Positions 1 through 64,000 of a DNA stretch of 64,000 nucleotides are shown here, piece by piece. Made by a program: the position numbers and the translations under genes. The notes below the pieces were generated by a model. That model was not told the origin of the DNA, ran no database searches, and worked only from the letters and a program-made list of their open reading frames with translations. Location of the stretch: the NCBI RefSeq assembly GCF_036345915.1, contig NZ_CP107785.1:3224001-3288000 (forward strand), read 5' to 3'. Source of the DNA: Nocardia sp. NBC_00565. Its GTDB lineage: Bacteria > Actinomycetota > Actinomycetes > Mycobacteriales > Mycobacteriaceae. Within the stretch, counting starts at the first letter, position 1. Every line of letters starts with the position of its first letter.

Positions 1-2
1 AT

Positions 3-335
3 GATCCGGCAAGTCTCGATGCGCGCACCTTCGCCGACGAACACTCGTTGAGTCAGGTACGCGCCTACAACCTGGAGTGCTGGGCCTACGGCTCCCAACC
101 CAACGTGCTGGACGCGCTGGTGAACAAACCGGGTGAGCCAGAGAAGAAGGGGTTCCTGCCATATCAGCGTGCTGCCGGGTGTCCCGATGAGTACAACCGA
201 ATGAAGGCCGCGTGGGAGACCCTTTTGAAGCCCTATATCGAGACCGGCCTCGGCGTCCCCGCCACCGCTGGCAATACCCCGAGTGCGACACCTTCTTCGA
301 CTACCCAAACGCATTCCACCACCCCTACGCGCTAG
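3..335 (+). CDS. DUF4344-like putative metallopeptidase, C-terminal part
   Basis: This reading frame is open from the window edge, so the 5' end of the gene is missing. The visible 110 residues include FADEHSLSQVRAYNLECWAYGS and later a Cys-Pro-Asp-Glu-Tyr segment. A tail rich in Thr, Ser and Pro follows. The pattern of an ADEH-type segment, a Cys-Trp-x-Tyr-Gly core and CPDEY resembles the C-terminal end of DUF4344 putative metallopeptidases, whose zinc-binding part would lie upstream. The low-complexity tail suggests a secreted or surface protein. The assignment rests on recalled family motifs over a short stretch. The nearest canonical in-frame start is a TTG at 48, which would cut into the conserved block and is therefore not chosen. 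Confidence 0.5.
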   Translation, partial: DPASLDARTFADEHSLSQVRAYNLECWAYGSQPNVLDALVNKPGEPEKKGFLPYQRAAGCPDEYNRMKAAWETLLKPYIETGLGVPATAGNTPSATPSSTTQTHSTTPTR

Positions 336-573
336 GCGAGTCGTCTTCCCGCTGTCTCTACGACAATGGACGCGGTTGACGTCGCAGGCGGCCACAGCGC
401 TCACCTTCGGGGGCGAATGCCCGCCTCCAAGGGTGTGGGTTTGCTCCACCTCAGGTGTCTATTTCCTGCCGTCGTATGCCCGGACCATAGATCACGAGCC
501 ATTGGTACCGGGAAGTCCAGACGTGGATTGGCCCATCCACAATTCGACGACAGAGACCCATGGAGGGCGAAAA

Positions 574-1278
574 TTGTCACAGGAAAACCCATTCGAAGAC
601 ATCATGAACCAGCTTGGCGGAGCCGCGGGTTGCGGTGGCGCCACGACGGATCCGCAGGATACGACGGCACAGCTGAGCCAGGGATTCGACGACATCATGA
701 ATCAGCTGGGCGGGATTCCCGGTCTCGAACAGCCGCAGGGGCCGATCGAAATTCCCGGCCTCGAGCTGCCGGTTGACCAGCAACCGGTGGATCAGCAGCA
801 ACCACCTGTGGATCAGCAACAGCCTGTCGATCAGCAGGCACCCGTCGACCAGCAACCGATCGACCTGCAGTTCCCCATGGACCAACAGCCGCCCATCGAT
901 CAGCAGACACCTGCCGATCAGCAAGCACCCGTCGACCAGCAACCGATCGACCCGCAGTTCCCCATGGACCAACAGCCGCCCATGGACCAGCAGGCACCTG
1001 CCGATCAGCAACAGCCCATCGACCAGCAACCGATCGACCTACAGTTCCCCATGGACCAGCAGCCGCCCATGGACCAGCAGGCACCTGCCGATCAGCAACA
1101 GCCCATCGACCAGCAACCGATCGACGAGATGTCCATGGACGACGGCCTGCCGCCCGATGACCTCTACAACACGGGTTCCGACGGCCTCGGCATGGGCGCT
1201 GGGACGGAAGACATGTTTTCCGAGGGACCCTTGGCCGATATCGGTGACACCATCGCCGACGCCATGGACATGTTCTGA
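574..1278 (+). CDS. Pro/Asp/Gln-rich repeat protein preceding the dynamin gene
   Basis: This is a 234-residue acidic, low-complexity protein of unknown function. The start is taken as TTG at 574 because GGAGGG at 562-567 lies six bases upstream. Upstream in-frame starts have no such site. Near the N-terminus a short motif, F-(E/D)-DIMNQLGG, occurs twice about 40 residues apart. The middle is about 20 copies of P-(V/I/M/A)-DQQ organised in 29-residue units. The C-terminus is acidic with Met and Gly. There is no signal peptide or membrane segment. It ends two bases before the IniA-like dynamin gene, so the two are probably co-transcribed. By position it recalls IniB, the low-complexity protein ahead of IniA in mycobacteria, but I see no IniB sequence similarity. 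A disordered adaptor for dynamin assembly is only an inference. Confidence 0.7.
   Translation: MSQENPFEDIMNQLGGAAGCGGATTDPQDTTAQLSQGFDDIMNQLGGIPGLEQPQGPIEIPGLELPVDQQPVDQQQPPVDQQQPVDQQAPVDQQPIDLQFPMDQQPPIDQQTPADQQAPVDQQPIDPQFPMDQQPPMDQQAPADQQQPIDQQPIDLQFPMDQQPPMDQQAPADQQQPIDQQPIDEMSMDDGLPPDDLYNTGSDGLGMGAGTEDMFSEGPLADIGDTIADAMDMF
838..1125 (+). repeat. 87-bp in-frame tandem repeat, three full units plus a partial one
   Basis: Units run at 838-924, 925-1011 and 1012-1098, and a partial fourth unit follows to about 1125. Each unit encodes 29 residues: a (A/Q)-P-(V/I)-DQQ-PID lead, then (L/P)-QF-PMDQQ and two more P-x-DQQ blocks. Units 2 and 3 are nearly identical at the nucleotide level. This indicates recent duplication and probable length variation between strains. 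The repeat also opens long spurious frames on the other strand. Confidence 0.9.
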
Positions 1279-1280
1279 GC

Positions 1281-3122
1281 ATGCGAGCCGATCAACTACC
1301 GACGGGCGAATCGGCCGCTGCCGTCCCGCCCCTGTTCGATTGGTTGATCCGACTCGCACAGTCGGCGCACCGGGAAGACCTGCTCGGTACCCTCCAATCC
1401 GTGCGACGCCGATCCGCCGACGCTGCCCTGCGGGTCGCTGTTGTCGGATTGCGCCAGAAGGGCAAGAGCCAGCTGATCAACGCCCTGCTGAACGAGCAGG
1501 TCTGCGTAGTCGGTGACCGTCGAGCCACCTCGGTGGTCACCGTCGTCCGGCACGCGGACGAACCGGTCGCGAAGCTGGTCGTCGAGATGCCGCACGCCGA
1601 AACTCCCGTCGCAGCTCTACTACCATTCGGTGAACTGCAGTCCGATCTGGCGAAGTCCCCGCGCGCGCGAGGCGGCCAGGTGGTGTGCGCGGAGGTCGGC
1701 GTCGATACCGCGACGCTGCCGAAGGGTCTGGCCCTCATCGACACCCCCGGTGTCGGCGGCGTCGGCCAGCAGCATGCCCCGCGAGTATTGAACGAGGTGG
1801 CGCTGGCCGATGCCGTCGTCATCGTCACCGATGCCGGCCAGGAGTTCACCGAACCCGAATTTCGGTTCGTGCGGCAGGTGATCGGGCTGTGCCCGACGGC
1901 CGTCGTTGCGTTGACCAAGGTCGATATCTACCCCGAATGGCGCCGAATCGCGGACGCCGACCGGCGCCACCTCGCCGATGCCGGGGTGGGATGCCGAATC
2001 ATTCCGGTTTCGTCGACGCTGCGCAGCCACGCGGTGCGCCTGCGCGACAAGGAACTCAATGCCGAATCCGGCTATCCCGACCTACTTGCGTTCCTGCGCA
2101 CCGAGGGACTCGCCGACGTCGCAACCAAGCGGCGCGTCCGCATAGCGCGGGATCTCGAGTCTGTCGCGCACCATCTGACCGTGCCGTTCGAGGCGGAATT
2201 CAATGCCTTGCGCGACCCTGAGTTCCGCCAACGAATGGCCGACGAGGTGAAGGCTCGCAAAGAGATGTCGGACGCGCAGGTCAAGTCGGCGCGATCGTGG
2301 CAACAAGTATTGAACGACGGTGTCGCGGACCTCAATTCGGAGATCGACCATGACCTTCGGGAACGGCTGCGGAGCATCAACAAGCACATCGAGTCCGAGC
2401 TCGCGGACGGCGATCCGGACAAGAAATGGCCGCTACTGACCGAGTGGGTGCAGGAACAGGTGAGCGCAGCGGTCGGCGACAATTTCGTCTGGGCGTATCA
2501 GTCGGCTCAGGCACTGGCCGAGCGGGTGGCGGCATCGTTCGCCGTGGACGGCATCGGTATCGATCTTCCCGCGCTCGAGGCCATCTGCGCGGGCGACCTC
2601 ATCGACCCTCGGCTGCAGATCGGCGAACTGCGCGATATGAAGGTTTCGCTGGCGGACCGGGGCCTGACCGCGCTTCGCAGTGGCTACAGCGGCGCGATGA
2701 TGCTCGGCATGGGCGCCACCATGATCGGCGCGGCGATGATGAACCCGATCACGATCGGCGCCGGAGTCGTCATCGGCGTGAAGGCCTACCAGCAGGACCG
2801 CGCCGGACGACTGGCGCGCCGCCGCAACGTAGCTCAGCTCACGCTCCGAAAGTACGTCGACGACGTGTCCTTCCAGGTGCACAAGCTCTCCCGTGACCGC
2901 CTCCGGAACATGCAGCGGGAGCTGCGCGATCACTTCAAGGAATCTGCTGATCAGGCGTTGGCGTCGCTACAGAGTTCGATGAAGGCAGCACAGGACGCAG
3001 CCGGCATGGAGTTCGCCGAGCGGGAAAAGCGTGCCGCCGAGGTCGAGCAGAATTTGGCCGCGCTGGCCAAGATTCGGGAGGGTGCCACCCGCCTGCGGGC
3101 TGTGCATTCGCAGGGAATGTAG
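1281..3122 (+). CDS. IniA-like dynamin-family GTPase
   Basis: This 613-residue large GTPase is predicted to act at the inner face of the membrane. The P-loop is GLRQKGKSQ near residue 60, the G3 motif is DTPGVGG near 155 and the G4 motif is TKVD near 213. A long, charged, helical stalk follows. Residues about 475-510 form a hydrophobic Met/Gly/Ala stretch suited to a membrane paddle. A further helical region closes the protein. This architecture matches bacterial dynamin-like proteins such as mycobacterial IniA, which bind and remodel membranes. The gene starts two bases after the repeat-protein gene and is followed after about 160 bases by an Hsp70-like gene. An IniC-type partner lies on the opposite strand at 4729-6207. 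The family is clear, but which membrane stress it answers is not visible. Confidence 0.88.
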   Translation: MRADQLPTGESAAAVPPLFDWLIRLAQSAHREDLLGTLQSVRRRSADAALRVAVVGLRQKGKSQLINALLNEQVCVVGDRRATSVVTVVRHADEPVAKLVVEMPHAETPVAALLPFGELQSDLAKSPRARGGQVVCAEVGVDTATLPKGLALIDTPGVGGVGQQHAPRVLNEVALADAVVIVTDAGQEFTEPEFRFVRQVIGLCPTAVVALTKVDIYPEWRRIADADRRHLADAGVGCRIIPVSSTLRSHAVRLRDKELNAESGYPDLLAFLRTEGLADVATKRRVRIARDLESVAHHLTVPFEAEFNALRDPEFRQRMADEVKARKEMSDAQVKSARSWQQVLNDGVADLNSEIDHDLRERLRSINKHIESELADGDPDKKWPLLTEWVQEQVSAAVGDNFVWAYQSAQALAERVAASFAVDGIGIDLPALEAICAGDLIDPRLQIGELRDMKVSLADRGLTALRSGYSGAMMLGMGATMIGAAMMNPITIGAGVVIGVKAYQQDRAGRLARRRNVAQLTLRKYVDDVSFQVHKLSRDRLRNMQRELRDHFKESADQALASLQSSMKAAQDAAGMEFAEREKRAAEVEQNLAALAKIREGATRLRAVHSQGM

Positions 3123-3284
3123 TCGTCGCTGCCACCGCTGCAGCGATGTCCCTGGTTCCACCTTGGGTGAACGAACCTCACCCCGTCAGGTGGTCTGGTT
3201 CAGCACTTGGGGAGCTGGCCGACAATCCGAATGTGAACGAGATTTATATGCGCGAGTAAGAACGAGTTCAACCGAGAGGTGTGT

Positions 3285-4721
3285 ATGTCCGGAAGTCTTG
3301 GCATCAAGATCGGCACGGCCGGTTTCGTCACTGCAGCTGATGCGGCGTCCGCGACGACCGCAGGTTCCGGGCGATACGCCCGACGTCTCCGGACGACCCA
3401 GCACCAAGCGACGTTGATCATGACCCGAGGCATGGCGCCGACACTGTCTCCGCTCGGCAGCGGCGCCGGTCCGGTGCACCCGGGACTGGTGGTCACCGGG
3501 TTCGTGGACCGCGTCGGTGACCCGATCGATCTCATCGCCGCGGACGGTTCCGCCCATCGACCGGCGGATCTCGTCGCCCGCGCCGTCCAGTACCTGACCC
3601 GGTATTCGGCCGGTGCGTTCGCCGGACCTCCCACAATCGCGGCGACCTATCCCAGCTACTGGAAACCACAGGGCGTGCGGGCGCTTCGCGAGGCGCTCGA
3701 CCAGATGGACATGACCGGTGTGGCACTCGTGGACGAGGTTGGATCGATCCTCGCTCAAGTCGAGTCCACACGTGGGCTGCCATCGGACGGCGCCGTCGTG
3801 GTGTACGACCTCGGCGGCAACGGCCTCAGCGTTTCGGTGGCCCGCGGTACCGAACAGATCGGCAGGACCGTCCGGAACTCGGAATTCGGTGGTAAGCACA
3901 TCGATGACGCCATTTTGCGGCAAGTTCTCCGAGGTCTGGATGGGGAACTCGGAGACGTCGATCTCGCGGCCCCTGCTCTGCTTGCGCCGCTCAACGAATT
4001 GCGACGGCGCTGCCAGCAGGCCAAGGAGACACTCTCCACCGAAACGGCCGCGGTGGTCGAGGTGGAGCTGGGACGCGTGCGTCACGATGTGCGACTTGTC
4101 CGCTCCGAACTCGAGGACCTGATCAGAGAGCAGGTTGTCGGGTCAGCCGGACTTGTCCGAGAAGCCTTGCACACCAACGAAATCGATGCTCGTGATGTGC
4201 GAGCGGTGGTGTTGGCCGGTGGTGCGGCGGCAACCCCGCTCGTCGCCGAGGTGTTGTCCGCGGAGTTCCACGTACCGGTGATAGCGGAACCCGATCCTGG
4301 CCTCACATCGGCGAATGGCGCCGCTCTGCTCGCACGTTCTTCGGTGCGTGCCACCACATCGGTGCCGGTGCCGCCGCCATCGATGTCGGCACCGACATCC
4401 GCTACCGCACCGCAAGCTCCCGAACCGCCTCCCTCCACCGACCCGGTCGCGAGCAAGCCGCCGGTGGTCGTCGCACCCGCGAATACGGTGGCGCCGGGAT
4501 CAACCGGAGGTGGCGAAAAGGTCGGCAGTCGGCGTCGTAAACGAGCATTTCTTGCCGCGGCGGCGATTGCTACGCTCGCAGCGGCAATTGTTGGCATTGC
4601 CGCGCACAGCGTGCCGAAGACCGAGCCGCAGCCCGCGGTAAACGAGCAGGTGCACGATCCGGCTCCACCAGCCGTGACCACCCCCACCCCACTCCCATAC
4701 CCCACCAGGCATGTTTCATGA
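3285..4721 (+). CDS. Membrane-anchored Hsp70/DnaK-like ATPase
   Basis: The 478-residue product has an actin-fold ATPase domain followed by a Pro/Ser/Thr-rich linker (about 355-410) and one C-terminal membrane segment near residues 424-442. Visible motifs are VVVYDLGGNGLSVSV (the phosphate-2 region, normally DLGGGTFDVS), SEFGGKHID and VLAGGAAATPLVAEVL (adenosine region). The classical substrate-binding domain is absent. The start is the ATG at 3285, with GAGAGG at 3274-3279. A GTG two codons earlier would overlap that site. Actinobacterial Hsp70-like proteins of this shape often sit next to dynamin genes. Here the gene lies downstream of IniA-like and converges on IniC-like with only seven bases between the stop codons. 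A role in assembling or disassembling dynamin at the membrane is inferred. Confidence 0.8.
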   Translation: MSGSLGIKIGTAGFVTAADAASATTAGSGRYARRLRTTQHQATLIMTRGMAPTLSPLGSGAGPVHPGLVVTGFVDRVGDPIDLIAADGSAHRPADLVARAVQYLTRYSAGAFAGPPTIAATYPSYWKPQGVRALREALDQMDMTGVALVDEVGSILAQVESTRGLPSDGAVVVYDLGGNGLSVSVARGTEQIGRTVRNSEFGGKHIDDAILRQVLRGLDGELGDVDLAAPALLAPLNELRRRCQQAKETLSTETAAVVEVELGRVRHDVRLVRSELEDLIREQVVGSAGLVREALHTNEIDARDVRAVVLAGGAAATPLVAEVLSAEFHVPVIAEPDPGLTSANGAALLARSSVRATTSVPVPPPSMSAPTSATAPQAPEPPPSTDPVASKPPVVVAPANTVAPGSTGGGEKVGSRRRKRAFLAAAAIATLAAAIVGIAAHSVPKTEPQPAVNEQVHDPAPPAVTTPTPLPYPTRHVS

Positions 4722-4728
4722 GTTGGTT

Positions 4729-6207
4729 CTATCGAACACCCCGCCGCAACTCGCTCAGGATGCCTTCGGCGCTGCGTGCCGCCACAATGCAGGCGTTGGC
4801 TGTGAACTGATCCGCGAGTGGGTGCTCGGCACGGAATCGCCATCGTCTGATTTCCGCCAATGCGACGTCCTGGCCCACACCGGCGACCGCGAACGGTTCG
4901 ATTCCCAAGCGTTCGGCCGGTCCGGTTCCGCGACCGCCGATCACCCGTTGTAAGTCGGTGAGTTCGTGTTCGGACAACACCGTCTCGGTCGAGCGGAGCC
5001 GACTGAGAAGACGGAGTTCTTCGAAGCCGTGCACATTCGCGAGCAGTGTCGCGACTTCCCGGTCGAGCGGCGCGGCCTGCGCGGCCGGGTTGGCGGCGAA
5101 TATCTGCCGCAGCATCAGCAGAGCGGTATGTGCCTTCAGTTCGTCCGCACGCTGGCCGAACTGAATGTCGATTACGCGCTCGAGTTCGCCGATACCACTG
5201 CGTGCGATCAGTTCGTCGACCAGCGCCGCCGAATTGGCGGTACCGGCCCGTAATCGAGTCAGTGTCAGGCGAATTCCGAATAGCCCCAGACGTCTGACGA
5301 GATGCTGTCGGGCCGAGGAATCAATCGGCAGATGGTCGGCTCGCTGGAATCGATCGGCCGAGAGCATGGCCGATTCCAGGTCGGCCGGTGCAACCGTGGC
5401 AAGCAGGCGAAGGACTACGAACTCGCTCTGTCGAAGAGTTTTCGCGGTAAAGGCGAGCAAACCCGCAACCGGTACGGCTGCCTGACAGAGGCCCGTCATT
5501 TCCAACTCGCGAGTGAAGTCTTCGGCCGCCGCGCGGGCAGACTGCATTGCGTCCGGATGGCCCGCACCGAGTTCGTCTGCCCGCGAGAGGACGCCGACGA
5601 TTCCGAGCGGACCAGCGCTGCCGCCGACGTGGTCCCCGATATGACGAATCAGTGCGAGGTCGGAATCGTCGAGCGAACGAAACAGATAGACCACCGCATC
5701 GGCTCCGGCGGAGCCGGTGTCCGGAGTCAGCAGGCGCAGCGTGCGCGCGGACACGTCCCTCGACAGTGACGTGGTTCCGGGTGTGTCGATGAGCGTTGTG
5801 CGCGCGAGGCGGGGCACTGGCCAGTGGACGTCGATTCGATCGACCTGCGCTGCCGTATGTCTGCCGAGGTCGAACGTCAGACCACCCTCGGCTCGCTGTA
5901 TCGGCACATACTCCGACTGGCCGCTCGCGAGCCGGGCGATAACCGTCGGCGTGGCACCGTGCCGGTACCAGGTCACGACGCGGGTGCACTCGGTGGCGTC
6001 GGTAGGGGCGATGTCTTGCCCGACCATTGCGTTGAGCAGCGTCGACTTTCCGGCCTTGACGGCACCGGCCAATGCGATTCGCAGCGGTTCGTGCAGTCGT
6101 CGCGCACCTACCTCGAGGCAATCGGTAGCGGCACGATTACCGAAGTAAACGCGATGGGCTCCCTCGATGATTCTGTCGACCCTGGCGATCGGCGCCGCGG
6201 TGTTCAT
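4729..6207 (-). CDS. IniC-like dynamin-family GTPase
   Basis: The 492-residue product is a second dynamin-like GTPase. The P-loop is LAGAVKAGKSTLLNAM (about residues 45-60), followed by DTPGTTSLSRD as G3 and SRADEL as the G4-like motif. A helical middle and C-terminal part lack a long hydrophobic paddle. The protein is shorter than the IniA-like partner encoded at 1281-3122, which matches the IniA/IniC pairing in mycobacteria. The gene is transcribed toward the Hsp70-like gene, so the two partners are under separate promoters, unlike the single iniBAC operon. The start at 6207 has only a weak upstream purine stretch, and I see no better alternative. Function in membrane remodelling or repair is inferred from the family. 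Confidence 0.85.
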   Translation of the reverse strand: MNTAAPIARVDRIIEGAHRVYFGNRAATDCLEVGARRLHEPLRIALAGAVKAGKSTLLNAMVGQDIAPTDATECTRVVTWYRHGATPTVIARLASGQSEYVPIQRAEGGLTFDLGRHTAAQVDRIDVHWPVPRLARTTLIDTPGTTSLSRDVSARTLRLLTPDTGSAGADAVVYLFRSLDDSDLALIRHIGDHVGGSAGPLGIVGVLSRADELGAGHPDAMQSARAAAEDFTRELEMTGLCQAAVPVAGLLAFTAKTLRQSEFVVLRLLATVAPADLESAMLSADRFQRADHLPIDSSARQHLVRRLGLFGIRLTLTRLRAGTANSAALVDELIARSGIGELERVIDIQFGQRADELKAHTALLMLRQIFAANPAAQAAPLDREVATLLANVHGFEELRLLSRLRSTETVLSEHELTDLQRVIGGRGTGPAERLGIEPFAVAGVGQDVALAEIRRWRFRAEHPLADQFTANACIVAARSAEGILSELRRGVR

Positions 6208-6380
6208 ATCGGCACCCGGGTAATCCGCTCCGGCTGCGTCGAAACGTCGCCCAGCATGGTTTTGCCCATACCGAACATCATTGCGCCACCGAATCCGCAG
6301 CGCGGGCCAACACTTCTTTCTCTCCGATAAATAGCATGCTGATCGCGAGGTCGAATGCGGATCAGCACCATCGAGCCCGA

Positions 6381-7283
6381 TCAGTGCAAGCGGACCACGA
6401 TCATCGGGACCTCCACCGAATGCAGGAGGGAGTTGCTGGTCGATCCGAGCAGCATGCTCGAGAATCCGCCGCGGCCGTGGCTGCCGACGACAACCAGCTG
6501 GGCGGTCCCGGATTGGTCGAGCAGTGCGCGAACGGGCCTGTCCGCCACGGTGATCCGGTGCACTGCTACGTCGGGATAGCGTTCGCCGAAGCCTGCGAGG
6601 CTCTCCGAGAGCAGGGCCTCGGCGATGTCGTGCGCGGCATCCCGGCCCGCGACGGGCAGGTCGATTCCGCTGGTGTCGCTCCAGGCGTGCAGGGCGATCA
6701 AATCGACCTTGCGGCGGGAGGCCTCCTCGAAGGCGATTTCGACAGCGGGCACACTGTTGGCGCTGCCTTCGACGCCGACCAGCACCGGCCGCATCGCCGA
6801 CACCGCGTCGATCGCCGACATCCCATGGATCACCGCGACCGGGCAGTGCGCGTGATGGGTCACGGCAGTACTGACCGAGCCGAGCAGCCCACGCTGGAAC
6901 GCGCCGACGCCTCGGCTGCCGACCACCAGCATCCTGGCATGCGCGGAGCGCTCGATCAGCGTTGCCGGAATCAGCTCGAACGTCACCTCGGTGGTGATGG
7001 CGAGGTCCGCGCCCGGCGCGGCGGTGCGCGCCACGCTGGTCGCCTCGGTAACTATGCGCTCGCCGCTTCGACGCAGCGACTCCGTATCGTCCTCGGTCAG
7101 CAACGCACCCGGCCCGAAGCCGGTGGGAATCGCTACCGAGGTGAGGATATGTAGCGGCCTGCGGTGCAGCGCGGCTTCGACGGCCGCCCAGGCCGCGGCC
7201 TGGTATGAGCTCGCCGACCCGTCGACTGCCGCGAGGATCGGCTGGTCGAGTTCTGTTCTATGCACAGCGGATTCGCCTGTCAT
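6381..7283 (-). CDS. Universal stress protein, tandem UspA domains
   Basis: This 300-residue cytoplasmic protein contains two UspA domains. The first begins ILAAVDGSASSYQAA and the second VLVGVEGSANSVPAVEIA. Each carries the ATP-binding G-x2-G-x9-G-(S/T) pattern, for example VGSRGVGAFQRGLLGS and VGSHGRGGFSSMLLGS. The start is set at ATG 7283, which overlaps the stop of the Rv1733c-like gene as ATGA and has a GAGAGGA site six bases upstream. The ATG at 7289 leaves almost no spacing. Proteins of this type are among the strongest members of the DosR dormancy regulon in mycobacteria, and the neighbours here fit that set. The two genes form a coupled unit. Confidence 0.9.
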   Translation of the reverse strand: MTGESAVHRTELDQPILAAVDGSASSYQAAAWAAVEAALHRRPLHILTSVAIPTGFGPGALLTEDDTESLRRSGERIVTEATSVARTAAPGADLAITTEVTFELIPATLIERSAHARMLVVGSRGVGAFQRGLLGSVSTAVTHHAHCPVAVIHGMSAIDAVSAMRPVLVGVEGSANSVPAVEIAFEEASRRKVDLIALHAWSDTSGIDLPVAGRDAAHDIAEALLSESLAGFGERYPDVAVHRITVADRPVRALLDQSGTAQLVVVGSHGRGGFSSMLLGSTSNSLLHSVEVPMIVVRLH

Positions 7284-7882
7284 GTGCATTCCTCTCCGAC
7301 CGGGCTACCGAGGTGCCGCCACTGCCGGTCCCGTCCGGTGTTCCGATCTCGATGCAGCAGCCGGCCCCCGCCGAGCAGCAGCAGCCATGCGCTCGACCAG
7401 ACACCGGCCAGCACCGTCACGCTCGCACCGAGACCGGCCAGTACAGCCGTACCGGGGCGTGGTGGCGCGGATGTGGGAGCGCCGTCGGGTGCGAGCCACA
7501 CCGGCACATGCTTGCCGAGGGCCGCGGTACGGGCCACCGGGACGATCGCGGTGCCCGCTCGGCCTTTCTCGCTCCATTGCACCGTCGCCTCGAAACGGCG
7601 GGCCGGAGTCCATTGCGGCGGGGTCGTGATCGTTGCGCTGACCACGGATTTCGTCGTCTGCTCGGTCCGGATGCGGGCGGCCGCTGAAGTGTAGGCGGCG
7701 GCGCTGATCGCTCCCGCCACCGGCACGGCGGCGACCACAGCGAGCGCCACGACGATCCGCAGCAGCGCTCCGAATCGATCCGATCGACGCATCAGCGCAT
7801 TCGAACTCCACGGCTGTGGCAGCCACAGCCGGACCAGGCGTATCCACAAGTCGCGGATCGGGACGGCGGCGCTCTCGGACAT
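7280..7882 (-). CDS. Rv1733c-like membrane protein
   Basis: The product has 200 residues. One hydrophobic segment lies near residues 35-58 (LLRIVVALAVVAAVPVAGAI) and another near residues 155-180. Between them is an extracytoplasmic domain with ARIRTEQTT and a Pro/Trp-rich part. This is the arrangement of the Rv1733c family, DosR-regulated two-pass membrane proteins of unknown biochemical role. The start is ATG 7882, preceded by AGAGGTGA with eight bases spacing. Longer versions to 7996 have no ribosome-binding site and add non-conserved sequence. The downstream end overlaps the Usp gene by four bases. Confidence 0.75.
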   Translation of the reverse strand: MSESAAVPIRDLWIRLVRLWLPQPWSSNALMRRSDRFGALLRIVVALAVVAAVPVAGAISAAAYTSAAARIRTEQTTKSVVSATITTPPQWTPARRFEATVQWSEKGRAGTAIVPVARTAALGKHVPVWLAPDGAPTSAPPRPGTAVLAGLGASVTVLAGVWSSAWLLLLGGGRLLHRDRNTGRDRQWRHLGSPVGEECT

Positions 7883-7961
7883 CTGGGAATCACCTCTTTC
7901 GACGGCGTTACCACCGACTTCGAGCATCTCGCACGGTCCGGTCCGCGGGCAGAGAAGAAAG

Positions 7962-8195
7962 TCATACACCGTGGGGGTCATCCGACCCTGTATCAAGGTC
8001 CGCCCGGAAGGCCTCGATCGCGGTTGGCAGGGTCGGGTAGAGGTGCTGGTCGCCGATTTTGTCGGTCAGTCCGGCGGCGTCCAGATCGTCGCGCAGATCT
8101 TGTTCGATGCGCGCCATCGCGAAGACGATGCCGTGCGCCGCCAGCTCAGATCGGAGTTGTTCGACCGCGTCGAGCGCTGTGAGGTCCACCTGCAC
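7962..8195 (-). pseudogene. SulP-type anion transporter remnant (STAS domain only)
   Basis: The minus strand encodes QVDLTALDAVEQLRSELAAH and continues through ARIEQDLRDDLDAAGLTDKI to PTLPTAIEAF. This is the C-terminal STAS domain of SulP-family anion permeases. About 70 residues remain. None of the 10-12 membrane helices is present, and the open frame upstream (to 8387) has no SulP character. It is therefore a truncated remnant. Its position beside DosR-type genes is suggestive because Rv1739c, a SulP protein, lies close to Rv1733c in M. tuberculosis. Confidence 0.7.
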
Positions 8196-8418
8196 AGCAC
8201 CGTTCCAGCATTGTGCGCCGCGGACCCCGATGCGACGCCCGAAACTCACCGGGGCTCCCCCGACGTCCGAAGGTCCTCCGGCAAGCGTCGGTTCGGCCCT
8301 GGTCGACGGCACCGTCCGCCCGTTGGCGGTATTCACCTCCACCCAGTTTCCGCGGCACGAGGAGACCGACATGCTGGCGCGGGTCATCTACGAAACGATG
8401 TTCGGCAAGCTCGCCCGT

Positions 8419-9414
8419 TCAGCAGGCGGTGACCTCGGTGGTGTCGAAGGGATCCAATACGTCCTCGACCGCCCGGCGCGGTGTGACGGGCAACTGTTCG
8501 GCGCTCGTCGGTGCCCAACCGATTCTGATCACGGCCTGGGGATAGCCGTAGTCGTCGAGGACACCGACGCGAACCCGGTGCCGCAACGTCGGGATTTCGA
8601 GCGGTTCGGTCATCAGACAGGTGGCCAACCCGACATTCGTCGCGGTCAATAGCACCGCGCTCAACGCCTCGCCTGCACACAGTCGCGAGAGCCGATCGTC
8701 GGCCGAGGTGCCGAGCACGAGCAGCTCGGCGTAGTCGGGTTCGTGCGACTCGTCGACCCACTGTGGGCCGGCGAACGCCCGTGCCAGAAGCTCGTCTTCG
8801 GACCGGGATCGCGCAGTGTTCCTGGCGGGCACACCATCCGGCGTCCCGTGCCTGCCACTCCACTCGGCCAGCTCGGGTCGATATCCCGGGTCCCCCGCGT
8901 GCCGTTCCGCCGCCGCTCGCATCGTCTCGACCAGGCGGTCCCGCGACAGGTCGGTCGCCTGCCGCACGATCGCCCCCAGTATCGCTGCGCGCTCGGTGAC
9001 CAGCCCGAGGTATCCCGGCGGCACCGGCCACGAGGTGAAATGCCGGCGATCGGTCCGTCTACGGGTGATCGCGGCGCTCAGCTCGATATCGTAGGGAGTC
9101 GGCCGATGCCGCACTAGTTCGATCGATGCCAGGTGATTCGGTTCCGCCGGATTCGGCAGCCGGTGCACCACAGCCGACCAGCCGAGTGCCGCGAACGCGA
9201 CCCGCAGATGATGCAGCGCCGCACCACAGCTCAAGACGAGATCGCGTTGATCGGAGTCGGTCGAGGGCAGCGCCCGGGTCGGATCCATATACAGGTGCAC
9301 GCTGCGGTCGCCGATCCGCCACCGCCACGGCTGGGTGTTGTGAACCGAAGGCGCCCGCACCGCGAGCGCTAGCGCCGCCTTCACGGTGTGATCATCGAGC
9401 AGTCCGCGGTCCAT
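8419..9414 (-). CDS. Acg-family nitroreductase-like protein
   Basis: The 331-residue product belongs to the nitroreductase fold, as shown by RAPSVHNTQPWRW near the N-terminus. A second half carries ALSAVLLTATNVGLATCLMTEPLE and GYPQAVIRIGW. This is the organisation of Acg (Rv2032) and relatives, which keep flavin but have an unusual lid and may sequester FMN rather than reduce nitro compounds. The start is placed at ATG 9414, eight bases after AAGGA. ATG 9420 is too close to that site. The gene is divergent from 9654, and the shared intergenic region holds two DosR-like boxes, as in the acg promoter. Confidence 0.85.
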   Translation of the reverse strand: MDRGLLDDHTVKAALALAVRAPSVHNTQPWRWRIGDRSVHLYMDPTRALPSTDSDQRDLVLSCGAALHHLRVAFAALGWSAVVHRLPNPAEPNHLASIELVRHRPTPYDIELSAAITRRRTDRRHFTSWPVPPGYLGLVTERAAILGAIVRQATDLSRDRLVETMRAAAERHAGDPGYRPELAEWSGRHGTPDGVPARNTARSRSEDELLARAFAGPQWVDESHEPDYAELLVLGTSADDRLSRLCAGEALSAVLLTATNVGLATCLMTEPLEIPTLRHRVRVGVLDDYGYPQAVIRIGWAPTSAEQLPVTPRRAVEDVLDPFDTTEVTAC

Positions 9415-9494
9415 TGTCATCGTCCTTCCCCTTACGTCTCGACTCACGTTCCCACCGCCACGGTTACCTCGGTAAGAGCAGGACGACCCCTCCT

Positions 9495-9514
9495 TGCGGG
9501 ACTTCGGACGCCGC
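9495..9514 (-). promoter_or_regulatory. Candidate DosR box, distal
   Basis: The left half TGCGGGACTT matches the DosR half-site (consensus TTSGGGACTWWAGTCCCSAA) almost fully. The right half GGACGCC is degenerate. It lies about 80 bases upstream of the nitroreductase start on - and about 140 upstream of 9654 on +. The site is proposed by eye and could serve both directions. Confidence 0.5.
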
Positions 9515-9532
9515 TTTTACCCCGATCCGCCG

Positions 9533-9552
9533 GACGGTCCGGAAGTCCCGCC
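9533..9552 (+). promoter_or_regulatory. Candidate DosR box, proximal to the + strand gene
   Basis: GGTCCGGAAGTCCCGCC contains a full right half-site AGTCCCG and a weak left half. Its centre is 38 bases from that of the box at 9495, close to four helical turns. Paired boxes are usual in strongly induced DosR promoters. Confidence 0.5.
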
Positions 9553-9653
9553 ACATCAATGACCTTTGGCCATCACGCCGCGGCGCTCGGTACGAAATCC
9601 TGAGTGCATCGCGTGAACCCCTGCGTGCGTCACCAATAACGGAGGTTGGCACC

Positions 9654-9890
9654 ATGCCCGAATTCCATGACCGAAGCGCCGTCGTCACCAGCGGCGCTCC
9701 CGGCATCGGCGCGGCCATCGCGCATACCCTTGGCAAGCGTTTCGGTGAGCCGGAAGAGGTCGCGGCGATGGTCGGTTTCATCGTCACCGAGGCCACCTTC
9801 TCGACCGGATCGGAATTCGTCATCGACGGCGGCGCCACCGCGGCCATGACACTCGTCGGACCTGCCCGAGCGCAGGGAACACGGCTATGA
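9654..9890 (+). pseudogene. Short-chain dehydrogenase with an internal deletion
   Basis: The 78-residue frame has a good start (ATG 9654, GGAGG at 9641-9645). It begins like an SDR nucleotide-binding fold (AVVTSGAPGIGAAIAHTLG) and then jumps directly to the SDR C-terminus (RFGEPEEVAAMVGFIV, then GSEFVIDGGATAA). The Asn, Ser and Tyr-x3-Lys catalytic block of about 150 residues is missing, so it cannot be an active oxidoreductase. The frame is intact across the join, and its stop overlaps the next gene as ATGA. It may survive as a translated leader coupling ribosomes into the kinase gene. Confidence 0.8.
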
Positions 9891-10843
9891 GCGCGGCGGC
9901 TCCCGCGCAGCTGCGGGAAACCCACACCGGCGTCGACCGGCGACTGTCCAACATCCTGGCCGACCCGACCGTGCGCGGATCGGAGCTGTCCGCGCTGGTC
10001 CAGGTGCTGACCCTGTTCCACCACACGGCACGGCGCGGCCCGGAGATCGATCGTGCCGGAACGCCGGAGGAACTGCGGCGCCGCTGGCGCCGGCTGCTGC
10101 ACAGTCTCGCCGGACAATCCGCCGATATCATCGAACCAGCACAACTCGCGCGGATCGATGAACTCGCGATGCGCTACATCGACGGCCGAAATCCGTTGCT
10201 GGCGAACAGGATCGCGGTGCGCCACCTCGAACAGGCGGCGGTACGGCTGGTACTCGTCGGTGGTCTGCCGGGCACCGGAAAATCGACCGTGGCCACCAAC
10301 CTCGCGATAGCCACCGGCGCGGTCGTCATCGCCAGCGACCATGTGCGCAAGCAGCTGCTGGCCGGGCACGAGCTGACGGGCTCGATCGGCACCTACGGCG
10401 CCGGCGCCTACGCACCGGCGGGCAAGGCACGCGTCTACGCCGAGATGCTGAGCAAGGCCCGTGCACTGCTGGGATCCGGTGTGTCGGTGATCCTCGACGC
10501 GAGCTGGATCGATGCGACCGAACGACAGCGCGCGGCCGCACTCGCCGAAGAGGCACACGCCGACCTGGTCGAGCTGCGATGCGTCTGCCCGCGCGCGGTG
10601 GCCAGTGGTCGGATCCGCCAACGTGCGGTCTGCGAATCCGATGCGACACCGGACATCGCCGTGGCCATCGCGGACGCGACCGTCGCATGGCCGGACGCGA
10701 TCACTCTCGACACGACCTGGCCGCCGGACCACACCGCCGCCGCCGTGCGCGCATGGCTGCGGACCGAGCCGCAAGATCAAGGGACTTACGTCACCGATCC
10801 CGCCTATCTCCGACATGCCGAGCCTGATCGCTCAGTAGGCTGA
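9887..10843 (+). CDS. P-loop kinase-like protein, Rv2004c C-terminal type
   Basis: The 318-residue product has a Walker A motif [16 protein letters not shown] near residue 127, ASDHVRKQ shortly after, and a helical N-terminal domain of about 120 residues. Later [17 protein letters not shown] and a Cys-Val-Cys-Pro segment follow, as in small-molecule kinases of the gluconate kinase/Zeta fold. It matches the C-terminal kinase half of Rv2004c, a DosR-regulon gene, without the aminoglycoside-phosphotransferase-like N-terminal half. The substrate is unknown. It is translationally coupled to the SDR remnant and 25 bases upstream of the DosR-like gene, so it probably shares the DosR-box promoter. 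Confidence 0.8.
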
Positions 10844-10868
10844 AATAATCGTAGAGCGAGGTGACCTG

Positions 10869-11516
10869 ATGACACGTGTCTTCTTGGTCGATGACCATCA
10901 GATCGTGCGCCGTGGTGTGAAGGATTTGATCGACTCCGAGCCCGATCTCGATGTGGTCGGTGAGGCGGGCAGCGTATCTCAGGCGTTGGCGCGCATCCCC
11001 GCATTGCGGCCGGAGGTCGTGGTATTGGATGTGCGACTCCCGGATGGCAACGGCATCGAGCTCTGCCGCGAACTGCTCAACCAGCACCCCGAGCTGCACT
11101 GCCTGATTCTCACCTCGTTCACCGACGAGCAGGCCATGCTCGACGCCATTCTCGCCGGGGCCAGCGGATACGTGGTCAAAGACATCGGCACTCTGGAACT
11201 GGTCGAGGCCATTCGCGAAGTCGGCGCGGGCAAGTCACTGCTCGACAACCGTGCGGCCGCCGCCCTCATGGCGAAGCTGCGCGAGGAAACCGAGGCCAAG
11301 ACCGGGCCGTTGGCGACCCTCACCGAACAGGAACGGACGCTACTCGATCTGCTGGGCGAGGGACTGACGAATCGGCAGATCGCGAGCCGGATGTTCCTGG
11401 CGGAGAAGACTGTCAAGAACTATGTCTCCCGACTGTTGACCAAACTGGGCGTCGAGCGACGGACCCAAGCCGCAGTGCTCGCCTCGAAACTCAACGCGCC
11501 CACGAAGCAGGAATGA
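10869..11516 (+). CDS. dosR: DosR/DevR-like response regulator
   Basis: The 215-residue product has a receiver domain with acidic pocket VDDH (residues 8-11), phospho-acceptor Asp54 in [12 protein letters not shown], Thr near 83 (LILTS) and Lys104 in VVKD. A LuxR-type helix-turn-helix follows ([20 protein letters not shown], then [17 protein letters not shown]). The match to M. tuberculosis DosR runs through both domains and includes the conserved block of DNA-contacting Lys and Asn. The start is ATG 10869 with GAGGTGA upstream. The sensor kinase follows after 58 bases. It should activate genes with DosR boxes, such as those at 9495-9552. Confidence 0.93.
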
Positions 11517-11553
11517 GCATCACCAGCGGTTTCGCTATCCGACGCTGCGTTGA

Positions 11554-13323
<1,770 letters not shown>

Positions 13324-13435
13324 GCTGCCTTTACGGCATGCGCGGTCACGCCAGGAGGCGGCACGCAAGTGTGACAACGCAGCGCCGCGCGCATACCGAA
13401 TCAGACACAACAGGAGCGGCCTTTGTGCCTCGCGG

Positions 13436-13455
13436 TTCGGGACCAACGCCAGGCG
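13436..13455 (+). promoter_or_regulatory. Candidate DosR half-site upstream of Usp gene
   Basis: TTCGGGAC at 13436-13443 is a perfect eight-base left half-site of the DosR consensus, followed by AA at the centre. The right half is poor. It is 66-85 bases upstream of the Usp start at 13522, a usual distance for DosR activation. Confidence 0.35.
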
Positions 13456-13480
13456 TGCCGAACCGCCCCGGATTCCTAGT

Positions 13481-13510
13481 CTTCAGGTAGCTGATCTGTC
13501 GGACCTGAAG
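13481..13510 (+). promoter_or_regulatory. 8-bp inverted repeat overlapping the Usp ribosome-binding region
   Basis: CTTCAGGT at 13481-13488 and ACCTGAAG at 13503-13510 are perfect inverted copies separated by 14 bases. The right arm runs into GAAGGGA, the likely ribosome-binding site of the gene at 13522. It could be a protein operator or an RNA hairpin that hides the site. Confidence 0.45.
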
Positions 13511-13521
13511 GGACACCGCCC

Positions 13522-14439
13522 ATGACCACCCAGCACCACGATGATCCACACCGGCTGGCTTCGGCCGAAATAGTGGTCGGTATCGACGGATCGGAAGCCG
13601 CCGACCTCGCTGTCCGATGGGCCGCGGAGACCGCGTCACAGCGCGGCCGCAGCCTGCGGATCGTGCACGGCCTCGACCTCGCCGCCGCCGAGGCCGTCTA
13701 CGGGATCTACGACGTGATCACGCCACCGGTAATCGACGCGATCCGCTGCGCAGGCGTGGACATGGTGCGCACGGCACGCCGCCTAGCTCATCAGGTAGAT
13801 CCCACACTGATCGTGGAAACCGAAGTCTCCGAAGCCAATCCGGCACGCCTGTTGATCGAGCTGTCCGAAACCGCGCATCTGGTCGCGATCGGCGCGACGG
13901 GTGCGGGCGGCACCCTCAGCCATCTCGGGTCGACACTGCTCGCGGTCACCAGCCACGGTCGCGGCCCGATCGTGGTGGTGCGCGACACCGGCACCGAACA
14001 GCAGACCCGGCGCGTCGGCCCGGTCGTGGTCGGCGCCGACGGCGGACCGGTCAGCGAAACCGCCGTGGCGGCCGCGTTCGCCGAAGCCAGCGAACGCAAC
14101 ACCCAACTCGTCGCCGTGCACGCCTGGAGCGATCTGTACCACGACCGCTTCGCCGGACTCCCCTACACCATCCCCGACCCCCACGCCGAGACCGCCGGAC
14201 AGGCGATCCTCGCCGAACAGCTCGCGGGCTGGCAGGAGAAGTACCCGGGCGTGCAGGTCATCCGCAAGGTGTACCTGTCGGGGCCGCGTCGGGGGCTGCT
14301 CGAGTGGTCGAGGTCCGCGCAGCTGCTCGTGCTCGGCAGCCGGGGTCGCGGCGGATTCCGCGGACTACTGCTCGGCTCCACCAGCAATACGCTCATGCAG
14401 ACCGCGCATTGCCCGGCCATGGTCGTCCACCCGCAGTAA
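13522..14439 (+). CDS. Universal stress protein, tandem UspA domains
   Basis: This 305-residue protein has two UspA domains, starting IVVGIDGSEAADLAVRWA and VVVGADGGPVSETAVAAAF. ATP-binding loops are AIGATGAGGTLSHLGS and LGSRGRGGFRGLLLGST. It is the second tandem Usp in the cluster, on the opposite strand to the one at 6381-7283. It lies 198 bases after the DosS-like gene, with its own upstream region holding a DosR half-site and an inverted repeat. Mycobacterial homologues are induced by DosR in hypoxia, and the same is likely here. The start ATG 13522 fits the family N-terminus. Confidence 0.9.
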   Translation: MTTQHHDDPHRLASAEIVVGIDGSEAADLAVRWAAETASQRGRSLRIVHGLDLAAAEAVYGIYDVITPPVIDAIRCAGVDMVRTARRLAHQVDPTLIVETEVSEANPARLLIELSETAHLVAIGATGAGGTLSHLGSTLLAVTSHGRGPIVVVRDTGTEQQTRRVGPVVVGADGGPVSETAVAAAFAEASERNTQLVAVHAWSDLYHDRFAGLPYTIPDPHAETAGQAILAEQLAGWQEKYPGVQVIRKVYLSGPRRGLLEWSRSAQLLVLGSRGRGGFRGLLLGSTSNTLMQTAHCPAMVVHPQ

Positions 14440-14502
14440 GCACCACTGCAGTCACGCAGAAGGACAACGAATTCAACTGTCCGCCAACGCCATCAATCCC
14501 CC

Positions 14503-14721
14503 GTGCTCGTCGGTATCGACGGCTCCGAGGCTGCCGCCGAGGCCGTGTGCTGGGCCGCCGTCGACGCCGTCCGCCACCGCGCGCCCTGTTTTCCGCCGAT
14601 CACGATCACTCCGCGGAATGCGGGCCCGCTCAAACAGTTCCACGATTCCGTGCTCGATGCCCTCGGCGATGATGGCAATCCGACTAGAGTCCACCGCGAC
14701 CACACTCGGTCCTCGAGGTAA
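14503..14721 (+). pseudogene. Universal stress protein remnant
   Basis: From GTG 14503 the frame reads VLVGIDGSEAAAEAVCWAA and then AVRHRAP, a clear Usp N-terminus. After residue 29 the similarity stops and the frame continues into unrelated sequence before a stop at 14721. The ATP-binding loop and the rest of the domain are missing. Position 65 bases after an intact Usp gene suggests a tandem duplicate that decayed. Confidence 0.7.
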
Positions 14722-14915
14722 TACGTGGTCGATCACCCGTCCCTCACAGGTTCTACAGGAGGCGTCCGGCCGCCGACCTGACTCGGCGTTCACAAGGCCA
14801 GCGCAACCACCGGCGCCTGCCCAACATTGCGTTGAGCGCGCTCGATGTTCCCCTGGACCAGCAGCGTGGCCGACGAGCTGCTCGCCGGTCCGCGACTACT
14901 CGCCTCCCGGCAATC

Positions 14916-15098
14916 TCAGATACAGAAACTGATACCGAACCACCCCAGCGGGACGGTAAGGCACACAGTCGCCGAACCAAATGTTTCGGTGGTCGGCACG
15001 GGTGCTACTGGAGCGGCCGACGCTGAAGGAGCGCCGATGGCGCCCAGGGACAGAGTGATGGCGATCGCGGCGATCGCCGCGGCAATCCTAGTGGTCAT
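14916..15098 (-). CDS. Small secreted protein, 60 residues
   Basis: The frame encodes a short basic start (MTTR), a hydrophobic core rich in Ala and Ile, and the signal-peptidase motif ASA-AP near residues 27-29. About 30 mature residues remain, ending CLTVPLGWFGISFCI. The two mature cysteines could pair. AAGGAA lies seven bases upstream of ATG 15098. Very short secreted peptides of this type are frequent in Nocardia and relatives, but their function is unknown. The gene stands alone between a decayed Usp copy and the permease terminator. Confidence 0.7.
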   Translation of the reverse strand: MTTRIAAAIAAIAITLSLGAIGAPSASAAPVAPVPTTETFGSATVCLTVPLGWFGISFCI

Positions 15099-15263
15099 TT
15101 CAACGTTCCTTGGCTAAGCGAAGATGATGAGACCCCGACCCGGTAATAGCTACATCTACGATCGTCCGCTCATGCCATCCCGGCTACAAGACCCTGACGA
15201 GCCGGCGTTGACGACATTCAGCGGAACGCGGAGCTGAACACATCGACATGACGCCGCGTGGCG

Positions 15264-15292
15264 CAAGGGCACCCGGTGACCAGGTGCCCTTG
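15264..15292 (-). terminator. Hairpin terminator after the asparagine-permease-like gene
   Basis: CAAGGGCACC (15264-15273) pairs with GGTGCCCTTG (15283-15292) in a 10-bp stem with a 9-base loop, 9 bases beyond the permease stop codon. There is no U-tract, as is common in high-G+C actinobacteria. Confidence 0.65.
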
Positions 15293-15300
15293 TGCGAAGG

Positions 15301-16782
15301 TCATTCCTCCTCGGGTAGCGGCCGGTTTGCGACGACGGGGAATTCACCGGTGTAGCCGATGCGTTCGCGCGCAATGGCCATAACCCGGTTGCGAACCAAG
15401 AACCAGCCGATGATCAGCGCGGGCACGATCACGACAAGGGTGGCGACCGTCCAGCTGCCGATGGGGTGGTCGAATGCCATCAGGACCACGACGCCGAACA
15501 GGAACGCGAGCGTCGCGTAGCCGGTGTACGGGGTGCCCGGCAGTCGGAAGGCGGGCCGGTTCACGATCCCTCGGCGCGACCACCGGTACAACTGGATCTG
15601 GCAGATGACGATGGCACCCCAGGAGGCGATAATGCCGAGGGCCGACATGTTCAGCACGATCTCGAACGCCTCCCCCGGCGCGATCGCATTGAGTGCGACA
15701 CCGAAGAGGGTGATCGCGCCGGTGAGCAGAATGCCGCCGTAGGGAACGCCGTTGCGTGACATGCGCGCGGTAAACGTGGGCGCGCTGCCGTTCATCGCCA
15801 TCGACCGCAGGATCCGCCCGGTCGAGTAGAGCCCGGCATTCAGGCTCGACAATGCGGCGGTGAGCACCACGATGTTCATGATCGTGCCCGCGCCGCCGAA
15901 CCCGATCTTGGAGAAGAAGGTGACAAAGGGGCTCTCGCCCGCTTTGTAAGCGGTGTATGGCAGCAGAAGAGCAAGCAGCACAAGGGATCCGACGTAGAAT
16001 ACGGCAATGCGGGCGATTACCGAGTTTATCGCGCGCGGCATGATCTTCGCGGGATTCTCCGTTTCGCCCGCCGCAGTGCCGACGAGTTCAACTGCGGCAT
16101 AGGCGAACACCACACCGGAGGTGACGATCACCAACGGGAAAACTCCGGTCGGGAAGAGCCCGCCGGATCCGGAGATGACGCCGAAACCGGTGCTCTGCCC
16201 CTCGATATCGAACCGGCCCGCCAGGAACACCGTGCCCACGATCAGAAAGGTCACCAGCGCGGCGACTTTCACCAGCGCTGCCCAGAACTCCAACTCGCCG
16301 AACAGTTTTACCGATATGAGGTTCGTACCGAGCACGATCGCCAGCGCGATCAGCGCGATGGTCCACTGCGGGATGGCGCGGAAGGCACCCCAGTAGTGCA
16401 TATAGGTGGCGATCGCGGTGACGTCGACGATCGCGGTCATCGCCCAGTTCAGGAAGTACATCCAGCCCGCGACGAATGCGGCCTTCTCCCCGAGGAATTC
16501 GCGCGCATAGGAGACGAAGGATCCCGACGACGGCCGGTGCAGCACCAGCTCGCCCAACGCACGCAGGATCAGGAAGACGAAGAAGCCGCACACGGCGTAG
16601 ATCAGGAACAGGCCGGGTCCGGCACTGGCCAGCCGCCCGCCCGCGCCGAGGAACAGGCCGGTACCGATCGCGCCGCCGATGGCAATCATCTGCAGCTGCC
16701 GAGGCTGCAGCCCCTTGTGGTATCCCTCGTCCTCATGAGCGAGAGCTGAGTTGTCATATGTCTGCGCGGGTGTTGCAGTCAT
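15301..16782 (-). CDS. ansP: AnsP-like amino acid permease (APC superfamily)
   Basis: This 493-residue, 12-helix carrier begins [20 protein letters not shown] followed by [15 protein letters not shown], the signature of AnsP-type permeases in the AAT family of APC transporters. Other family marks are [20 protein letters not shown] and [18 protein letters not shown]. It should import L-asparagine or a related neutral amino acid by proton symport, but the substrate cannot be fixed from sequence. Mycobacterial AnsP1 and AnsP2 are the closest recalled relatives. The gene follows the LuxR/ATPase gene on the same strand after about 340 bases and ends at a hairpin. Confidence 0.85.
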
Positions 16783-16924
16783 GGTGCCAAGTCCTTGCGT
16801 CGGGTCATCAAAGCGTTGACGTGGGCAGGATTGCGCCGAGGTTATCGACCGTTTTCCCTGCGAGAGTTAGCTCGGTGTAACAAGTGGATGACACGGCAAC
16901 CGGAATGCGGCCGGATTGCTTCAG

Positions 16925-17030
16925 ATCCGCGGCACCCGATCGCGCTGGCGTCGCAGGCACTCACGGTCCCCGCAGTGGGTGCGAACCGATTCACCCTGGG
17001 CCTGGGACCGAGCCACCCGCCGGAATCGAA
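16925..17030 (+). pseudogene. F420-dependent LLM-type oxidoreductase remnant
   Basis: In the + frame beginning at 16925 the sequence reads DPRHPIALASQALTVPAVGA followed by NRFTLGLGPSHPPE. This is the conserved LASQALTVQAA-x-GRFTLGLGPSH block of luciferase-like F420 oxidoreductases. No start, no further conserved parts and no ribosome-binding site are present, so it is a relic. It occupies the gap between the permease start and the LuxR stop; otherwise I see nothing in 16783-17125. Confidence 0.65.
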
Positions 17031-17125
17031 GGAAACGGCTCCCTTCCGCGCCGAATGGCAGACGGCTGAGGAGCCGGTATCGTCGCGGCGGATCCTCCCG
17101 GTGGTAGTCGCCGTCGAGCCCAGCA

Positions 17126-19441
17126 CTATCGCAGTGTCTGCAAACGCGCGGTCCAAGCCGCTATCTGCGCCCGCGACGAGTAGCCGAGTTTGCAGAGGAT
17201 GTTTTCCAGGTGACGGTCGACGGTGCGCGGCGACACCACGAGCCGTTGGGCAATCTGCCGATTGCTGAGACCTTGTGCGACGAGCTCGGCTACCTGCCGC
17301 TCGCGGGCCGTGAGCATAATGTCCCCTTGCTCGTCCGGCTCCTGGGCGGTCTGGCTGGGGTCGAGTGCGTACATGATTGCCTGGGTGTGGTCCAGCGCCG
17401 CGCCGCGCGTTCTTTCCGCGCGCTGCACTGCCTGTGGCAGCGACCGAGTCAGGGTGTGCTCGCAGGCCGAGTGCTGTGCTCCCAGATGCGGTCCGAACGC
17501 CGCGATCGAGGTGCCGATTCGCCGCCACACCGATCCGACCGCTCCCAGCAGCCGCGCCGCCTGACGGTATTCGCCGCCAGCGGCGGCGATCCAGGCCAGC
17601 GACTCCATCATCAGCGCCGCGCCCACATGATCATTGAATTCGCGCTGGATCTCCAGTGCGGCGCGAGTCGACTCGGCCGCCTTGTCGCATTCGCCACGGA
17701 CGTACTGGTCATAGCCGAGAGCCCAGAGTGAACACGATTTGGTCCACCGCTCGCCCCGCTGGTCGGCCAACTCGATGCCACGGCGGGCCGTCGCACCCGC
17801 GCGGCTGTCACCGGCGTGCACTTGTGTCATGGCGAGCTGGAACAAGGTCATGCGGACAACGTCTTCGTCGTCCGAGTAGTCCTCGACGGCCTGTTCGAAG
17901 GCCGCGGTGGCCGATGCGAGATGCCCGGGGAACAACTCCGCTGTGCCGCGCAGACAGCACACCCAGCCCAGCGCGTGGCGGTCGCCCACCGCCGCCGCAC
18001 CCGTCGCGCATTCGTCGAGGGCTGCAGTGGCTGCTTCGAGGTCGCCCTGCAGCAGCCGCACCCATCCCGCCACCCACAGCGCGGCGATCCGCTCCGGGCA
18101 GGTTTGGCCGGCAACACGCAGCGCCTTATCGATCCACCGCCGTCCCTCACCGAGGAACCCGTCGGCGCACCAGTGATAGCGCAGGGCGGTGACCAGCGCC
18201 AGCGCCTCGCGGGAGCCAGTCGGTGTGCTCGTCGCCCAGTCCAGTGCCGCTTGGAGATTGTCGCGCTCGGCGCGCAACTCGGCCAGACCAGCCGCTTGGC
18301 CGGGTCCGTTCCATTCTTCGGCGATCCGCTCGGCGTGTGCGAGGTAGTGGTCACAATGCCGCTTGCGCAGGGCGTCGGTTTCGTCCCGCTCGGTCAGCCG
18401 ATGCCACCCGTATTCACGGATCGTTTCCAGCATCCGATACCGCGGCGGGCCGCCGGTCGGTGCGAGCGCCAGGATCGACTGCGCGACCAGATGGTCGATC
18501 AGGTCCAGAATGCGCTCACGCGGCAGGTCGGGACCAGCGCACACGCCCTCGGCCGCAGCGAGGGTGAATCCGCCGGCGAACACCGACAGCCGCGCCCACA
18601 GCAGCCGTTCAGCCGGCTGGCACAGCTCATAGCTCCAGTCGATCAGGGCCCGCAGCGTCCGCTGCCGCGGCGCAGCGGCCCGCATACCGCCGGCCAACAG
18701 CGCAAACCGGTCCTCGAGTCGGTCCAGGACCGCAGGCAGCGATAGCGACCGCAGCCGGGACGCGGCAAGCTCGATGGCGAGCGGAATCCCGTCCAGACGC
18801 TCGCACACCTGCACCACCACATCCACATCGCGTTCGGTCAGGGTCAACCCCGGGCGCACCGCCCGGGCTCGCTCCACCAGCATGGTCGGCGCGTCGTAGG
18901 CAGCCAGCACCTCGAGCCTGACCGGATCGTGTGGGTTGGGCATCGACAGCGGTGGGACCGTGTACACGTGCTCGCCCGCAACGCCGAGCAACTCGCGACT
19001 GGTGGCCAGAATCCGTAGCCCGGCGCAGGATCTCAGCAGCAGGCAGCACAGCTCTCCGCACACATCCACCAGGTGTTCGCAGTTGTCCAGCACGACCAAC
19101 GTCTGCATATCGGCGAGGTGCTCGATGAGCTGCTCCTCGACGGTCCGGTTCGATACGTCCACAATTGCCAGGCTGGTCAGTACCGCCTGCGCCACGAGAT
19201 CGGCATCGTTGATGCCGGACAGGTCTACCAGCCACGCCCCGTCCGGAAACGACCGGCCGGAAGCGGCCGCGGCCTCGCTGGCGAGCCGAGTCTTTCCGAC
19301 ACCGCCTACACCGGTGAGCGTGACCAACCGTGCCGTGGCGAGCAGCTCCCGGACCTCGCGGATCTCCCGTTGCCGTCCGACGAAACTGGTCACCGCGAAC
19401 GGCAGGTTACCGACCACGCGAGTGGGCTTGCTTCGCCCCAT
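17126..19441 (-). CDS. LuxR-family regulator with N-terminal ATPase (LAL/AfsR-like)
   Basis: The 771-residue product starts with FVGRQREIREVRELL, the usual lead-in to an NB-ARC/STAND ATPase. Walker A is GVGGVGKTRLASE, Walker B is TLVVLDNCEHLVD, and GLRILATSRELLG is the sensor. The middle, about residues 370-690, is TPR-like and helical. The C-terminus is a LuxR helix-turn-helix (LTARERQVAELVAQGLSNRQ, then SPRTVDRHLENILCKLG). ATG 19441 is preferred to 19582 because the extra 47 residues are unrelated. The family couples ATP-dependent ligand sensing to transcription activation. The neighbouring permease on the same strand is a candidate target. Confidence 0.85.
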   Translation of the reverse strand: MGRSKPTRVVGNLPFAVTSFVGRQREIREVRELLATARLVTLTGVGGVGKTRLASEAAAASGRSFPDGAWLVDLSGINDADLVAQAVLTSLAIVDVSNRTVEEQLIEHLADMQTLVVLDNCEHLVDVCGELCCLLLRSCAGLRILATSRELLGVAGEHVYTVPPLSMPNPHDPVRLEVLAAYDAPTMLVERARAVRPGLTLTERDVDVVVQVCERLDGIPLAIELAASRLRSLSLPAVLDRLEDRFALLAGGMRAAAPRQRTLRALIDWSYELCQPAERLLWARLSVFAGGFTLAAAEGVCAGPDLPRERILDLIDHLVAQSILALAPTGGPPRYRMLETIREYGWHRLTERDETDALRKRHCDHYLAHAERIAEEWNGPGQAAGLAELRAERDNLQAALDWATSTPTGSREALALVTALRYHWCADGFLGEGRRWIDKALRVAGQTCPERIAALWVAGWVRLLQGDLEAATAALDECATGAAAVGDRHALGWVCCLRGTAELFPGHLASATAAFEQAVEDYSDDEDVVRMTLFQLAMTQVHAGDSRAGATARRGIELADQRGERWTKSCSLWALGYDQYVRGECDKAAESTRAALEIQREFNDHVGAALMMESLAWIAAAGGEYRQAARLLGAVGSVWRRIGTSIAAFGPHLGAQHSACEHTLTRSLPQAVQRAERTRGAALDHTQAIMYALDPSQTAQEPDEQGDIMLTARERQVAELVAQGLSNRQIAQRLVVSPRTVDRHLENILCKLGYSSRAQIAAWTARLQTLR

Positions 19442-19831
19442 GAGACCCAATCTAGCCGTGCCAGGAGCTCTATGAGGGCCCGGTTTGCGAAGGTCGTCCC
19501 GGAGGTGATTGCTACCTGGTCGCCTCGAGCGCGCGGGATGCAGTTGGTACCCGCGGAGGCGGACTCGGTCCGCTCGCACCATGTCGGTCCCGTGGCGGCC
19601 GGCGCCGTCGAGTGCCGTCCATAGGTGCGTCCGAATGCGGGCTCAATGTGCACGAGCTGCGGATATGGGTGCCCGAGTGGGTGTTTTTACCCATGTACGC
19701 AGGTGCCGGATCTGTGAGGCTCATGCAATCAGTTGTGAGCAGGAGGTCGATCTTGACATCTCACCGAGCGCGCCCAATCGATGAGGGTCGCCAAAGGCAC
19801 GAACTATGCACACGACAACGGGGGGTCGCAG
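19442..19831. other. Intergenic stretch without a recognisable gene
   Basis: These 390 bases separate the divergent LuxR regulator and the small gene at 19832. Short frames exist on both strands but none has a ribosome-binding site or a familiar motif. Promoters for both neighbours should lie here. A small TGGGT/ACCCA hairpin with a T-rich loop sits at about 19677-19692. Confidence 0.4.
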
Positions 19832-20080
19832 ATGAATGACGTGTGTCGAACCGAAGTCGATGGACTGCGCGTGACGTGGCGATTGATTCAGAATCACCTG
19901 ATCTCGATCGTTGCCGTGCAGAACGCGTCCGACGCCTCGCCGGTTCTATCCTTCACCCCCACCGCTTGTCCGGATCTCGCGCAAGCACGAGAACTACATC
20001 CGGGACTGACGAAGCTGTGGGACGCGGTGCGCCACGACTTCTGGACCACACTCATTCCGCCACGCCCGAGTAGGGCCTGA
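19832..20080 (+). CDS. Hypothetical protein, 82 residues
   Basis: I do not recognise this family. The start is ATG 19832 with a G-rich site (GGGGGG) about six bases upstream. The product contains DGLRVTWRLIQNHLISIVAV and ends with HDFWTTLIPPRPS. It has no membrane segment and no Cys-pair metal site. It ends eight bases before the esterase gene, so co-transcription is likely. Coding reality rests on spacing and codon pattern only. Confidence 0.5.
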   Translation: MNDVCRTEVDGLRVTWRLIQNHLISIVAVQNASDASPVLSFTPTACPDLAQARELHPGLTKLWDAVRHDFWTTLIPPRPSRA

Positions 20081-20088
20081 CGAAGACA

Positions 20089-21102
20089 ATGGTCGTGACA
20101 GCCATTGCGCAACCCGAACCGCACCCCGAAGCATCGTCACCGATCGTGGAACGATCCAACCCGGCAAGTATCGGAACCCGAATCGCCCATCCGCTCTTGC
20201 GCGGCACAGTCGGGCTCGGGTTGGCAAGTCTGGGGCGGATAGGCGGCTACCGCCCGCTCGAGCAAGTGTTCCGGCTCGGCCGTCTCATCGATCTACCGGC
20301 TGTCGCGCTCGTGCCTCCGAACGGCACCGAACGCAGGACGGTTCAGTTGGGAACCTTCCGCGCCGAATGGTTATGGAACAACAATCTGGCCGACCCGCGG
20401 CGACGACAAGATTCGGCACTGCTGTACTTCCACGGCGGCGGGTACATCAGTGGCGGCCTGAATACTCATCGGCGCCTGGTCGCCAAGATCGGACGTGCCA
20501 GCTGGATGCCCGCGTTGAATGTCGACTATCGACAGTTACCCAGCGCGCATTTCACCGAGACTCTCGATGACGCCGTCGATTCGTATGAATACCTGCTCGA
20601 GCAGGGATTCCAACCCGAGCGGATCATCGTATCCGGCGACTCGGCCGGCGGCGGCCTCGCCTTCCGGCTGGCGCTGGCAACCCGGGAACGTGGGTTGCCG
20701 ATGCCCGGCGGCATCTCCGCGATCTCACCATGGGCGGACTTCGACTCGACAACCCGCAACGCCCACCCGAATCGGCACCGCGATTCCTACATACCCACCC
20801 GGGTTCTGGACATAATCGTGCGGCGAGGCCTTGCCCGCGACGGCCAACTCGACCCGACATGGTCGCCGGTCAACCACGACTTCACCGGTCTACCACCGGT
20901 CCTGATCCAGGTCGGCTCCACCGAATGCCTGCTGCCGGACGCCGAGATGCTCACCCGGCGCTGCGTCCAAGCGAACGTCCCGGTACGGCTGCAGATCTGG
21001 GACCGCGCGCCGCACGTCCACCACGCCGGCTCGGATCTGCTCGCCGACGCCCGAGCCGCGATCCGCGACCTGGGGCAATTCCACCGCCAGATTGTGGCTT
21101 GA
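20089..21102 (+). CDS. Alpha/beta hydrolase, HSL-type acetylesterase
   Basis: The 337-residue product carries the hormone-sensitive-lipase oxyanion motif FHGGGYISGG, the nucleophile elbow VSGDSAGGG, an acid residue in GSTECLLPDAEML and the catalytic His in APHVHHAG. These define family IV carboxylesterases, which hydrolyse short- to medium-chain acyl esters. The arrangement is like the LipW/LipN-type esterases of mycobacteria. There is no signal peptide, so it should be cytoplasmic or membrane-associated. It follows the 82-residue gene and is followed by a decayed LacI-type sequence. Confidence 0.88.
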   Translation: MVVTAIAQPEPHPEASSPIVERSNPASIGTRIAHPLLRGTVGLGLASLGRIGGYRPLEQVFRLGRLIDLPAVALVPPNGTERRTVQLGTFRAEWLWNNNLADPRRRQDSALLYFHGGGYISGGLNTHRRLVAKIGRASWMPALNVDYRQLPSAHFTETLDDAVDSYEYLLEQGFQPERIIVSGDSAGGGLAFRLALATRERGLPMPGGISAISPWADFDSTTRNAHPNRHRDSYIPTRVLDIIVRRGLARDGQLDPTWSPVNHDFTGLPPVLIQVGSTECLLPDAEMLTRRCVQANVPVRLQIWDRAPHVHHAGSDLLADARAAIRDLGQFHRQIVA

Positions 21103-21154
21103 CGCGCGCTAGCCGACGTGCGGCAGGAAGCTCGTCACGAGCAGGGAGTCGTAG

Positions 21155-21370
21155 TTCGGCGGGCATATCGAGGTCGAGGCGCGGCTGCGCGACCATCTGA
21201 CGCTGATCGGCAACACCGGATACGACCCGGAGCGTGAGCTCGAATTCGTCGGCGCCTTCGCCGACTCGGGCATCGACGGCTTGATCGTCGTGGGCGGCGC
21301 CAACGGTGCCGCGACCGCGAAACTCTGTGCCCAAGAACCGGATTCCTATCGTCTGGGTGCACAACAACAG
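21155..21370 (+). pseudogene. LacI/GalR-type regulator remnant
   Basis: The + frame from 21155 reads HIEVEARLRDHLTLIGNTGY, then DPERELEFVGAFADSGIDG and LIVVGGANGA. This is the sugar-binding core of LacI-type repressors, where each segment follows the N-terminal DNA-binding domain. About 20 bases later another frame gives NRIPIVWVHNN, the next LacI element, so a frameshift lies between about 21310 and 21333. The DNA-binding head and the rest are absent. The remaining bases to the hypA start (21371-21644) hold nothing recognisable. Confidence 0.6.
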
Positions 21371-21644
21371 AGGCCACGTCGATGCGCCCGTGTACACACA
21401 GCGCTGCCGACGCCGGCGGGAGCCCCGTGGCCATCGAAGTCCAGCTCGATCTCGGGGAGACGTGCGGCTGCCGGCCGCCGACGTCCTCGGCACAGTAGTC
21501 TGGATCACCGCCAACATCATCGACGCCAGCGCAGGCACGTTTCCGAACCCGGCAACGGGACACCGAACCGTGAACGCCTGGAGGCGGCTGACGTGCAGGA
21601 GTAACGTTAGCGGTCCGCTCTTCCTCCCCCGAGCCGAGGTTGTC

Positions 21645-22019
21645 GTGCACGAAATGGCGATTACCCAGAGTGTCATCGACGCCGTGTGTGGGCACGCGGC
21701 GGGTCGAACGGTGCACAGCGTCACCGTTGCGGTCGGCGCGCTCTGTGCGGTGGTTCCGGACGCGATGCAGTTCTGCTTCGAGCTCGCGGCCGAAGGCACG
21801 GTCGCGGAGGGGGCGCGGCTCGAGATCGAGCAAGTACCGGGCCGGGCGATCTGCCGGTCCTGCGGCGCGGACTTCACGCTGACCGACCTGATTGTCTTGT
21901 GTCACTGCGGCAGCGCCGACGTCGATGTGATTTCCGGGCGGGAACTTCGAATCCGGTCGATGGAAGTGAGCGAAGTATGTGCGCAACCTGTGGATGTGGT
22001 AACGACACAGCAGCCGTGA
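21645..22019 (+). CDS. hypA: Hydrogenase nickel incorporation protein HypA
   Basis: The 124-residue metallochaperone delivers Ni2+ to the hydrogenase large subunit together with HypB. The start is GTG 21645, giving the N-terminus (M)HEMAITQSVIDAV, in which His2 and Glu3 bind nickel. GAGG at 21636-21639 supports this start. The zinc site is formed by CRSC and CHC with a trailing GS (residues about 69-90), slightly altered from the usual CPxC second pair. Its 3' end overlaps hypB by 43 bases. Confidence 0.93.
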   Translation: MHEMAITQSVIDAVCGHAAGRTVHSVTVAVGALCAVVPDAMQFCFELAAEGTVAEGARLEIEQVPGRAICRSCGADFTLTDLIVLCHCGSADVDVISGRELRIRSMEVSEVCAQPVDVVTTQQP

Positions 22020-22801
22020 TCACGGTCCCGCACGATCACGCCGACGGTCACGATCACGAGCACGGCGACGGTCACGCACATGATCACGGCGCCGATCATG
22101 TGCACCTGCCGGTGACCGAGACGATCACCCTCGAGCAGAAGATCCTGGCGAAGAACGACCTGTTGGCAAACCACAATCGCGAATGGCTCGAACAACGGAA
22201 TATCGTGGCGTTCAACATGACCAGCTCGCCGGGCGCGGGCAAGACAACGCTGCTCGAGCGCACCATCAGCGAGCTGGGTGATGTGCCGATCGCCGTCATC
22301 GAGGGCGACCAGGAGACGCTGTTGGATGCCGAGCGGATCAAGGCGACCGGCTGCGCCGTGGTGCAGATCAACACCGGCGCCGGTTGTCACCTGGACGCCG
22401 ACATGCTGCGCCACGCGTGCGATGCCTTGGCGCCCGCACCGGGCACCGTGTTGTTCATCGAAAATGTCGGCAACCTGGTCTGCCCCGCGCTGTTCGATCT
22501 GGGGGAACGCAGCAAGGTCGTGATCATCTCGGTGACCGAGGGGACCGACAAACCACTGAAGTACCCACACATGTTCGCGGCCGCGGGGCTCGTCATTGTC
22601 AATAAGACCGATCTGCTGCCCTATGTCGACTTCGACGTGGACGAATTCCGCGAATACGCCCGCTCGATCAACCCCGGCGTCGAGATACTGCCGATGTCGG
22701 TGACCACCGGCGACGGCATGGCGCATTGGTATCACTGGCTTGCGAAGGAGCGTGGCGCCGTCGCGTCTGCCAGTCTTGATCATGTTGTCGGGCAAGCCTA
22801 A
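21977..22801 (+). CDS. hypB: Hydrogenase nickel incorporation GTPase HypB
   Basis: The 274-residue GTPase starts MCATCGCG, the high-affinity nickel motif CxxCGC. A His/Asp-rich stretch (about residues 19-42) that can store nickel comes next. The P-loop is TSSPGAGKTTLLER, Switch residues include EGDQET, the metal-binding CHLDADM follows, and the guanine motif is NKTD. It dimerises with GTP and passes nickel to HypA. The start ATG 21977 lies inside hypA, indicating coupling. It ends 89 bases before hhyS, leaving room for a promoter with a Crp-type site. Confidence 0.95.
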   Translation: MCATCGCGNDTAAVITVPHDHADGHDHEHGDGHAHDHGADHVHLPVTETITLEQKILAKNDLLANHNREWLEQRNIVAFNMTSSPGAGKTTLLERTISELGDVPIAVIEGDQETLLDAERIKATGCAVVQINTGAGCHLDADMLRHACDALAPAPGTVLFIENVGNLVCPALFDLGERSKVVIISVTEGTDKPLKYPHMFAAAGLVIVNKTDLLPYVDFDVDEFREYARSINPGVEILPMSVTTGDGMAHWYHWLAKERGAVASASLDHVVGQA

Positions 22802-22806
22802 ACTCG

Positions 22807-22822
22807 TGTGATCAGGGTCACA
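22807..22822 (+). promoter_or_regulatory. Perfect Crp-type palindrome upstream of hydrogenase genes
   Basis: TGTGATCAGGGTCACA is an exact TGTGA-N6-TCACA site, the consensus for Crp-family proteins including actinobacterial cAMP-Crp. It starts five bases after the hypB stop and is centred about 75 bases before the hhyS start at 22890. A second, longer inverted repeat (GGTGACG at 22827-22833 and CGTCACC at 22854-22860) follows. The same site recurs at the cox operon. Confidence 0.75.
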
Positions 22823-22889
22823 TGCAGGTGACGTTCTTCAAATTGGGCGAGACCGTCACCAGGTGTCCGGACTCCGGAAGGTGGCTTTT

Positions 22890-23945
22890 GTGCCAACTCA
22901 GGAAGCAGTCCGTGCCGAAGAAACGTTGATCCATGTCTTGTGGATCAATGCCGGCCTCGGTTGTGACGGTGACTCGGTGGCTCTGACTGCGGCCACTCAG
23001 CCGAGTATCGAAGAAATCGCACTAGGGGCACTCCCCGGCTTGCCGAAGATCGCGGTCCATTGGCCGCTCATCGATTTCGAATGCGGCCCGACCGGTGGTG
23101 CCGATGACTTCCTCGAATGGTTCTTCAAAGCGGATCGCGGCGAATTGGAACCGTTCGTGCTGGTCGTGGAAGGTTCGATACCGAACGAGCGACTGCACGA
23201 AGAAGGCTATTGGTGCGGGTTCGGCAATAACCCCGCCACCGGTCAGCCGATGACGACCAGTGAATGGCTCGACCGCCTCACACCCAAGGCGACCGCTGTT
23301 GTCGCGGTCGGCACCTGTGCCACCTACGGCGGCATCCACGCGATGGCAGGCAACCCGACGGGCGCCATGGGCGTGCCGGACTATCTCGGCTGGGACTGGA
23401 AGAGCAAGGCGGATATCCCGATCGTCTGCGTTCCCGGTTGCCCGATCCAGCCGGACAACCTGTCGGAGACACTGACGTACCTGCTCTACATGGCGACCGG
23501 CCAGGCGCCGATGATCCCGCTCGACGAAGCGTTGCGCCCGAAATGGCTGTTCGGCGCCACTGTGCACGAGGGCTGTGACCGGGCGGGCTACTACGAGCAG
23601 GGCGACTTCGCCACGGAGTACGGTTCGCCGAAATGCATTGTGAAACTGGGATGTTGGGGCCCGGTAGTCAAATGTAATGTACCCAAACGCGGTTGGATCA
23701 ACGGCGTCGGCGGCTGCCCGAACGTGGGTGGCATCTGCATCGGCTGCACCATGCCCGGTTTCCCCGACAAGTTCATGCCGTTCATGGACGAGCCACCAGG
23801 CGGGAAGCTCTCCTCCACCGCATCAGGGCTCTACGGGTCGGTGATTCGCAGCTTGCGTCACATCACCGGCAACACACTCGACAAAGAACCCCGCTGGCGA
23901 CACAAGGGGCAGAAGCTGGAATCCGGCGCGTCGCGCACCTGGTAG
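22890..23945 (+). CDS. hhyS: [NiFe]-hydrogenase group 1h small subunit
   Basis: The 351-residue subunit holds three iron-sulfur clusters that carry electrons from the NiFe site. Cluster ligands are visible in INAGLGCDGDS, GTCATYGG, CVPGCPIQPDN, HEGCDRAGYY, CIVKLGCWGPVVKC and CPNVGGICIGC. The first motif has Asp where standard hydrogenases have the second Cys (CTGC). This is the mark of O2-tolerant actinobacterial (group 1h, formerly 5) enzymes whose proximal cluster has three Cys and one Asp. No Tat signal is present, so the enzyme stays cytoplasmic. GTG 22890 is chosen with GGAAGG at 22876-22881. GTG 22863 and 22881 are alternatives. hhyL follows after 11 bases. Confidence 0.95.
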   Translation: MPTQEAVRAEETLIHVLWINAGLGCDGDSVALTAATQPSIEEIALGALPGLPKIAVHWPLIDFECGPTGGADDFLEWFFKADRGELEPFVLVVEGSIPNERLHEEGYWCGFGNNPATGQPMTTSEWLDRLTPKATAVVAVGTCATYGGIHAMAGNPTGAMGVPDYLGWDWKSKADIPIVCVPGCPIQPDNLSETLTYLLYMATGQAPMIPLDEALRPKWLFGATVHEGCDRAGYYEQGDFATEYGSPKCIVKLGCWGPVVKCNVPKRGWINGVGGCPNVGGICIGCTMPGFPDKFMPFMDEPPGGKLSSTASGLYGSVIRSLRHITGNTLDKEPRWRHKGQKLESGASRTW

Positions 23946-23956
23946 GAGAATCTTCG

Positions 23957-25753
23957 ATGACACAGATTATCCCGGAGCCGTCGCACCGAAAGATCGATCC
24001 CGACAGTCTCGTCGAAATGGCGTGGGATCCGATCACCCGAATCGTCGGCAGCCTAGGCATCTACACCAAAATAGATTTCGAGAATCGTGAGGTGGTCGAG
24101 TGTCACAGCACCTCGTCCATCTTCCGCGGATACTCGATCTTCATGCGCGGCAAGGATCCTCGTGACGCGCACTTCATCACCAGCCGCATCTGCGGAATCT
24201 GCGGCGACAATCACGCCACCTGCTCCTGCTATTGCCAGAATATGGCGTACGGAGTGAAGCCGCCGAACCTCGGCGAGTGGATCGTCAATCTCGGCGAGGC
24301 CGCCGAGTACATGTTCGATCACAATATTTTCCAGGAGAACCTCGTCGGCGTGGACTTCTGCGAAAAGATGGTCGCCGAAACCAATCCCGGCGTGCTGGCG
24401 GTGGCGGAGACGACACTGTCACCACATTCCGGCGAACACGGTTATCGGACCATCGCCGATATCATGCGGGCCCTCAACCCGTTCACCGGCGATTTCTATC
24501 GCGAGGCGCTTCAGGTCAGCCGCTACACCCGCGAGATGTTCTGCCTTATGGAGGGCAGGCACGTGCATCCGTCGACGCTGTATCCCGGCGGTGTCGGCAC
24601 GGTCGCGACGATTCAGCTGATGACCGACTACATGTCTCGGCTGATGCGCTACGTCGAGTTCATGAAGAAGGTCGTGCCGATGCACGACGATCTGTTCGAC
24701 TTCTTCTACGAGGCACTGCCCGGCTACGACCAGGTGGGCCTGCGTCGCACGCTGCTCGGCTGCTGGGGTTCGTTCCAGGATCCCGAGGTGTGCAACTTCG
24801 ACTACAAGGACATGGAGGCGTGGGGCCGCAAGATGTTCGTCAGCCCGGGCATCGTGGTCGACGGCAAGCTGATCACCACCTCCTTGATCGACATCAACCT
24901 CGGCATCCGAATCCTCTTGGGCAGTTCGTATTACGACGACTGGACCGATCAGGAGATGTTCGTGAACACCGACCCGCTCGGTAATCCGATCGATCGTCGC
25001 CACCCGTGGAACCAGCACACCAATCCCAAGCCGCAGAAGCGCGATATGGACGACAAGTACAGCTGGGTGATGTCACCTCGTTGGTTCAACGGCACCGAAC
25101 ATCTCGCGCTCGACACCGGCGGCGGGCCGCTGGCCCGGCTGTGGGTGACGGCGCTGGCCGGCCTTGTCGACAACGGCTATGTGAAGTCGACGGGGCACAG
25201 CGTCCAGATCAACCTGCCGAAGACCGCGCTCAAAGGCCCGGTGACCTTCGAATGGAAGATCCCCGCCTACGGCAGCAACACCATCGAACGCAACCGCGCC
25301 CGCACCTACTTCCAGGCCTACGCGGCGGCGAGCGCGCTGCACTTCGCCGAGCAGGCTTTGGTGGAGATTCGCGCGGGCCGCACCAAGACCTGGGAGAAGT
25401 TCGAGGTGCCCGACGAGAGTATCGGCTGCGGCTTCACCGAGGCTGTGCGTGGTGTGCTGTCGCACCACATGGTCATCCGGGACGGCAAGATCGCGAACTA
25501 CCACCCGTATCCGCCGACGCCGTGGAACGCCAACCCCCGTGACAGCTTCGGCACGCCCGGCCCCTATGAGGATGCGGTGCAGGGGCAACCGATCTTCGAG
25601 GAGAACGATCGGGAGCATTTCAAGGGCATCGACATCATGCGTACCGTGCGCAGTTTCGATCCGTGCCTGCCGTGCGGTGTGCACATGTATCTCGGCAACG
25701 GAAAGACGCTGGAGAAGCTGCACTCCCCGACACAAACGCTCACCGCTGAGTGA
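23957..25753 (+). CDS. hhyL: [NiFe]-hydrogenase group 1h large subunit
   Basis: The 598-residue catalytic subunit oxidises H2 at the Ni-Fe(CN)2CO centre. The L1 motif RICGICGDNHATC (about residues 78-90) and the L2 motif DPCLPCGVH near the C-terminus supply the four Ni-binding cysteines. The peptide after the L2 His should be removed by the protease encoded at 29538-30014. The match to group 1h enzymes, which scavenge atmospheric H2 in soil actinobacteria during starvation, is close along the whole length. It is co-transcribed with hhyS and the downstream electron carrier. Confidence 0.96.
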   Translation: MTQIIPEPSHRKIDPDSLVEMAWDPITRIVGSLGIYTKIDFENREVVECHSTSSIFRGYSIFMRGKDPRDAHFITSRICGICGDNHATCSCYCQNMAYGVKPPNLGEWIVNLGEAAEYMFDHNIFQENLVGVDFCEKMVAETNPGVLAVAETTLSPHSGEHGYRTIADIMRALNPFTGDFYREALQVSRYTREMFCLMEGRHVHPSTLYPGGVGTVATIQLMTDYMSRLMRYVEFMKKVVPMHDDLFDFFYEALPGYDQVGLRRTLLGCWGSFQDPEVCNFDYKDMEAWGRKMFVSPGIVVDGKLITTSLIDINLGIRILLGSSYYDDWTDQEMFVNTDPLGNPIDRRHPWNQHTNPKPQKRDMDDKYSWVMSPRWFNGTEHLALDTGGGPLARLWVTALAGLVDNGYVKSTGHSVQINLPKTALKGPVTFEWKIPAYGSNTIERNRARTYFQAYAAASALHFAEQALVEIRAGRTKTWEKFEVPDESIGCGFTEAVRGVLSHHMVIRDGKIANYHPYPPTPWNANPRDSFGTPGPYEDAVQGQPIFEENDREHFKGIDIMRTVRSFDPCLPCGVHMYLGNGKTLEKLHSPTQTLTAE

Positions 25754-25784
25754 GCCGAACCGGGCGACGCGACAGGAGACGACA

Positions 25785-26720
25785 GTGGACGATCGCCCGG
25801 GGCAACAGCACGCCGCTGCGGCGTACGAACCAGAGCAGGCGGAATCGGGTCGCTGGCGAGATGCGGGCGAGCGCATCGAAGCCCTGCTCGAAGCCAGCGC
25901 CGTCGGCGGCACGACGGCGCGCGAACGCGCCGAGCAATTGGTGCGTGAGGTCGCGGATCTGTACGGCGCCGCGTTGGCCCGCGTATTGCAGCTCGTCGAC
26001 GGCCCCGCCGTCGATCGGCTGGCGCGTGACGATCTGGTGGCCAGCCTGCTCCTCGTGCACGGCCTGCATCCGCACGACCTGCACACGCGAGTGCTGACCG
26101 CGTTGGACAGTGTGCGGCCCTACCTCGGGTCGCACGGTGGGGATGTGGAGTTGCTCGGTGTCACCGACGGGGTGGTGCGGCTCGAATTCGCGGGCAGCTG
26201 CCGCACCTGCCCGTCGTCGTCGGTCACGCTCGAGCTGGCGGTGCAGGACGCGGTGCGTGCGGCCGCACCGGAGATCGAAAGCATCGAAGTCGTTGCCGCG
26301 CAACAGGAGTCGGCGTCGAGTCTGATCTCGGCCGACTCGTTGTTCGCCCGGGTGCACGCGCACGAATCGCAGTCGGGCAGTTGGATCGCCGTGCCAGAGC
26401 TTGCGCAGTTGCAGCCGGGCGAGGTCGGTGGGTTCGCCGTCGGCGGGCTGCCGATCTTGGCCTGCCGGGTCGGTGACGGCCTGCTCGCCTATCGGGACCA
26501 TTGTCCGGCGTGTGGGAAATCGCTGGCGGGCGCGGCATTACAGCGCCGGGTCGGGTTCCCGGTCGGCGACGCGGTGCTGCGGTGCCCGACCTGCCTTGCC
26601 CATTTCGATGTCGTGCACGCCGGTGCCCGAGTCGACGGTGACGGGCACCTCGATCCGCTGCCCGTGCTGGTACGCTCCGGTGAGTTGTCGGTGGCGGTGC
26701 CGGTGGGGGTGCGCGGGTGA
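25785..26720 (+). CDS. hhyE: NifU/Rieske-like fusion, probable hydrogenase electron carrier (HhyE-like)
   Basis: This 311-residue protein has three parts. A helical N-terminal domain (1-105) is followed by a NifU C-terminal-like domain with LGSHGGDVELLGV and SCRTCPSSS (CxxC, about 110-175). Last comes a Rieske-like fold with HCPACGKSL and RCPTCLAHFDV (about 235-275). In a classical Rieske domain each pair is Cys-x-His and Cys-x2-His; here both are Cys-x2-Cys, so a rubredoxin- or ferredoxin-like all-Cys site is expected. Position directly after hhyL matches HhyE, proposed to move electrons from the hydrogenase to the quinone pool. The start is GTG 25785, six bases after AGGAG. Its stop overlaps the next start. 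Confidence 0.82.
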   Translation: MDDRPGQQHAAAAYEPEQAESGRWRDAGERIEALLEASAVGGTTARERAEQLVREVADLYGAALARVLQLVDGPAVDRLARDDLVASLLLVHGLHPHDLHTRVLTALDSVRPYLGSHGGDVELLGVTDGVVRLEFAGSCRTCPSSSVTLELAVQDAVRAAAPEIESIEVVAAQQESASSLISADSLFARVHAHESQSGSWIAVPELAQLQPGEVGGFAVGGLPILACRVGDGLLAYRDHCPACGKSLAGAALQRRVGFPVGDAVLRCPTCLAHFDVVHAGARVDGDGHLDPLPVLVRSGELSVAVPVGVRG

Positions 26721-27352
26721 CGACACCGTTCCATGTACTGCAGCGCATCACCGCCGATCGGAGACCGGCAGTGCGGGCGGGCGAGCGGTGTGAAATGTGC
26801 GCCGAACCGATCGCCGATGTCCATCAGCACGTGGTGGATATCGAAGGCAGACAATTGATGTGCGTCTGCCGAGGCTGCTACCTGCTGTTCACAGATCGCA
26901 ACGCCGCGCTGCGGTACCGGGCGGTGCCCGACCGCTATCTGTTCTTCCCCGACTTCACCATCAGCCAGGGTGAGTGGGACGGGCTAGAGATCCCGGTCGG
27001 CCTGGCATTCTTCTTCCGCAATTCCGCGCTCGGCAAGACCGTCGCGTTCTATCCGGGTCCGGCCGGAGCGACGGAATCGGAACTGCCGCTGGAACAGTGG
27101 CGCTCGGTGCTGGAGCGACATCCGGAACTCGACGTGCTCGCCGCCGATGTCGAAGCATTACTGATTCGCGTGCCCGAGCGCGGCACCACCGACGCCGTAT
27201 GCCTGCTGCTGCCGATCGATGCGTGCTACGAATTCGTCGGCCGGATGCGGATGCTGTGGCGCGGTTTCGACGGCGGCCAGGATGTTCGCCGCTATATGGA
27301 CGAATTCTTCACCGAGATGTCGGCCCGTGCCCGGCCAGGTGGCGCGCGATGA
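26717..27352 (+). CDS. Hydrogenase-associated conserved protein (DUF5947-like)
   Basis: The 211-residue product contains RCEMCAEPIADVHQHVVD and MCVCRGCYLLFT near the N-terminus. Together they offer a four-Cys metal site (CxxC ... CxC/CxxC). The rest is mixed alpha/beta with FPDFTISQGEWDGLEIPVG. I recall the family as DUF5947, seen almost only beside group 1h hydrogenases. The GTG start at 26717 overlaps the upstream stop, and the 3' end overlaps the next start. A zinc- or Fe-S-linked assembly or electron-transfer function is possible; none is known to me. Confidence 0.75.
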   Translation: MTTPFHVLQRITADRRPAVRAGERCEMCAEPIADVHQHVVDIEGRQLMCVCRGCYLLFTDRNAALRYRAVPDRYLFFPDFTISQGEWDGLEIPVGLAFFFRNSALGKTVAFYPGPAGATESELPLEQWRSVLERHPELDVLAADVEALLIRVPERGTTDAVCLLLPIDACYEFVGRMRMLWRGFDGGQDVRRYMDEFFTEMSARARPGGAR

Positions 27353-27999
27353 GCCCCGTCTACTCGACGACCTTCGCCGTCCTCGAGATGAAGCCGGAGC
27401 CCTACGCGGTGGCACCGACCCTGTCCGCGCGCATCGGCATCGCCTCGCTGGGCGAGGACCCGGTGCACGCGATCGCACTGCGCGCGCAGGTGCGCATCGA
27501 GCCGTACCGGCGTGCCTATACCGACGAGGAGAGCGCAGGCCTTGTCGATCTGTTCGGTCCACGTGAGCGGTGGCAGGACACGCAGCGGTCGTTTCTCTGG
27601 ATGCATTGCACCACCATGATTCCCGGGTTCAACGGCGGCACCGAGGTGGACCTGCCGATGCCGTGCACCTACGACTTCGAGGTGACCGGGTCCAAGTATC
27701 TGCACGCGCTGCGCGGCGGGACCGTGCCGTTGATCTTCCTGTTCAGTGGCACCGTTTTCATCAAGGGCCAGACCGGTTTCGCGATCCAGCAGATCCCATG
27801 GGACCGCGAAGACAAGTTCGATATGCCGGTGTCGGTCTGGCACGACCTCGTGGCCGCGCACTTTCCGAACTCCGGCTGGGTGCGCTTGAGCAAGGACACC
27901 CTCGACGCGCTGGCCGCGTATAAGTCCGGCCACGGCATGCTCGGCTTCGACGACGCGGTCACACACCTGCTGGCTTCCTCGAACGAGGAGATCCCATGA
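27349..27999 (+). CDS. Hydrogenase-associated conserved protein (DUF6084-like)
   Basis: The 216-residue protein has no Cys motif or membrane segment and is rich in aromatic beta-strand-like stretches such as FLWMHCTTMIPGFNGGTEVD and GTVPLIFLFSGTVFIKG. I recall it as the DUF6084 family, which travels with group 1h hydrogenase genes. It is coupled to both neighbours by four-base overlaps. Constant linkage suggests a structural or assembly role for the hydrogenase complex, but that is inference. Confidence 0.75.
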   Translation: MSPVYSTTFAVLEMKPEPYAVAPTLSARIGIASLGEDPVHAIALRAQVRIEPYRRAYTDEESAGLVDLFGPRERWQDTQRSFLWMHCTTMIPGFNGGTEVDLPMPCTYDFEVTGSKYLHALRGGTVPLIFLFSGTVFIKGQTGFAIQQIPWDREDKFDMPVSVWHDLVAAHFPNSGWVRLSKDTLDALAAYKSGHGMLGFDDAVTHLLASSNEEIP

Positions 28000-29399
28000 G
28001 CGCCGCCATATCTCCCGGCGCAGCGCGGGCCCGTGCGGTCGCCGATGCTGTGCTCTACGAGGGCTATCTGCTCTACCCGTATCGGGCGAACTCGCGTAAG
28101 AACCAGTCCCGTTGGCAGTTCGGTGTGCTCGGGCCCGAGGGCGCGGCGCAGGCGGGCCTCGGCGAGGAGGCGAGCCTGTCGGCGCAATGCGTGCTCACCG
28201 CGGGTGATGGGGCGTCGATCACGCTGACCGTCCGTTTTCTGCAATTGCAACACCGCATCGCCGAGGACGCCGATGGCAACTCGGTCGACGAACTCGTGGT
28301 CGGCGCACGGTCCTGGATCACATGGGACGAGGCCGTCGAGCGTGAACTGACCTTCGGCCCACTTCCGGTCGCCGATATGACACAGCCGGTCCACATCTCC
28401 GGTGGCTTCGATGTAGAGGAAATCGCCGACGCCGAGGGCGCCGCCGCGGGCCGATTGGTGCGCACCCGTCTGCCGGTGGAAGGCCGACTGGCGATGTCGG
28501 TGCAGCGCGACGCGGGCTACCTGCGCCTCACGGTCGAGGTCGGTAATGTCGGCCCGGCCGCGACCGACAAGGACGACGCCATCGCGCGATCACTGATCGG
28601 CGCTCATGTCATTGCACAAGCCGATGGCGCACAGTTCATTTCGCTGCTCGATCCGCCGTCGGACGCGATCGATGCCGTGGCACACTGCCGCCAGCATCGC
28701 TGCTTCCCGGTGCTGGCGGGGCCTCCCGATGACGACAGCCTGATGTTGATCTCCCCGATTATTCTCTACGACCACCCCGAGATCGCCGAGCAGAGCGAGG
28801 GGCCACTGTTCGATTCCACCGAGATCGACGAGATCCTCACGTTGCGCGTGATGACGATGACCGACGAGGAGAAAGCGCAGGCCCGCGCCACCGATGCGCG
28901 TGCGGCACAGATCATCGATCGCTGTGACGGCATGACGCCGGAGGCGATGCAGTTACTGCACGGTGTGCTGCGTAACCCATACTTCGGGCAACCGGATCCC
29001 GGTCCATTGGACTTCGAATCGGGCTCGATGCCACCGCGGCTGATACCAGAAATCCCCGAGGGCATCGACTGGTGGGATCCTTTGGCGGACAACGCCGTTG
29101 CGCCGGAATCCGACGCGGTCTCGGTTCAGGGGGTTCGGGTGAGCCGAGGCAGCCTGGTCCGGCTGCATCCGTCGCGACGCGCGGACGCCCAGGATCTGTT
29201 CTTCGACGGCAGGCGCGCGCGCGTCACCTCGGTGCACGAAGACGTCGACGGTCAGGCCCATATCGGGGTTGTCATCGAGGACGACCCCGCCGCCGACCTG
29301 CACGAATGGTACGGCCGCTACCTGTATTTCGCACCGGAGGAAATCGAACCACTCAGCAGCCCGGAGAATGGAAAGGAAGGTCCGCCATGGAAACGGTAG
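27996..29399 (+). CDS. Hydrogenase-associated large hypothetical protein
   Basis: The product has 467 residues, is acidic and soluble and has no signal peptide. Segments such as LYPYRANSRKNQSRWQFGVLG and the C-terminal RGSLVRLHPSRRADAQDLF can be seen. The latter fits a small beta-barrel domain. I do not recognise a catalytic motif. It overlaps the DUF6084-like gene by four bases, and its end overlaps the following 39-codon gene by 13 bases, so the unit is tightly packed. Homologues occur in group 1h clusters as far as I recall. Function is unknown. Confidence 0.7.
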   Translation: MSAAISPGAARARAVADAVLYEGYLLYPYRANSRKNQSRWQFGVLGPEGAAQAGLGEEASLSAQCVLTAGDGASITLTVRFLQLQHRIAEDADGNSVDELVVGARSWITWDEAVERELTFGPLPVADMTQPVHISGGFDVEEIADAEGAAAGRLVRTRLPVEGRLAMSVQRDAGYLRLTVEVGNVGPAATDKDDAIARSLIGAHVIAQADGAQFISLLDPPSDAIDAVAHCRQHRCFPVLAGPPDDDSLMLISPIILYDHPEIAEQSEGPLFDSTEIDEILTLRVMTMTDEEKAQARATDARAAQIIDRCDGMTPEAMQLLHGVLRNPYFGQPDPGPLDFESGSMPPRLIPEIPEGIDWWDPLADNAVAPESDAVSVQGVRVSRGSLVRLHPSRRADAQDLFFDGRRARVTSVHEDVDGQAHIGVVIEDDPAADLHEWYGRYLYFAPEEIEPLSSPENGKEGPPWKR

Positions 29400-29506
29400 G
29401 AGTGATCGCGACGGGGGTGGTCGCGCTGATTGTTGTGGGCGGCCTGTACCTCGGTGTCCGGTCGATATCGGATATCAAGCGCTATTTGAAGATTCGGCAC
29501 ATGTAG
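29387..29506 (+). CDS. 39-residue membrane peptide in the hydrogenase operon (DUF6893-like)
   Basis: ATG 29387 with AAAGGAAGG upstream encodes METVGVIATGVVALIVVGG followed by LYLGVRSISDIKRYLKIRHM. It is one hydrophobic helix followed by a basic tail, so the C-terminus should face the cytoplasm. Single-helix proteins of this kind (recalled as DUF6893) are kept in this spot of group 1h clusters. It could dock the soluble hydrogenase at the membrane. It is the smallest gene of the cluster and easily missed. Confidence 0.75.
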   Translation: METVGVIATGVVALIVVGGLYLGVRSISDIKRYLKIRHM

Positions 29507-29537
29507 CCGACCGGAAGCGCAGCGGGAAAGGAGTGAG

Positions 29538-30014
29538 CTGACGGCCAAGGTGCTGGTCGCCGGGATCGGCAATATCTTCCTCGGCGACGACGGATTCGGA
29601 CCGGAGGTGGTGCGGCGGTTGCCGCAGCATCCCGAAAGTGCTGTGCGCGTGGTCGATTACGGAATCCGCAGCCTGCACCTCGCCTATGACCTGCTCGACC
29701 CGTGGGACGCACTGGTGCTGATCGACGCCGTGCCCAATCGTGGCACTCCGGGTTCGCTGGTTGTCTTTCACGCGGAGTCCGAGGTGACGAGCGCGGCGCA
29801 ACTCGATGCCCATGCCATGAATCCGGATGCCGTGTTCGCCGGTGTGCGGGCCCTTGGTGGGACAGTGCCGCCGACGGTCGTCGTCGGCTGCCAGGTCGAG
29901 TCCGTTGCGGAGGGGATCGGCCTGTCCGGGCCGGTCGCCGCTGCGGTGGACGTGGCGGTGGACACCGTCGATCGGGTCGTCGCGGACCTGCTGAACATTC
30001 GACAGGAGGTGTGA
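29538..30014 (+). CDS. Hydrogenase maturation protease
   Basis: The 158-residue endopeptidase removes the C-terminal peptide of HhyL after nickel insertion. The motif VLVAGIGNIFLGDDGFG holds Asp and Glu-type nickel-sensing residues (the Glu is replaced by Asp, GDDGFG, as in many group 1h enzymes), and VVDYGIRS and LIDAV follow. AAAGGAG at 29527-29533 points to CTG 29538 (M)TAKVLVAG as the start, a rare initiation codon. The first usual codon is GTG 29550, which would start inside the first strand and lacks spacing. hypC follows after three bases. Confidence 0.85.
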   Translation: MTAKVLVAGIGNIFLGDDGFGPEVVRRLPQHPESAVRVVDYGIRSLHLAYDLLDPWDALVLIDAVPNRGTPGSLVVFHAESEVTSAAQLDAHAMNPDAVFAGVRALGGTVPPTVVVGCQVESVAEGIGLSGPVAAAVDVAVDTVDRVVADLLNIRQEV

Positions 30015-30017
30015 ACG

Positions 30018-30260
30018 ATGTGCCTCGGTATCCCGGGCCGAGTCGTCGAGATTCTCGACGGCTACCACAATCAGATCGCACTGGTGGACGTCTCCGGCGA
30101 GAAGCGCAAGGTGAATATCGGCCTGCTCGAGGATGATCCGGCGCAGCCCGGCGACTGGGTGATCATTCATATGGGCTTCGCGATCGAGAAGACCGACGAA
30201 GCAGGTGCGGGGCAGGCATTGGACGGACTTCGCCTGCTCGGCAGCGGTGGCGAATCATGA
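30018..30260 (+). CDS. hypC: Hydrogenase assembly chaperone HypC (first copy)
   Basis: The 80-residue chaperone has the invariant N-terminus MCLGIPGRVVEI. Cys2 holds the Fe(CN)2CO unit with HypD and passes it to the large subunit. The VGDWVIIHMGFAI-type motif is present as PGDWVIIHMGFAIEK. It overlaps hypF by four bases. A second, longer HypC is encoded at 32606. Confidence 0.93.
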   Translation: MCLGIPGRVVEILDGYHNQIALVDVSGEKRKVNIGLLEDDPAQPGDWVIIHMGFAIEKTDEAGAGQALDGLRLLGSGGES

Positions 30261-32587
30261 CCGGCGTGCGGGCGCGGCGGCGGCTGATCGTCCGCGGTGT
30301 GGTGCAGGGCGTCGGCTTCCGTCCGTTCGTCTACACCACAGCGGCCGAACTGGCGTTGTCCGGCACCGTGTCGAACGACAGTTCCGGTGTGATCGTCGAA
30401 GTCGAAGGCGCGCCTGCGGCTCTGGACGAGTTCGCGCGCCGAGTTCGATATCGTCCGCCGCCGCTCGCGGTAGTCGAATCGGTGCACGAGATCGCTGTCG
30501 CGGTGCGCGGTGGCACCGGATTCCACATCGCGGACACCACCCGTGACGGCGGCGGGCGCACCCTGACCTCGCCCGATGTCGCGATGTGCGCGGACTGCGC
30601 TCGCGAACTGCGTGATCCGCACAACCGCCGCTATCGTCATCCCTTCATCAACTGCACCAATTGCGGTCCACGGTTCACCATCATCGCCGGTCTGCCGTAC
30701 GACCGCGCACAGACCTCGATGGCCGATTTCGCCATGTGCGAGCGCTGCGCCCACGAGTACGCCGATCCGGCCGATCGGCGTTTCCACGCTCAGCCGATCG
30801 CGTGCCTCGACTGCGGTCCGACCCTCGACTACTTCCACGGGACCGCGAATGTTCGCGTGCCACATATCATCTCGGACAACGTGCACGGTCGCCCGAGCGA
30901 CCCGTTGACCGCCGCAAGGGATTTGCTCCGTACCGGTGGGATCCTCGCGGTGAAGGGCGTCGGCGGCTACCACCTCGCCTGCGATGCCGGGAACGAGGCC
31001 GCAGTAGCCGAGTTGCGCATCAGAAAGCGCCGCGGCGACAAGCCTTTCGCCGTCATGGTTGCGGACCTGGCCTCAGCGCGCTCGATCGTCCACGTCGACG
31101 AAACCGGCGCCGCCCTACTGACTTGTCCACAACAACCGATCGTGCTGCTGGCCCGCGGCGACCGCGCGCTCGCCGAGTCCGTCGCGCCGCGCAACCCCGA
31201 CCTCGGCGTCATGCTCGCCTACACCCCGCTGCACGTACTGCTATTCGGCCTGCCCGGCGATCCACCCGGCCCGCAGGCGCTGGTGATGACCTCGGGCAAC
31301 CTCGGCGGCGAGCCGATCTGCTACGACGACGCCGATGCGCGCGACCGGCTCGCCGATCTCGCCGACGGCTGGCTCTCGCACAACCGTCGCATCCTCGTGC
31401 CGTGTGACGACTCGGTGGTGCGTCTGGTCGACGGGGTCGAACTGCCGATCCGGCGCTCGCGTGGCTACGCGCCGATGCCGTTGGCGCTTCCGGTCCCCGT
31501 GCCGCCCACCGTGGCGGTGGGCGGCGACCTCAAGAACACCTGCGCGGTGGCCGACGGCCGTTACGCGTGGCTCAGCCAGCACATCGGGGATATGGACGAC
31601 CTGGCGACCCTGCGCGCGTTCGGCGCTGCCGAACAGCATCTGGAGGACCTCACCGGCGTCCGCCCGATCCAGCTGGCGGTCGACGCGCACCCGCTCTACC
31701 GGTCGACCGCGTGGGCACAACAGCACGCCGGTGACCGGCCGGTCAGGACCGTTCAGCACCACCATGCCCACATCGCCGCGGTAATGGGCGAGCACGGTCT
31801 CGGTGAATCCGCGACCGTCGTCGGTTTCGCCTTCGACGGGACGGGGTTCGGCCCCGACGGGGCGGTCTGGGGAGGTGAGGTGCTGCTCGCAGGCTACAAG
31901 GGCTTCCGGCGACTCGCGCACCTGAAATACGTGCCGCTGGCCGGTGGCGATGTGAGTGTGCAGCGGCCGTACCGGATGGCGCTGGCGCACCTGCGCGCGG
32001 CCGGCATCGAGTGGTCGCCGTCCATCGCGTCGGTCGCGGCCTGCCCGGTGAACGAAAGAGGCGTGCTGTCTCATCAATTCGAGACCGGCCTCGGCTGTGT
32101 GCCGACCTCGAGCATGGGCCGGCTGTTCGACGCGGTGTCATCGTTGGCCGGCGTTCGGCACATCGCCGATTATGAAGCGCAGGCCGCGATCGAGCTGGAA
32201 GGTCTGGCCCGCAGCGTCGCTCCCGATGCCGCGGACCCGCACACCTACCGGTTCGCGCTGGATCACGACGTCGAGCCCGTCGTGATCGACCCGGCACCGG
32301 TCGTCGCCGCCGTGGTCGCCGACTCGATCCGTGGCGTCGCGGCCGCGGTGATCGGCGCGCGATTCCACCGGGCCGTCACGCGCCTTGTCCTCGAACTGGC
32401 GCTCGCCTACCCGAGTGAGTCGAGGACCGTCGCCCTGTCGGGCGGGGTCTTCCAGAACGCCTTGTTGTTGTCGCAGTCGCGAACTTCGCTGCGGGAAAAC
32501 GGATTCCACGTCATCTGTCATCGTCGGCTGCCGCCGAACGATGGCGGTCTCGCGTTCGGGCAGATACTCGCCGCGGGCGCGGGCTGA
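30257..32587 (+). CDS. hypF: Carbamoyltransferase HypF
   Basis: The 776-residue enzyme makes the CN ligands from carbamoyl phosphate. Domains in order: acylphosphatase (RGVVQGVGFRPFVYTTA, residues 10-90); double zinc finger (CADC-x18-CTNC and CERC-x18-CLDC, about 110-190); YrdC-like domain with KGVGGYHLACDA (about 210-380); and Kae1-like domain with VQHHHAHIAAVMGEHG, GFAFDGTGFGPDG and SGGVFQN. All catalytic signatures are intact. It is coupled to hypC upstream and followed by the second hypC after 18 bases. Confidence 0.95.
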   Translation: MTGVRARRRLIVRGVVQGVGFRPFVYTTAAELALSGTVSNDSSGVIVEVEGAPAALDEFARRVRYRPPPLAVVESVHEIAVAVRGGTGFHIADTTRDGGGRTLTSPDVAMCADCARELRDPHNRRYRHPFINCTNCGPRFTIIAGLPYDRAQTSMADFAMCERCAHEYADPADRRFHAQPIACLDCGPTLDYFHGTANVRVPHIISDNVHGRPSDPLTAARDLLRTGGILAVKGVGGYHLACDAGNEAAVAELRIRKRRGDKPFAVMVADLASARSIVHVDETGAALLTCPQQPIVLLARGDRALAESVAPRNPDLGVMLAYTPLHVLLFGLPGDPPGPQALVMTSGNLGGEPICYDDADARDRLADLADGWLSHNRRILVPCDDSVVRLVDGVELPIRRSRGYAPMPLALPVPVPPTVAVGGDLKNTCAVADGRYAWLSQHIGDMDDLATLRAFGAAEQHLEDLTGVRPIQLAVDAHPLYRSTAWAQQHAGDRPVRTVQHHHAHIAAVMGEHGLGESATVVGFAFDGTGFGPDGAVWGGEVLLAGYKGFRRLAHLKYVPLAGGDVSVQRPYRMALAHLRAAGIEWSPSIASVAACPVNERGVLSHQFETGLGCVPTSSMGRLFDAVSSLAGVRHIADYEAQAAIELEGLARSVAPDAADPHTYRFALDHDVEPVVIDPAPVVAAVVADSIRGVAAAVIGARFHRAVTRLVLELALAYPSESRTVALSGGVFQNALLLSQSRTSLRENGFHVICHRRLPPNDGGLAFGQILAAGAG

Positions 32588-32605
32588 GCGAAAGGAGAGC
32601 CAACG

Positions 32606-32947
32606 ATGTGCCTGGCAGTCCCAGGAAAGGTGCTCAGCCTTCAGGAGCGCGACGGCACGCTGATGTCGGTCGTCGACTTCGGCGGCGTGCACAAAGATGT
32701 GTGCCTGCAATACATTCCGGACGCAGCTGTCGGTGACTACGTGGTCGTTCACGTGGGCTTCGCCATCCAGCGTCTCGACGAGGAGTCCGCGCTGCGGACC
32801 TTGGCCGAATTCGAGCACCTCGGCGTGCTGAACGAGGAATTCGGCGACGGTTTCGCGCTGGCCGCCAGACAATCAGGCCTCGCCGATCCCACGGCCGAAG
32901 GAGCCGAACCAACCAAACCGCAACACGACCCAGAGGTGGCGCCATGA
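32606..32947 (+). CDS. hypC: HypC-family chaperone, second copy with C-terminal extension
   Basis: The 113-residue protein begins [12 protein letters not shown] with the essential Cys2 and has [20 protein letters not shown] tail of about 30 residues rich in Glu, Pro and Ala extends beyond the normal HypC length. It sits directly before hypD and overlaps it by four bases. Two HypC proteins in one cluster may divide the work between HypD binding and large-subunit delivery, or one may serve another hydrogenase, as HypC and HybG do in E. coli. Confidence 0.92.
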
Positions 32948-34056
32948 AATATCTCGACGAGTTCAGCAATCCGGAACTGGCCAAGAACCTACTCGACAAG
33001 ATCCGCGGTACCACCACGCAACGCTGGGCCATAATGGAAGTCTGTGGTGGCCAAACCCATTCGATCATTCGGCACGGTATCGACCAACTGCTTCCCGATC
33101 AGATCGAAATGATCCACGGACCGGGCTGCCCGGTCTGCGTGACCCCACTCGAAGTGATCGACAAGGCGTTGGAGATCGCCGCGCGACCTGGTGTGATCTT
33201 CTGCTCGTTCGGCGACATGCTGCGGGTGCCCGGCAGCAAGAAGGACCTGTTCCACGTCAAAAGCGAGGGTGGTGACGTCCGAGTGGTCTATTCACCGCTG
33301 GACGCGCTGCATATCGCCAGGGAGAACCCGGATCGCCAGGTGGTGTTCTTCGGCATCGGATTCGAGACAACGGCGCCTGCCAACGCGATGACCGTCTATC
33401 AGGCGAAACGGCTCGGCATCGAGAACTTCTCACTGCTCGTTTCGCACGTGCTGGTGCCACCCGCGATCGCCGCGATCATGGAGTCACCGACCTGCCGGGT
33501 ACAGGGGTTCCTCGCGGCCGGGCACGTGTGCAGCGTGATGGGCACCGAGGAATATCCGCCGCTCGCCGAGAAGTATCGGGTGCCGATGGTTGTCACCGGC
33601 TTCGAGCCGCTGGACATCCTGGAGGGCATCCGCCGCACCGTACTTCAGCTCGAGGAAGGCAGACACGAGCTGGAGAACGCATATCCTCGCGCGGTGATGG
33701 CCCAGGGCAATACCGCGGCGAAAACGATGCTGCGCGATGTCTTCGAGGTCACCGACCGTGCCTGGCGTGGCATCGGGATGATACCGCAGAGCGGGTGGCG
33801 GCTCTCGGAGCGATACCGCGACTACGACGCCGAGCAGCGGTTCTCGGTGGGCGACCTGCATACCGCGGAATCGTCGATCTGCCGCTCCGGCGAGGTGCTG
33901 CAGGGCCTCATCAAACCGCACGAGTGCGCCGCGTTCGGTAAGGAGTGCACGCCGCGAAACCCGTTGGGCGCCACCATGGTGTCGTCGGAGGGCGCGTGCG
34001 CCGCCTACTACCTCTACCGGCGCCTCGATCAACCCGCGGAGGTGGCTCATGCCTGA
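32944..34056 (+). CDS. hypD: Hydrogenase formation protein HypD
   Basis: The 370-residue scaffold assembles the Fe(CN)2CO group with HypC and HypE. Signatures are [15 protein letters not shown] (Cys for Fe binding), [20 protein letters not shown] and the Fe-S cluster region with [22 protein letters not shown] and [11 protein letters not shown]. All conserved cysteines appear present. It overlaps hypE by eight bases. Confidence 0.95.
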
Positions 34057-35134
34057 CCACCTCGGAGTGCCTTCGCCGGCTCCGACGATCGACATGGAGA
34101 ACTGGGTGTGCCCGATGCCCCTGCGGGACTCGCCGAACATCGTGATGGGGCACGGCGGCGGCGGCGCGATGTCCGGCGAGTTGATCGAGCATCTCTTCCT
34201 GCCTGCCTTCGGGTCCGCCGCCGAAGCGGGCATGGGCGACTCCGCGGTGATCACACTCGGCGGCGCCCGGTTGGCCTTCTCGACGGATTCGTTCGTGGTG
34301 AAGCCGCTGGTGTTTCCCGGCGGTTCGATCGGCGACCTCGCCGTCAACGGCACCGTCAACGACCTGGCGATGGCCGGTGCGCGGCCGATGGTGCTCTCGA
34401 CCGCGTTCATCCTCGAGGAGGGCACCGCGCTCGCCGATATCGCGCACATCGCCAAGGCATTGGGCACAGCGGCGCTCGCTGCCGGGGTCACGCTCGTCAC
34501 CGGCGACACCAAGGTGGTCGATGCCGGGCACGGGGACGGAATCTTCATCAATACCGCGGGGATCGGCATCGTCGACGAAGGCGTCGACATCCGGCCGCAG
34601 CGGGCCGCGCCGGGCGATGTCGTGCTCGTCAGCGGTGATATCGGCGTGCACGGGGTTGCGGTGATGAGCTGTCGCGAAGGGCTCGAGTTCGGGACCACTG
34701 TGGTCAGTGACACCGCGCCCCTCAACGGTTTGGTCGCCGCGATGCTGGCGACCGGCGCGGATGTGCACGTGCTGCGCGACCCCACTCGGGGTGGTGTGGC
34801 GGCGACGCTCAACGAGATCGCGGGCGTGGCGAAAGTCGGTGTCTCACTGGACGAACGGAAACTTCCCGTGCCCGCGGAGGTGCGCGATGCTTGCGGCCTG
34901 CTCGGACTGGACCCGATGTACGTCGCCAACGAAGGCAAGCTGATCGCGTTCGTCGCACCCGGGGACGCCGATCGGGTGCTGGCCGCAATGCGCGACCATC
35001 CGCTCGGCGCGCGGGCGGAGGCGATCGGAGTGTGTGTCGCGGAGCATCCCGGTATGGTGGTCGCCCGCACGGCGTTGGGTGGAACCCGGGTGGTCGCACT
35101 GCCGGCCGGAGAGCAGCTGCCGCGGATTTGTTGA
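34049..35134 (+). CDS. hypE: Carbamoyl dehydratase HypE
   Basis: The 361-residue enzyme of the PurM/AIR-synthase fold dehydrates the thiocarboxamide on its own C-terminal Cys to thiocyanate. Visible motifs are [36 protein letters not shown] and [16 protein letters not shown]. The protein ends PRIC with the required terminal Cys. It is the last of the maturation genes and is followed by the nickel permease. Confidence 0.96.
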
Positions 35135-35228
35135 GAGGGGCGGCGATCGCCGCTGGAGAGTTAGCGAGGTCCACGTCATCGTTGCGATCACCAACTATCC
35201 GAGGGCGCTGCGGCGTGCGTGGATCGGA

Positions 35229-36296
35229 ATGGACCGGCGGCAACGGGGCAGCATTGCCGGAATGGTCTGCACTGTCGTCACCTTGCACATCGTCGGCTGG
35301 GTGACGTTGTTCTTCCTCGTCGTCCCGAACAACTATGTGGTGCAGGGCACGGCATTCGGCGTCGGGCTGGGCGTCACCGCCTATACCCTCGGCATGCGCC
35401 ACGCCTTCGATGCCGACCACATTGCCGCGATCGACAACACCACTCGCAAGCTGGTGGCCGAGAAGCAGCAGCCGCTGTCGGTCGGATTCTGGTTCTCGCT
35501 CGGGCATTCCACGATCGTGTTCGTCCTCGTGGCGCTGCTCGCGCTCGGTGTGAAAGCGCTCGCCGCCAATATCCAGAACGAGAACTCCGAGCTGCAACAG
35601 TGGACCGGCGTGTTCGGCACCGGCGTCTCGGGCACTTTCCTGATCCTGATCGGGCTCCTGAATGCGGTGTCGCTGGTCGGGATCTGGCGCGTCTTCCGCA
35701 CTATGCGCCAGGGCAGCTACGACGAGGCGCAGCTCGAAGCGCAACTCGAATCCAGGGGCGCACTGAACCGGCTCTTCGCACCGATGATGCGTGCGGTGCG
35801 CAAGCCGTGGCAGATGTATCCGGTCGGGCTGCTCTTCGGCCTCGGCTTCGACACGGTCACCGAAGTCAGCCTGCTGGTGATCGCGGGTGGCGCCGCGGCG
35901 ACAGATCTGCCGTGGTACTCGATTCTTGTTCTGCCCGTGCTCTTTTCGGCGGGCATGTCGCTGTTCGACGCGTTGGACGGGACATTCATGAACTATGCCT
36001 ACGGCTGGGCGTTCGCCAGCCCGATCCGCAAGATCTACTACAACATCGTCGTCACGGGACTGTCGGTGGCGGTCGCCCTGCTGATCGGTGCGCAAGAGGT
36101 GATATCGATCCTCGCCGACAAGCTCGATGTCACCACGGGTCCGCTGGCCTGGGTCGGGAACCTCGATCTCGGTGCGATGGGCTTCATCATCGTCGGACTG
36201 TTCTCGCTCACCTGGATCGCGGCCTTCGCGGTGTGGCGCATCGGCGATGTCGAGCAGCGCTGGCAGTCCGGCCTGGCAGGGAAGCCGGAAGGGTAA
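35229..36296 (+). CDS. NiCoT-family nickel permease (HoxN/NixA type)
   Basis: This eight-helix importer supplies Ni2+ to the hydrogenase. Signatures are RHAFDADHIAAIDNTTRK in helix II, LGHSTIVFVLV, and GLGFDTVTEVSLL. The length from ATG 35229 is 355 residues. Family members usually begin about 20 residues earlier, and the reading frame upstream (VHVIVAITNYPRALRRAWIG) looks coding, yet has no ATG, GTG or TTG between 35034 and 35229. CGAGGT at 35165-35170 would serve an ATC codon at 35178, so a non-standard start is possible. It overlaps the following gene by one base. Confidence 0.88.
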   Translation: MDRRQRGSIAGMVCTVVTLHIVGWVTLFFLVVPNNYVVQGTAFGVGLGVTAYTLGMRHAFDADHIAAIDNTTRKLVAEKQQPLSVGFWFSLGHSTIVFVLVALLALGVKALAANIQNENSELQQWTGVFGTGVSGTFLILIGLLNAVSLVGIWRVFRTMRQGSYDEAQLEAQLESRGALNRLFAPMMRAVRKPWQMYPVGLLFGLGFDTVTEVSLLVIAGGAAATDLPWYSILVLPVLFSAGMSLFDALDGTFMNYAYGWAFASPIRKIYYNIVVTGLSVAVALLIGAQEVISILADKLDVTTGPLAWVGNLDLGAMGFIIVGLFSLTWIAAFAVWRIGDVEQRWQSGLAGKPEG

Positions 36297-37042
36297 TGGA
36301 CACCCCTGGCACCGACATGTTCGCGCGATACACCTACGCGCCCAACCGGCTCGGCTACTGCGGTCCTGCGGAGGCGGCGGCGTTGCGCAACGGTTCCAGT
36401 GCCGAAATACGGGCGGTCGCTGCCCGATTCTCCGGTGTGTGGCCCTACCTGCGGGTGATGTCCCGGCTGACCGGGATCGACGATCCCCTGGATCATCGAC
36501 TCGTCGAATCGTATTGGCTCGGTGGCGGAGTCGCCGCTCATCTCGACTCCGACGAGTTCATGTTCGAGCTGCTCGCGGTGATCGGTCCGGTGGCGGGCTC
36601 CTACTGGACACACCTGAGACCGGAGCTGGCCGCCGAGGCCGCCGCGAACCATTGTTTCCATGTGTTCGGTGTGTACCCGTGGTCCAGACTGCTGGGCCGT
36701 GGCATGGACGAGCACCCCGTGAGTGTCCTCGATAATTGCCGAATCAATTGGGGGACAGTGGTTTCCCACGACGAGACGGGCGTCGCCCTACGCTGTCGGA
36801 GCCTGGCGTGGAACGGACAGCTGCTCGAGCTCTCCACACCGTCGATACAGCGTGCGGATGTCTGGGCCGACGGCTACAGCGCGCTGCCGGACGTCGCGGT
36901 CGGGGATGAGGTCGCTGTGCACTGGGGTCGCCTGTGCGGCCGCCTGTCACAGGGCCAGGTCCAGGACCTCGAGGTGAGCACCGCACGTCAGTTGGAAGCC
37001 ACCAATCTCCGGCTCGCCGCATCCGTCCGGAGGGAACCGTAG
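36296..37042 (+). CDS. Hydrogenase-associated conserved protein (DUF6390-like)
   Basis: The 248-residue soluble protein contains LGYCGPAEAAALRNG near the start, then ANHCFHVFGVYPWSRLLG and CRINWGTV. I recall it as the DUF6390 family, often at the end of actinobacterial hydrogenase or hyp clusters. Its start codon ATG 36296 uses the last base of the permease stop, so it belongs to the same transcript. No catalytic motif is recognised. A regulatory or assembly role is a guess from position. Confidence 0.75.
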   Translation: MDTPGTDMFARYTYAPNRLGYCGPAEAAALRNGSSAEIRAVAARFSGVWPYLRVMSRLTGIDDPLDHRLVESYWLGGGVAAHLDSDEFMFELLAVIGPVAGSYWTHLRPELAAEAAANHCFHVFGVYPWSRLLGRGMDEHPVSVLDNCRINWGTVVSHDETGVALRCRSLAWNGQLLELSTPSIQRADVWADGYSALPDVAVGDEVAVHWGRLCGRLSQGQVQDLEVSTARQLEATNLRLAASVRREP

Positions 37043-37073
37043 CCGTTGAATGCCGGTAGCTCGAGCAGCGATT

Positions 37074-37096
37074 GCCCGCTCGGAATGCGAACGGGC
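37074..37096 (+). terminator. Possible weak hairpin after the hydrogenase cluster
   Basis: GCCCG (37074-37078) and CGGGC (37092-37096) form a 5-bp stem 32 bases after the last stop codon. No T-run follows. It is the only hairpin near the cluster end that I can see, and it is short. Confidence 0.3.
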
Positions 37097-37201
37097 GCTT
37101 GATGGTTCTTCAAGTTCCGGGTGTTCTGATCTTGGACCGTTGAGGGTCCCCCCTCCGCGCCTGAACCGGCTGTACACGGCCGGATAGCGAGTGCGGGCCG
37201 A

Positions 37202-37218
37202 ACGGTTCATGGAACCGT
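37202..37218. promoter_or_regulatory. 7-bp inverted repeat before the thiol operon
   Basis: ACGGTTC and GAACCGT are perfect inverted copies with a 3-base loop. The element lies in the 309-base gap (37043-37351), 134 bases ahead of the OsmC start. It could be an operator or a leader hairpin. I looked for a SAM-type riboswitch because metY follows and found none. Confidence 0.35.
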
Positions 37219-37351
37219 GCGCCGTAGGACATCGGCATGGCCACGGACCGCCGAGCCTTAAAACTCACCTTGCGCGAAACCCTGTCCACGGCTGGGTGAG
37301 GCGGGAAAACTGGTGGGGCACAGGGGAATTCCATTCTTCCAGGGAGAATCC

Positions 37352-37873
37352 GTGACTGTCGATGCCAGTGCATTTCTCAACAACGTCAACATCGACGCTG
37401 TCGGCGGCCTTGTGGGGGCAATCCAGGCCGACCCGGTGAAGGCCCAAACCACCTGGGCGGCCCACGTGACATGGAAGGGTGCGTTCGCCTCGGAGGCGAG
37501 TATCCGCACATTCGCTCCTGTCCCTTCGGATGAGCCGGCTGCCCTCGGCGGAGCCGACGGTGCCCCGAATCCGGTAGAGCAGCTCCTCGCGGCGCTCGGG
37601 AACTGCCTGGCCGTCGGGTACGCAGCGAACGCCACGATCGCCGGTATCCAGCTCAACGACCTGCGCGTCGACCTGAAGGGCGATATCGACCTGCACGTCT
37701 TCCTGGGGCTCGCCGAGGGGCACGCAGGCTTCGAGTCGATCACCGCCACCGTGACGATCGACGCCGACGCCTCCCCGGAGCAGCTCGAACAGTTGCACGC
37801 GAAGGTGCTGGCCAGTTCGCCTGTGGGACACACGGTACGCAACGCGGTGCCGCTCGAGGTCGTCCTTGCCTAG
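37352..37873 (+). CDS. OsmC/Ohr-family peroxide reductase (first of two)
   Basis: The 173-residue product has the OsmC fold with GGADGAPNPVEQLLAALGNCL, in which the Cys in LGNC is one peroxidatic/resolving residue. The second conserved Cys is not obvious. OsmC/Ohr proteins reduce organic hydroperoxides with thiols. GTG 37352 is used with AGGGAG five bases upstream. The stop overlaps the metY start. With a second OsmC gene at 39881 and sulfur-metabolism genes between, a thiol-specific role is likely. Confidence 0.8.
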   Translation: MTVDASAFLNNVNIDAVGGLVGAIQADPVKAQTTWAAHVTWKGAFASEASIRTFAPVPSDEPAALGGADGAPNPVEQLLAALGNCLAVGYAANATIAGIQLNDLRVDLKGDIDLHVFLGLAEGHAGFESITATVTIDADASPEQLEQLHAKVLASSPVGHTVRNAVPLEVVLA

Positions 37874-39227
37874 CCCGGGACCCGAGGGTTCGACGGTTTC
37901 GCGCCACAGTGAGACGGGTGTGCGGCCAATTGTCGATCGCGAGTACGGTTTCCGCACCCGGGCGATCCATGCGGGCAATATCCCGGACCCGGTCAGCGGC
38001 GCCCGCGCACTGCCGATCTACCAGTCCGCGGCGTTCGTCTTCGACGACACCGCGGACGCGGCCGCCCGCTTCGCATTGCAGAAGTACGGCAACGTGTACT
38101 CGCGTCTGTCGAACCCGACCGTGGCCAGTTTCGAGGAGCGGGTCGCCAGCCTGGAAGGCGGGCTCGGCGCCGTCGCTACCGCAACCGGGATGGGGGCGGA
38201 GTTCATAACCTTCGCCGCACTGGCCGGGGCCGGCGACCACATCGTGGCGAGCGCGCAACTCTACGGCGGGTCACTCACCCAGCTCGATCTCACGCTGCGC
38301 CAGTTCGGTGTGGAAACCACGTTCGTCACCTCCGCAGATCCCTCCGCATACGCCGAGGCCATCACCGACCGGACGAAGCTGGTCTTCGCCGAGACCGTCG
38401 CAAACCCCTCCGGGCAGATCGCGGATATCGAGGGTCTCGCCGATGCGGCACATGCCGCCGGAGTTCCATTGGTCATCGACTCGACCATTCCCACGCCCTA
38501 CCTCAACCGGCCCATCGAGTGGGGCGCCGACATCGTGATCCATTCGGCCACCAAATTCCTCGGCGGTCACGGCACCACCCTGGGCGGGGTGGTCGTCGAA
38601 TCAGGCAGGTTCGACTGGCGTAATCCGCGGTTTCCCCTGTTCGACGCGCCGGTGCCGCACTACGGCGGTTTGACCTGGAACGGCAACTTCGGCGAGTACG
38701 CATTTCTCACCCGGCTGCGCTCCGAGCAGCTCCGCAATATCGGTCCCACGCTGTCTGCGCAGTCGGCATGGCAGCTCGCGGTGGGCGTCGAGACGCTGCC
38801 GTTGCGTATGCAGAATCATGTCGACAACGCCCGCATCGTCGCGCAGTGGCTCGAGGCCGACCCGCGGATCGAGTTCGTCAACTGGGCCGGACTGCCCAGC
38901 CATCCCCACCATGACCGAGCGGCCAAGTACCTGCCGCAGGGGCCGGGCAGTGTGTTCAGTTTCGGCATCAAGGGGGGCCGCGCGGCCGGCCGGGAGTTCA
39001 TCGAATCGGTCGACCTGGCCAGCCACCTGGCCAATATCGGTGACACGAAGACCCTGGTGATCCACCCCGCCTCCACCACCCACGCCCAGCTCAGCGAGCA
39101 GCAACTGGCGCAGGCGGGTGTCGAACCGGGACTGGTGCGGATCAGCGTCGGGATCGAGGACGTCGAGGACATCATCTACGACATCGATCAGGCCCTGCAC
39201 GCAGCGGTGAAATCGACGGAGGCGTGA
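37866..39227 (+). CDS. metY: O-acetylhomoserine sulfhydrylase-like PLP enzyme
   Basis: The 453-residue product belongs to the Cys/Met-metabolism PLP family. The start is TTG 37866, overlapping the upstream stop, and the family N-terminus FRTRAIHAGNIPDP follows soon after. The PLP Lys is in HSATKFLGGHGTTLGG (about residue 221). Phosphate and substrate contacts are in YGNVYSRLSNPTV and MQNHVDNA, and the C-terminus has LGDTKTLVIHP-like sequence as IGDTKTLVIHPASTTHAQL. MetY uses O-acetylhomoserine and sulfide (or methanethiol) to give homocysteine or methionine. The substrate may differ here given the OsmC/FAD neighbours. Confidence 0.88.
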   Translation: MPSPGPEGSTVSRHSETGVRPIVDREYGFRTRAIHAGNIPDPVSGARALPIYQSAAFVFDDTADAAARFALQKYGNVYSRLSNPTVASFEERVASLEGGLGAVATATGMGAEFITFAALAGAGDHIVASAQLYGGSLTQLDLTLRQFGVETTFVTSADPSAYAEAITDRTKLVFAETVANPSGQIADIEGLADAAHAAGVPLVIDSTIPTPYLNRPIEWGADIVIHSATKFLGGHGTTLGGVVVESGRFDWRNPRFPLFDAPVPHYGGLTWNGNFGEYAFLTRLRSEQLRNIGPTLSAQSAWQLAVGVETLPLRMQNHVDNARIVAQWLEADPRIEFVNWAGLPSHPHHDRAAKYLPQGPGSVFSFGIKGGRAAGREFIESVDLASHLANIGDTKTLVIHPASTTHAQLSEQQLAQAGVEPGLVRISVGIEDVEDIIYDIDQALHAAVKSTEA

Positions 39228-39832
39228 TGAACAGTGAGAACGGTGCGGCCGCGGTCGTCAACACCCAGCTCGCCAACGGCCTCACGGCCGCCGTGCCCAC
39301 CGACTCTCCGCGCGCCCGGCTGCTGCACAGCGAACGCACCTGGTTCGGCCCCACGGCCAAAGAACGTCTCCGCATCCTGCGGCGCGCACGGTCGATCGCG
39401 ATCGTCGGGTTCTCCACCAACCCCGCCCGTGCCAGCTATTTCGTGGGCACCTATCTGGTGCAGTCCACCGATTACACCGTCTACTTCGTCAATCCCAACG
39501 CCGCCTGTCGCACCGTCCTCGGGCAGCCGGTTTACACCTCGCTCGCCGACCTGCCCGAGACTCCCGACATCGTCGACGTATTCCGCAAGGTAGCCGACAT
39601 CCCCGGCGTCGTGGCCGAAGTGACCGCCCTGACCTCCCCGGATAAACCATCCCCGGTGCTGTGGATCCAGCTCGGAATATGGAACGAGCGTGCCGCCTAC
39701 GACGCCGAGGCGAACGGGCTCACGGTCGTGATGGATCGCTGCCTGAAGATCGAGCACGCCCGCTTCCACGGCGGCCTGCACCTGCTCGGCTTCGACACCG
39801 GCCAGATCACCGCCCGTAAGACCGTCCGATGA
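39227..39832 (+). CDS. CoA-binding domain protein (YccU-like)
   Basis: The 201-residue Rossmann-type protein has SIAIVGFSTNPARASYFVG as nucleotide/CoA-binding loop, then YFVNPNA, DVFRKVADIPGVV and LWIQLGIWNE. The C-terminal VMDRCLKIEHAR holds the Cys conserved in YccU-type proteins. ATG 39227 is used because GGAGG at 39218-39222 fits it better than GTG 39224. The family is often encoded next to metY in actinobacteria. It may sense CoA or acyl-CoA, perhaps as a redox sensor through the Cys. Confidence 0.8.
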   Translation: MNSENGAAAVVNTQLANGLTAAVPTDSPRARLLHSERTWFGPTAKERLRILRRARSIAIVGFSTNPARASYFVGTYLVQSTDYTVYFVNPNAACRTVLGQPVYTSLADLPETPDIVDVFRKVADIPGVVAEVTALTSPDKPSPVLWIQLGIWNERAAYDAEANGLTVVMDRCLKIEHARFHGGLHLLGFDTGQITARKTVR

Positions 39833-39880
39833 CCACACCGATCGTCTCAACCCCGTAAACACACATCAGGAGGCATCGCC

Positions 39881-40441
39881 ATGACCGCTCCCACCGTCGA
39901 CAACGGCGTCAACGTGGAACACCTGCTCGGCGCCCGCGCCGCGCTGGCCGACAATCCCGAGATCGCCAAATTCGAATGGCGCTCGACTGTGAGCTGGGTC
40001 CGGGGCACCCACAGCCGCACCGAAGTGGAAACCTTCTACGGACTGGGCGCCGAGCAGCAGCACACCAAGAAGTTCACCTTCGACGCCGACCACCCGCCCC
40101 AGTTCGCCGCCGAGGACCACGGCATCACCCCCGCCGAGTACGTCCTGGTCGCGCTGGGCAGCTGCCTGACCGCAGGCGTGGCCGCGGTCGCCCAACAGCG
40201 CCAGATCAAGCTCAATTCCGTCCAGGCCACCGTCAAGGCCGACTTCGACCTGCACGGCATCCTCGGCGCCGACCCGAACGTCCGCAACGGCTTCACCAAC
40301 ATCACCGTCGACTACCAGATCGACGCCGACGCCGCACCGGCCGACATCGAGGCGATCGTCGCGCAGTCGCAGAAGCGGTCCGCGGTGTACGACGCCCTCA
40401 CCAATCCGACGAACGTCAACGTCAACGTCAACGCCTCCTGA
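39881..40441 (+). CDS. OsmC/Ohr-family protein (second)
   Basis: The 186-residue product has the OsmC core with ITPAEYVLVALGSCLTAGVA and a first Cys in GSC. It lacks an obvious second reactive Cys. ATG 39881 has AGGAGG eight bases upstream. Its N-terminal half includes an insertion (VRGTHSRTEVETFYGLGAEQ) that differs from the copy at 37352, so the two are not a recent duplication. It overlaps the FAD enzyme gene by one base, giving coupled translation. Confidence 0.82.
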   Translation: MTAPTVDNGVNVEHLLGARAALADNPEIAKFEWRSTVSWVRGTHSRTEVETFYGLGAEQQHTKKFTFDADHPPQFAAEDHGITPAEYVLVALGSCLTAGVAAVAQQRQIKLNSVQATVKADFDLHGILGADPNVRNGFTNITVDYQIDADAAPADIEAIVAQSQKRSAVYDALTNPTNVNVNVNAS

Positions 40442-41682
40442 TGCCGGCCACGGCCGCCGTCGTAGTCGGGGCCGGGCACAACGGCCTGGCGATCAGCCGC
40501 CACCTGACCGAACGCTCGATCGACCACATCGTCCTCGAGCGAGGCCAGGTGGCGCACTCCTGGCGCACCCAGCGCTGGGACTCGCTTCGCCTGCTCACCC
40601 CCAACTGGATGACCCGGCTACCCGGCCACAGCTACGAAGGTGACGACCCCGACGGCTACCTGACCGTCGCAGAAGTGGCCGACTTCATCACCGCCTACGC
40701 CACGACATCCTCGGCCCCCGTCGAGACCGACACCACGGTCACCACCGTCCAGGCCGCCGAAGACGGGTTCACGGTCACCACCGACCAAGGCGACTGGCAG
40801 GCCCGCACCGTTGTCCTCGCCGGGGGCATCACCACCTCCCCGCTCCCTGCGCTCGCCGCCGCCCTCCCCGACGACATCGAGTCGATAGCCGCGCTCGACT
40901 ACCGCAACCCCGACCGGCTCCCCGATGGTGGCGTACTCGTCGTCGGGGCCGCCGCGAGTGGCATCCAGATCGCCGAGGAGGTCCATCGCTCCGGGCGCCC
41001 CGTCACCCTTGCCACCGGCGAGCACGTGCGGGCACCCCGCCGATACCGCGACCACGACATCCTGTGGTGGCTCGATGCCACCGGCATCCTCGACCAACGA
41101 TGGGACCAGATCGACGACATCGTCCGCGCCCGCAATCTCGCGTCCTTCCAACTCGTCGGCGGCCGGCGCACTATCGACTTCAACACACTGCAGGATCAAG
41201 GCATCCGGCTCGTCGGCAAGCTGGCCGGCATCCGTGACGGCATCGCCCAGTTCTCCGGCTCGCTGCGCAACGTCATCACCCTCGCCGACCTCAAACTCAA
41301 CCGATTACTCGACACCATCGACGAGCACACAGGCGAACACGGTGAACGCCTCGAACCCACCCGCGTCCCCGACTCACCACTGTTGCTCGACCTGACATCG
41401 GGAGAGATCCGATCGGTCGTATGGGCCACCGGCGTCGAACCCGACCATTCCTGGCTCGAACTGCCCGTCTTCGACCCCCGGGGCAGACTCCGCCACAACG
41501 GGGGCGTGGTCGACTGGCCCGGCCTCTACGTCACCGGAATGCCGGTATTACGCCGCCGCAGATCCACCTACATCGACGGAGCCGACGCCGACGCCGCTGA
41601 CCTGACCACCCACCTCGCCGGCTACCTCCGCGGCAGGCACCCCGACAACACCGGCCACCGGAACCAGGCCCACACCTACTAG
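40441..41682 (+). CDS. FAD-dependent oxidoreductase, flavin-monooxygenase-like
   Basis: The 413-residue product has an FAD-binding loop VVVGAGHNGLAISRHL at the N-terminus, WRTQRWDSLRLLTPNW after it and a second Rossmann loop GVLVVGAAASGIQIAEEV for NAD(P)H at about residue 165. The late ATG motif is VVWATGVEPDHSWL. This pattern matches Baeyer-Villiger/YUCCA-type flavoproteins of the CzcO group. The substrate may be a sulfur compound, since it forms an operon with OsmC, MetY and a CoA-binding protein; that part is inferred. Confidence 0.82.
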   Translation: MPATAAVVVGAGHNGLAISRHLTERSIDHIVLERGQVAHSWRTQRWDSLRLLTPNWMTRLPGHSYEGDDPDGYLTVAEVADFITAYATTSSAPVETDTTVTTVQAAEDGFTVTTDQGDWQARTVVLAGGITTSPLPALAAALPDDIESIAALDYRNPDRLPDGGVLVVGAAASGIQIAEEVHRSGRPVTLATGEHVRAPRRYRDHDILWWLDATGILDQRWDQIDDIVRARNLASFQLVGGRRTIDFNTLQDQGIRLVGKLAGIRDGIAQFSGSLRNVITLADLKLNRLLDTIDEHTGEHGERLEPTRVPDSPLLLDLTSGEIRSVVWATGVEPDHSWLELPVFDPRGRLRHNGGVVDWPGLYVTGMPVLRRRRSTYIDGADADAADLTTHLAGYLRGRHPDNTGHRNQAHTY

Positions 41683-41819
41683 AGGGCTTCGCACGAGGTA
41701 TAGCCGACTCCAGGAAGGCGGTCGGATTTCACCTGCGCGCATACTTGCAGCAATTGCTTCAGCACCGTTTTCGCTGTTCTCGTAACCGATGGAGATCCAC
41801 CGAGTGCGGAGGTGACAAC

Positions 41820-42536
41820 ATGGGTGTGCCCGATCGCCGAACAGTTCTTGTCGGCGCCCTGACCGCGACAACCGCGGTGCTGGCGGGTTGCGGGGGAGAT
41901 CAGCCATCGAAGCAAGTCCATACCGCGCAGGCGCCGCCGCAGACCTCGAAGGCCGCCTTCGACAGGCTGATGGCAGGCAACCAACGCTGGATCGATGGCA
42001 ACCTGGACCACCCCGACCGCGATCCCGAGCGACGCGAGCTGCTGGCCCAGAATCAGCAGCCGTATGGCGTCGTACTGTCGTGTATCGACTCGCGCGTCCC
42101 GCCGGAGCTGGTGTTCGATACCGGGCTCGGCGACTTGTTCGTGATGCGCACCGGCGGGCTCGCGGTGGGTCCCGTCGTGATCGGTTCCGTCGAATACGGC
42201 CCGATGACCAGCGCCACCCCGCTGATCATGGTCCTCGGACACCAGCGCTGCGGTGCGGTCGCCGCGGCATACAAGGCCCTGCAGGAGAGCACCCCGCTGC
42301 CGGGCAATCTGCAGTCGATCGTGGAGGCATTGCGCCCGGCATACGAGCGGATGGATTCACCGGGCGACGACCCGGTCGAGACGATGACCCGCATCCAGAT
42401 CGAGTTGACCGCGCAAGACCTACGGCGCAACAACGACCTCGCGCCGGTGGTGGAGCGTGGCGCTCTTTCGGTCGTCGGCGCCTACTACAACCTCGACACC
42501 GGACGGGTCGAAGTGCTCGACGGAGCCCCCGCCTGA
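41820..42536 (+). CDS. Exported beta-carbonic anhydrase lipoprotein
   Basis: The 238-residue product begins with a signal peptide (DRRTVLVGALTATTAVLAGC) ending in a lipobox LAGC, so it is predicted to be lipid-anchored outside the membrane. The twin Arg hints at Tat export, sensible for a zinc enzyme. The beta-carbonic anhydrase motifs are intact: CIDSR (Cys and the Asp-Arg dyad) and GHQRCG (His and Cys ligands). ATG 41820 with GGAGGTGAC at 41808-41816 fixes the start. It interconverts CO2 and bicarbonate at the cell surface. Confidence 0.9.
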   Translation: MGVPDRRTVLVGALTATTAVLAGCGGDQPSKQVHTAQAPPQTSKAAFDRLMAGNQRWIDGNLDHPDRDPERRELLAQNQQPYGVVLSCIDSRVPPELVFDTGLGDLFVMRTGGLAVGPVVIGSVEYGPMTSATPLIMVLGHQRCGAVAAAYKALQESTPLPGNLQSIVEALRPAYERMDSPGDDPVETMTRIQIELTAQDLRRNNDLAPVVERGALSVVGAYYNLDTGRVEVLDGAPA

Positions 42537-42593
42537 TACCGCCTCTTGCACATGACCGACCGGGCGGGTACTCCGGATACCAGGAGGTGTTCG

Positions 42594-43265
42594 ATGCTGC
42601 CCTCCGCATCCGATCCGCTGACGCGGACAGAAGAGGTCATCGTGTCGTCGGAGTCCATCCGGCTGACGGGGATACTGGCCGTCCCGCAGAACTCCACCGG
42701 TCTTGTCGTCTTCGCACACGGCAGCGGTAGCGGCCGACACAGTCCGCGGAATCGGCTGGTCGCCGATGTACTGAATCGAGCGGGACTCGCGACGATGCTC
42801 GTCGACCTGCTGACCGCGCCCGAGGAGGGCGACCGTGCGCGTGTTTTCGATATCGAACTGCTCGCCGATCGTCTCGTCGAGGTGACCCGCGCGCTGCGCA
42901 CGCGGTCGGTCCTGTGCGGCCTTCCGACCGGATATTTCGGGGCGAGCACCGGTGCCGGTGCCGCACTGTGGGCGGCCGCCGAACCCGGCGCCGAGATCGC
43001 GGCGATCGTCTCCCGTGGCGGCCGCCCCGACCTGGCCGGTCCGCGGCTGGCGCACGTCCGCGCACCGACGCTGCTCATTGTCGGCGGTAACGACCGGCGG
43101 GTACTGGAGCTCAATCGCGAGGCCCAGTTGCGGATGTCGTGTCCGAGCGAGATCGACGTCGTCCCCGGTGCGACGCACCTGTTCGAGGAGCCCGGTGCGC
43201 TCGAGCAGGTGGCGGATCTGGCCCGCGACTGGTTGCGCCGCCATCTCAGCGTTGTGCGGTCTTGA
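42594..43265 (+). CDS. Alpha/beta hydrolase, dienelactone-hydrolase-like
   Basis: The 223-residue product has VVFAHGSGSGRHSPRNR (oxyanion part), the nucleophile elbow GYFGASTGAGAAL, LLIVGGNDRRVLEL with the catalytic Asp, and PGATHLFEEPGAL with the His. Similar domains occur fused to phosphoribosyltransferases in mycobacteria (Rv0571c, a DosR-regulon gene), but here it stands alone. The start is ATG 42594 after AGGAGG. Its last 20 bases overlap the convergent CapA-like gene. Confidence 0.85.
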   Translation: MLPSASDPLTRTEEVIVSSESIRLTGILAVPQNSTGLVVFAHGSGSGRHSPRNRLVADVLNRAGLATMLVDLLTAPEEGDRARVFDIELLADRLVEVTRALRTRSVLCGLPTGYFGASTGAGAALWAAAEPGAEIAAIVSRGGRPDLAGPRLAHVRAPTLLIVGGNDRRVLELNREAQLRMSCPSEIDVVPGATHLFEEPGALEQVADLARDWLRRHLSVVRS

Positions 43266-44349
43266 ACACCACCGGTAGGTCGTCGGGCCGCGATGCGACC
43301 CGGGTGCCGAAGTCGCGACTGATGTGCTCGATCGTCTCGCACAGCCATCGAGATTCGTTGTGCGCGGCCGATTCCAGGCGCATGCGCCGGATCCGCAGCG
43401 GAATCATTCGCGTCTCTATCGCGCCGGGCTCGATGGACACCAGATACAGCAAGCGAAGATCCGGGCGGTACCGCTCATGGCCGCGGATGCCCTCGTAATC
43501 ATCGATGACGTCACCGCACCCGTACAGAATCGGTTTGCCCCGATAGATCTCGATCGGCCGCGGATGGTGTGCGGAATGCCCGTGCACGAGGTCGATTCCG
43601 GCATCGATCAACCGCTGCGCAAACTGCCTTTCGCTCAGCGACACCCCGTAGCCCCAGTTGGGCCCCCAGTGTACGGAGACGATTGCGATATCGTCATTGC
43701 GCTTGTGCGCCAACACTTCTGCCGCAACTTCGTCGGCGGCGCGAATATTCGGCGCATCACCGATCCACCACAGCCCCGGCCGATCGCGGCGAGCCGCCCA
43801 ATGGTGCGGAACCCCACTCGATCCCGCACCGACCGAGACAATTACCACTCGTCGTCCGTCATCGAGTTCCGATATCGCCGGGACCCGGGCATCATCGAAA
43901 TCCGCACCCGCCCCGGCGCGCTGGATGCCCGCGGTATCGAGTGCTGCCACAGTGTCGGCCAGCCCTCGAATACCGAAATCGAGAATGTGATTATTGGCCA
44001 GCGCACAGACGACCGGCGCGATCGCGGTCAACACCGGCACATTGTCCGGGTTCATGCGGTAGTGGATGCCCTTGACCGGTGCGAACGCGCCATCGGCGGT
44101 GATTGCGGTTTCCAGATTGATCAGTCGCACCTGCGGGGCGAACCGAACAAGAATCGGCAGGACGTCACCCCATGGGTGGCCGAAATCCACGGGACGGGCG
44201 AATTCACCGTGCATATGCTCCGCCAGCTCCGCATACGTTCGCGCATCCTCGACATACCGTTCGTGCAGCGTCGGATCACCGGGGTGCGGGAGAATCTGGT
44301 CCACACCGCGCCCCAGCATGACGTCGCCGCCCAGCAGCACCGTCGCCAT
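43246..44349 (-). CDS. CapA-family protein (poly-gamma-glutamate synthesis type)
   Basis: The 367-residue product is a calcineurin-like metallophosphatase-fold protein. Motifs are VLLGGDVMLGRGVDQ, LETAITA, LANNHILDFG, VHWGPNWG and GHSAHHPRPIE. CapA/PgsA proteins take part in polyglutamate capsule synthesis, but single CapA genes in actinobacteria usually lack CapB and CapC, as here, and their role is open. ATG 44349 starts the conserved part. A longer frame to 44433 adds an unlikely Cys/His-rich lead. It has no signal peptide. Confidence 0.82.
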   Translation of the reverse strand: MATVLLGGDVMLGRGVDQILPHPGDPTLHERYVEDARTYAELAEHMHGEFARPVDFGHPWGDVLPILVRFAPQVRLINLETAITADGAFAPVKGIHYRMNPDNVPVLTAIAPVVCALANNHILDFGIRGLADTVAALDTAGIQRAGAGADFDDARVPAISELDDGRRVVIVSVGAGSSGVPHHWAARRDRPGLWWIGDAPNIRAADEVAAEVLAHKRNDDIAIVSVHWGPNWGYGVSLSERQFAQRLIDAGIDLVHGHSAHHPRPIEIYRGKPILYGCGDVIDDYEGIRGHERYRPDLRLLYLVSIEPGAIETRMIPLRIRRMRLESAAHNESRWLCETIEHISRDFGTRVASRPDDLPVVFKTAQR

Positions 44350-44370
44350 ACCACCATTATCGATCATTTC

Positions 44371-44385
44371 CGTCACATGATGACG
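44371..44385. promoter_or_regulatory. Palindrome CGTCA-N5-TGACG upstream of capA-like gene
   Basis: CGTCA and TGACG are perfect inverted copies with a 5-base spacer, 22-36 bases before the CapA-like start and about 110 before the divergent membrane-protein gene. It could be an operator for either. Confidence 0.3.
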
Positions 44386-44492
44386 TGGACGATGAAATCG
44401 ACAGTACTGACAACCTTGCTGACAGATTGACAATGAGTGTAGCGATGTAACACACTCTCGGGGTTTGCGGTCATCGGAAGAGAGGCTGGCCA

Positions 44493-45119
44493 GTGACCGA
44501 TAACGCCCGTGCGGCGCTGGAGTTGGTTCGTGATTCGAGCCAGTTCAAGTGGTATGTGATCCCGCTACTTCTGATCGTCGTCTACGTGTATGCCACCGAG
44601 GTGGAGCGCCGGAACTGGAACGTGCTGTTCGGTGGGCTGGCGCTATGGGGGATGGACTGGTTCAACGAGATCTGGAACGCCGCGGTCTTCCACGTCACCG
44701 ATCGCGCGCCGGTGTGGGGCGCGACGGGGCCGACCGCCTATCAGATCCTGATCGGGCTCAATATCGAGATCTGCTTCATGTTCGCGATCATGGGTGTAGC
44801 GGCCGCGAAGCTGTTGCCGCCGCGCGAGATACGCGTATTCGGGCTGCCCAACCGCCCGGTACTGGTGGCGGTGAACGCGGCGCTGGCCGTTGGCGTCGAG
44901 ATCGTGCTCAACAAGATCGGCGTGCTGACCTGGGACTGGTCCTGGTGGCAGGCGGGCTTCCCGCCGCTGATCTGGCTGATCGGCTACGTGCCGTTCTTCA
45001 CGGCCTGCTTCTGGGTGCACGATCTGCCCACGGTGCGCGCCAAGGCCGTCGTCGTCGGCGCGATCCTCGGACTCGACACGGTGGCTCTCATTGTTCTCGG
45101 CTCACTGGGATGGTTGTGA
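44493..45119 (+). CDS. Polytopic membrane protein of unknown function
   Basis: The 208-residue product has five or six predicted helices, for example WYVIPLLLIVVYVYATEV, ILIGLNIEICFMFAIMGVAA and PPLIWLIGYVPFFTACF. A loop contains WNAAVFHVTDRAPVWGATGP. I recall similar conserved actinobacterial proteins without known function. The start is GTG 44493 after AGAGAGG. A tiny frame at its 3' end (45110-45193) encodes one hydrophobic helix, but without independent support. Confidence 0.7.
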   Translation: MTDNARAALELVRDSSQFKWYVIPLLLIVVYVYATEVERRNWNVLFGGLALWGMDWFNEIWNAAVFHVTDRAPVWGATGPTAYQILIGLNIEICFMFAIMGVAAAKLLPPREIRVFGLPNRPVLVAVNAALAVGVEIVLNKIGVLTWDWSWWQAGFPPLIWLIGYVPFFTACFWVHDLPTVRAKAVVVGAILGLDTVALIVLGSLGWL

Positions 45120-45178
45120 AAACTCTCGCTCGTTTCGCGCTCACCACCGCACTCACTCTCGTCTTCACCGGGCTCGAG

Positions 45179-45382
45179 GCCGTCGCCGTATAGGTCGCGG
45201 CATGAGGTGAGGTCCTGCAGCACGAAATAGATGTCCGTGCGCATGAACACCATGAACTGAAATGGCAAGGGTAGTAATGCGATCACCGCGACCGCGGCCG
45301 AAATCCGTTGGGGCGTCGTGGCCTGGGCTGTCGCAGCGGCAAGCATGATCGCCAAGCCCGCGACCGAGAAGTTCGTCGACAT
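45179..45382 (-). pseudogene. Membrane zinc-metallopeptidase (M50-like) remnant
   Basis: The minus strand encodes two hydrophobic helices, NFSVAGLAIMLAAATAQA and SAAVAVIALLPLPFQFMVFM, then RTDIYFVLQDLTSCRDLYGDG. The last part, MVFMRTDIYFVLQDL, is typical of actinobacterial putative peptide zinc metalloproteases related to site-2 proteases. The HExxH and other catalytic parts are missing on both sides, so this is a relic. The remainder of the gap, 45383-45579, holds nothing clear and should contain the promoter of the ABC operon. Confidence 0.6.
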
Positions 45383-45579
45383 ACCCAACCCGTATTCCTT
45401 GCGCGGTAAGCCCACCGCTGCTGCGATCCGAACTTCGTTGTCACTGAACCTGTGAGCTATTCGCCGTCGCGCGCCGTCCGGCACCTTGCGCCAGTTTCGT
45501 TTACTCTTTGGCAACTCGCGCGTCCGGTTACTGCGCACAGATAGGTACCGACCGGTCTTCGGCTGACGATGGGAATCCC

Positions 45580-46224
45580 ATGCATCTATGGAGCTACATC
45601 CGAGGACGGGGCGAGCTTCTGGCGTTCCTGACGTATCAGCATGCCTCCCTGGCATTTCAAACGGTGCTGGTCGGGACTGCCGTCGCTGTCCTCATCGCGA
45701 TGGCGGTCTATCGGCTTCCGCTGTTGTCCGCGCTTTCGCTGACCTCGAGCCGGGTCGCGCTGACGATTCCTTCGCTTGCGCTGTTGGCGCTGCTGTTGGT
45801 CCCGTTCGGACTCGGTGTGGTCCCGTCGTTCGTCATGCTGGCGTTCTTCGCGGCATTGCCGGTGATCGGCAATGCGATCGTCGGCTTGCGGTCGGTCCCT
45901 GCTTCGGTCGTCGAATCCGCTCGCGGGATCGGTTTTTCGCGATGGCGCATTCTGCTGACCGTCGAATTGCCGATTGCCTGGCCGGTGATTCTCACCGGCA
46001 TCAGGGTGTCCACCCAGATGATCGTCGGTGTCGCCGCCATCGTCGCCTATGTTCTCGGACCCGGCCTCGGATCGCTGATCTTCAACGGCCTTTCGCGGCT
46101 CGGTGGCGCGAACGCGCTCGAAATGGCGCTGACGGGCACCATTCTCATCGTCATCATCGCGTTGGTGTTCGACGCGCTCCTCGTCCTGCTCGGACGCCTC
46201 ACGATCGCAAAGGGACTGTCATGA
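45580..46224 (+). CDS. Compatible-solute ABC transporter permease (OpuCB/ProW type)
   Basis: The 214-residue product has five to six helices and the permease coupling motif VVESARGIGFSRWRILLTVELPIA (EAA loop). It imports glycine betaine, choline or carnitine with the other three gene products. Its start ATG 45580 begins an operon with the ATPase gene (overlap of four bases), a second permease and a binding lipoprotein. Confidence 0.88.
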   Translation: MHLWSYIRGRGELLAFLTYQHASLAFQTVLVGTAVAVLIAMAVYRLPLLSALSLTSSRVALTIPSLALLALLLVPFGLGVVPSFVMLAFFAALPVIGNAIVGLRSVPASVVESARGIGFSRWRILLTVELPIAWPVILTGIRVSTQMIVGVAAIVAYVLGPGLGSLIFNGLSRLGGANALEMALTGTILIVIIALVFDALLVLLGRLTIAKGLS

Positions 46225-47492
46225 CCGATGTGACCAGCCAACCCGCTCCGACCACAGCGGAGCGCAATGTCACCGGTGCGTCCATCGAGTTGGATTCGGT
46301 TGTCAAGCGCTACAAGGGCCAGCAGAAACCGGCGGTTGAGCGCCTCGACCTGGAGATCGATGCGGGCGATATCGTCGCGTTCGTCGGCCCGTCCGGCTGT
46401 GGCAAGACGACCACACTCAAGATGATCAACCGGCTGATCGAGCCGACCGAAGGCCGGATCTTGATCGGTGGTCGCGATGTCACCAGGGAAGATCCCGACA
46501 AGCTGCGGCAGTCGATCGGATATGTCATCCAGTCCGGCGGGCTGTTCCCGCACTGGTCGGTGGCCAAGAACGTCGGCGCCATCCCGCGGGTGCTCGGGTG
46601 GGACAAGAAGCGGATCGCCGAACGCACCGAGTATCTGCTCGATCTGGTCGGCCTGGACCCCGGCACCTTCGCCGACCGGCTGCCGAAGGATATGTCCGGC
46701 GGACAGCAGCAGCGGGTAGGGGTCGCCCGCGCGCTCGCGGCGGACCCGCCGGTGCTGCTCATGGACGAGCCGTTCGGCGCGGTCGATCCGATCACCCGGG
46801 TTCGCCTACAGGACAGCCTGATCGCGATCCAGCACGAACTCGGTAAGACCATAGTGATCGTCACGCACGATTTCGAAGAGGCCACCAAGCTCGGCGACAA
46901 GGTGCTCATCCTGTCCGAAGGCGGTCACGTCGAGCAGTACGCGCGCCCGGAAGAGATCCTCACCGACCCGGCCACACCGTTCGTGGAGGAGTTCGTCGGA
47001 TCCGGCGCGAAGCTGGCATATCTGACCGTGTCGCGGGTGCGCGACGTCGCCTACGAGGAGGTGATCACCGCTCGGGTCGGCGAGTCGGCGCGGGGTGTGA
47101 TCGAACGTGCGAAGGCCGCCGGACACACCTGGATCGTCGTCGTCGACGAGGCCGGGCGGCCGCGATCGTGGCCTTCGCTCACGGAGGTGGCGACCAAACC
47201 GGAGGTCTCCGACTTCCTCGATCGGCGGCTGCCCGTCGTCGCACGATCCTCGACCCTCAACGACGCGCTCGACGCCATGCTCGCGGCCAGCCAGGGCGCC
47301 GCACTCGTCACCGACGGCCGTGGCGCGGTCGTCGGCTCGCTCAGCATCGGCTCGGTGACGGAAACGATCCAGGCCAAGCTCGCCGACGTGCGTGCCGATG
47401 AGGCAGACCACTCGTACGCGACATACATCGACGGAACCGATCCGGCGCCGACCCCGGTGGTCGCCGCCGACGAACCCGGATCGGCTGGGTAG
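46221..47492 (+). CDS. Compatible-solute ABC transporter ATPase with CBS domains (OpuCA type)
   Basis: The 423-residue product has Walker A GPSGCGKTTTLKM, Q-loop, signature MSGGQQQRVGVARALA, Walker B VLLMDEPFGAVD and the H-loop IVTHDFEEA. The C-terminal 150 residues are a CBS pair, the usual ionic-strength sensor of OpuA/OpuC transporters. It energises uptake of betaine-type osmolytes. It overlaps the first permease gene and is followed after two bases by the second. Confidence 0.92.
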   Translation: MTDVTSQPAPTTAERNVTGASIELDSVVKRYKGQQKPAVERLDLEIDAGDIVAFVGPSGCGKTTTLKMINRLIEPTEGRILIGGRDVTREDPDKLRQSIGYVIQSGGLFPHWSVAKNVGAIPRVLGWDKKRIAERTEYLLDLVGLDPGTFADRLPKDMSGGQQQRVGVARALAADPPVLLMDEPFGAVDPITRVRLQDSLIAIQHELGKTIVIVTHDFEEATKLGDKVLILSEGGHVEQYARPEEILTDPATPFVEEFVGSGAKLAYLTVSRVRDVAYEEVITARVGESARGVIERAKAAGHTWIVVVDEAGRPRSWPSLTEVATKPEVSDFLDRRLPVVARSSTLNDALDAMLAASQGAALVTDGRGAVVGSLSIGSVTETIQAKLADVRADEADHSYATYIDGTDPAPTPVVAADEPGSAG

Positions 47493-47494
47493 TC

Positions 47495-48232
47495 ATGAAT
47501 CGTTTGCGCCGCATTCCGATCGACGTATGGTTCGAACCGATCATCATCGGTGTCATCGGTATCGGTTACGTCATCTGGTATAGGTCGACCACGTTCACCG
47601 CGACGGAGAAGGCGTCACTCGGCTGGGCCAACCTGCAGACCACGATCCTCGAACACATCAAGCTGACCGTGGTGGCCACGTTGATCGTGGTCGTCCTCGC
47701 GATTCCATTGGGCATCGCGCTGACCCGACCCGCGTTGCAGCGGTTCGAGCCCATCGCCGTCAATATCGCCAATATCGGCCAGGCCGCGCCCGCGGTGGGT
47801 CTGCTCGTCTTGTTCACCTTCTGGTTGGGCACCGGATTCCGCACGGCGATAGTCGGTCTCGTCGTGTACGCGATCCTGCCGATCCTGCAGAACACGATCG
47901 TCGGGCTGCGGCAGGTCGATCAGCGCACGATCGAGGCCTCGCGGGGCATCGGGTTCTCGGGCACGCGGACGCTGTTCCAGGTCGAGCTCCCGCTCGCGGT
48001 GCCGGTGATCCTCAACGGTGTCCGCACCGCGCTGGTCATCCTGGTCGGTACCGCGACGCTGAGCACCTTCATCGGCGCGACCAGCCTCGGCACGCTGATC
48101 ACGACCGGCGTCACCCTCTTCCTGCCCAAGCTGCTCATCTCCGGTGCGATCCTCGTCGGGCTGCTGGCGTTGATCATCGACTGGCTGGGCAGACTCGTCG
48201 AACTGGCCGCGACTCCGCGAGGTGTCTCATGA
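47495..48232 (+). CDS. Compatible-solute ABC transporter permease, second
   Basis: The 245-residue product has six helices and the EAA-type loop TIEASRGIGFSGTRTLFQVELP. It pairs with the permease at 45580 to make a heterodimeric channel. It overlaps the binding-protein gene by four bases. The N-terminus has about 30 extra residues with one helix compared with the first permease. Confidence 0.9.
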   Translation: MNRLRRIPIDVWFEPIIIGVIGIGYVIWYRSTTFTATEKASLGWANLQTTILEHIKLTVVATLIVVVLAIPLGIALTRPALQRFEPIAVNIANIGQAAPAVGLLVLFTFWLGTGFRTAIVGLVVYAILPILQNTIVGLRQVDQRTIEASRGIGFSGTRTLFQVELPLAVPVILNGVRTALVILVGTATLSTFIGATSLGTLITTGVTLFLPKLLISGAILVGLLALIIDWLGRLVELAATPRGVS

Positions 48233-49206
48233 GATCGCCACTGGTCACGCTGGTTTCCACACTCGTCGCGACGACAGCCATGCTCGCCGGGTGCGGTCTG
48301 GTGAGCTCGTCCGGAACGTTCCACGACGCGGAGCTGCCCGGTGGCGAGCGGCCGCTGGACGGTGCGAAGGTGACCGTCACCTCGAAGAGCTTCACCGAGG
48401 GTGTACTGCTCGGCAAGATCACCGCGACCTACCTGGCCGCGGCGGGCGCCCACGTCACCGACCTGACCGGGGCGCCGGGTTCCGCATCGTCTCGACAGGC
48501 CCAGCTCAACGGCGATGCCGATGTGCTCTGGGAGTACACCGGCACCGGTTGGGTCAACTACCACAACGAGGCCGAGACGATCTCGGATCCGAAGGAACTC
48601 TGGCAGCGGGTCCATGACGTCGAGGAGCGCGACCACAATCTGGAGTGGCTGCCGCCGGCCAACTTCAATGACACATACGCATTCGGCGCATCCACGCCGA
48701 ATGCCGAACGCCTGCAGGTGAAGTCCCTGTCCGAGGTGGCGGCGCTACCGGTCCCCGATCGGACGTTCTGCGTCGACGACGAATTCTTCAGCCGCTCCGA
48801 CGGTTTCATTCCGATGCTGCAGAAGTACGGGATCCCCTACAACGATCCGAACGGTGTCCCGTCCGGCAATGTCACGCGCATGGACGCCGGTGTCGTCTAC
48901 ACGGCGACGGCCAAGGGCGCCCCGTGCAATTTCGGCATGATCTACACCACCGACGGTCGGGTCAAGAACCTGAATTTGGTCGTACTCGACGACGACAAGA
49001 AGTTCTTCCTGCCCTACAGCGGCACCGCGGTCGTGCGCGGCGCCGTCCTCGACCGCTACCCACAGTTGCGAACGCTGCTCGGCACGATCTCCGAACACCT
49101 CACCGACGAGCTGATGCAGGATCTCAACGGCCGCGTCGATATCGACGGCGAGGATCCCGCCGACGTCGCCTACGACTGGCTGAAGAGCGAGAAGCTGGTC
49201 GAGTAG
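48229..49206 (+). CDS. Glycine betaine/choline-binding lipoprotein (OpuCC/ProX type)
   Basis: The 325-residue lipoprotein has a signal peptide ending LAGC at residue 22. The mature part has VTVTSKSFTEGVLLGKI, DVLWEYTGTGWVNY and NFNDTYAFG, matching the aromatic-cage binding fold of OpuAC/OpuCC family proteins. It captures quaternary ammonium osmolytes outside the membrane and delivers them to the permeases. It is the last gene of the operon. Confidence 0.92.
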   Translation: MRSPLVTLVSTLVATTAMLAGCGLVSSSGTFHDAELPGGERPLDGAKVTVTSKSFTEGVLLGKITATYLAAAGAHVTDLTGAPGSASSRQAQLNGDADVLWEYTGTGWVNYHNEAETISDPKELWQRVHDVEERDHNLEWLPPANFNDTYAFGASTPNAERLQVKSLSEVAALPVPDRTFCVDDEFFSRSDGFIPMLQKYGIPYNDPNGVPSGNVTRMDAGVVYTATAKGAPCNFGMIYTTDGRVKNLNLVVLDDDKKFFLPYSGTAVVRGAVLDRYPQLRTLLGTISEHLTDELMQDLNGRVDIDGEDPADVAYDWLKSEKLVE

Positions 49207-49211
49207 CTCGC

Positions 49212-49505
49212 GTGTCGATGCCGACCTGTACTGGCGCCGAATCACCTTGCAACGCAGCAATACCAGAGGTCGACCAAGAACATCTCGTGCTCGGGCTGAT
49301 GTGGTTTTGCTGGGGTTCTCTCGCCGACGATCAGTACGACAACTTCGACTGGGGTGACCGGGACAGCCGGCTGCACGGGGTGATGCGATCCATGCGGGCG
49401 GTTCTCGACGACGCACATCCCCCCGGCGGGGCGTCGAATCCGGTGATCGCCGGATTCGCCGATTTCTGGCCACGCCTGTGTGCTGACCTGTCCGTACGCG
49501 GCAGT
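49212..49505 (+). pseudogene. Class I terpene synthase remnant
   Basis: From GTG 49212 the frame reads VDQEHLVLGLMWFCWGSLAD, then DQYDNFDWGDRDSR and later GGASNPVIAGFADFWPRLCA. An acidic D-D-x2-D motif (DDQYD) after an aromatic helix, followed about 50 residues on by NPV-x-GFADFWPRL, is the start of the alpha-domain of bacterial class I terpene synthases. The second metal motif (NSE) and about 200 residues are absent. The frame stays open afterwards only as a shadow of the tetR gene. Confidence 0.5.
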
Positions 49506-49553
49506 TGCCGCGCTCCGATTTGCGATAGCGATGATCTGGTCCCAAAACAATGG

Positions 49554-50249
49554 TCATCTCTCCGGCGCTTCTTTCGGCGTCCCTTCTACCGCGGTGATGA
49601 TCTTGATCACCGCGGCAACAAGCCGGCCGTCGGGCTCGATGAGACGCGGCAACGATCTCCGATTTACCAACAGCGATCCAAGAGTGAGATCTACCAGTTC
49701 AGCACCGACCTGCTCGGCAGATCTACGCCCTTCCGGCTCGAACCACGTCCACGCCCATTGCGCGGCACCGAAGATGAGCAGGCTCCGGATACTTGTATCG
49801 ACAGGCCGGAACTCACCCGACGCAATACCCGCATCGAGCACGCCGTGCAGGATTCCGATGTAATGCCTTCGTAGCTTGCGCCCGTCGGAACTCTCATCCT
49901 CCTGCGCGAACCGCGCGACCTCGCGCTGGAATGCGACAGTCCGATTTCGATCGTGCACCTGATAGAGCATGGACGCGTACAACAGCCCGGCAAGCCGTTC
50001 GGTCGGCGTAGAAAACTCCGACACGATGCGCTCTGCCTCATCGATCCGCCGCCGCATATAGGAAATATGCAGAGCTTCTAGCAACCGCGCCTTCGTGCCG
50101 TAATGATGCACGATCAAGCCCTGTGAGATGCCCAGCTCACTTGCAACACTGCTGAAGCTGGTCCCGTCGTAGCCCTTCTCGGCAACATGGCGGGTGAAAA
50201 TATCGAGAATCGCACCCGACTTGCCCGGTCCCGCCGCACGCCCACTCAC
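49554..50249 (-). CDS. TetR-family transcriptional regulator
   Basis: The 231-residue product has a TetR DNA-binding domain (ILDIFTRHVAEKGYDGTSFS, then SELGISQGLIVHHYGTKARL) at residues 14-60 and an all-helical ligand domain. The start is taken as GTG 50249, with GGAGGGG eight bases upstream. The frame extends to 50285, but those codons overlap the untranslated region. Two identical operators lie at 50298-50334, just upstream. The divergent target would lie beyond 50335, where no intact gene is evident. Confidence 0.85.
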   Translation of the reverse strand: MSGRAAGPGKSGAILDIFTRHVAEKGYDGTSFSSVASELGISQGLIVHHYGTKARLLEALHISYMRRRIDEAERIVSEFSTPTERLAGLLYASMLYQVHDRNRTVAFQREVARFAQEDESSDGRKLRRHYIGILHGVLDAGIASGEFRPVDTSIRSLLIFGAAQWAWTWFEPEGRRSAEQVGAELVDLTLGSLLVNRRSLPRLIEPDGRLVAAVIKIITAVEGTPKEAPER

Positions 50250-50297
50250 CGATCCCACCCCTCCTCGTCCTACTTTCCCGCGCACTCTAGCATCCGC

Positions 50298-50334
50298 TGA
50301 CTGCTCAACCAGTCATTGACTGAGTGCGCAGTCA
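50298..50334. promoter_or_regulatory. Tandem TetR-type operators
   Basis: TGACTG-ctcaac-CAGTCA (50298-50315) and TGACTG-agtgcg-CAGTCA (50317-50334) are two perfect 18-bp palindromes of the same half-sites with different spacers. They sit one base apart and are centred 19 bases from each other. The centre also reads as CAGTCA-T-TGACTG. The site is 49 bases upstream of the tetR start and is the probable binding site for its product. Confidence 0.75.
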
Positions 50335-50947
50335 GTACTAGCATTATGCGCCGAGTCACGGCGGTGCACTCTCTTCATCAACCATTCATCGCGCAAATAT
50401 TCGAGCAATCAACTATGAAACAGCACGCCCGTCCCGCTGAGGCCGTCATCGAGCAACGAGCCTCCGAACTCCACACCCGCGTCCGCGGCCGGTGGAACCT
50501 GCGCACGACAAGTAGCGACCACCGTGCCGGCGTCGCCGACCAGCGGTACGCGCCGCCGACCGAAATCCGCAGCGATCGCTCACGCACATGCTCGACAGCA
50601 CCATCCGATCTGTGCTTCGCATGACCGGCCGCTCTGGCGACGCCACCAACATCTCGACGCGCATCGCCCGAGGCGGCGACCACTACGCCATCACCAGCCG
50701 CAGCGGGTGGTCCCCACGCGCCACGAGCCTTCCATGCCAGCTGGTCACCATCCACCGCGTTACGGCCCCTGAGTCCGAGCAGACAACCCCGGCGAAGTCC
50801 ACAACTTGGCCGTCACCAACAACGAACTTCGTGGCCACACAACATGATTCGCTAGCAACCCGGCTCCTCGACCGTGACGGCCTGGCGACGAAGGACCAGC
50901 TGGCCTGCCTGAAGCGTCAGCCCGCGATGAAGGGTCTGTGATCACCC
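50335..50947. other. Stretch without a confident gene
   Basis: Some 600 bases follow the TetR operators. Frames on both strands (for example 50588-50941 on +) lack ribosome-binding sites and familiar motifs. The 50588 frame, MLDSTIRSVLRMTGRSGDAT, looks partly protein-like and may be the ruin of the gene the TetR regulator once controlled. Confidence 0.35.
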
Positions 50948-51523
50948 ATGGACGCGGATACGGCGGCGGCGCAGGGGGATCCGGCGATGGATGCGGCAGC
51001 ACTGCTGTCGCCGGATCAACTATTGGCCGCGATCGCCGGGCGGCTCGCCGAGCCGTTGCCGCTGATCGCGTGGGCGAGAGAACTGGGCGATCTACACGCC
51101 GCCCTGATTTCGGCGGTTTTGAATCCTCGGCGGCCTCCACCCGACGTCACCGAGGCGGCCCTCCATGCGGATATCGCGAAGGTCATCGACAAGATCAACT
51201 CTTGGGCGGTGTTCTACGTCCGCCACAGCCGGTGCGCCCGCCGCCACACTCACTCCTTTGGTGAGGTGATCAGTCACGTCGCAAAGACCTACGCCGAGGC
51301 GTGGTGGACGGTGCTGCACGCCGACTGCGAGGAGCTTCGGCACTCGGCGTGGGTCCATCTTGGTGAGGTCCGTGAAGGCTACGCGCAACTCATCGGCGAA
51401 ATCCGGGCCGGCCGCGTCCAACTCCCACTGGGATGGCGAGGCATCCGACATACCCGACAAAATGACAGCTCTTTCACAAAACCGGAAACCGACGCAGATG
51501 AGGAGCATCACGGCACGCAGTAG
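50948..51523 (+). CDS. DUF4254-like protein
   Basis: The 191-residue product has a long helical middle, ADIAKVIDKINSWAVFYVRH, and HTHSFGEVISHVAKTYAEAW. The first block, helix plus R-x3-I-D-x2-N/D-x-W-V, and the second, H-(T/S)-x-(S/T)-(F/L)-G-x-(V/I)-(V/I), are the marks of DUF4254, a family of all-helical cytoplasmic proteins of unknown role. It stands alone between the TetR region and the alcohol dehydrogenase. Confidence 0.65.
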   Translation: MDADTAAAQGDPAMDAAALLSPDQLLAAIAGRLAEPLPLIAWARELGDLHAALISAVLNPRRPPPDVTEAALHADIAKVIDKINSWAVFYVRHSRCARRHTHSFGEVISHVAKTYAEAWWTVLHADCEELRHSAWVHLGEVREGYAQLIGEIRAGRVQLPLGWRGIRHTRQNDSSFTKPETDADEEHHGTQ

Positions 51524-51594
51524 CAGGCAGAACGGCAAGGTCGAACACTCCCGGCCGACTTCTCCTGGCCTGCGTTGCCGCCAACCCTGATCAG

Positions 51595-52608
51595 TCAGAC
51601 CGTGAGGATCATGCGGTACCGGGCCCGTCCCTGTTCCATTGCGGCATATGCCTCGGCGGCCTGATCGAGCGGCCGTTCCTGGATTCGCGTGCGCACGCCG
51701 GATTGGACCGCGAATTGCATCGTTTCCTCGATATCGCGCGCAGTGCCGGAGGCGTGGCCGGTGACGCTGAGTCCGGGCCCGATCAGCTGCATCGGGCTGA
51801 TCGGCAGTGGCTCGGCGGTGACACCAATGGCGATGAGCTCACCGCGCGGTAGCAGTCCACCGGCCGTTTCGGCCATGGCTTTGGCGCTGCCCACGGTCCC
51901 AAGAACGACCGACGCACCGCCGATCCCCCGCAACGCTTCGCTGACGTCGCCGGCGGTCGAGTCGATGTAGTGGTGGGCGCCGAGCGCGTGGGCGTCATCG
52001 GCTTTGTCAGCGCCGCGGCCGATCGCAATTGTTTCAAAGCCCATCGCGCGGGCGAACTGCACGCCGAGGTGGCCCAGGCCGCCGATCCCCAGAACGGCGA
52101 CGCGGTCGCCGGGCACGGCCCGGGTTTCGCGAAGCGCGTGGTAGGTGGTGACTCCGGCACAGCCCATCGGCGCGGCCTCGGCCATGGAAAGCTCGTCAGG
52201 GATGCGAGCCAGCGCATTGGCCGGCACGGTCACCGACTCGGCGTATCCGCCGGGGTACTGCCAGCTGGGGACCTGCATGTTCTGGCAGTGGATGAAGTCG
52301 CCTTTGCGGCATGGGGCGCACTTGTTGCAATGGCCACCGAACCAGCCCACAGCGACGCGGTCACCGACGACGTAGTTGTCGACATCGGCGCCGAGTTCGG
52401 CGATTGTGCCGGCGATCTCATGCCCCGGTGTCAGCGGCCACGACATATCCGGGAACGCGCCGCTGACGAACGCACGGTCGGTGCCGCAGATCCCGCACGC
52501 TGAGACCGCGAGGCGCACATGGTCGCGAGGCGGTGAGGTCGTTTCAACATCGACCAGTTTCAACGCCGCACCGGCGGACTGCACGTGAACAGCCTGATGA
52601 GTAGACAT
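51595..52608 (-). CDS. Zinc-dependent alcohol dehydrogenase (MDR family, AdhP-like)
   Basis: The 337-residue enzyme has the catalytic zinc residues Cys in CGICGTD and His/Glu in GHEIAG. The structural zinc site has C-x2-C-x2-C-x7-C (CNKCAPCRKGDFIHC). The NAD(P) loop is VLGIGGLGHLGVQFA. It oxidises alcohols or reduces aldehydes; the chain preference is not readable. The start ATG 52608 has a GGATA-type site. The 3' end is about 70 bases from the convergent DUF4254 gene. Confidence 0.9.
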   Translation of the reverse strand: MSTHQAVHVQSAGAALKLVDVETTSPPRDHVRLAVSACGICGTDRAFVSGAFPDMSWPLTPGHEIAGTIAELGADVDNYVVGDRVAVGWFGGHCNKCAPCRKGDFIHCQNMQVPSWQYPGGYAESVTVPANALARIPDELSMAEAAPMGCAGVTTYHALRETRAVPGDRVAVLGIGGLGHLGVQFARAMGFETIAIGRGADKADDAHALGAHHYIDSTAGDVSEALRGIGGASVVLGTVGSAKAMAETAGGLLPRGELIAIGVTAEPLPISPMQLIGPGLSVTGHASGTARDIEETMQFAVQSGVRTRIQERPLDQAAEAYAAMEQGRARYRMILTV

Positions 52609-53025
52609 CGGTATCCTCGCTTTCCCTGGGGAGCGGCGGCGTCGGGGACCTCCCCGCAGCGGACCGAGGCAGCGGCGCCGGCAATTCTCGAACGGTAATT
52701 GGGACCAGATGAAACATCAGTTCTCACGGTTTATCTTTTGTTGCCTTCGGCAACCCCGGATGCCATCGACGGTGCTATCGCATTCAACAACGGTGCCAGC
52801 GGCACCCTGGTCACGCCCGTAGAACTTGGTCGTACCACTTTGCAATGGCCAGCCGACGGGTCGTCATCCATCATGCGCGGCGTCGCACGCCCTAGTGCAA
52901 AAGGCACCGGCCCAAAACGGTGCGGTGAGAATTATACGTTCGCCGAGGCGGTACCGAGGTGCAACGCGATGTGTGTGCTTGCAGTGCCCCGTCAACAACC
53001 GTCGGTATGTAGCCGGATGTCGGAT
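52609..53025. other. Intergenic stretch without a confident gene
   Basis: These 417 bases separate the alcohol dehydrogenase start and the end of the cox region. One open frame (52699-53031, +) starts at a TTG without a ribosome-binding site and has no known motif. I see no hairpin or palindrome of note. Confidence 0.35.
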
Positions 53026-53148
53026 CTATGAGCCGACTGCGAAGTCGCGGACGGCTTGGTGTGCTGGTTGCGCCAGGCTCAGGAGCGCGGCCCAGCAGTC
53101 GTCGAACCGACGCGCGTTGCTTGCCCGGCGAGTCTCGCCATGCACCAT
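53026..53148 (-). CDS. Possible 40-residue protein after coxE
   Basis: ATG 53148 on - has a GGCGGAA stretch about eight bases upstream and opens a 40-codon frame ending RRFDDCWAALLSLAQPAHQA and VRDFAVGS. It lies 51 bases downstream of the coxE stop on the same strand, so it could be the last gene of the cox operon. The sequence is amphipathic and has one Cys. I do not recognise it, and it may be chance. Confidence 0.3.
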   Translation of the reverse strand: MVHGETRRASNARRFDDCWAALLSLAQPAHQAVRDFAVGS

Positions 53149-53199
53149 CACTGTTCCGCCTTGTCGCCAGTGAGTGTGCGTCGACGGGGGGTCTTGCCA

Positions 53200-54399
53200 T
53201 CAGGTGAAAATCATCGATGCGAGGGCTTGCATGAACGCGTGCATATCCGCGAGCGTGTGCCCGGGCATCATGATGTCGCAGTACGGCAGGGCCGCCGCCA
53301 TCGCACCGGTGGTCGGTTGGAATCGGGAGTCGCCCGCACGGGGATTGAGCCAGATGACGCGCCAAGCCCGGCGACGGATCCGGGCCATCGCACGGGCGAG
53401 GACATCGGGGGTGTCGCTGTCCCAGCCGTCCGATGCGATCACGACGACGGCGCCGCGCACCGCATTGCCGGACGGAGTTGCGAGCAGCGTGGCGAGGCAC
53501 CGCCCGATGTGCGTGCCGCCGTAGCGGTCGACCACCTTGTCGTTGGCCCGGGCCACCGCGGCATCCGGCGAACGGTGCGCCAGCACCGAGGTCAGCCTGG
53601 TCAGCGAGGTGGAGAAGGCGAACACCTCGGGGCGATCGGGCGAACGGCGCTGCATCGCGGCCCGCATCAGATGCAGGTAGATCGTCGAATACGGCTGCAT
53701 CGAGCGGCTGACGTCGCAGATCATGACGATTCGGCGCGGGCGGCTACGGGGACGGGTGCGGACCAGCACGGCCGACTCCCAGCCGGTGCGGCGGGAGTTG
53801 TTCATCGTCGCCCGGAAGTCGATCCGCTTGCCGTGCGGATGGTTTTCGTAGCGCCTGCTGCTGCGCTGCGGCCAGAGCGCGGACGCCTGCTCCAGCCAGG
53901 CGCCGACCGTCCGCAGATCGTCCGGATCGAAGCGAGCGAAGGGTTCCTGTGCTCGTGCCGCGAACCGGCTCGGCAGCACGTCCGGTAGCGCCACCCCCTT
54001 GTCGGTCGATCGGTCGGCACCGGCCGCAGATTGTAGTGTCGCCCAAGGGACTTCACCGCCATGCCGAGACTGCCCCCGCCCGCCCACACCCGGCGCCGAC
54101 GCGCGTTCGGTCGACAGTCCGTGCGTTCGGCTCGCCGGGTCCACACCCAGCACCGCGTCGGCGAACACCATCGCGAAGACCGCGTCGAAGGCGGCGAGAT
54201 CCTGCATGCGATCGACGAGCGTGAGCCGCGTAGCCCAGTAGAGCTCGGTGCGCGTCCGCGGCGCCATGCGACGCAAGGCTTGCACGAACAGCGCGGGCCC
54301 GCTCGGCGCCACCGCGACGCCACCACGCCGCAGCCGCGCGACCACCGCAACGGCGAATGCGGCCAGATCGACGCCGCGCAGCAGTACCGCTCGTGTCAT
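53200..54399 (-). CDS. coxE: CoxE-like VWA-domain maturation protein
   Basis: The 399-residue product has a helical N-terminal half and a C-terminal von Willebrand A domain. The MIDAS motif is IVMICDVSRSMQPYS, with later Thr (GGTHIGRCL) and Asp (VIASDGWDSDTP). CoxE works with the AAA+ ATPase CoxD in building the [CuSMoO2] site of CO dehydrogenase. It overlaps coxG by four bases. The order coxD-coxG-coxE is retained downstream of coxMSL. Confidence 0.9.
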   Translation of the reverse strand: MTRAVLLRGVDLAAFAVAVVARLRRGGVAVAPSGPALFVQALRRMAPRTRTELYWATRLTLVDRMQDLAAFDAVFAMVFADAVLGVDPASRTHGLSTERASAPGVGGRGQSRHGGEVPWATLQSAAGADRSTDKGVALPDVLPSRFAARAQEPFARFDPDDLRTVGAWLEQASALWPQRSSRRYENHPHGKRIDFRATMNNSRRTGWESAVLVRTRPRSRPRRIVMICDVSRSMQPYSTIYLHLMRAAMQRRSPDRPEVFAFSTSLTRLTSVLAHRSPDAAVARANDKVVDRYGGTHIGRCLATLLATPSGNAVRGAVVVIASDGWDSDTPDVLARAMARIRRRAWRVIWLNPRAGDSRFQPTTGAMAAALPYCDIMMPGHTLADMHAFMQALASMIFT

Positions 54400-55046
54400 C
54401 GTTTCCCGCGCATCTGCCTGCGTACCAGGACAATTGCGAGCGCGGCCGCCAGCACGAACGCAATCGCCGGCGCATACTTCTTGATCATCGCGGGCCCGAC
54501 CAGATCGACGAGGTCGAGCGGTGCCGGCTCGGGTTGTGCGACCGGTTGCGGGCGCATTCCTCGGCTGTCCGGCCCAACTATCGCCGCCGCGGCGGCCGAA
54601 TCGCCCCCCGCAAGTTTCGCTTCCAGGGATGTGACGAATTGACCGATCAGTTTCTCGGACACCTGCTGCAACATCCCGCTGCCGAATTGGGCGAGCTTGC
54701 CGACGATCTTGAGGTCGGTGTCCACGGTGACGTGGGTCTTGTCGCCGTCTTCGCGGAGTCGGGTGGTGATGGTCGCCGCTGCGTTTCCGGATCCGCGTGA
54801 ATCCCGGCCACTGCCGTTGATGACGGCGCGATGGTCGTGTTCGTCGCGTTCGACGAAATTCGCCCTACCGGTGAATTCGCTGGTCACCGGGCCGACTTTG
54901 ACCTTCAGTTTGCCGAGGAAGTCGTCTCCCTCCCAGCCGACCATCTGTGCGCCTGGCATGAGCGGGACCACCTGTTCAAGATCGGTCAGCACCTCCCATG
55001 CCTGCTCGACGGGCGCGTTGACGGTGAACTCGTTGGCGATCTTCAT
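54396..55046 (-). CDS. coxG: CoxG-like SRPBCC protein with C-terminal membrane anchor
   Basis: The 216-residue product has an SRPBCC/START-like fold (MKIANEFTVNAPVEQAWEVL, then VPLMPGAQMVG and LKVKVGPVTSEFTG). A Pro/Ala linker follows, and then one membrane helix KYAPAIAFVLAAALAIVLV at the C-terminus with a basic tail. CoxG is thought to recruit the CO dehydrogenase to the membrane or carry quinone between it and the respiratory chain. The start follows the coxD stop by 13 bases. Confidence 0.9.
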   Translation of the reverse strand: MKIANEFTVNAPVEQAWEVLTDLEQVVPLMPGAQMVGWEGDDFLGKLKVKVGPVTSEFTGRANFVERDEHDHRAVINGSGRDSRGSGNAAATITTRLREDGDKTHVTVDTDLKIVGKLAQFGSGMLQQVSEKLIGQFVTSLEAKLAGGDSAAAAAIVGPDSRGMRPQPVAQPEPAPLDLVDLVGPAMIKKYAPAIAFVLAAALAIVLVRRQMRGKR

Positions 55047-55059
55047 CGGAGTATCCCTC

Positions 55060-55947
55060 TCATCCGGTAGCCAGGCTTTGGGTGTATTCGACGAATGCCG
55101 CCTGGACGGTGGCGCGGTCGTCGGGAGTCTTCGCCAGTGCGCTCAGCGCGGCGACCGCCTCCGGCGCGGTGAGATCGGCGACGTCGAGCATCGCCAGCGC
55201 GGCGATCCAGTCGATGGTCTCGGCGACGCCGGGCGGCTTGTCGAGATCGAGATCGCGGGCGCGGCCGACGAATCGGGTGGCGTGCTCGATCAGCGCGTCG
55301 GTTGCCCCGGGCACGGTGCGTCGCACAATCGCCACCGCGCGGGCCGGCTCCGGGTAGTCGATCCAGTGGTAGAGGCAGCGCCGTCGCAGCGCGTCGTGCA
55401 GGTCGCGACTGCGGTTCGAGGTCAGCACCGCGAGCGGCGGATGCTCGGCGACAAAGGTCCCGAGCTCGGGAACTGTCACGGTGGCCTCGCCGAGGAATTC
55501 GAGCAGCAGCGCTTCGAATTCGTCGTCGGCACGGTCGATTTCGTCGACCAACAGCACCGGCGGCGTCGGACCGCGATATCGCACACAGCGCAGGATCGGG
55601 CGGTCCACCAGGAATGCCTCGGTGAACAGGTCGGCTTCGGTGAGGTCGGCACCGCGCGCCTCGGCGAGTCGGATGCTGAGCAGCTGACGCTGGTAATTCC
55701 AGTCGTACAGCGCTTCGCTCACGGTGAGGCCCTCGTAGCACTGGAGGCGTATCAGCGGTACACCGAGCACCGTGGCCAGGGTCTTCGCCGCCGTCGTCTT
55801 GCCCACTCCCGGTTCGCCTTCCAGTAGCAGCGGCCGACCCAGCGTGGTGGCCAGATAGAAGGCGGTGGCGGTCCCGGTATCGAGCAGGTAGTCGTCGGCG
55901 TCGAATCGTCGCACCACGTCCTCGATATCGTCGAACGGCGACATCAT
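55060..55947 (-). CDS. coxD: CoxD-like AAA+ ATPase (MoxR family)
   Basis: The 295-residue ATPase has Walker A LEGEPGVGKTTAAK at about residue 37, Walker B PVLLVDEIDRADDE and sensor 1 LAVLTSNRSRD. It is the chaperone-type partner of CoxE and is needed for sulfur and copper insertion into the Mo centre of form I CO dehydrogenase. ATG 55947 is used, overlapping the MocA-like stop by four bases; ATG 55944 is possible. The frame further upstream to 56064 is a shadow of the MocA-like gene. Confidence 0.92.
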   Translation of the reverse strand: MMSPFDDIEDVVRRFDADDYLLDTGTATAFYLATTLGRPLLLEGEPGVGKTTAAKTLATVLGVPLIRLQCYEGLTVSEALYDWNYQRQLLSIRLAEARGADLTEADLFTEAFLVDRPILRCVRYRGPTPPVLLVDEIDRADDEFEALLLEFLGEATVTVPELGTFVAEHPPLAVLTSNRSRDLHDALRRRCLYHWIDYPEPARAVAIVRRTVPGATDALIEHATRFVGRARDLDLDKPPGVAETIDWIAALAMLDVADLTAPEAVAALSALAKTPDDRATVQAAFVEYTQSLATG

Positions 55948-56537
55948 GGCGACGTCGCGGCGCGCAGGCGCTCGTAGTCGTCCCAGGTGTCCACGTCCAG
56001 GGGCATTGGTGCGTCGACGTCGAGGCGGGACACCGGGATGCGGCCCGACTCGATGATCTTCCACACGGCCTTGTCGCCGTGCAATCGGGCCACCTCGCTG
56101 AATACGCTGCGTCTCAGCCAGAATGGATGCCCGACACCGTCGTGGTAGCGGCAGACCGTGATCGCGGCGGTCGTTCCCTCGGCGATCAGTCGGTCGACGG
56201 TCGCCGCCGACAGACCCGGTTGATCACCGAGCATCAGCACGATTCCGGTGGCCCGGGGATGCACCGAGCTCAGGGCCGAACGCAACGACGACGAACAGCC
56301 GGCATCGAAGTCGTCGGCCATGGCCACATCCAACCCGGCGAGATCGACCTGCTGCCGGACCGCCGCGGCTGCGCCGCCGAGGGTGACGATGATCTGATCG
56401 AAAGCGCAGGATCGCACCACGTCGAGGGTGGCGCCGAGAACCGTCGTATTCCGATACGGCAGTAGCTGTTTCGCAGTGCCGAGACGCCGTGAGGTTCCTG
56501 CGGCGAGTACGACTCCAGTGACGAACCCGATTGTCAT
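55944..56537 (-). CDS. MocA-like molybdopterin cytidylyltransferase
   Basis: The 197-residue nucleotidyltransferase has GVVLAAGTSRRLGTAKQLLP, the NTP-binding G-x-LAAG-x-S/T-x-R-x-G motif, and LGDQPGLSAATVDRL. It attaches CMP to molybdopterin to give MCD, the cofactor form used by CO dehydrogenase. Genes of this kind are commonly found in cox operons. It overlaps both neighbours by four bases. Ligand preference for CTP is inferred from context. Confidence 0.88.
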   Translation of the reverse strand: MTIGFVTGVVLAAGTSRRLGTAKQLLPYRNTTVLGATLDVVRSCAFDQIIVTLGGAAAAVRQQVDLAGLDVAMADDFDAGCSSSLRSALSSVHPRATGIVLMLGDQPGLSAATVDRLIAEGTTAAITVCRYHDGVGHPFWLRRSVFSEVARLHGDKAVWKIIESGRIPVSRLDVDAPMPLDVDTWDDYERLRAATSP

Positions 56538-57427
56538 GAGCCCGTCTTCGCCGCGGCAAAGGAGGTGCGGCAGCCGGAGCTGCAGAACCAGTAGTCGACA
56601 TCGTCGATAGTGAGATGCGGTGTGTCCGGCCCGACGGTCACGGTCATACCGCACACTGGATCGAGCGCCTCGAATACGACGCTCGCCGGGCGGGGTGCGA
56701 CGACCAAGCCACCCTTGCGGATCGCCTGGATCAATTGCGCGACAATCGAGACGGCGATCTCCGCGGAGGTCTTGGCGCCGATCGGCAAGCCCACCGGGGT
56801 GCGCACGCGCGCACGCTCGGCGTCGGTCGATCCGAGCTCGTCGAGAATCGACGCACCCCGAATCCTGCTGGCCACCAATCCGATATACCCCACACCGGCG
56901 TCGAGCGCGGCGCGGATCATCTCGGCTTCCGGACCTCCGTGGCTGGCGATCACCACCGCCGTCGTATCGGCCAGCGAATCCAGCGAGTCGGCTCCGGCAA
57001 CACTGCGCTGGACCCCGAATCCCACCAGTTCGCACATTTCGGCCAAGGCGTCCGCGATGGGTGTCGCGCCGCAGATGCGCACCAGCGGCGCCGGGATCTG
57101 TGGCTCGAGGAATATCTCCAGCGCTCCGCCGGACAGACAGGGATTCACCACCACCGCCGCGCCGGGCGCTTCGGGAAACTGCAGATCGCCGTCGGGTAGC
57201 ACGCGCAGCAGCACACTCTCGTGCGACTGCAGGGCACCCAGCGCCGCCTTGCGGACCGAGTTCTGGGCGCACTGGCCGCCGACGAATCCTTCGATCGTCC
57301 CGTCCAGCAACAGGATCGCCTCGTCCCCGGCGTGCGCCGAGGTCGGCTGCTGCGCGCGCACGACGGTCGCGTGCACGAACGGAGTCCGGGTGCGGACCAG
57401 CTGCTGTACTCGCTCGGACATCTTCAT
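56534..57427 (-). CDS. coxF: XdhC/CoxF-type protein fused to a YHS metal-binding domain
   Basis: The 297-residue product has the XdhC N-terminal pattern (GTIEGFVGGQCAQNSVRKAAL), a Rossmann C-terminal half (AAVVVNPCLSGGALEIFLE, ASHGGPEAEMIRAALDAGVG) and the family motif PVGLPIGAKTSAEIAVSI. A C-terminal YHS/TRASH-like domain is added: DPVCGMTVTVGPDTPHLTID, then YWFCSSGCRTSFAA. XdhC proteins bind and sulfurate the Mo cofactor before insertion. YHS domains bind copper or other soft metals, so the fusion suits the Cu-S-Mo centre. The start may be ATG 57427, 57421 or 57439. Confidence 0.85.
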   Translation of the reverse strand: MKMSERVQQLVRTRTPFVHATVVRAQQPTSAHAGDEAILLLDGTIEGFVGGQCAQNSVRKAALGALQSHESVLLRVLPDGDLQFPEAPGAAVVVNPCLSGGALEIFLEPQIPAPLVRICGATPIADALAEMCELVGFGVQRSVAGADSLDSLADTTAVVIASHGGPEAEMIRAALDAGVGYIGLVASRIRGASILDELGSTDAERARVRTPVGLPIGAKTSAEIAVSIVAQLIQAIRKGGLVVAPRPASVVFEALDPVCGMTVTVGPDTPHLTIDDVDYWFCSSGCRTSFAAAKTGS

Positions 57428-57452
57428 CGGTGGTCCCATCGCTCGCACCCAC

Positions 57453-59843
57453 TCAGATAGGCGGTGTGGCCCGGCCCTGCATCGCTTCCCACACCCGCGA
57501 CGGCGTCAGCGGCATGTCGGCGTGCCGGACTCCGAACGGCGCCAACGCATCCACCACCGCGTTGACCACCGCTGCCGGCGATCCGACCGTGGCCGATTCG
57601 CCGATGCCTTTCGCACCGATCGGGTGGTGTGGCGAAGGGGTGACCGTGTACCCGGTCTCGAGATGCGGAACCTCGAGCGCAGTCGGGATGAGGTAGTCCA
57701 TCAGGGATCCGCTGAGGCAGTTGCCGTCCTCGTCGAAGGCCATGATCTCCATCAGCGCCATGCCGATGCCGTCGGTGATGCCGCCGTGCACCTGCCCCTC
57801 GATGATCATCGGATTGATCCGGGTGCCGCAGTCGTCGACAGCGAGGAAGCGCCGCACCTTCACCACGGCTGTCCCCGGGTCGATGTCGACGACGCAGAAG
57901 TACGAACCATACGGGTAGGTGAGATTCTCCGGGTTGTAGCAGATCTGCGCGTCGAGTCCGCCCTCGATGCCCTCGGGCAGATCACCGGCGCCGTGTGCTC
58001 GCATCGCGATCTGCTGGATCGTCACGGCCGCGGACGGATCGCCCTTGACGTGGAACGAGCCCTTCTCCCATTCGAGGTCGGCGACCGAGACCTCGAGCAT
58101 GCCGGAGGCGATGATCCGCGCCTTGTCGCGCACCTTCCGCGCCACCAGTGCGGCAGCGGCGCCAGAGACCGGTGTCGACCGGCTGCCGTAGGTGCCCAGG
58201 CCGAACGGAGTCTGATCGGTATCGCCGTGCACCACGTCGATGTCGTCGGGCGGGATGCCGAGTTCTTCGGCGACGATCTGGGCGAACGTCGTCTCGTGCC
58301 CCTGCCCCTGGGTCTGAACCGATATGCGCACAACGGCTTTGCCGGTTGGATGGATGCGCAGCTCGCACCCGTCGGCCATCCCGAGTCCGAGGATGTCCAT
58401 ATCCTTGCGCGGACCCGCGCCGACGGCCTCGGTGAAGAAGGACATCCCAATGCCCATCAACTCGCCGCGAGTGCGCTTGTCCTGCTGCTCCTTTCGCAAA
58501 GCGTCGTAGCCGATCATGTCCATCGCCAGGCGCATAGTCTTCTCGTAGTCACCGGAGTCGTAGACCCAGCCGGTCTTGCTGGTGTACGGAAACTGATCGG
58601 GGCGAAGGAGATTCCGCAGCCGCAGCTCGGCCGGATCCATCTTCAGTTCGTAGGCGAGGCAATCCACCAACCGCTCGACGAAGTAGACGGCCTCGGTGAT
58701 CCGGAACGAGCACGCGTAGGCGACGCCGCCAGGGGCCTTGTTCGTGTAGACCGCGGTCATCTTGCAGTAGGCGGCCTCGATGTCGTAGCTACCGGTGAAG
58801 ACGCCGAAGAAGCCGGCCGGATACTTCAACGGCGCCGCCGTGCCGTTGAAGGCGCCGTGATCGGCGAGCACGGTCGACCGGATGGCCAGGATCTTGCCGT
58901 CGGCGGTGGCGGCGATCTCGCCGACCATGATGTAGTCGCGGGCGAATCCGGTGCTGGTGAGGTTTTCGCTGCGATCCTCCATCCACTTCACCGGTTTGCC
59001 CAGCAACAGCGACCCGACGATGGCGCAGACGTATCCCGGATAGATGGGCACCTTGTTGCCGAACCCGCCGCCGATATCGGGTGAGATCACCCGGATCTTG
59101 TGCTCGGGCAGTCCGGCCACCAATGCGTAGAGCGTGCGGTGGGCATGCGGCGCCTGGCTCGTCGACCACAGCGTGAGCTTCCCGGTCACCGGATCGAGAT
59201 CCGCGACGGCACCGCAGGTCTCCATCGGGGCGGGATGCACTCGCGGATAGACGATCTCCTGCTCGACTATGACGTCGGCGCGCGCGAACACCGCCTCGGT
59301 CGCGGCGGCGTCGCCGGTCTCCCAGTCGAAGCAGTGGTTGTCCTTCTTACCCTCGAGATCGTCGCGGATCACCGGCATCTCGGGCGCCAGAGCGGTCCGG
59401 GCGTCGATCACCGGATCGAGCATCTCGTACTCGACGTTGATGAGCTCCAACGCATCACGCGCGGAGTAGCGATCCTCGGCGACGACGAAGGCCACCTCCT
59501 GGCCCTGGAATCGGACCTTATCCGTCGCCAGCACCGCCTGCACATCGTTGGAGAGCGTCGGCATCCAGGCCAGTCCCTTCGCCGCCAGATCCGCACCCGT
59601 GACAACCGCCTTGACCTTCGGATGTGCCTGTGCCGCAGAGATATCGACGCTCACGATCCGCGCGTGCGCGAACGGGGAACGCAGGATCGCCATATGCAGC
59701 ATGCCGGGCAGCGACACGTCGTCGACGTAATTGCCGCGCCCGCGAATGAACCGCGGATCCTCCTTGCGCAGCATCCTGCCGTGACCGCACGGCTTGTGGT
59801 CGTTGTCGACACGGTCTTCGGGCCGGGACTCGACGGCGGTCAT
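57453..59843 (-). CDS. coxL: Form I CO dehydrogenase large subunit
   Basis: The 796-residue molybdo-copper subunit oxidises CO to CO2. The active-site loop is VAYACSFR, the AYxCSFR motif of true (form I) enzymes whose Cys binds Cu. GGGFGNKVP, QTQGQGHETTFAQIVAEELG and the final GAKGIGESATVG, with the catalytic Glu, are also intact. Form II (aldehyde-oxidase-like) enzymes have a different loop, so CO is the likely substrate. ATG 59843 overlaps coxS by four bases; a longer frame upstream is the shadow of coxS. Confidence 0.96.
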   Translation of the reverse strand: MTAVESRPEDRVDNDHKPCGHGRMLRKEDPRFIRGRGNYVDDVSLPGMLHMAILRSPFAHARIVSVDISAAQAHPKVKAVVTGADLAAKGLAWMPTLSNDVQAVLATDKVRFQGQEVAFVVAEDRYSARDALELINVEYEMLDPVIDARTALAPEMPVIRDDLEGKKDNHCFDWETGDAAATEAVFARADVIVEQEIVYPRVHPAPMETCGAVADLDPVTGKLTLWSTSQAPHAHRTLYALVAGLPEHKIRVISPDIGGGFGNKVPIYPGYVCAIVGSLLLGKPVKWMEDRSENLTSTGFARDYIMVGEIAATADGKILAIRSTVLADHGAFNGTAAPLKYPAGFFGVFTGSYDIEAAYCKMTAVYTNKAPGGVAYACSFRITEAVYFVERLVDCLAYELKMDPAELRLRNLLRPDQFPYTSKTGWVYDSGDYEKTMRLAMDMIGYDALRKEQQDKRTRGELMGIGMSFFTEAVGAGPRKDMDILGLGMADGCELRIHPTGKAVVRISVQTQGQGHETTFAQIVAEELGIPPDDIDVVHGDTDQTPFGLGTYGSRSTPVSGAAAALVARKVRDKARIIASGMLEVSVADLEWEKGSFHVKGDPSAAVTIQQIAMRAHGAGDLPEGIEGGLDAQICYNPENLTYPYGSYFCVVDIDPGTAVVKVRRFLAVDDCGTRINPMIIEGQVHGGITDGIGMALMEIMAFDEDGNCLSGSLMDYLIPTALEVPHLETGYTVTPSPHHPIGAKGIGESATVGSPAAVVNAVVDALAPFGVRHADMPLTPSRVWEAMQGRATPPI

Positions 59844-60358
59844 GACGCGCTCCCGACCGGCGTTGGCGTGGCGGCGGGTTCGGGCTCCACCGCTTCGCCT
59901 CGTTGCTTCGCCGCGGCCCACTGGATCGACCGCACGATGGTGGTATATCCGGTGCAGCGGCAGATCTGGCCCGAGATCGCCTCCCGGATGGTCTGCTCGT
60001 CGGGATTCGGGTTGCGGTCGAGCAGGGCGCGGGCGGTGATCAGCATTCCGGGCGTGCAGAATCCGCACTGCAACCCGTGACACTGCATGAACCCCTCCTG
60101 CACGGGATCGAGTTGGCCGTCCACCTCGAGCCCCTCGACGGTGCGCACCGAACGTCCGCCGGCCATGACGGCCAGCATCGTGCACGACTTCACCGGTTCG
60201 CCGTCGACCTCCACCACACAGGTGCCGCAGTTGCTGGTGTCACAGCCCCAGTGAGTTCCGGTGAGCCGCAACTGATCTCGCAGGAAATGCACGAGCAGGG
60301 TGCGTGGCTCGACCTCCGCTGTCACCGGCTCGCCATTGACGGTCATGGTTACCTGCAT
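59840..60358 (-). CDS. coxS: CO dehydrogenase small subunit (2Fe-2S)
   Basis: The 172-residue subunit binds two [2Fe-2S] clusters, one plant-type (GCDTSNCGTCVV, with the last Cys in KSCTML) and one with C-x2-C-x31-C-x-C (QCGFCTPGM and ICRCTGY). It moves electrons from the Mo-Cu centre to the FAD of CoxM. It follows coxM after two bases. Confidence 0.95.
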   Translation of the reverse strand: MQVTMTVNGEPVTAEVEPRTLLVHFLRDQLRLTGTHWGCDTSNCGTCVVEVDGEPVKSCTMLAVMAGGRSVRTVEGLEVDGQLDPVQEGFMQCHGLQCGFCTPGMLITARALLDRNPNPDEQTIREAISGQICRCTGYTTIVRSIQWAAAKQRGEAVEPEPAATPTPVGSAS

Positions 60359-60360
60359 GG

Positions 60361-61251
60361 CTAATTCCCTTCCAGCACAGGATCATTCAGTACGCGCTCG
60401 ACCGCGGTGCGCAGCACGCGAATCGTCAGTTCGGACGCGAGATGGCGCTTGTAGTCCGCGCTGCCGCGCGCATCGGAGGCAGGTGAGCACGCCGCGCTCG
60501 CCCGGCGGCCCGCCTCCGAGAAGACCTCCTCGGTGGGCGGCTCACCGAGCAGCACGTCGACCGAGGAAGCGATCGCCGCTGGATCGGGGTTGACTGCCGT
60601 CAGACCGATCCGCGCGGCCGCGATCGTGCCGCCGTGCAGTGTCACCGTTGCGCCGGCCGCCGCGATCGCCCAGTCGCCGACCCGGCGCTCCACCTTCGCG
60701 TAGGCGCTCGATGTCCGATGCCGCACGGGAATTCGGATCTCGATCAGAAGTTCGTTGTGCGACATGGCGGTTTCGTACGGACCGATCAGGAAGTCGTCCA
60801 TCGCGATCTCCCGGTCGCCGGACGGTCCGCGTACCAGGCAGGTGGCGCCGAGGACCGTGCAGACGGTGCTGAGATCTTCGGCGGGATCGGCCTGGCATAG
60901 CGAGCCGCCGATCGTGCCGCGGTTGCGCACAACCGGATCAGCGATCACCCGCTCAGCGTCGCGGAAGATCGGGCACACCGCGGCGAGATCATCGGACTCG
61001 AGCATATGCCGATGCCGGACCATCGCACCGATTCGCACCAGGGTCGGATCGGTGACGATGTAACCCAGTTCGGCAGCCAGGTCGTTGATGTCGATGAGAT
61101 ATTCCGGATTGGCCAGACGCAGCTTCATCATCGGCAGCAGGCTGTGCCCGCCCGCGACGATGCGCGCCTCCTCCCCCAGCCGGTCCAGTAGTCCGATGGC
61201 GTGATCCACGCCCGTTGCGCGCTCGTATTCGAATGGCCCAGGAACTTGCAT
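60361..61251 (-). CDS. coxM: CO dehydrogenase medium subunit (FAD)
   Basis: The 296-residue flavin subunit has the FAD motifs VAGGHSLLPMMKLRLANP (residues 33-50) and RNRGTIGGSLCQADPAEDL (about 110-128). It passes electrons to the quinone pool. It is first of the structural genes; the family N-terminus MQVPGPFEYERA confirms ATG 61251. Its Shine-Dalgarno region (GAGGT) lies inside the Crp-type palindrome at 61251-61266. Confidence 0.95.
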   Translation of the reverse strand: MQVPGPFEYERATGVDHAIGLLDRLGEEARIVAGGHSLLPMMKLRLANPEYLIDINDLAAELGYIVTDPTLVRIGAMVRHRHMLESDDLAAVCPIFRDAERVIADPVVRNRGTIGGSLCQADPAEDLSTVCTVLGATCLVRGPSGDREIAMDDFLIGPYETAMSHNELLIEIRIPVRHRTSSAYAKVERRVGDWAIAAAGATVTLHGGTIAAARIGLTAVNPDPAAIASSVDVLLGEPPTEEVFSEAGRRASAACSPASDARGSADYKRHLASELTIRVLRTAVERVLNDPVLEGN

Positions 61252-61266
61252 GTGATCTACCTCACA
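61251..61266 (-). promoter_or_regulatory. Perfect Crp-type palindrome over the coxM start
   Basis: TGTGATCTACCTCACA is an exact TGTGA-N6-TCACA site. Its left end is the first base of the coxM start codon on -, and it covers the ribosome-binding region. It shares TGTGATC and TCACA with the site at 22807-22822. Bound there, a regulator would block transcription or, on RNA, nothing; activation would need a promoter further downstream or an unusual arrangement. Confidence 0.7.
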
Positions 61267-61308
61267 TCAATGGGAACAAGCTCAGCCTCTGCCCCACCGA
61301 TGCAGTCG

Positions 61309-62469
61309 TCAAGACCGAGTTAAGGAATCACTTAATTCGCTGTTCACGCCCGGTGTGTGGTGAATCCGGCCGCCGGTTTGGGCCAGTGCGAGGCCGTGTC
61401 CGCCCCAGCGTCGCGCAATGATCTCGGCCGCGATGGACACCGCCGTCTCTTCCGGTGTCCGACCGCCCAGATCGAGCCCGATCGGGCTGGAAAGTCGGGC
61501 GAGTTGCTCGGCGGTGAGGCCGGCCTGTCGCAGCCGGGTCAGCCGCTCGTCGTGCGTGCGGCGCGACCCCATGGCGCCGACATAGCCGATCTCCGGCGCG
61601 CGCAGTGCCACCTCGAGCAGCGGAACGTCGAACTTGGGATCGTGGGTCAGCACGCAGACCACGGTCCGCGAATCGACCGCGCCGGCCGCGATCTGTGCGG
61701 CCAGATAACGGTGCGGCCAGTCGACCACGACCTCATCGGCGGTCGGGAACCGGGCGGAGGTGGCGAAGACCGGCCGCGCGTCGCATACCGTCACCCGGTA
61801 CCCGAGGAACGATCCCTGCTGGGCGACGGCGGCGGCGAAATCGATCGCCCCGAACACCAGCATCCGTGGCTGTCGCGCATAACTGGCGACGAAAACCGCC
61901 ATACCCTCGCCGCGGCGCTGCCCGTCCGGACCGTAGGACAGCACCTCGCTGCGGCCCGTCGCGAGCAGCCCGCCTGCGTCATCGATCACCGCATCGTCGG
62001 CGCGCGCCGACCCCAGCGTGCCGTGTGCACTGCTCGGCCGGATCAGCAGCCGCCTCCCGACAAGGGCGGAGTCGGGGTGCTCGATGACGGTCGCGATCGC
62101 GACCGGCCGGTGCTCGGCGATATCCACGGCGACCTCGCCAAGTTCCGGAAACGTCTCCCGCGAGATCGCCTCGACGAAGATGTCGATGATGCCGCCGCAG
62201 GTGAGACCGACGGCGAATGCGTCGTCGTCGGAGAAGCCGTACCGCTGCAGCACCGGACGACCGGTCCGGACGACGTCGGTGGCGAGTTCGTAGACCGCGC
62301 CCTCGACGCAGCCGCCGGAGACCGAACCGCCGACCGTTCCGTCCGGGGCGACGACCATGGCCGCACCAGGCGGTCGCGGCGATGAATGGAACGTCCGCAC
62401 GACCGTTGCGACCCCAGCCGTGCCCCCGGCGTTCCAGGTTGTCATCAGATCCGTGAGCACATCCTGCAT
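61309..62469 (-). CDS. xdhC: XdhC-family Mo-cofactor maturation protein
   Basis: The 386-residue product has the XdhC pattern: GGSVSGGCVEGAVYEL, LTCGGIIDIFVE, Rossmann part MLVFGAIDFAAAVA, VCVLTHDPKFDVPLLEVAL, EIGYVGAMGSRRTHDERL and PIGLDLGGRTPEETAVSIAA. It binds and protects sulfurated Mo cofactor before insertion. It lies on the same strand as coxM and ends 57 bases before it. ATG 62469 is preceded by GGAGG with seven bases spacing. Two XdhC proteins in one region (see 56534) probably act in successive steps or on different enzymes. Confidence 0.9.
   Translation of the reverse strand: MQDVLTDLMTTWNAGGTAGVATVVRTFHSSPRPPGAAMVVAPDGTVGGSVSGGCVEGAVYELATDVVRTGRPVLQRYGFSDDDAFAVGLTCGGIIDIFVEAISRETFPELGEVAVDIAEHRPVAIATVIEHPDSALVGRRLLIRPSSAHGTLGSARADDAVIDDAGGLLATGRSEVLSYGPDGQRRGEGMAVFVASYARQPRMLVFGAIDFAAAVAQQGSFLGYRVTVCDARPVFATSARFPTADEVVVDWPHRYLAAQIAAGAVDSRTVVCVLTHDPKFDVPLLEVALRAPEIGYVGAMGSRRTHDERLTRLRQAGLTAEQLARLSSPIGLDLGGRTPEETAVSIAAEIIARRWGGHGLALAQTGGRIHHTPGVNSELSDSLTRS
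61320..61335. promoter_or_regulatory. Palindrome TTAAG-N6-CTTAA near the cox promoter
   Basis: TTAAG (61320-61324) and CTTAA (61331-61335) flank six bases. It lies within the last codons of xdhC, about 70 bases upstream of coxM. Position and symmetry would suit an operator, for example for the LysR protein. Confidence 0.3.
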
Positions 62470-62533
62470 GATGTGTCCTCCAGGCACGATGCGACTGTCG
62501 GCGCTACATCCACCTCCAAAGTAGACTCGAATT

Positions 62534-63490
62534 GTGACGCCCGCCCAGCTTCGGGCCTACTCGACCGTGGTGCGGCTCGGCTCCGTCCATGCGGCGGCCA
62601 GAGAGCTGGGGATGTCCGACGCCGGTGTCTCGACGCACATCGCCCAGCTGCGTAAAGAGCTCGACGACCCGCTGTTCACCCGCACGGCGGCGGGTCTGGC
62701 CTTCACGCCCGGTGGGCTGCGCCTGGCCAGCCGGGCGATCGAGATTCTCGGACTGCAGCGCCAGACCGCCATCGAGGTGAGCGAGGCGGCGCACGGCCGA
62801 CGGCTGCTCCGCATCGCGGCATCGAGTGTGTTCGCCGAACATGCCGCGCCCGGCCTCATCGACCTGTTCGCGGCGCGGGCAAAGGATCTGTCGGTCGAGC
62901 TGAGTGTGCATCCCACCAGCCAATTCCGCAGTCTGATCGAGACCCGCGCGGTGGACATCGCGCTGGGGCCCGGGCCGAATGGCACCGACACGACCATCAG
63001 CGCCCGGCCGTTCCTGAAGTATCAGGTCATTTCGGTCGCGCGCCCCGACAGCCCGCTGGCGGATGTCGCACCGCATCCGGCGCTGCTGCGGGAGCAGCAG
63101 TGGATGTTGGGCCCCAGCGCCGGCAGTGTCGACGGGCACATCGCGACGATACTGCGCGAGTTGGCCATTCCCGAATCACATCAGCGGATCTTCCAGAGCG
63201 ACGCCGCCGCCCTCGAAGAGGTCCGCCGGGTCGGGGGCATCACCCTGACGATCGGCTTCGCCGTCTCCGCCGACCTCGCGACCGGTCGGTTGAGCCACAT
63301 CAAGGGACCCGGCCTTCAGGCATCCGATGAGTGGTGCGCGACCACCCTGCCACCCGACACCCGCCAGCCCGCGGTGTCGGAACTGCTGCGGTTCATCACG
63401 ACCCCGCGATGCATCCAGGCGATGATCCGCGGGTCCGGCGTCGGCGTCACTCGGTTCCGCCCGAAAGTGCATGTGACGTTGTGGAGTTGA
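62534..63490 (+). CDS. LysR-family regulator, CutR-like
   Basis: The 318-residue product has an N-terminal winged helix (TPAQLRAYSTVVRLGSVHAA, then GMSDAGVSTHIAQLRKELDD and LFTRTAAGLAFTPGG) and a C-terminal periplasmic-binding-type effector domain. It is divergent from xdhC with only 64 bases between starts. In Mycobacterium sp. JC1, CutR, a LysR protein, is required for CO dehydrogenase expression and is encoded next to the structural genes, so this is the probable CO-operon activator. The start is GTG 62534. Confidence 0.85.
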   Translation: MTPAQLRAYSTVVRLGSVHAAARELGMSDAGVSTHIAQLRKELDDPLFTRTAAGLAFTPGGLRLASRAIEILGLQRQTAIEVSEAAHGRRLLRIAASSVFAEHAAPGLIDLFAARAKDLSVELSVHPTSQFRSLIETRAVDIALGPGPNGTDTTISARPFLKYQVISVARPDSPLADVAPHPALLREQQWMLGPSAGSVDGHIATILRELAIPESHQRIFQSDAAALEEVRRVGGITLTIGFAVSADLATGRLSHIKGPGLQASDEWCATTLPPDTRQPAVSELLRFITTPRCIQAMIRGSGVGVTRFRPKVHVTLWS

Positions 63491-63627
63491 ACGCGGGCAC
63501 TGCGCGGAGCAGCTACGCGCCCCGGGTCGCACCTGCCTCGGCAACGCGCGCGCCGCCGCCCGTCCACAATCTCGAGTACCTCCTGGCCACCGCAGCGCGC
63601 GAACCGGACGACGGAATCCGCAAAGGC

Positions 63628-64000
63628 TCAGTGGGATGTCGTGGGTCCCAGCGGTTGCAACGACCAAGGCATTGCCTCGACCGGGACTGCCGCGGCAGAT
63701 CTGTCCATTCGGCTCGTCTTGGATCCGGTCGTGAATTCGGGATCGGTCCCCATAATGACGCGGCCTTCGCTATTGACCAGCACTACCCGCTGACCGAATG
63801 CCTGGAATCGCGGAAGCAAGATCTCCTCGATCGCGGCAACCGGCACATCGGCACCGGCGATTCCGAGAAATGTTCCCGATGTGGCCGTGACCGGTATCGA
63901 GAATGTGCAAACGTACTCATCGGTGCACGCGTAATCGAGGTGCGGCCCCTGTACCCATCGCCGACCCTGCTCGCGCGGAACCGTGAACCAGTCCATTTTG
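63628..64000 (-). CDS. Cache-domain protein, C-terminal part
   Basis: The gene runs off the right edge, and 124 codons are visible. FTVPREQGRRWVQGPHLDYA, CTFSIPVTATSGTFLGIAGA, DVPVAAIEEILLPRFQAFGQ and VVLVNSEGRVIMGTD match an extracellular PAS-like Cache (PDC) sensor fold. It lacks a following membrane segment or kinase domain, so it ends as a ligand-binding protein. The ATG at 63996 is internal by family alignment. Its role and partner are outside the window. Confidence 0.7.
   Translation of the reverse strand, partial: KMDWFTVPREQGRRWVQGPHLDYACTDEYVCTFSIPVTATSGTFLGIAGADVPVAAIEEILLPRFQAFGQRVVLVNSEGRVIMGTDPEFTTGSKTSRMDRSAAAVPVEAMPWSLQPLGPTTSH

Follow-up and report, generated by a model that had tools for sequence, protein, structure and literature searches.

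Two perfect TGTGA-N6-TCACA palindromes, TGTGATCAGGGTCACA in the gap between hypB and hhyS and TGTGATCTACCTCACA at coxM, occur in the window, i.e. the whole 64,000-nucleotide stretch of the Nocardia sp. NBC_00565 genome analysed here (3,224,001-3,288,000 of the contig). Most likely, the two sites are real and conserved operators of the Crp type, with a predicted repressing role. We hold it probable, as a joint claim, that both would be recognized by the organism's own Crp, of the GlxR/Rv3676 type, and that both are placed to repress. If Crp does repress, simple catabolite repression would tie the uptake of atmospheric H2 to organic-carbon status, with a sign opposite to that of enteric activation. 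The features concerned are listed in Table 1.

Table 1. Genes, predicted promoter elements and operators of the hydrogenase and cox regions (positions in the window).
Feature	Position	Strand	Basis or remark
hypB (predicted start)	22016..22801	+	PF02492 CobW/HypB/UreG in longer ORF 21686-22801; start from own caller
Predicted -35 box TTGATC, hhyS promoter	22776..22781	+	inside hypB 3' end; sequence
hypB stop TAA	22799-22801	+	overlaps hhyS -10 box
Predicted -10 box TAAACT, hhyS promoter	22799..22804	+	sequence and relatives; begins with hypB stop codon
Crp-type operator TGTGATCAGGGTCACA (predicted)	22807..22822	+	centred ~+4.5 from predicted start
Predicted hhyS transcription start	~22811	+	7 nt past -10 box, within palindrome
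Shine-Dalgarno (SD) GGAAGG of hhyS	22876..22881	+	sequence
hhyS, small subunit, group 1h type [NiFe] hydrogenase	22890..23945	+	PF14720/PF01058 in ORF 22863-23945
hhyL, large subunit	23957..25753	+	PF00374
coxL	57453..59843	-	domains in longer ORF 57453-60185; start by position
coxS	59840..60358	-	PF01799, PF00111
coxM	60361..61251	-	PF00941, PF03450
Crp-type operator TGTGAGGTAGATCACA (predicted)	61251..61266	-	abuts coxM ATG; contains SD GAGG 61260-61263
Predicted coxM transcription start	~61277	-	inferred
Predicted weak -10 box GAGGCT, coxM promoter	61284..61289	-	sequence, inferred
Predicted -35 box TTGACG, coxM promoter	61307..61312	-	sequence
XdhC/CoxI-like gene, adjacent to coxM on its upstream side (corresponds in position to orf13 of JC1)	61309..62487	-	PF13478, PF02625
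CutR site, IR1-like, TTAAGTGATTCCTTAA	61320..61335	-	TTAAG-n6-CTTAA form as in IR1 of Mycobacterium JC1 (PMC12609908, excerpt)
cutR orthologue (LysR type), divergent	62534..63490	+	PF00126, PF03466

The initial annotation had reported a perfect 16-mer at each of these two places and had argued that such matches are rare by chance; both statements are borne out. No perfect match other than these two palindromes, with all 10 consensus bases each, occurs in the window, and none of 100 dinucleotide shuffles of the window contained any. In the window, no match with one mismatch was found, and at up to two mismatches nine matches were counted, fewer than in the shuffles (mean 17.6). Thus, the signal is confined to the perfect sites and weaker ones carry none. 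The whole-genome scan that had been proposed as a check (single contig, 9,711,624 bases) yielded 20 perfect sites, whereas the reversed pattern occurred once. Two of the 20 lie wholly within called genes and two further ones touch a gene edge, while called genes make up 79% of the 20 site loci (binomial P ~8e-11 for an intergenic bias, with gene calls from our own crude codon-usage caller). At the genome's own density of sites, the presence of two within one 64-kb window has a Poisson P of ~0.008. Proteins from 10 of the 20 site loci, one from each, were scanned for families, and two had none. Other perfect palindromes of the genome (at 1501-1516 of loci L197, L011, L008 and L199) are located near a gene for a resuscitation-promoting factor (L197), an MspA porin (L011), a sulfate permease and a sugar-type transporter. 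Rpf genes are a classical Crp target in mycobacteria.

The best solved relative of HhyS is the small subunit of entry 5aa5 (3.4e-165, versus 1e-26 for the huc-type entry 7utd), which we take to be a group 1h [NiFe] hydrogenase. The start codon of hhyS is most likely the GTG at 22890, judging from the SD sequence ahead of it, instead of the codon at 22863. A DUF6084 protein is encoded at 26974-27999, within the hydrogenase gene cluster. A leaderless or small upstream ORF starting from TCACATG at 22822 (35 codons, delimited by eye) was considered and rejected, its ATG being absent from most of the relatives compared. It had also been proposed that the palindrome splits hypAB from the structural operon. 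This idea stands in part: a conserved promoter motif is found between hypB and hhyS, so that the structural genes can be transcribed separately from hypAB, but read-through from hypAB may occur as well.

The arrangement upstream of hhyS is strongly conserved in Nocardia, where 45 loci gave 40 distinct upstream sequences. The layout is TTGA-N17-TA[GA]nnT, then a gap of 2-3 nt and the palindrome. In 39 of the 40 sequences, TTGA precedes a TAnnnT box at a distance of 17 or 18 nt, and the palindrome lies 2-3 nt past the -10 box in 36 (one of them with 7/10 consensus bases). At least 8 of the 10 consensus bases are present in 38/40 upstreams, with the 2-3 nt spacing in 35 of those 38, and all 10 bases in 12/40. 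From single-base shuffles, the chance of finding at least 8 bases in 15 start positions is 0.0035 per upstream.

At the level of the family, 86 sampled genomes carry hhyS, of which 75 + 5 regions were used and six were left out (G104, G248, G068, G097, G115, G084). Together with named records, the Mycobacteriaceae samples gave 166 upstream sequences, 163 of them distinct, and a site was counted when at least 8 of the 10 consensus bases matched. Both a site and a promoter call were obtained for 71 of the 163; the other 92, many of them from Mycobacterium, have no site. Relative to the predicted starts, 62/71 sites are centred between +1.5 and +16.5, and 57 of these 62 cover the start, while five (centre +9.5 or more) lie just downstream of it, inside the first 24 transcribed bases. 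Eight sites are centred between -16.5 and -33.5, in the spacer or on the -35 box, and one (L269, with a weak promoter call) is found at -51.5, an activating distance. In four loci with displaced sites (L024, L131, L212, L236), the scored promoter is a poor match. Most Mycobacterium hhyS upstreams sampled are devoid of a site. In a few, it sits on the -35 box (TGTGATTGACAACACA; L125, L133, L149) or in the spacer (L131), positions that, from the sequence, would also be suited to block the promoter. A Nocardioides metagenome-assembled genome (L104) and a Streptomyces record (L124) contain a close hhyS (90-91%) with a Crp-like site directly past the promoter; this might reflect either gene transfer together with the promoter or, for the MAG, misbinning.

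Regarding the cox operon, the CoxL translation contains AYACSFR, in agreement with AYXCSFR, the active-site motif of form I CO dehydrogenases. In the window, the palindrome and the coxM ATG share one base, the A with which the former ends and the latter begins. The conservation of this position was examined in 64 coxM upstreams (64 listed genomes, minus G248, whose match had no gene start, plus G009). A site is present in 50/64 and begins exactly at -15/-16 of the ATG in 47/64; in 33 of these 47 the palindrome ends on the first base of the ATG, and a GAGG or GGGG, the likely SD sequence, is included in 46. Three further sites are at -33/-34. No site was found in the remaining 14/64, and the relatives that lack the palindrome have other leader sequences. 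The order-level cox relatives L044-L048 also show no site at the ATG. TTGAC occurs upstream of coxM in 42/64 cases overall and in 41/47 of those with an abutting site, and the TTAA repeat of the IR1 form is found at coxM in the three Nocardia and in several Mycobacterium. A 12-mer shared by both sites of the window, TCACATGCARGT, was tried as an extended motif and discarded, being conserved on the cox side only. The initial annotation had placed this second site at the first structural gene of its operon. It does abut the coxM ATG; however, it is located not ahead of the predicted promoter but downstream of it, and it contains the SD sequence.

A closely similar organization has been described for the cutB (coxM) promoter of Mycobacterium sp. 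JC1 (PMC12609908). According to excerpts of that study, the end of the orf13-like gene, a TTAAG-n6-CTTAA repeat and a CRP palindrome that extends into the start codon follow each other in the same order; the reverse primer, complemented by hand, reads GTGAGGATGATCACATGCAA and shows the palindrome reaching the start codon. A CutR orthologue is encoded nearby in JC1 as in the window, where its best solved relative (2e-145) is 9vvu, an entry code given for JC1 CutR in the same source. Given this shared layout and the CutR orthologue close by, the cox part of the present arrangement, CutR IR1 plus CRP site, is already known in kind. The excerpts speak of catabolite repression and of the CRP motif being absent in some mycobacteria (PMC12609908). 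The present case differs in concerning a Nocardia and in that the abutting position was counted across relatives. For the hhyS half, no precedent was seen in the open-licence literature searched, and no Crp-mutant data for hhy or cox were found in that literature.

What may be said of the sign of regulation? The initial annotation had supposed that Crp turns on both operons. The positions of the sites point the other way: as the hhyS site lies over the predicted start and the cox site downstream of the predicted promoter, on the SD sequence and the start codon, repression is predicted at both. The centres near -41.5, -61.5 or further upstream that go with class I or II activation are found neither at hhyS, apart from the one site at -51.5, nor at coxM, and the placement on the core promoter or start that goes with a repressor is seen for 65/71 hhyS sites, plus the five directly downstream (all with respect to predicted starts). 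Shared repression of hhySL and coxMSL by Crp, with both sites placed to block transcription, is thus the reading we regard as rather likely. At hhyS, Crp bound over ~-4 to +12 would either exclude RNA polymerase from the sigmaA-like promoter or trap it there, the end of the -10 box being separated from the palindrome by 2 nt. At coxM, where the promoter would be CutR-dependent, Crp would sit downstream of it (centre ~+19), forming a road-block and masking both the SD sequence and the start codon. During carbon-rich growth, active Crp would keep hhySL and coxMSL low; in carbon-poor conditions, a drop in active Crp would release both operons and hence the oxidation of H2 and CO.

Several published observations favour such a scheme. 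In excerpted reports on M. tuberculosis, Crp (Rv3676) sites near transcription starts, with the same TGTGAN6TCACA palindrome and clustered from +1 to +20, are associated with repression (PMC4117774; the rule is restated in PMC4218801); those sites were measured by ChIP and RNA-seq (PMC4117774), whereas position and conservation are used here. The CO dehydrogenase of Mycobacterium JC1 is described as glucose-repressed, an effect attributed to CRP (PMC12609908, excerpt), and in C. glutamicum, contrary to E. coli, cAMP levels on glucose are reported to exceed those on acetate (PMC4254451, excerpt). Taken together, these three cases favour a situation in which, on rich carbon, Crp is bound and H2/CO oxidation is off. 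Other observations count against repression. The effect of cAMP on mycobacterial Crp binding is stated to be small, ~2-fold (PMC4218801, excerpt). The M. smegmatis huc hydrogenase (group 2a) is also a trace-gas enzyme under carbon control, but its promoter was not bound by Crp1 or Crp2 in the excerpted account, and the same 2026 paper calls the regulators of huc unresolved (PMC13098282). Huc is, however, a different hydrogenase, and the group 1h hhyS of Nocardia has a predicted site whereas most sampled Mycobacterium hhyS do not. Finally, the -10 box of cox is weak, 92/163 hhyS and 14/64 coxM upstreams have no site, and three coxM sites stand at -33/-34.

The enteric-style alternative, in which cAMP-Crp would activate both operons in starvation, can invoke the presence of the same palindrome at both operons. 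It can also invoke the Crp-activated genes of M. smegmatis, ahpC with a site centred at -81.5 (PMC4218801) and cydAB (PMC7739888), as well as C. glutamicum GlxR, an activator in most cases (PMC4254451), all as given in excerpts and all counting against repression. Nevertheless, among the 71 hhyS sites there is none with its centre at -41.5 or -61.5 of the predicted start, 70/71 fall on the core promoter, on the start or within the first 24 nt of the predicted transcript, and the coxM site abuts the ATG in 47/64 relatives, so activation appears unlikely. Which protein would read the sites is a separate matter. The genome encodes a Crp orthologue (L181) whose alignment to M. tuberculosis Crp (structure 3h3u, 4.7e-133) spans 223 residues and whose recognition stretch, GASRETVNKALADFAHRGW, is identical to that of Rv3676; five class III cyclase matches are also present. 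A second strong HTH_Crp_2 protein is encoded as well, the paralogue L182 (G000:C1:1723857), with an RE pair in its helix region GASREAVSKAL, and such a recognition helix makes it a possible reader of the same palindromes. Were this or another Crp/Fnr-family protein the actual regulator, the signal would not be cAMP. Against this, it is an Rv3676-type protein that binds TGTGA-N6-TCACA in mycobacteria (PMC4218801, PMC4117774, excerpts), and the L181 stretch is that of Rv3676; we therefore judge a reader other than this Crp improbable.

It could also be imagined that the palindromes work as RNA hairpins of the 5' leaders, by sequestering the coxM SD sequence and as part of the hya RNA at hhyS (see below), and not as DNA operators. 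The 9-nt overlap of non-Nocardia hhyS sites with the hya RNA goes in this direction, as do the SD sequence contained in most coxM palindromes and the five of 23 imperfect abutting coxM sites that retain all five arm pairs. However, at least one arm pair is broken in the other 18 of the 23, which is the pattern expected of a DNA site and not of a stem, and Nocardia keeps the hhyS site with no detectable hya RNA. A hairpin function in place of an operator is thus very improbable. Still less credence can be given to a chance palindrome, or to a by-product of the SD sequence and start codon on one side and of the hypB end on the other. Part of the coxM left arm (GAGG) does double as SD sequence and there is no excess in the window at up to two mismatches. 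Opposed to this are the absence of perfect palindromes from all 100 shuffles, the 20 genomic sites versus 1, the fixed spacing in relatives and the distinct leaders of those coxM relatives that lack the palindrome.

Whether H2 and CO oxidation are coupled through these sites may be considered on the basis of gene content. The idea of one regulator for both operons fits the finding of the same perfect site at both, its conservation at the same places in relatives and the encoded Crp orthologue; it is the "turning on" that does not fit. In this genome, a common H2/CO switch may thus exist, as far as the sites themselves suggest. As the reason for which the hhyS site exists, however, joint control is not supported. 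Among 24 Nocardia genomes with hhyS in two samples, some of them incomplete assemblies, a close coxM was found in only three (G000, G009, G275). Both sites occur in each of these three, but 38/40 distinct Nocardia upstreams retain the hhyS site, mostly where cox is lacking. Conversely, there are genera that retain the cox site although most or all of their hhyS upstreams have none (19/21 without in g44, all 3 without in g32 and g41). The two patterns together argue that there is no conserved pairing of H2 and CO control.

An additional layer is found in the hhyS 5' leader of relatives, where the hya RNA (Rfam RF02992) was detected in 67 of 301 sampled family genomes, 60 of them above the gathering score. 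The matches are spread over 14 of 31 genera, and none of the 67 is from Nocardia. In all 22 non-Nocardia genomes compared, the operator (at least 8 bases, beside the -10 box) overlaps the 5' end of the RNA by exactly 9 nt, as exemplified by L114:2928-2999 and L129:2926-2996. The closing stem of the RNA covaries: in a 36-sequence alignment, two or more sequences show a change on both sides for every one of its 7 pairs, while two of the 7 are also disrupted by mispairs or gaps, in 8 and 4 sequences respectively. Nine of the 36 rows carry the operator, with TCAC in the 5' strand of the stem in eight and TCAT in the ninth; none of the 27 other rows has TCAC. Because TCAC is confined to operator rows, the operator seems to fix the sequence of the closing stem, the partner strand following suit with a compensating GTGA.

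The situation is different in Nocardia and in Mycobacterium. No hya RNA was found at 22000-23500 of the window with E up to 5, nor in the genome under strict filters. Our own model of the RNA (R1, built from the 36 sequences) was applied to 19 non-Nocardia leaders chosen among those without a regular-expression match, i.e. harder cases; it gave 42-67 bits in 15, 33-35 bits in two (L223, L269), 12.8 bits in L218 and no match in L250. In the window it reached 5.6 bits (E 0.14) at 22825-22882. This segment has a weak hya-like fold, with a GGTGACG/CGTCACC stem followed by a CCGGA hairpin at the SD sequence, and is perhaps the remnant of a lost hya RNA. Eight other Nocardia leaders (L201-L208) do not exceed 11.8 bits with the same model. 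A hya RNA in Nocardia was hence not retained, with possible remnants as the alternative description of these matches. Of 13 hhyS-bearing Mycobacterium (g50), 10 have a hya match and three a Crp-like site of at least 8 bases, none of these beside the -10 box.

It may tentatively be proposed, though we place this somewhat short of an even chance, that one 9-nt stretch of the hhyS leader is read twice, as DNA in the right part of the Crp operator and as RNA in the 5' strand of the hya closing stem. Crp would then gate transcription start exactly where a candidate riboswitch has its first bases, Nocardia having kept the operator without the RNA and Mycobacterium the RNA mostly without the operator. 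Such an overlap would add a case of two regulatory layers with common bases. In the open-licence literature, no paper was found on "hya RNA" together with hydrogenase and riboswitch. Three hya matches (G142:C1:2948207, G162:C25:420876 and G175:C18:408851) belong to genomes in which hhyS was not matched at E values of 1e-100 or below; there, the RNA might precede another gene, or the hydrogenase might have been lost or have diverged.
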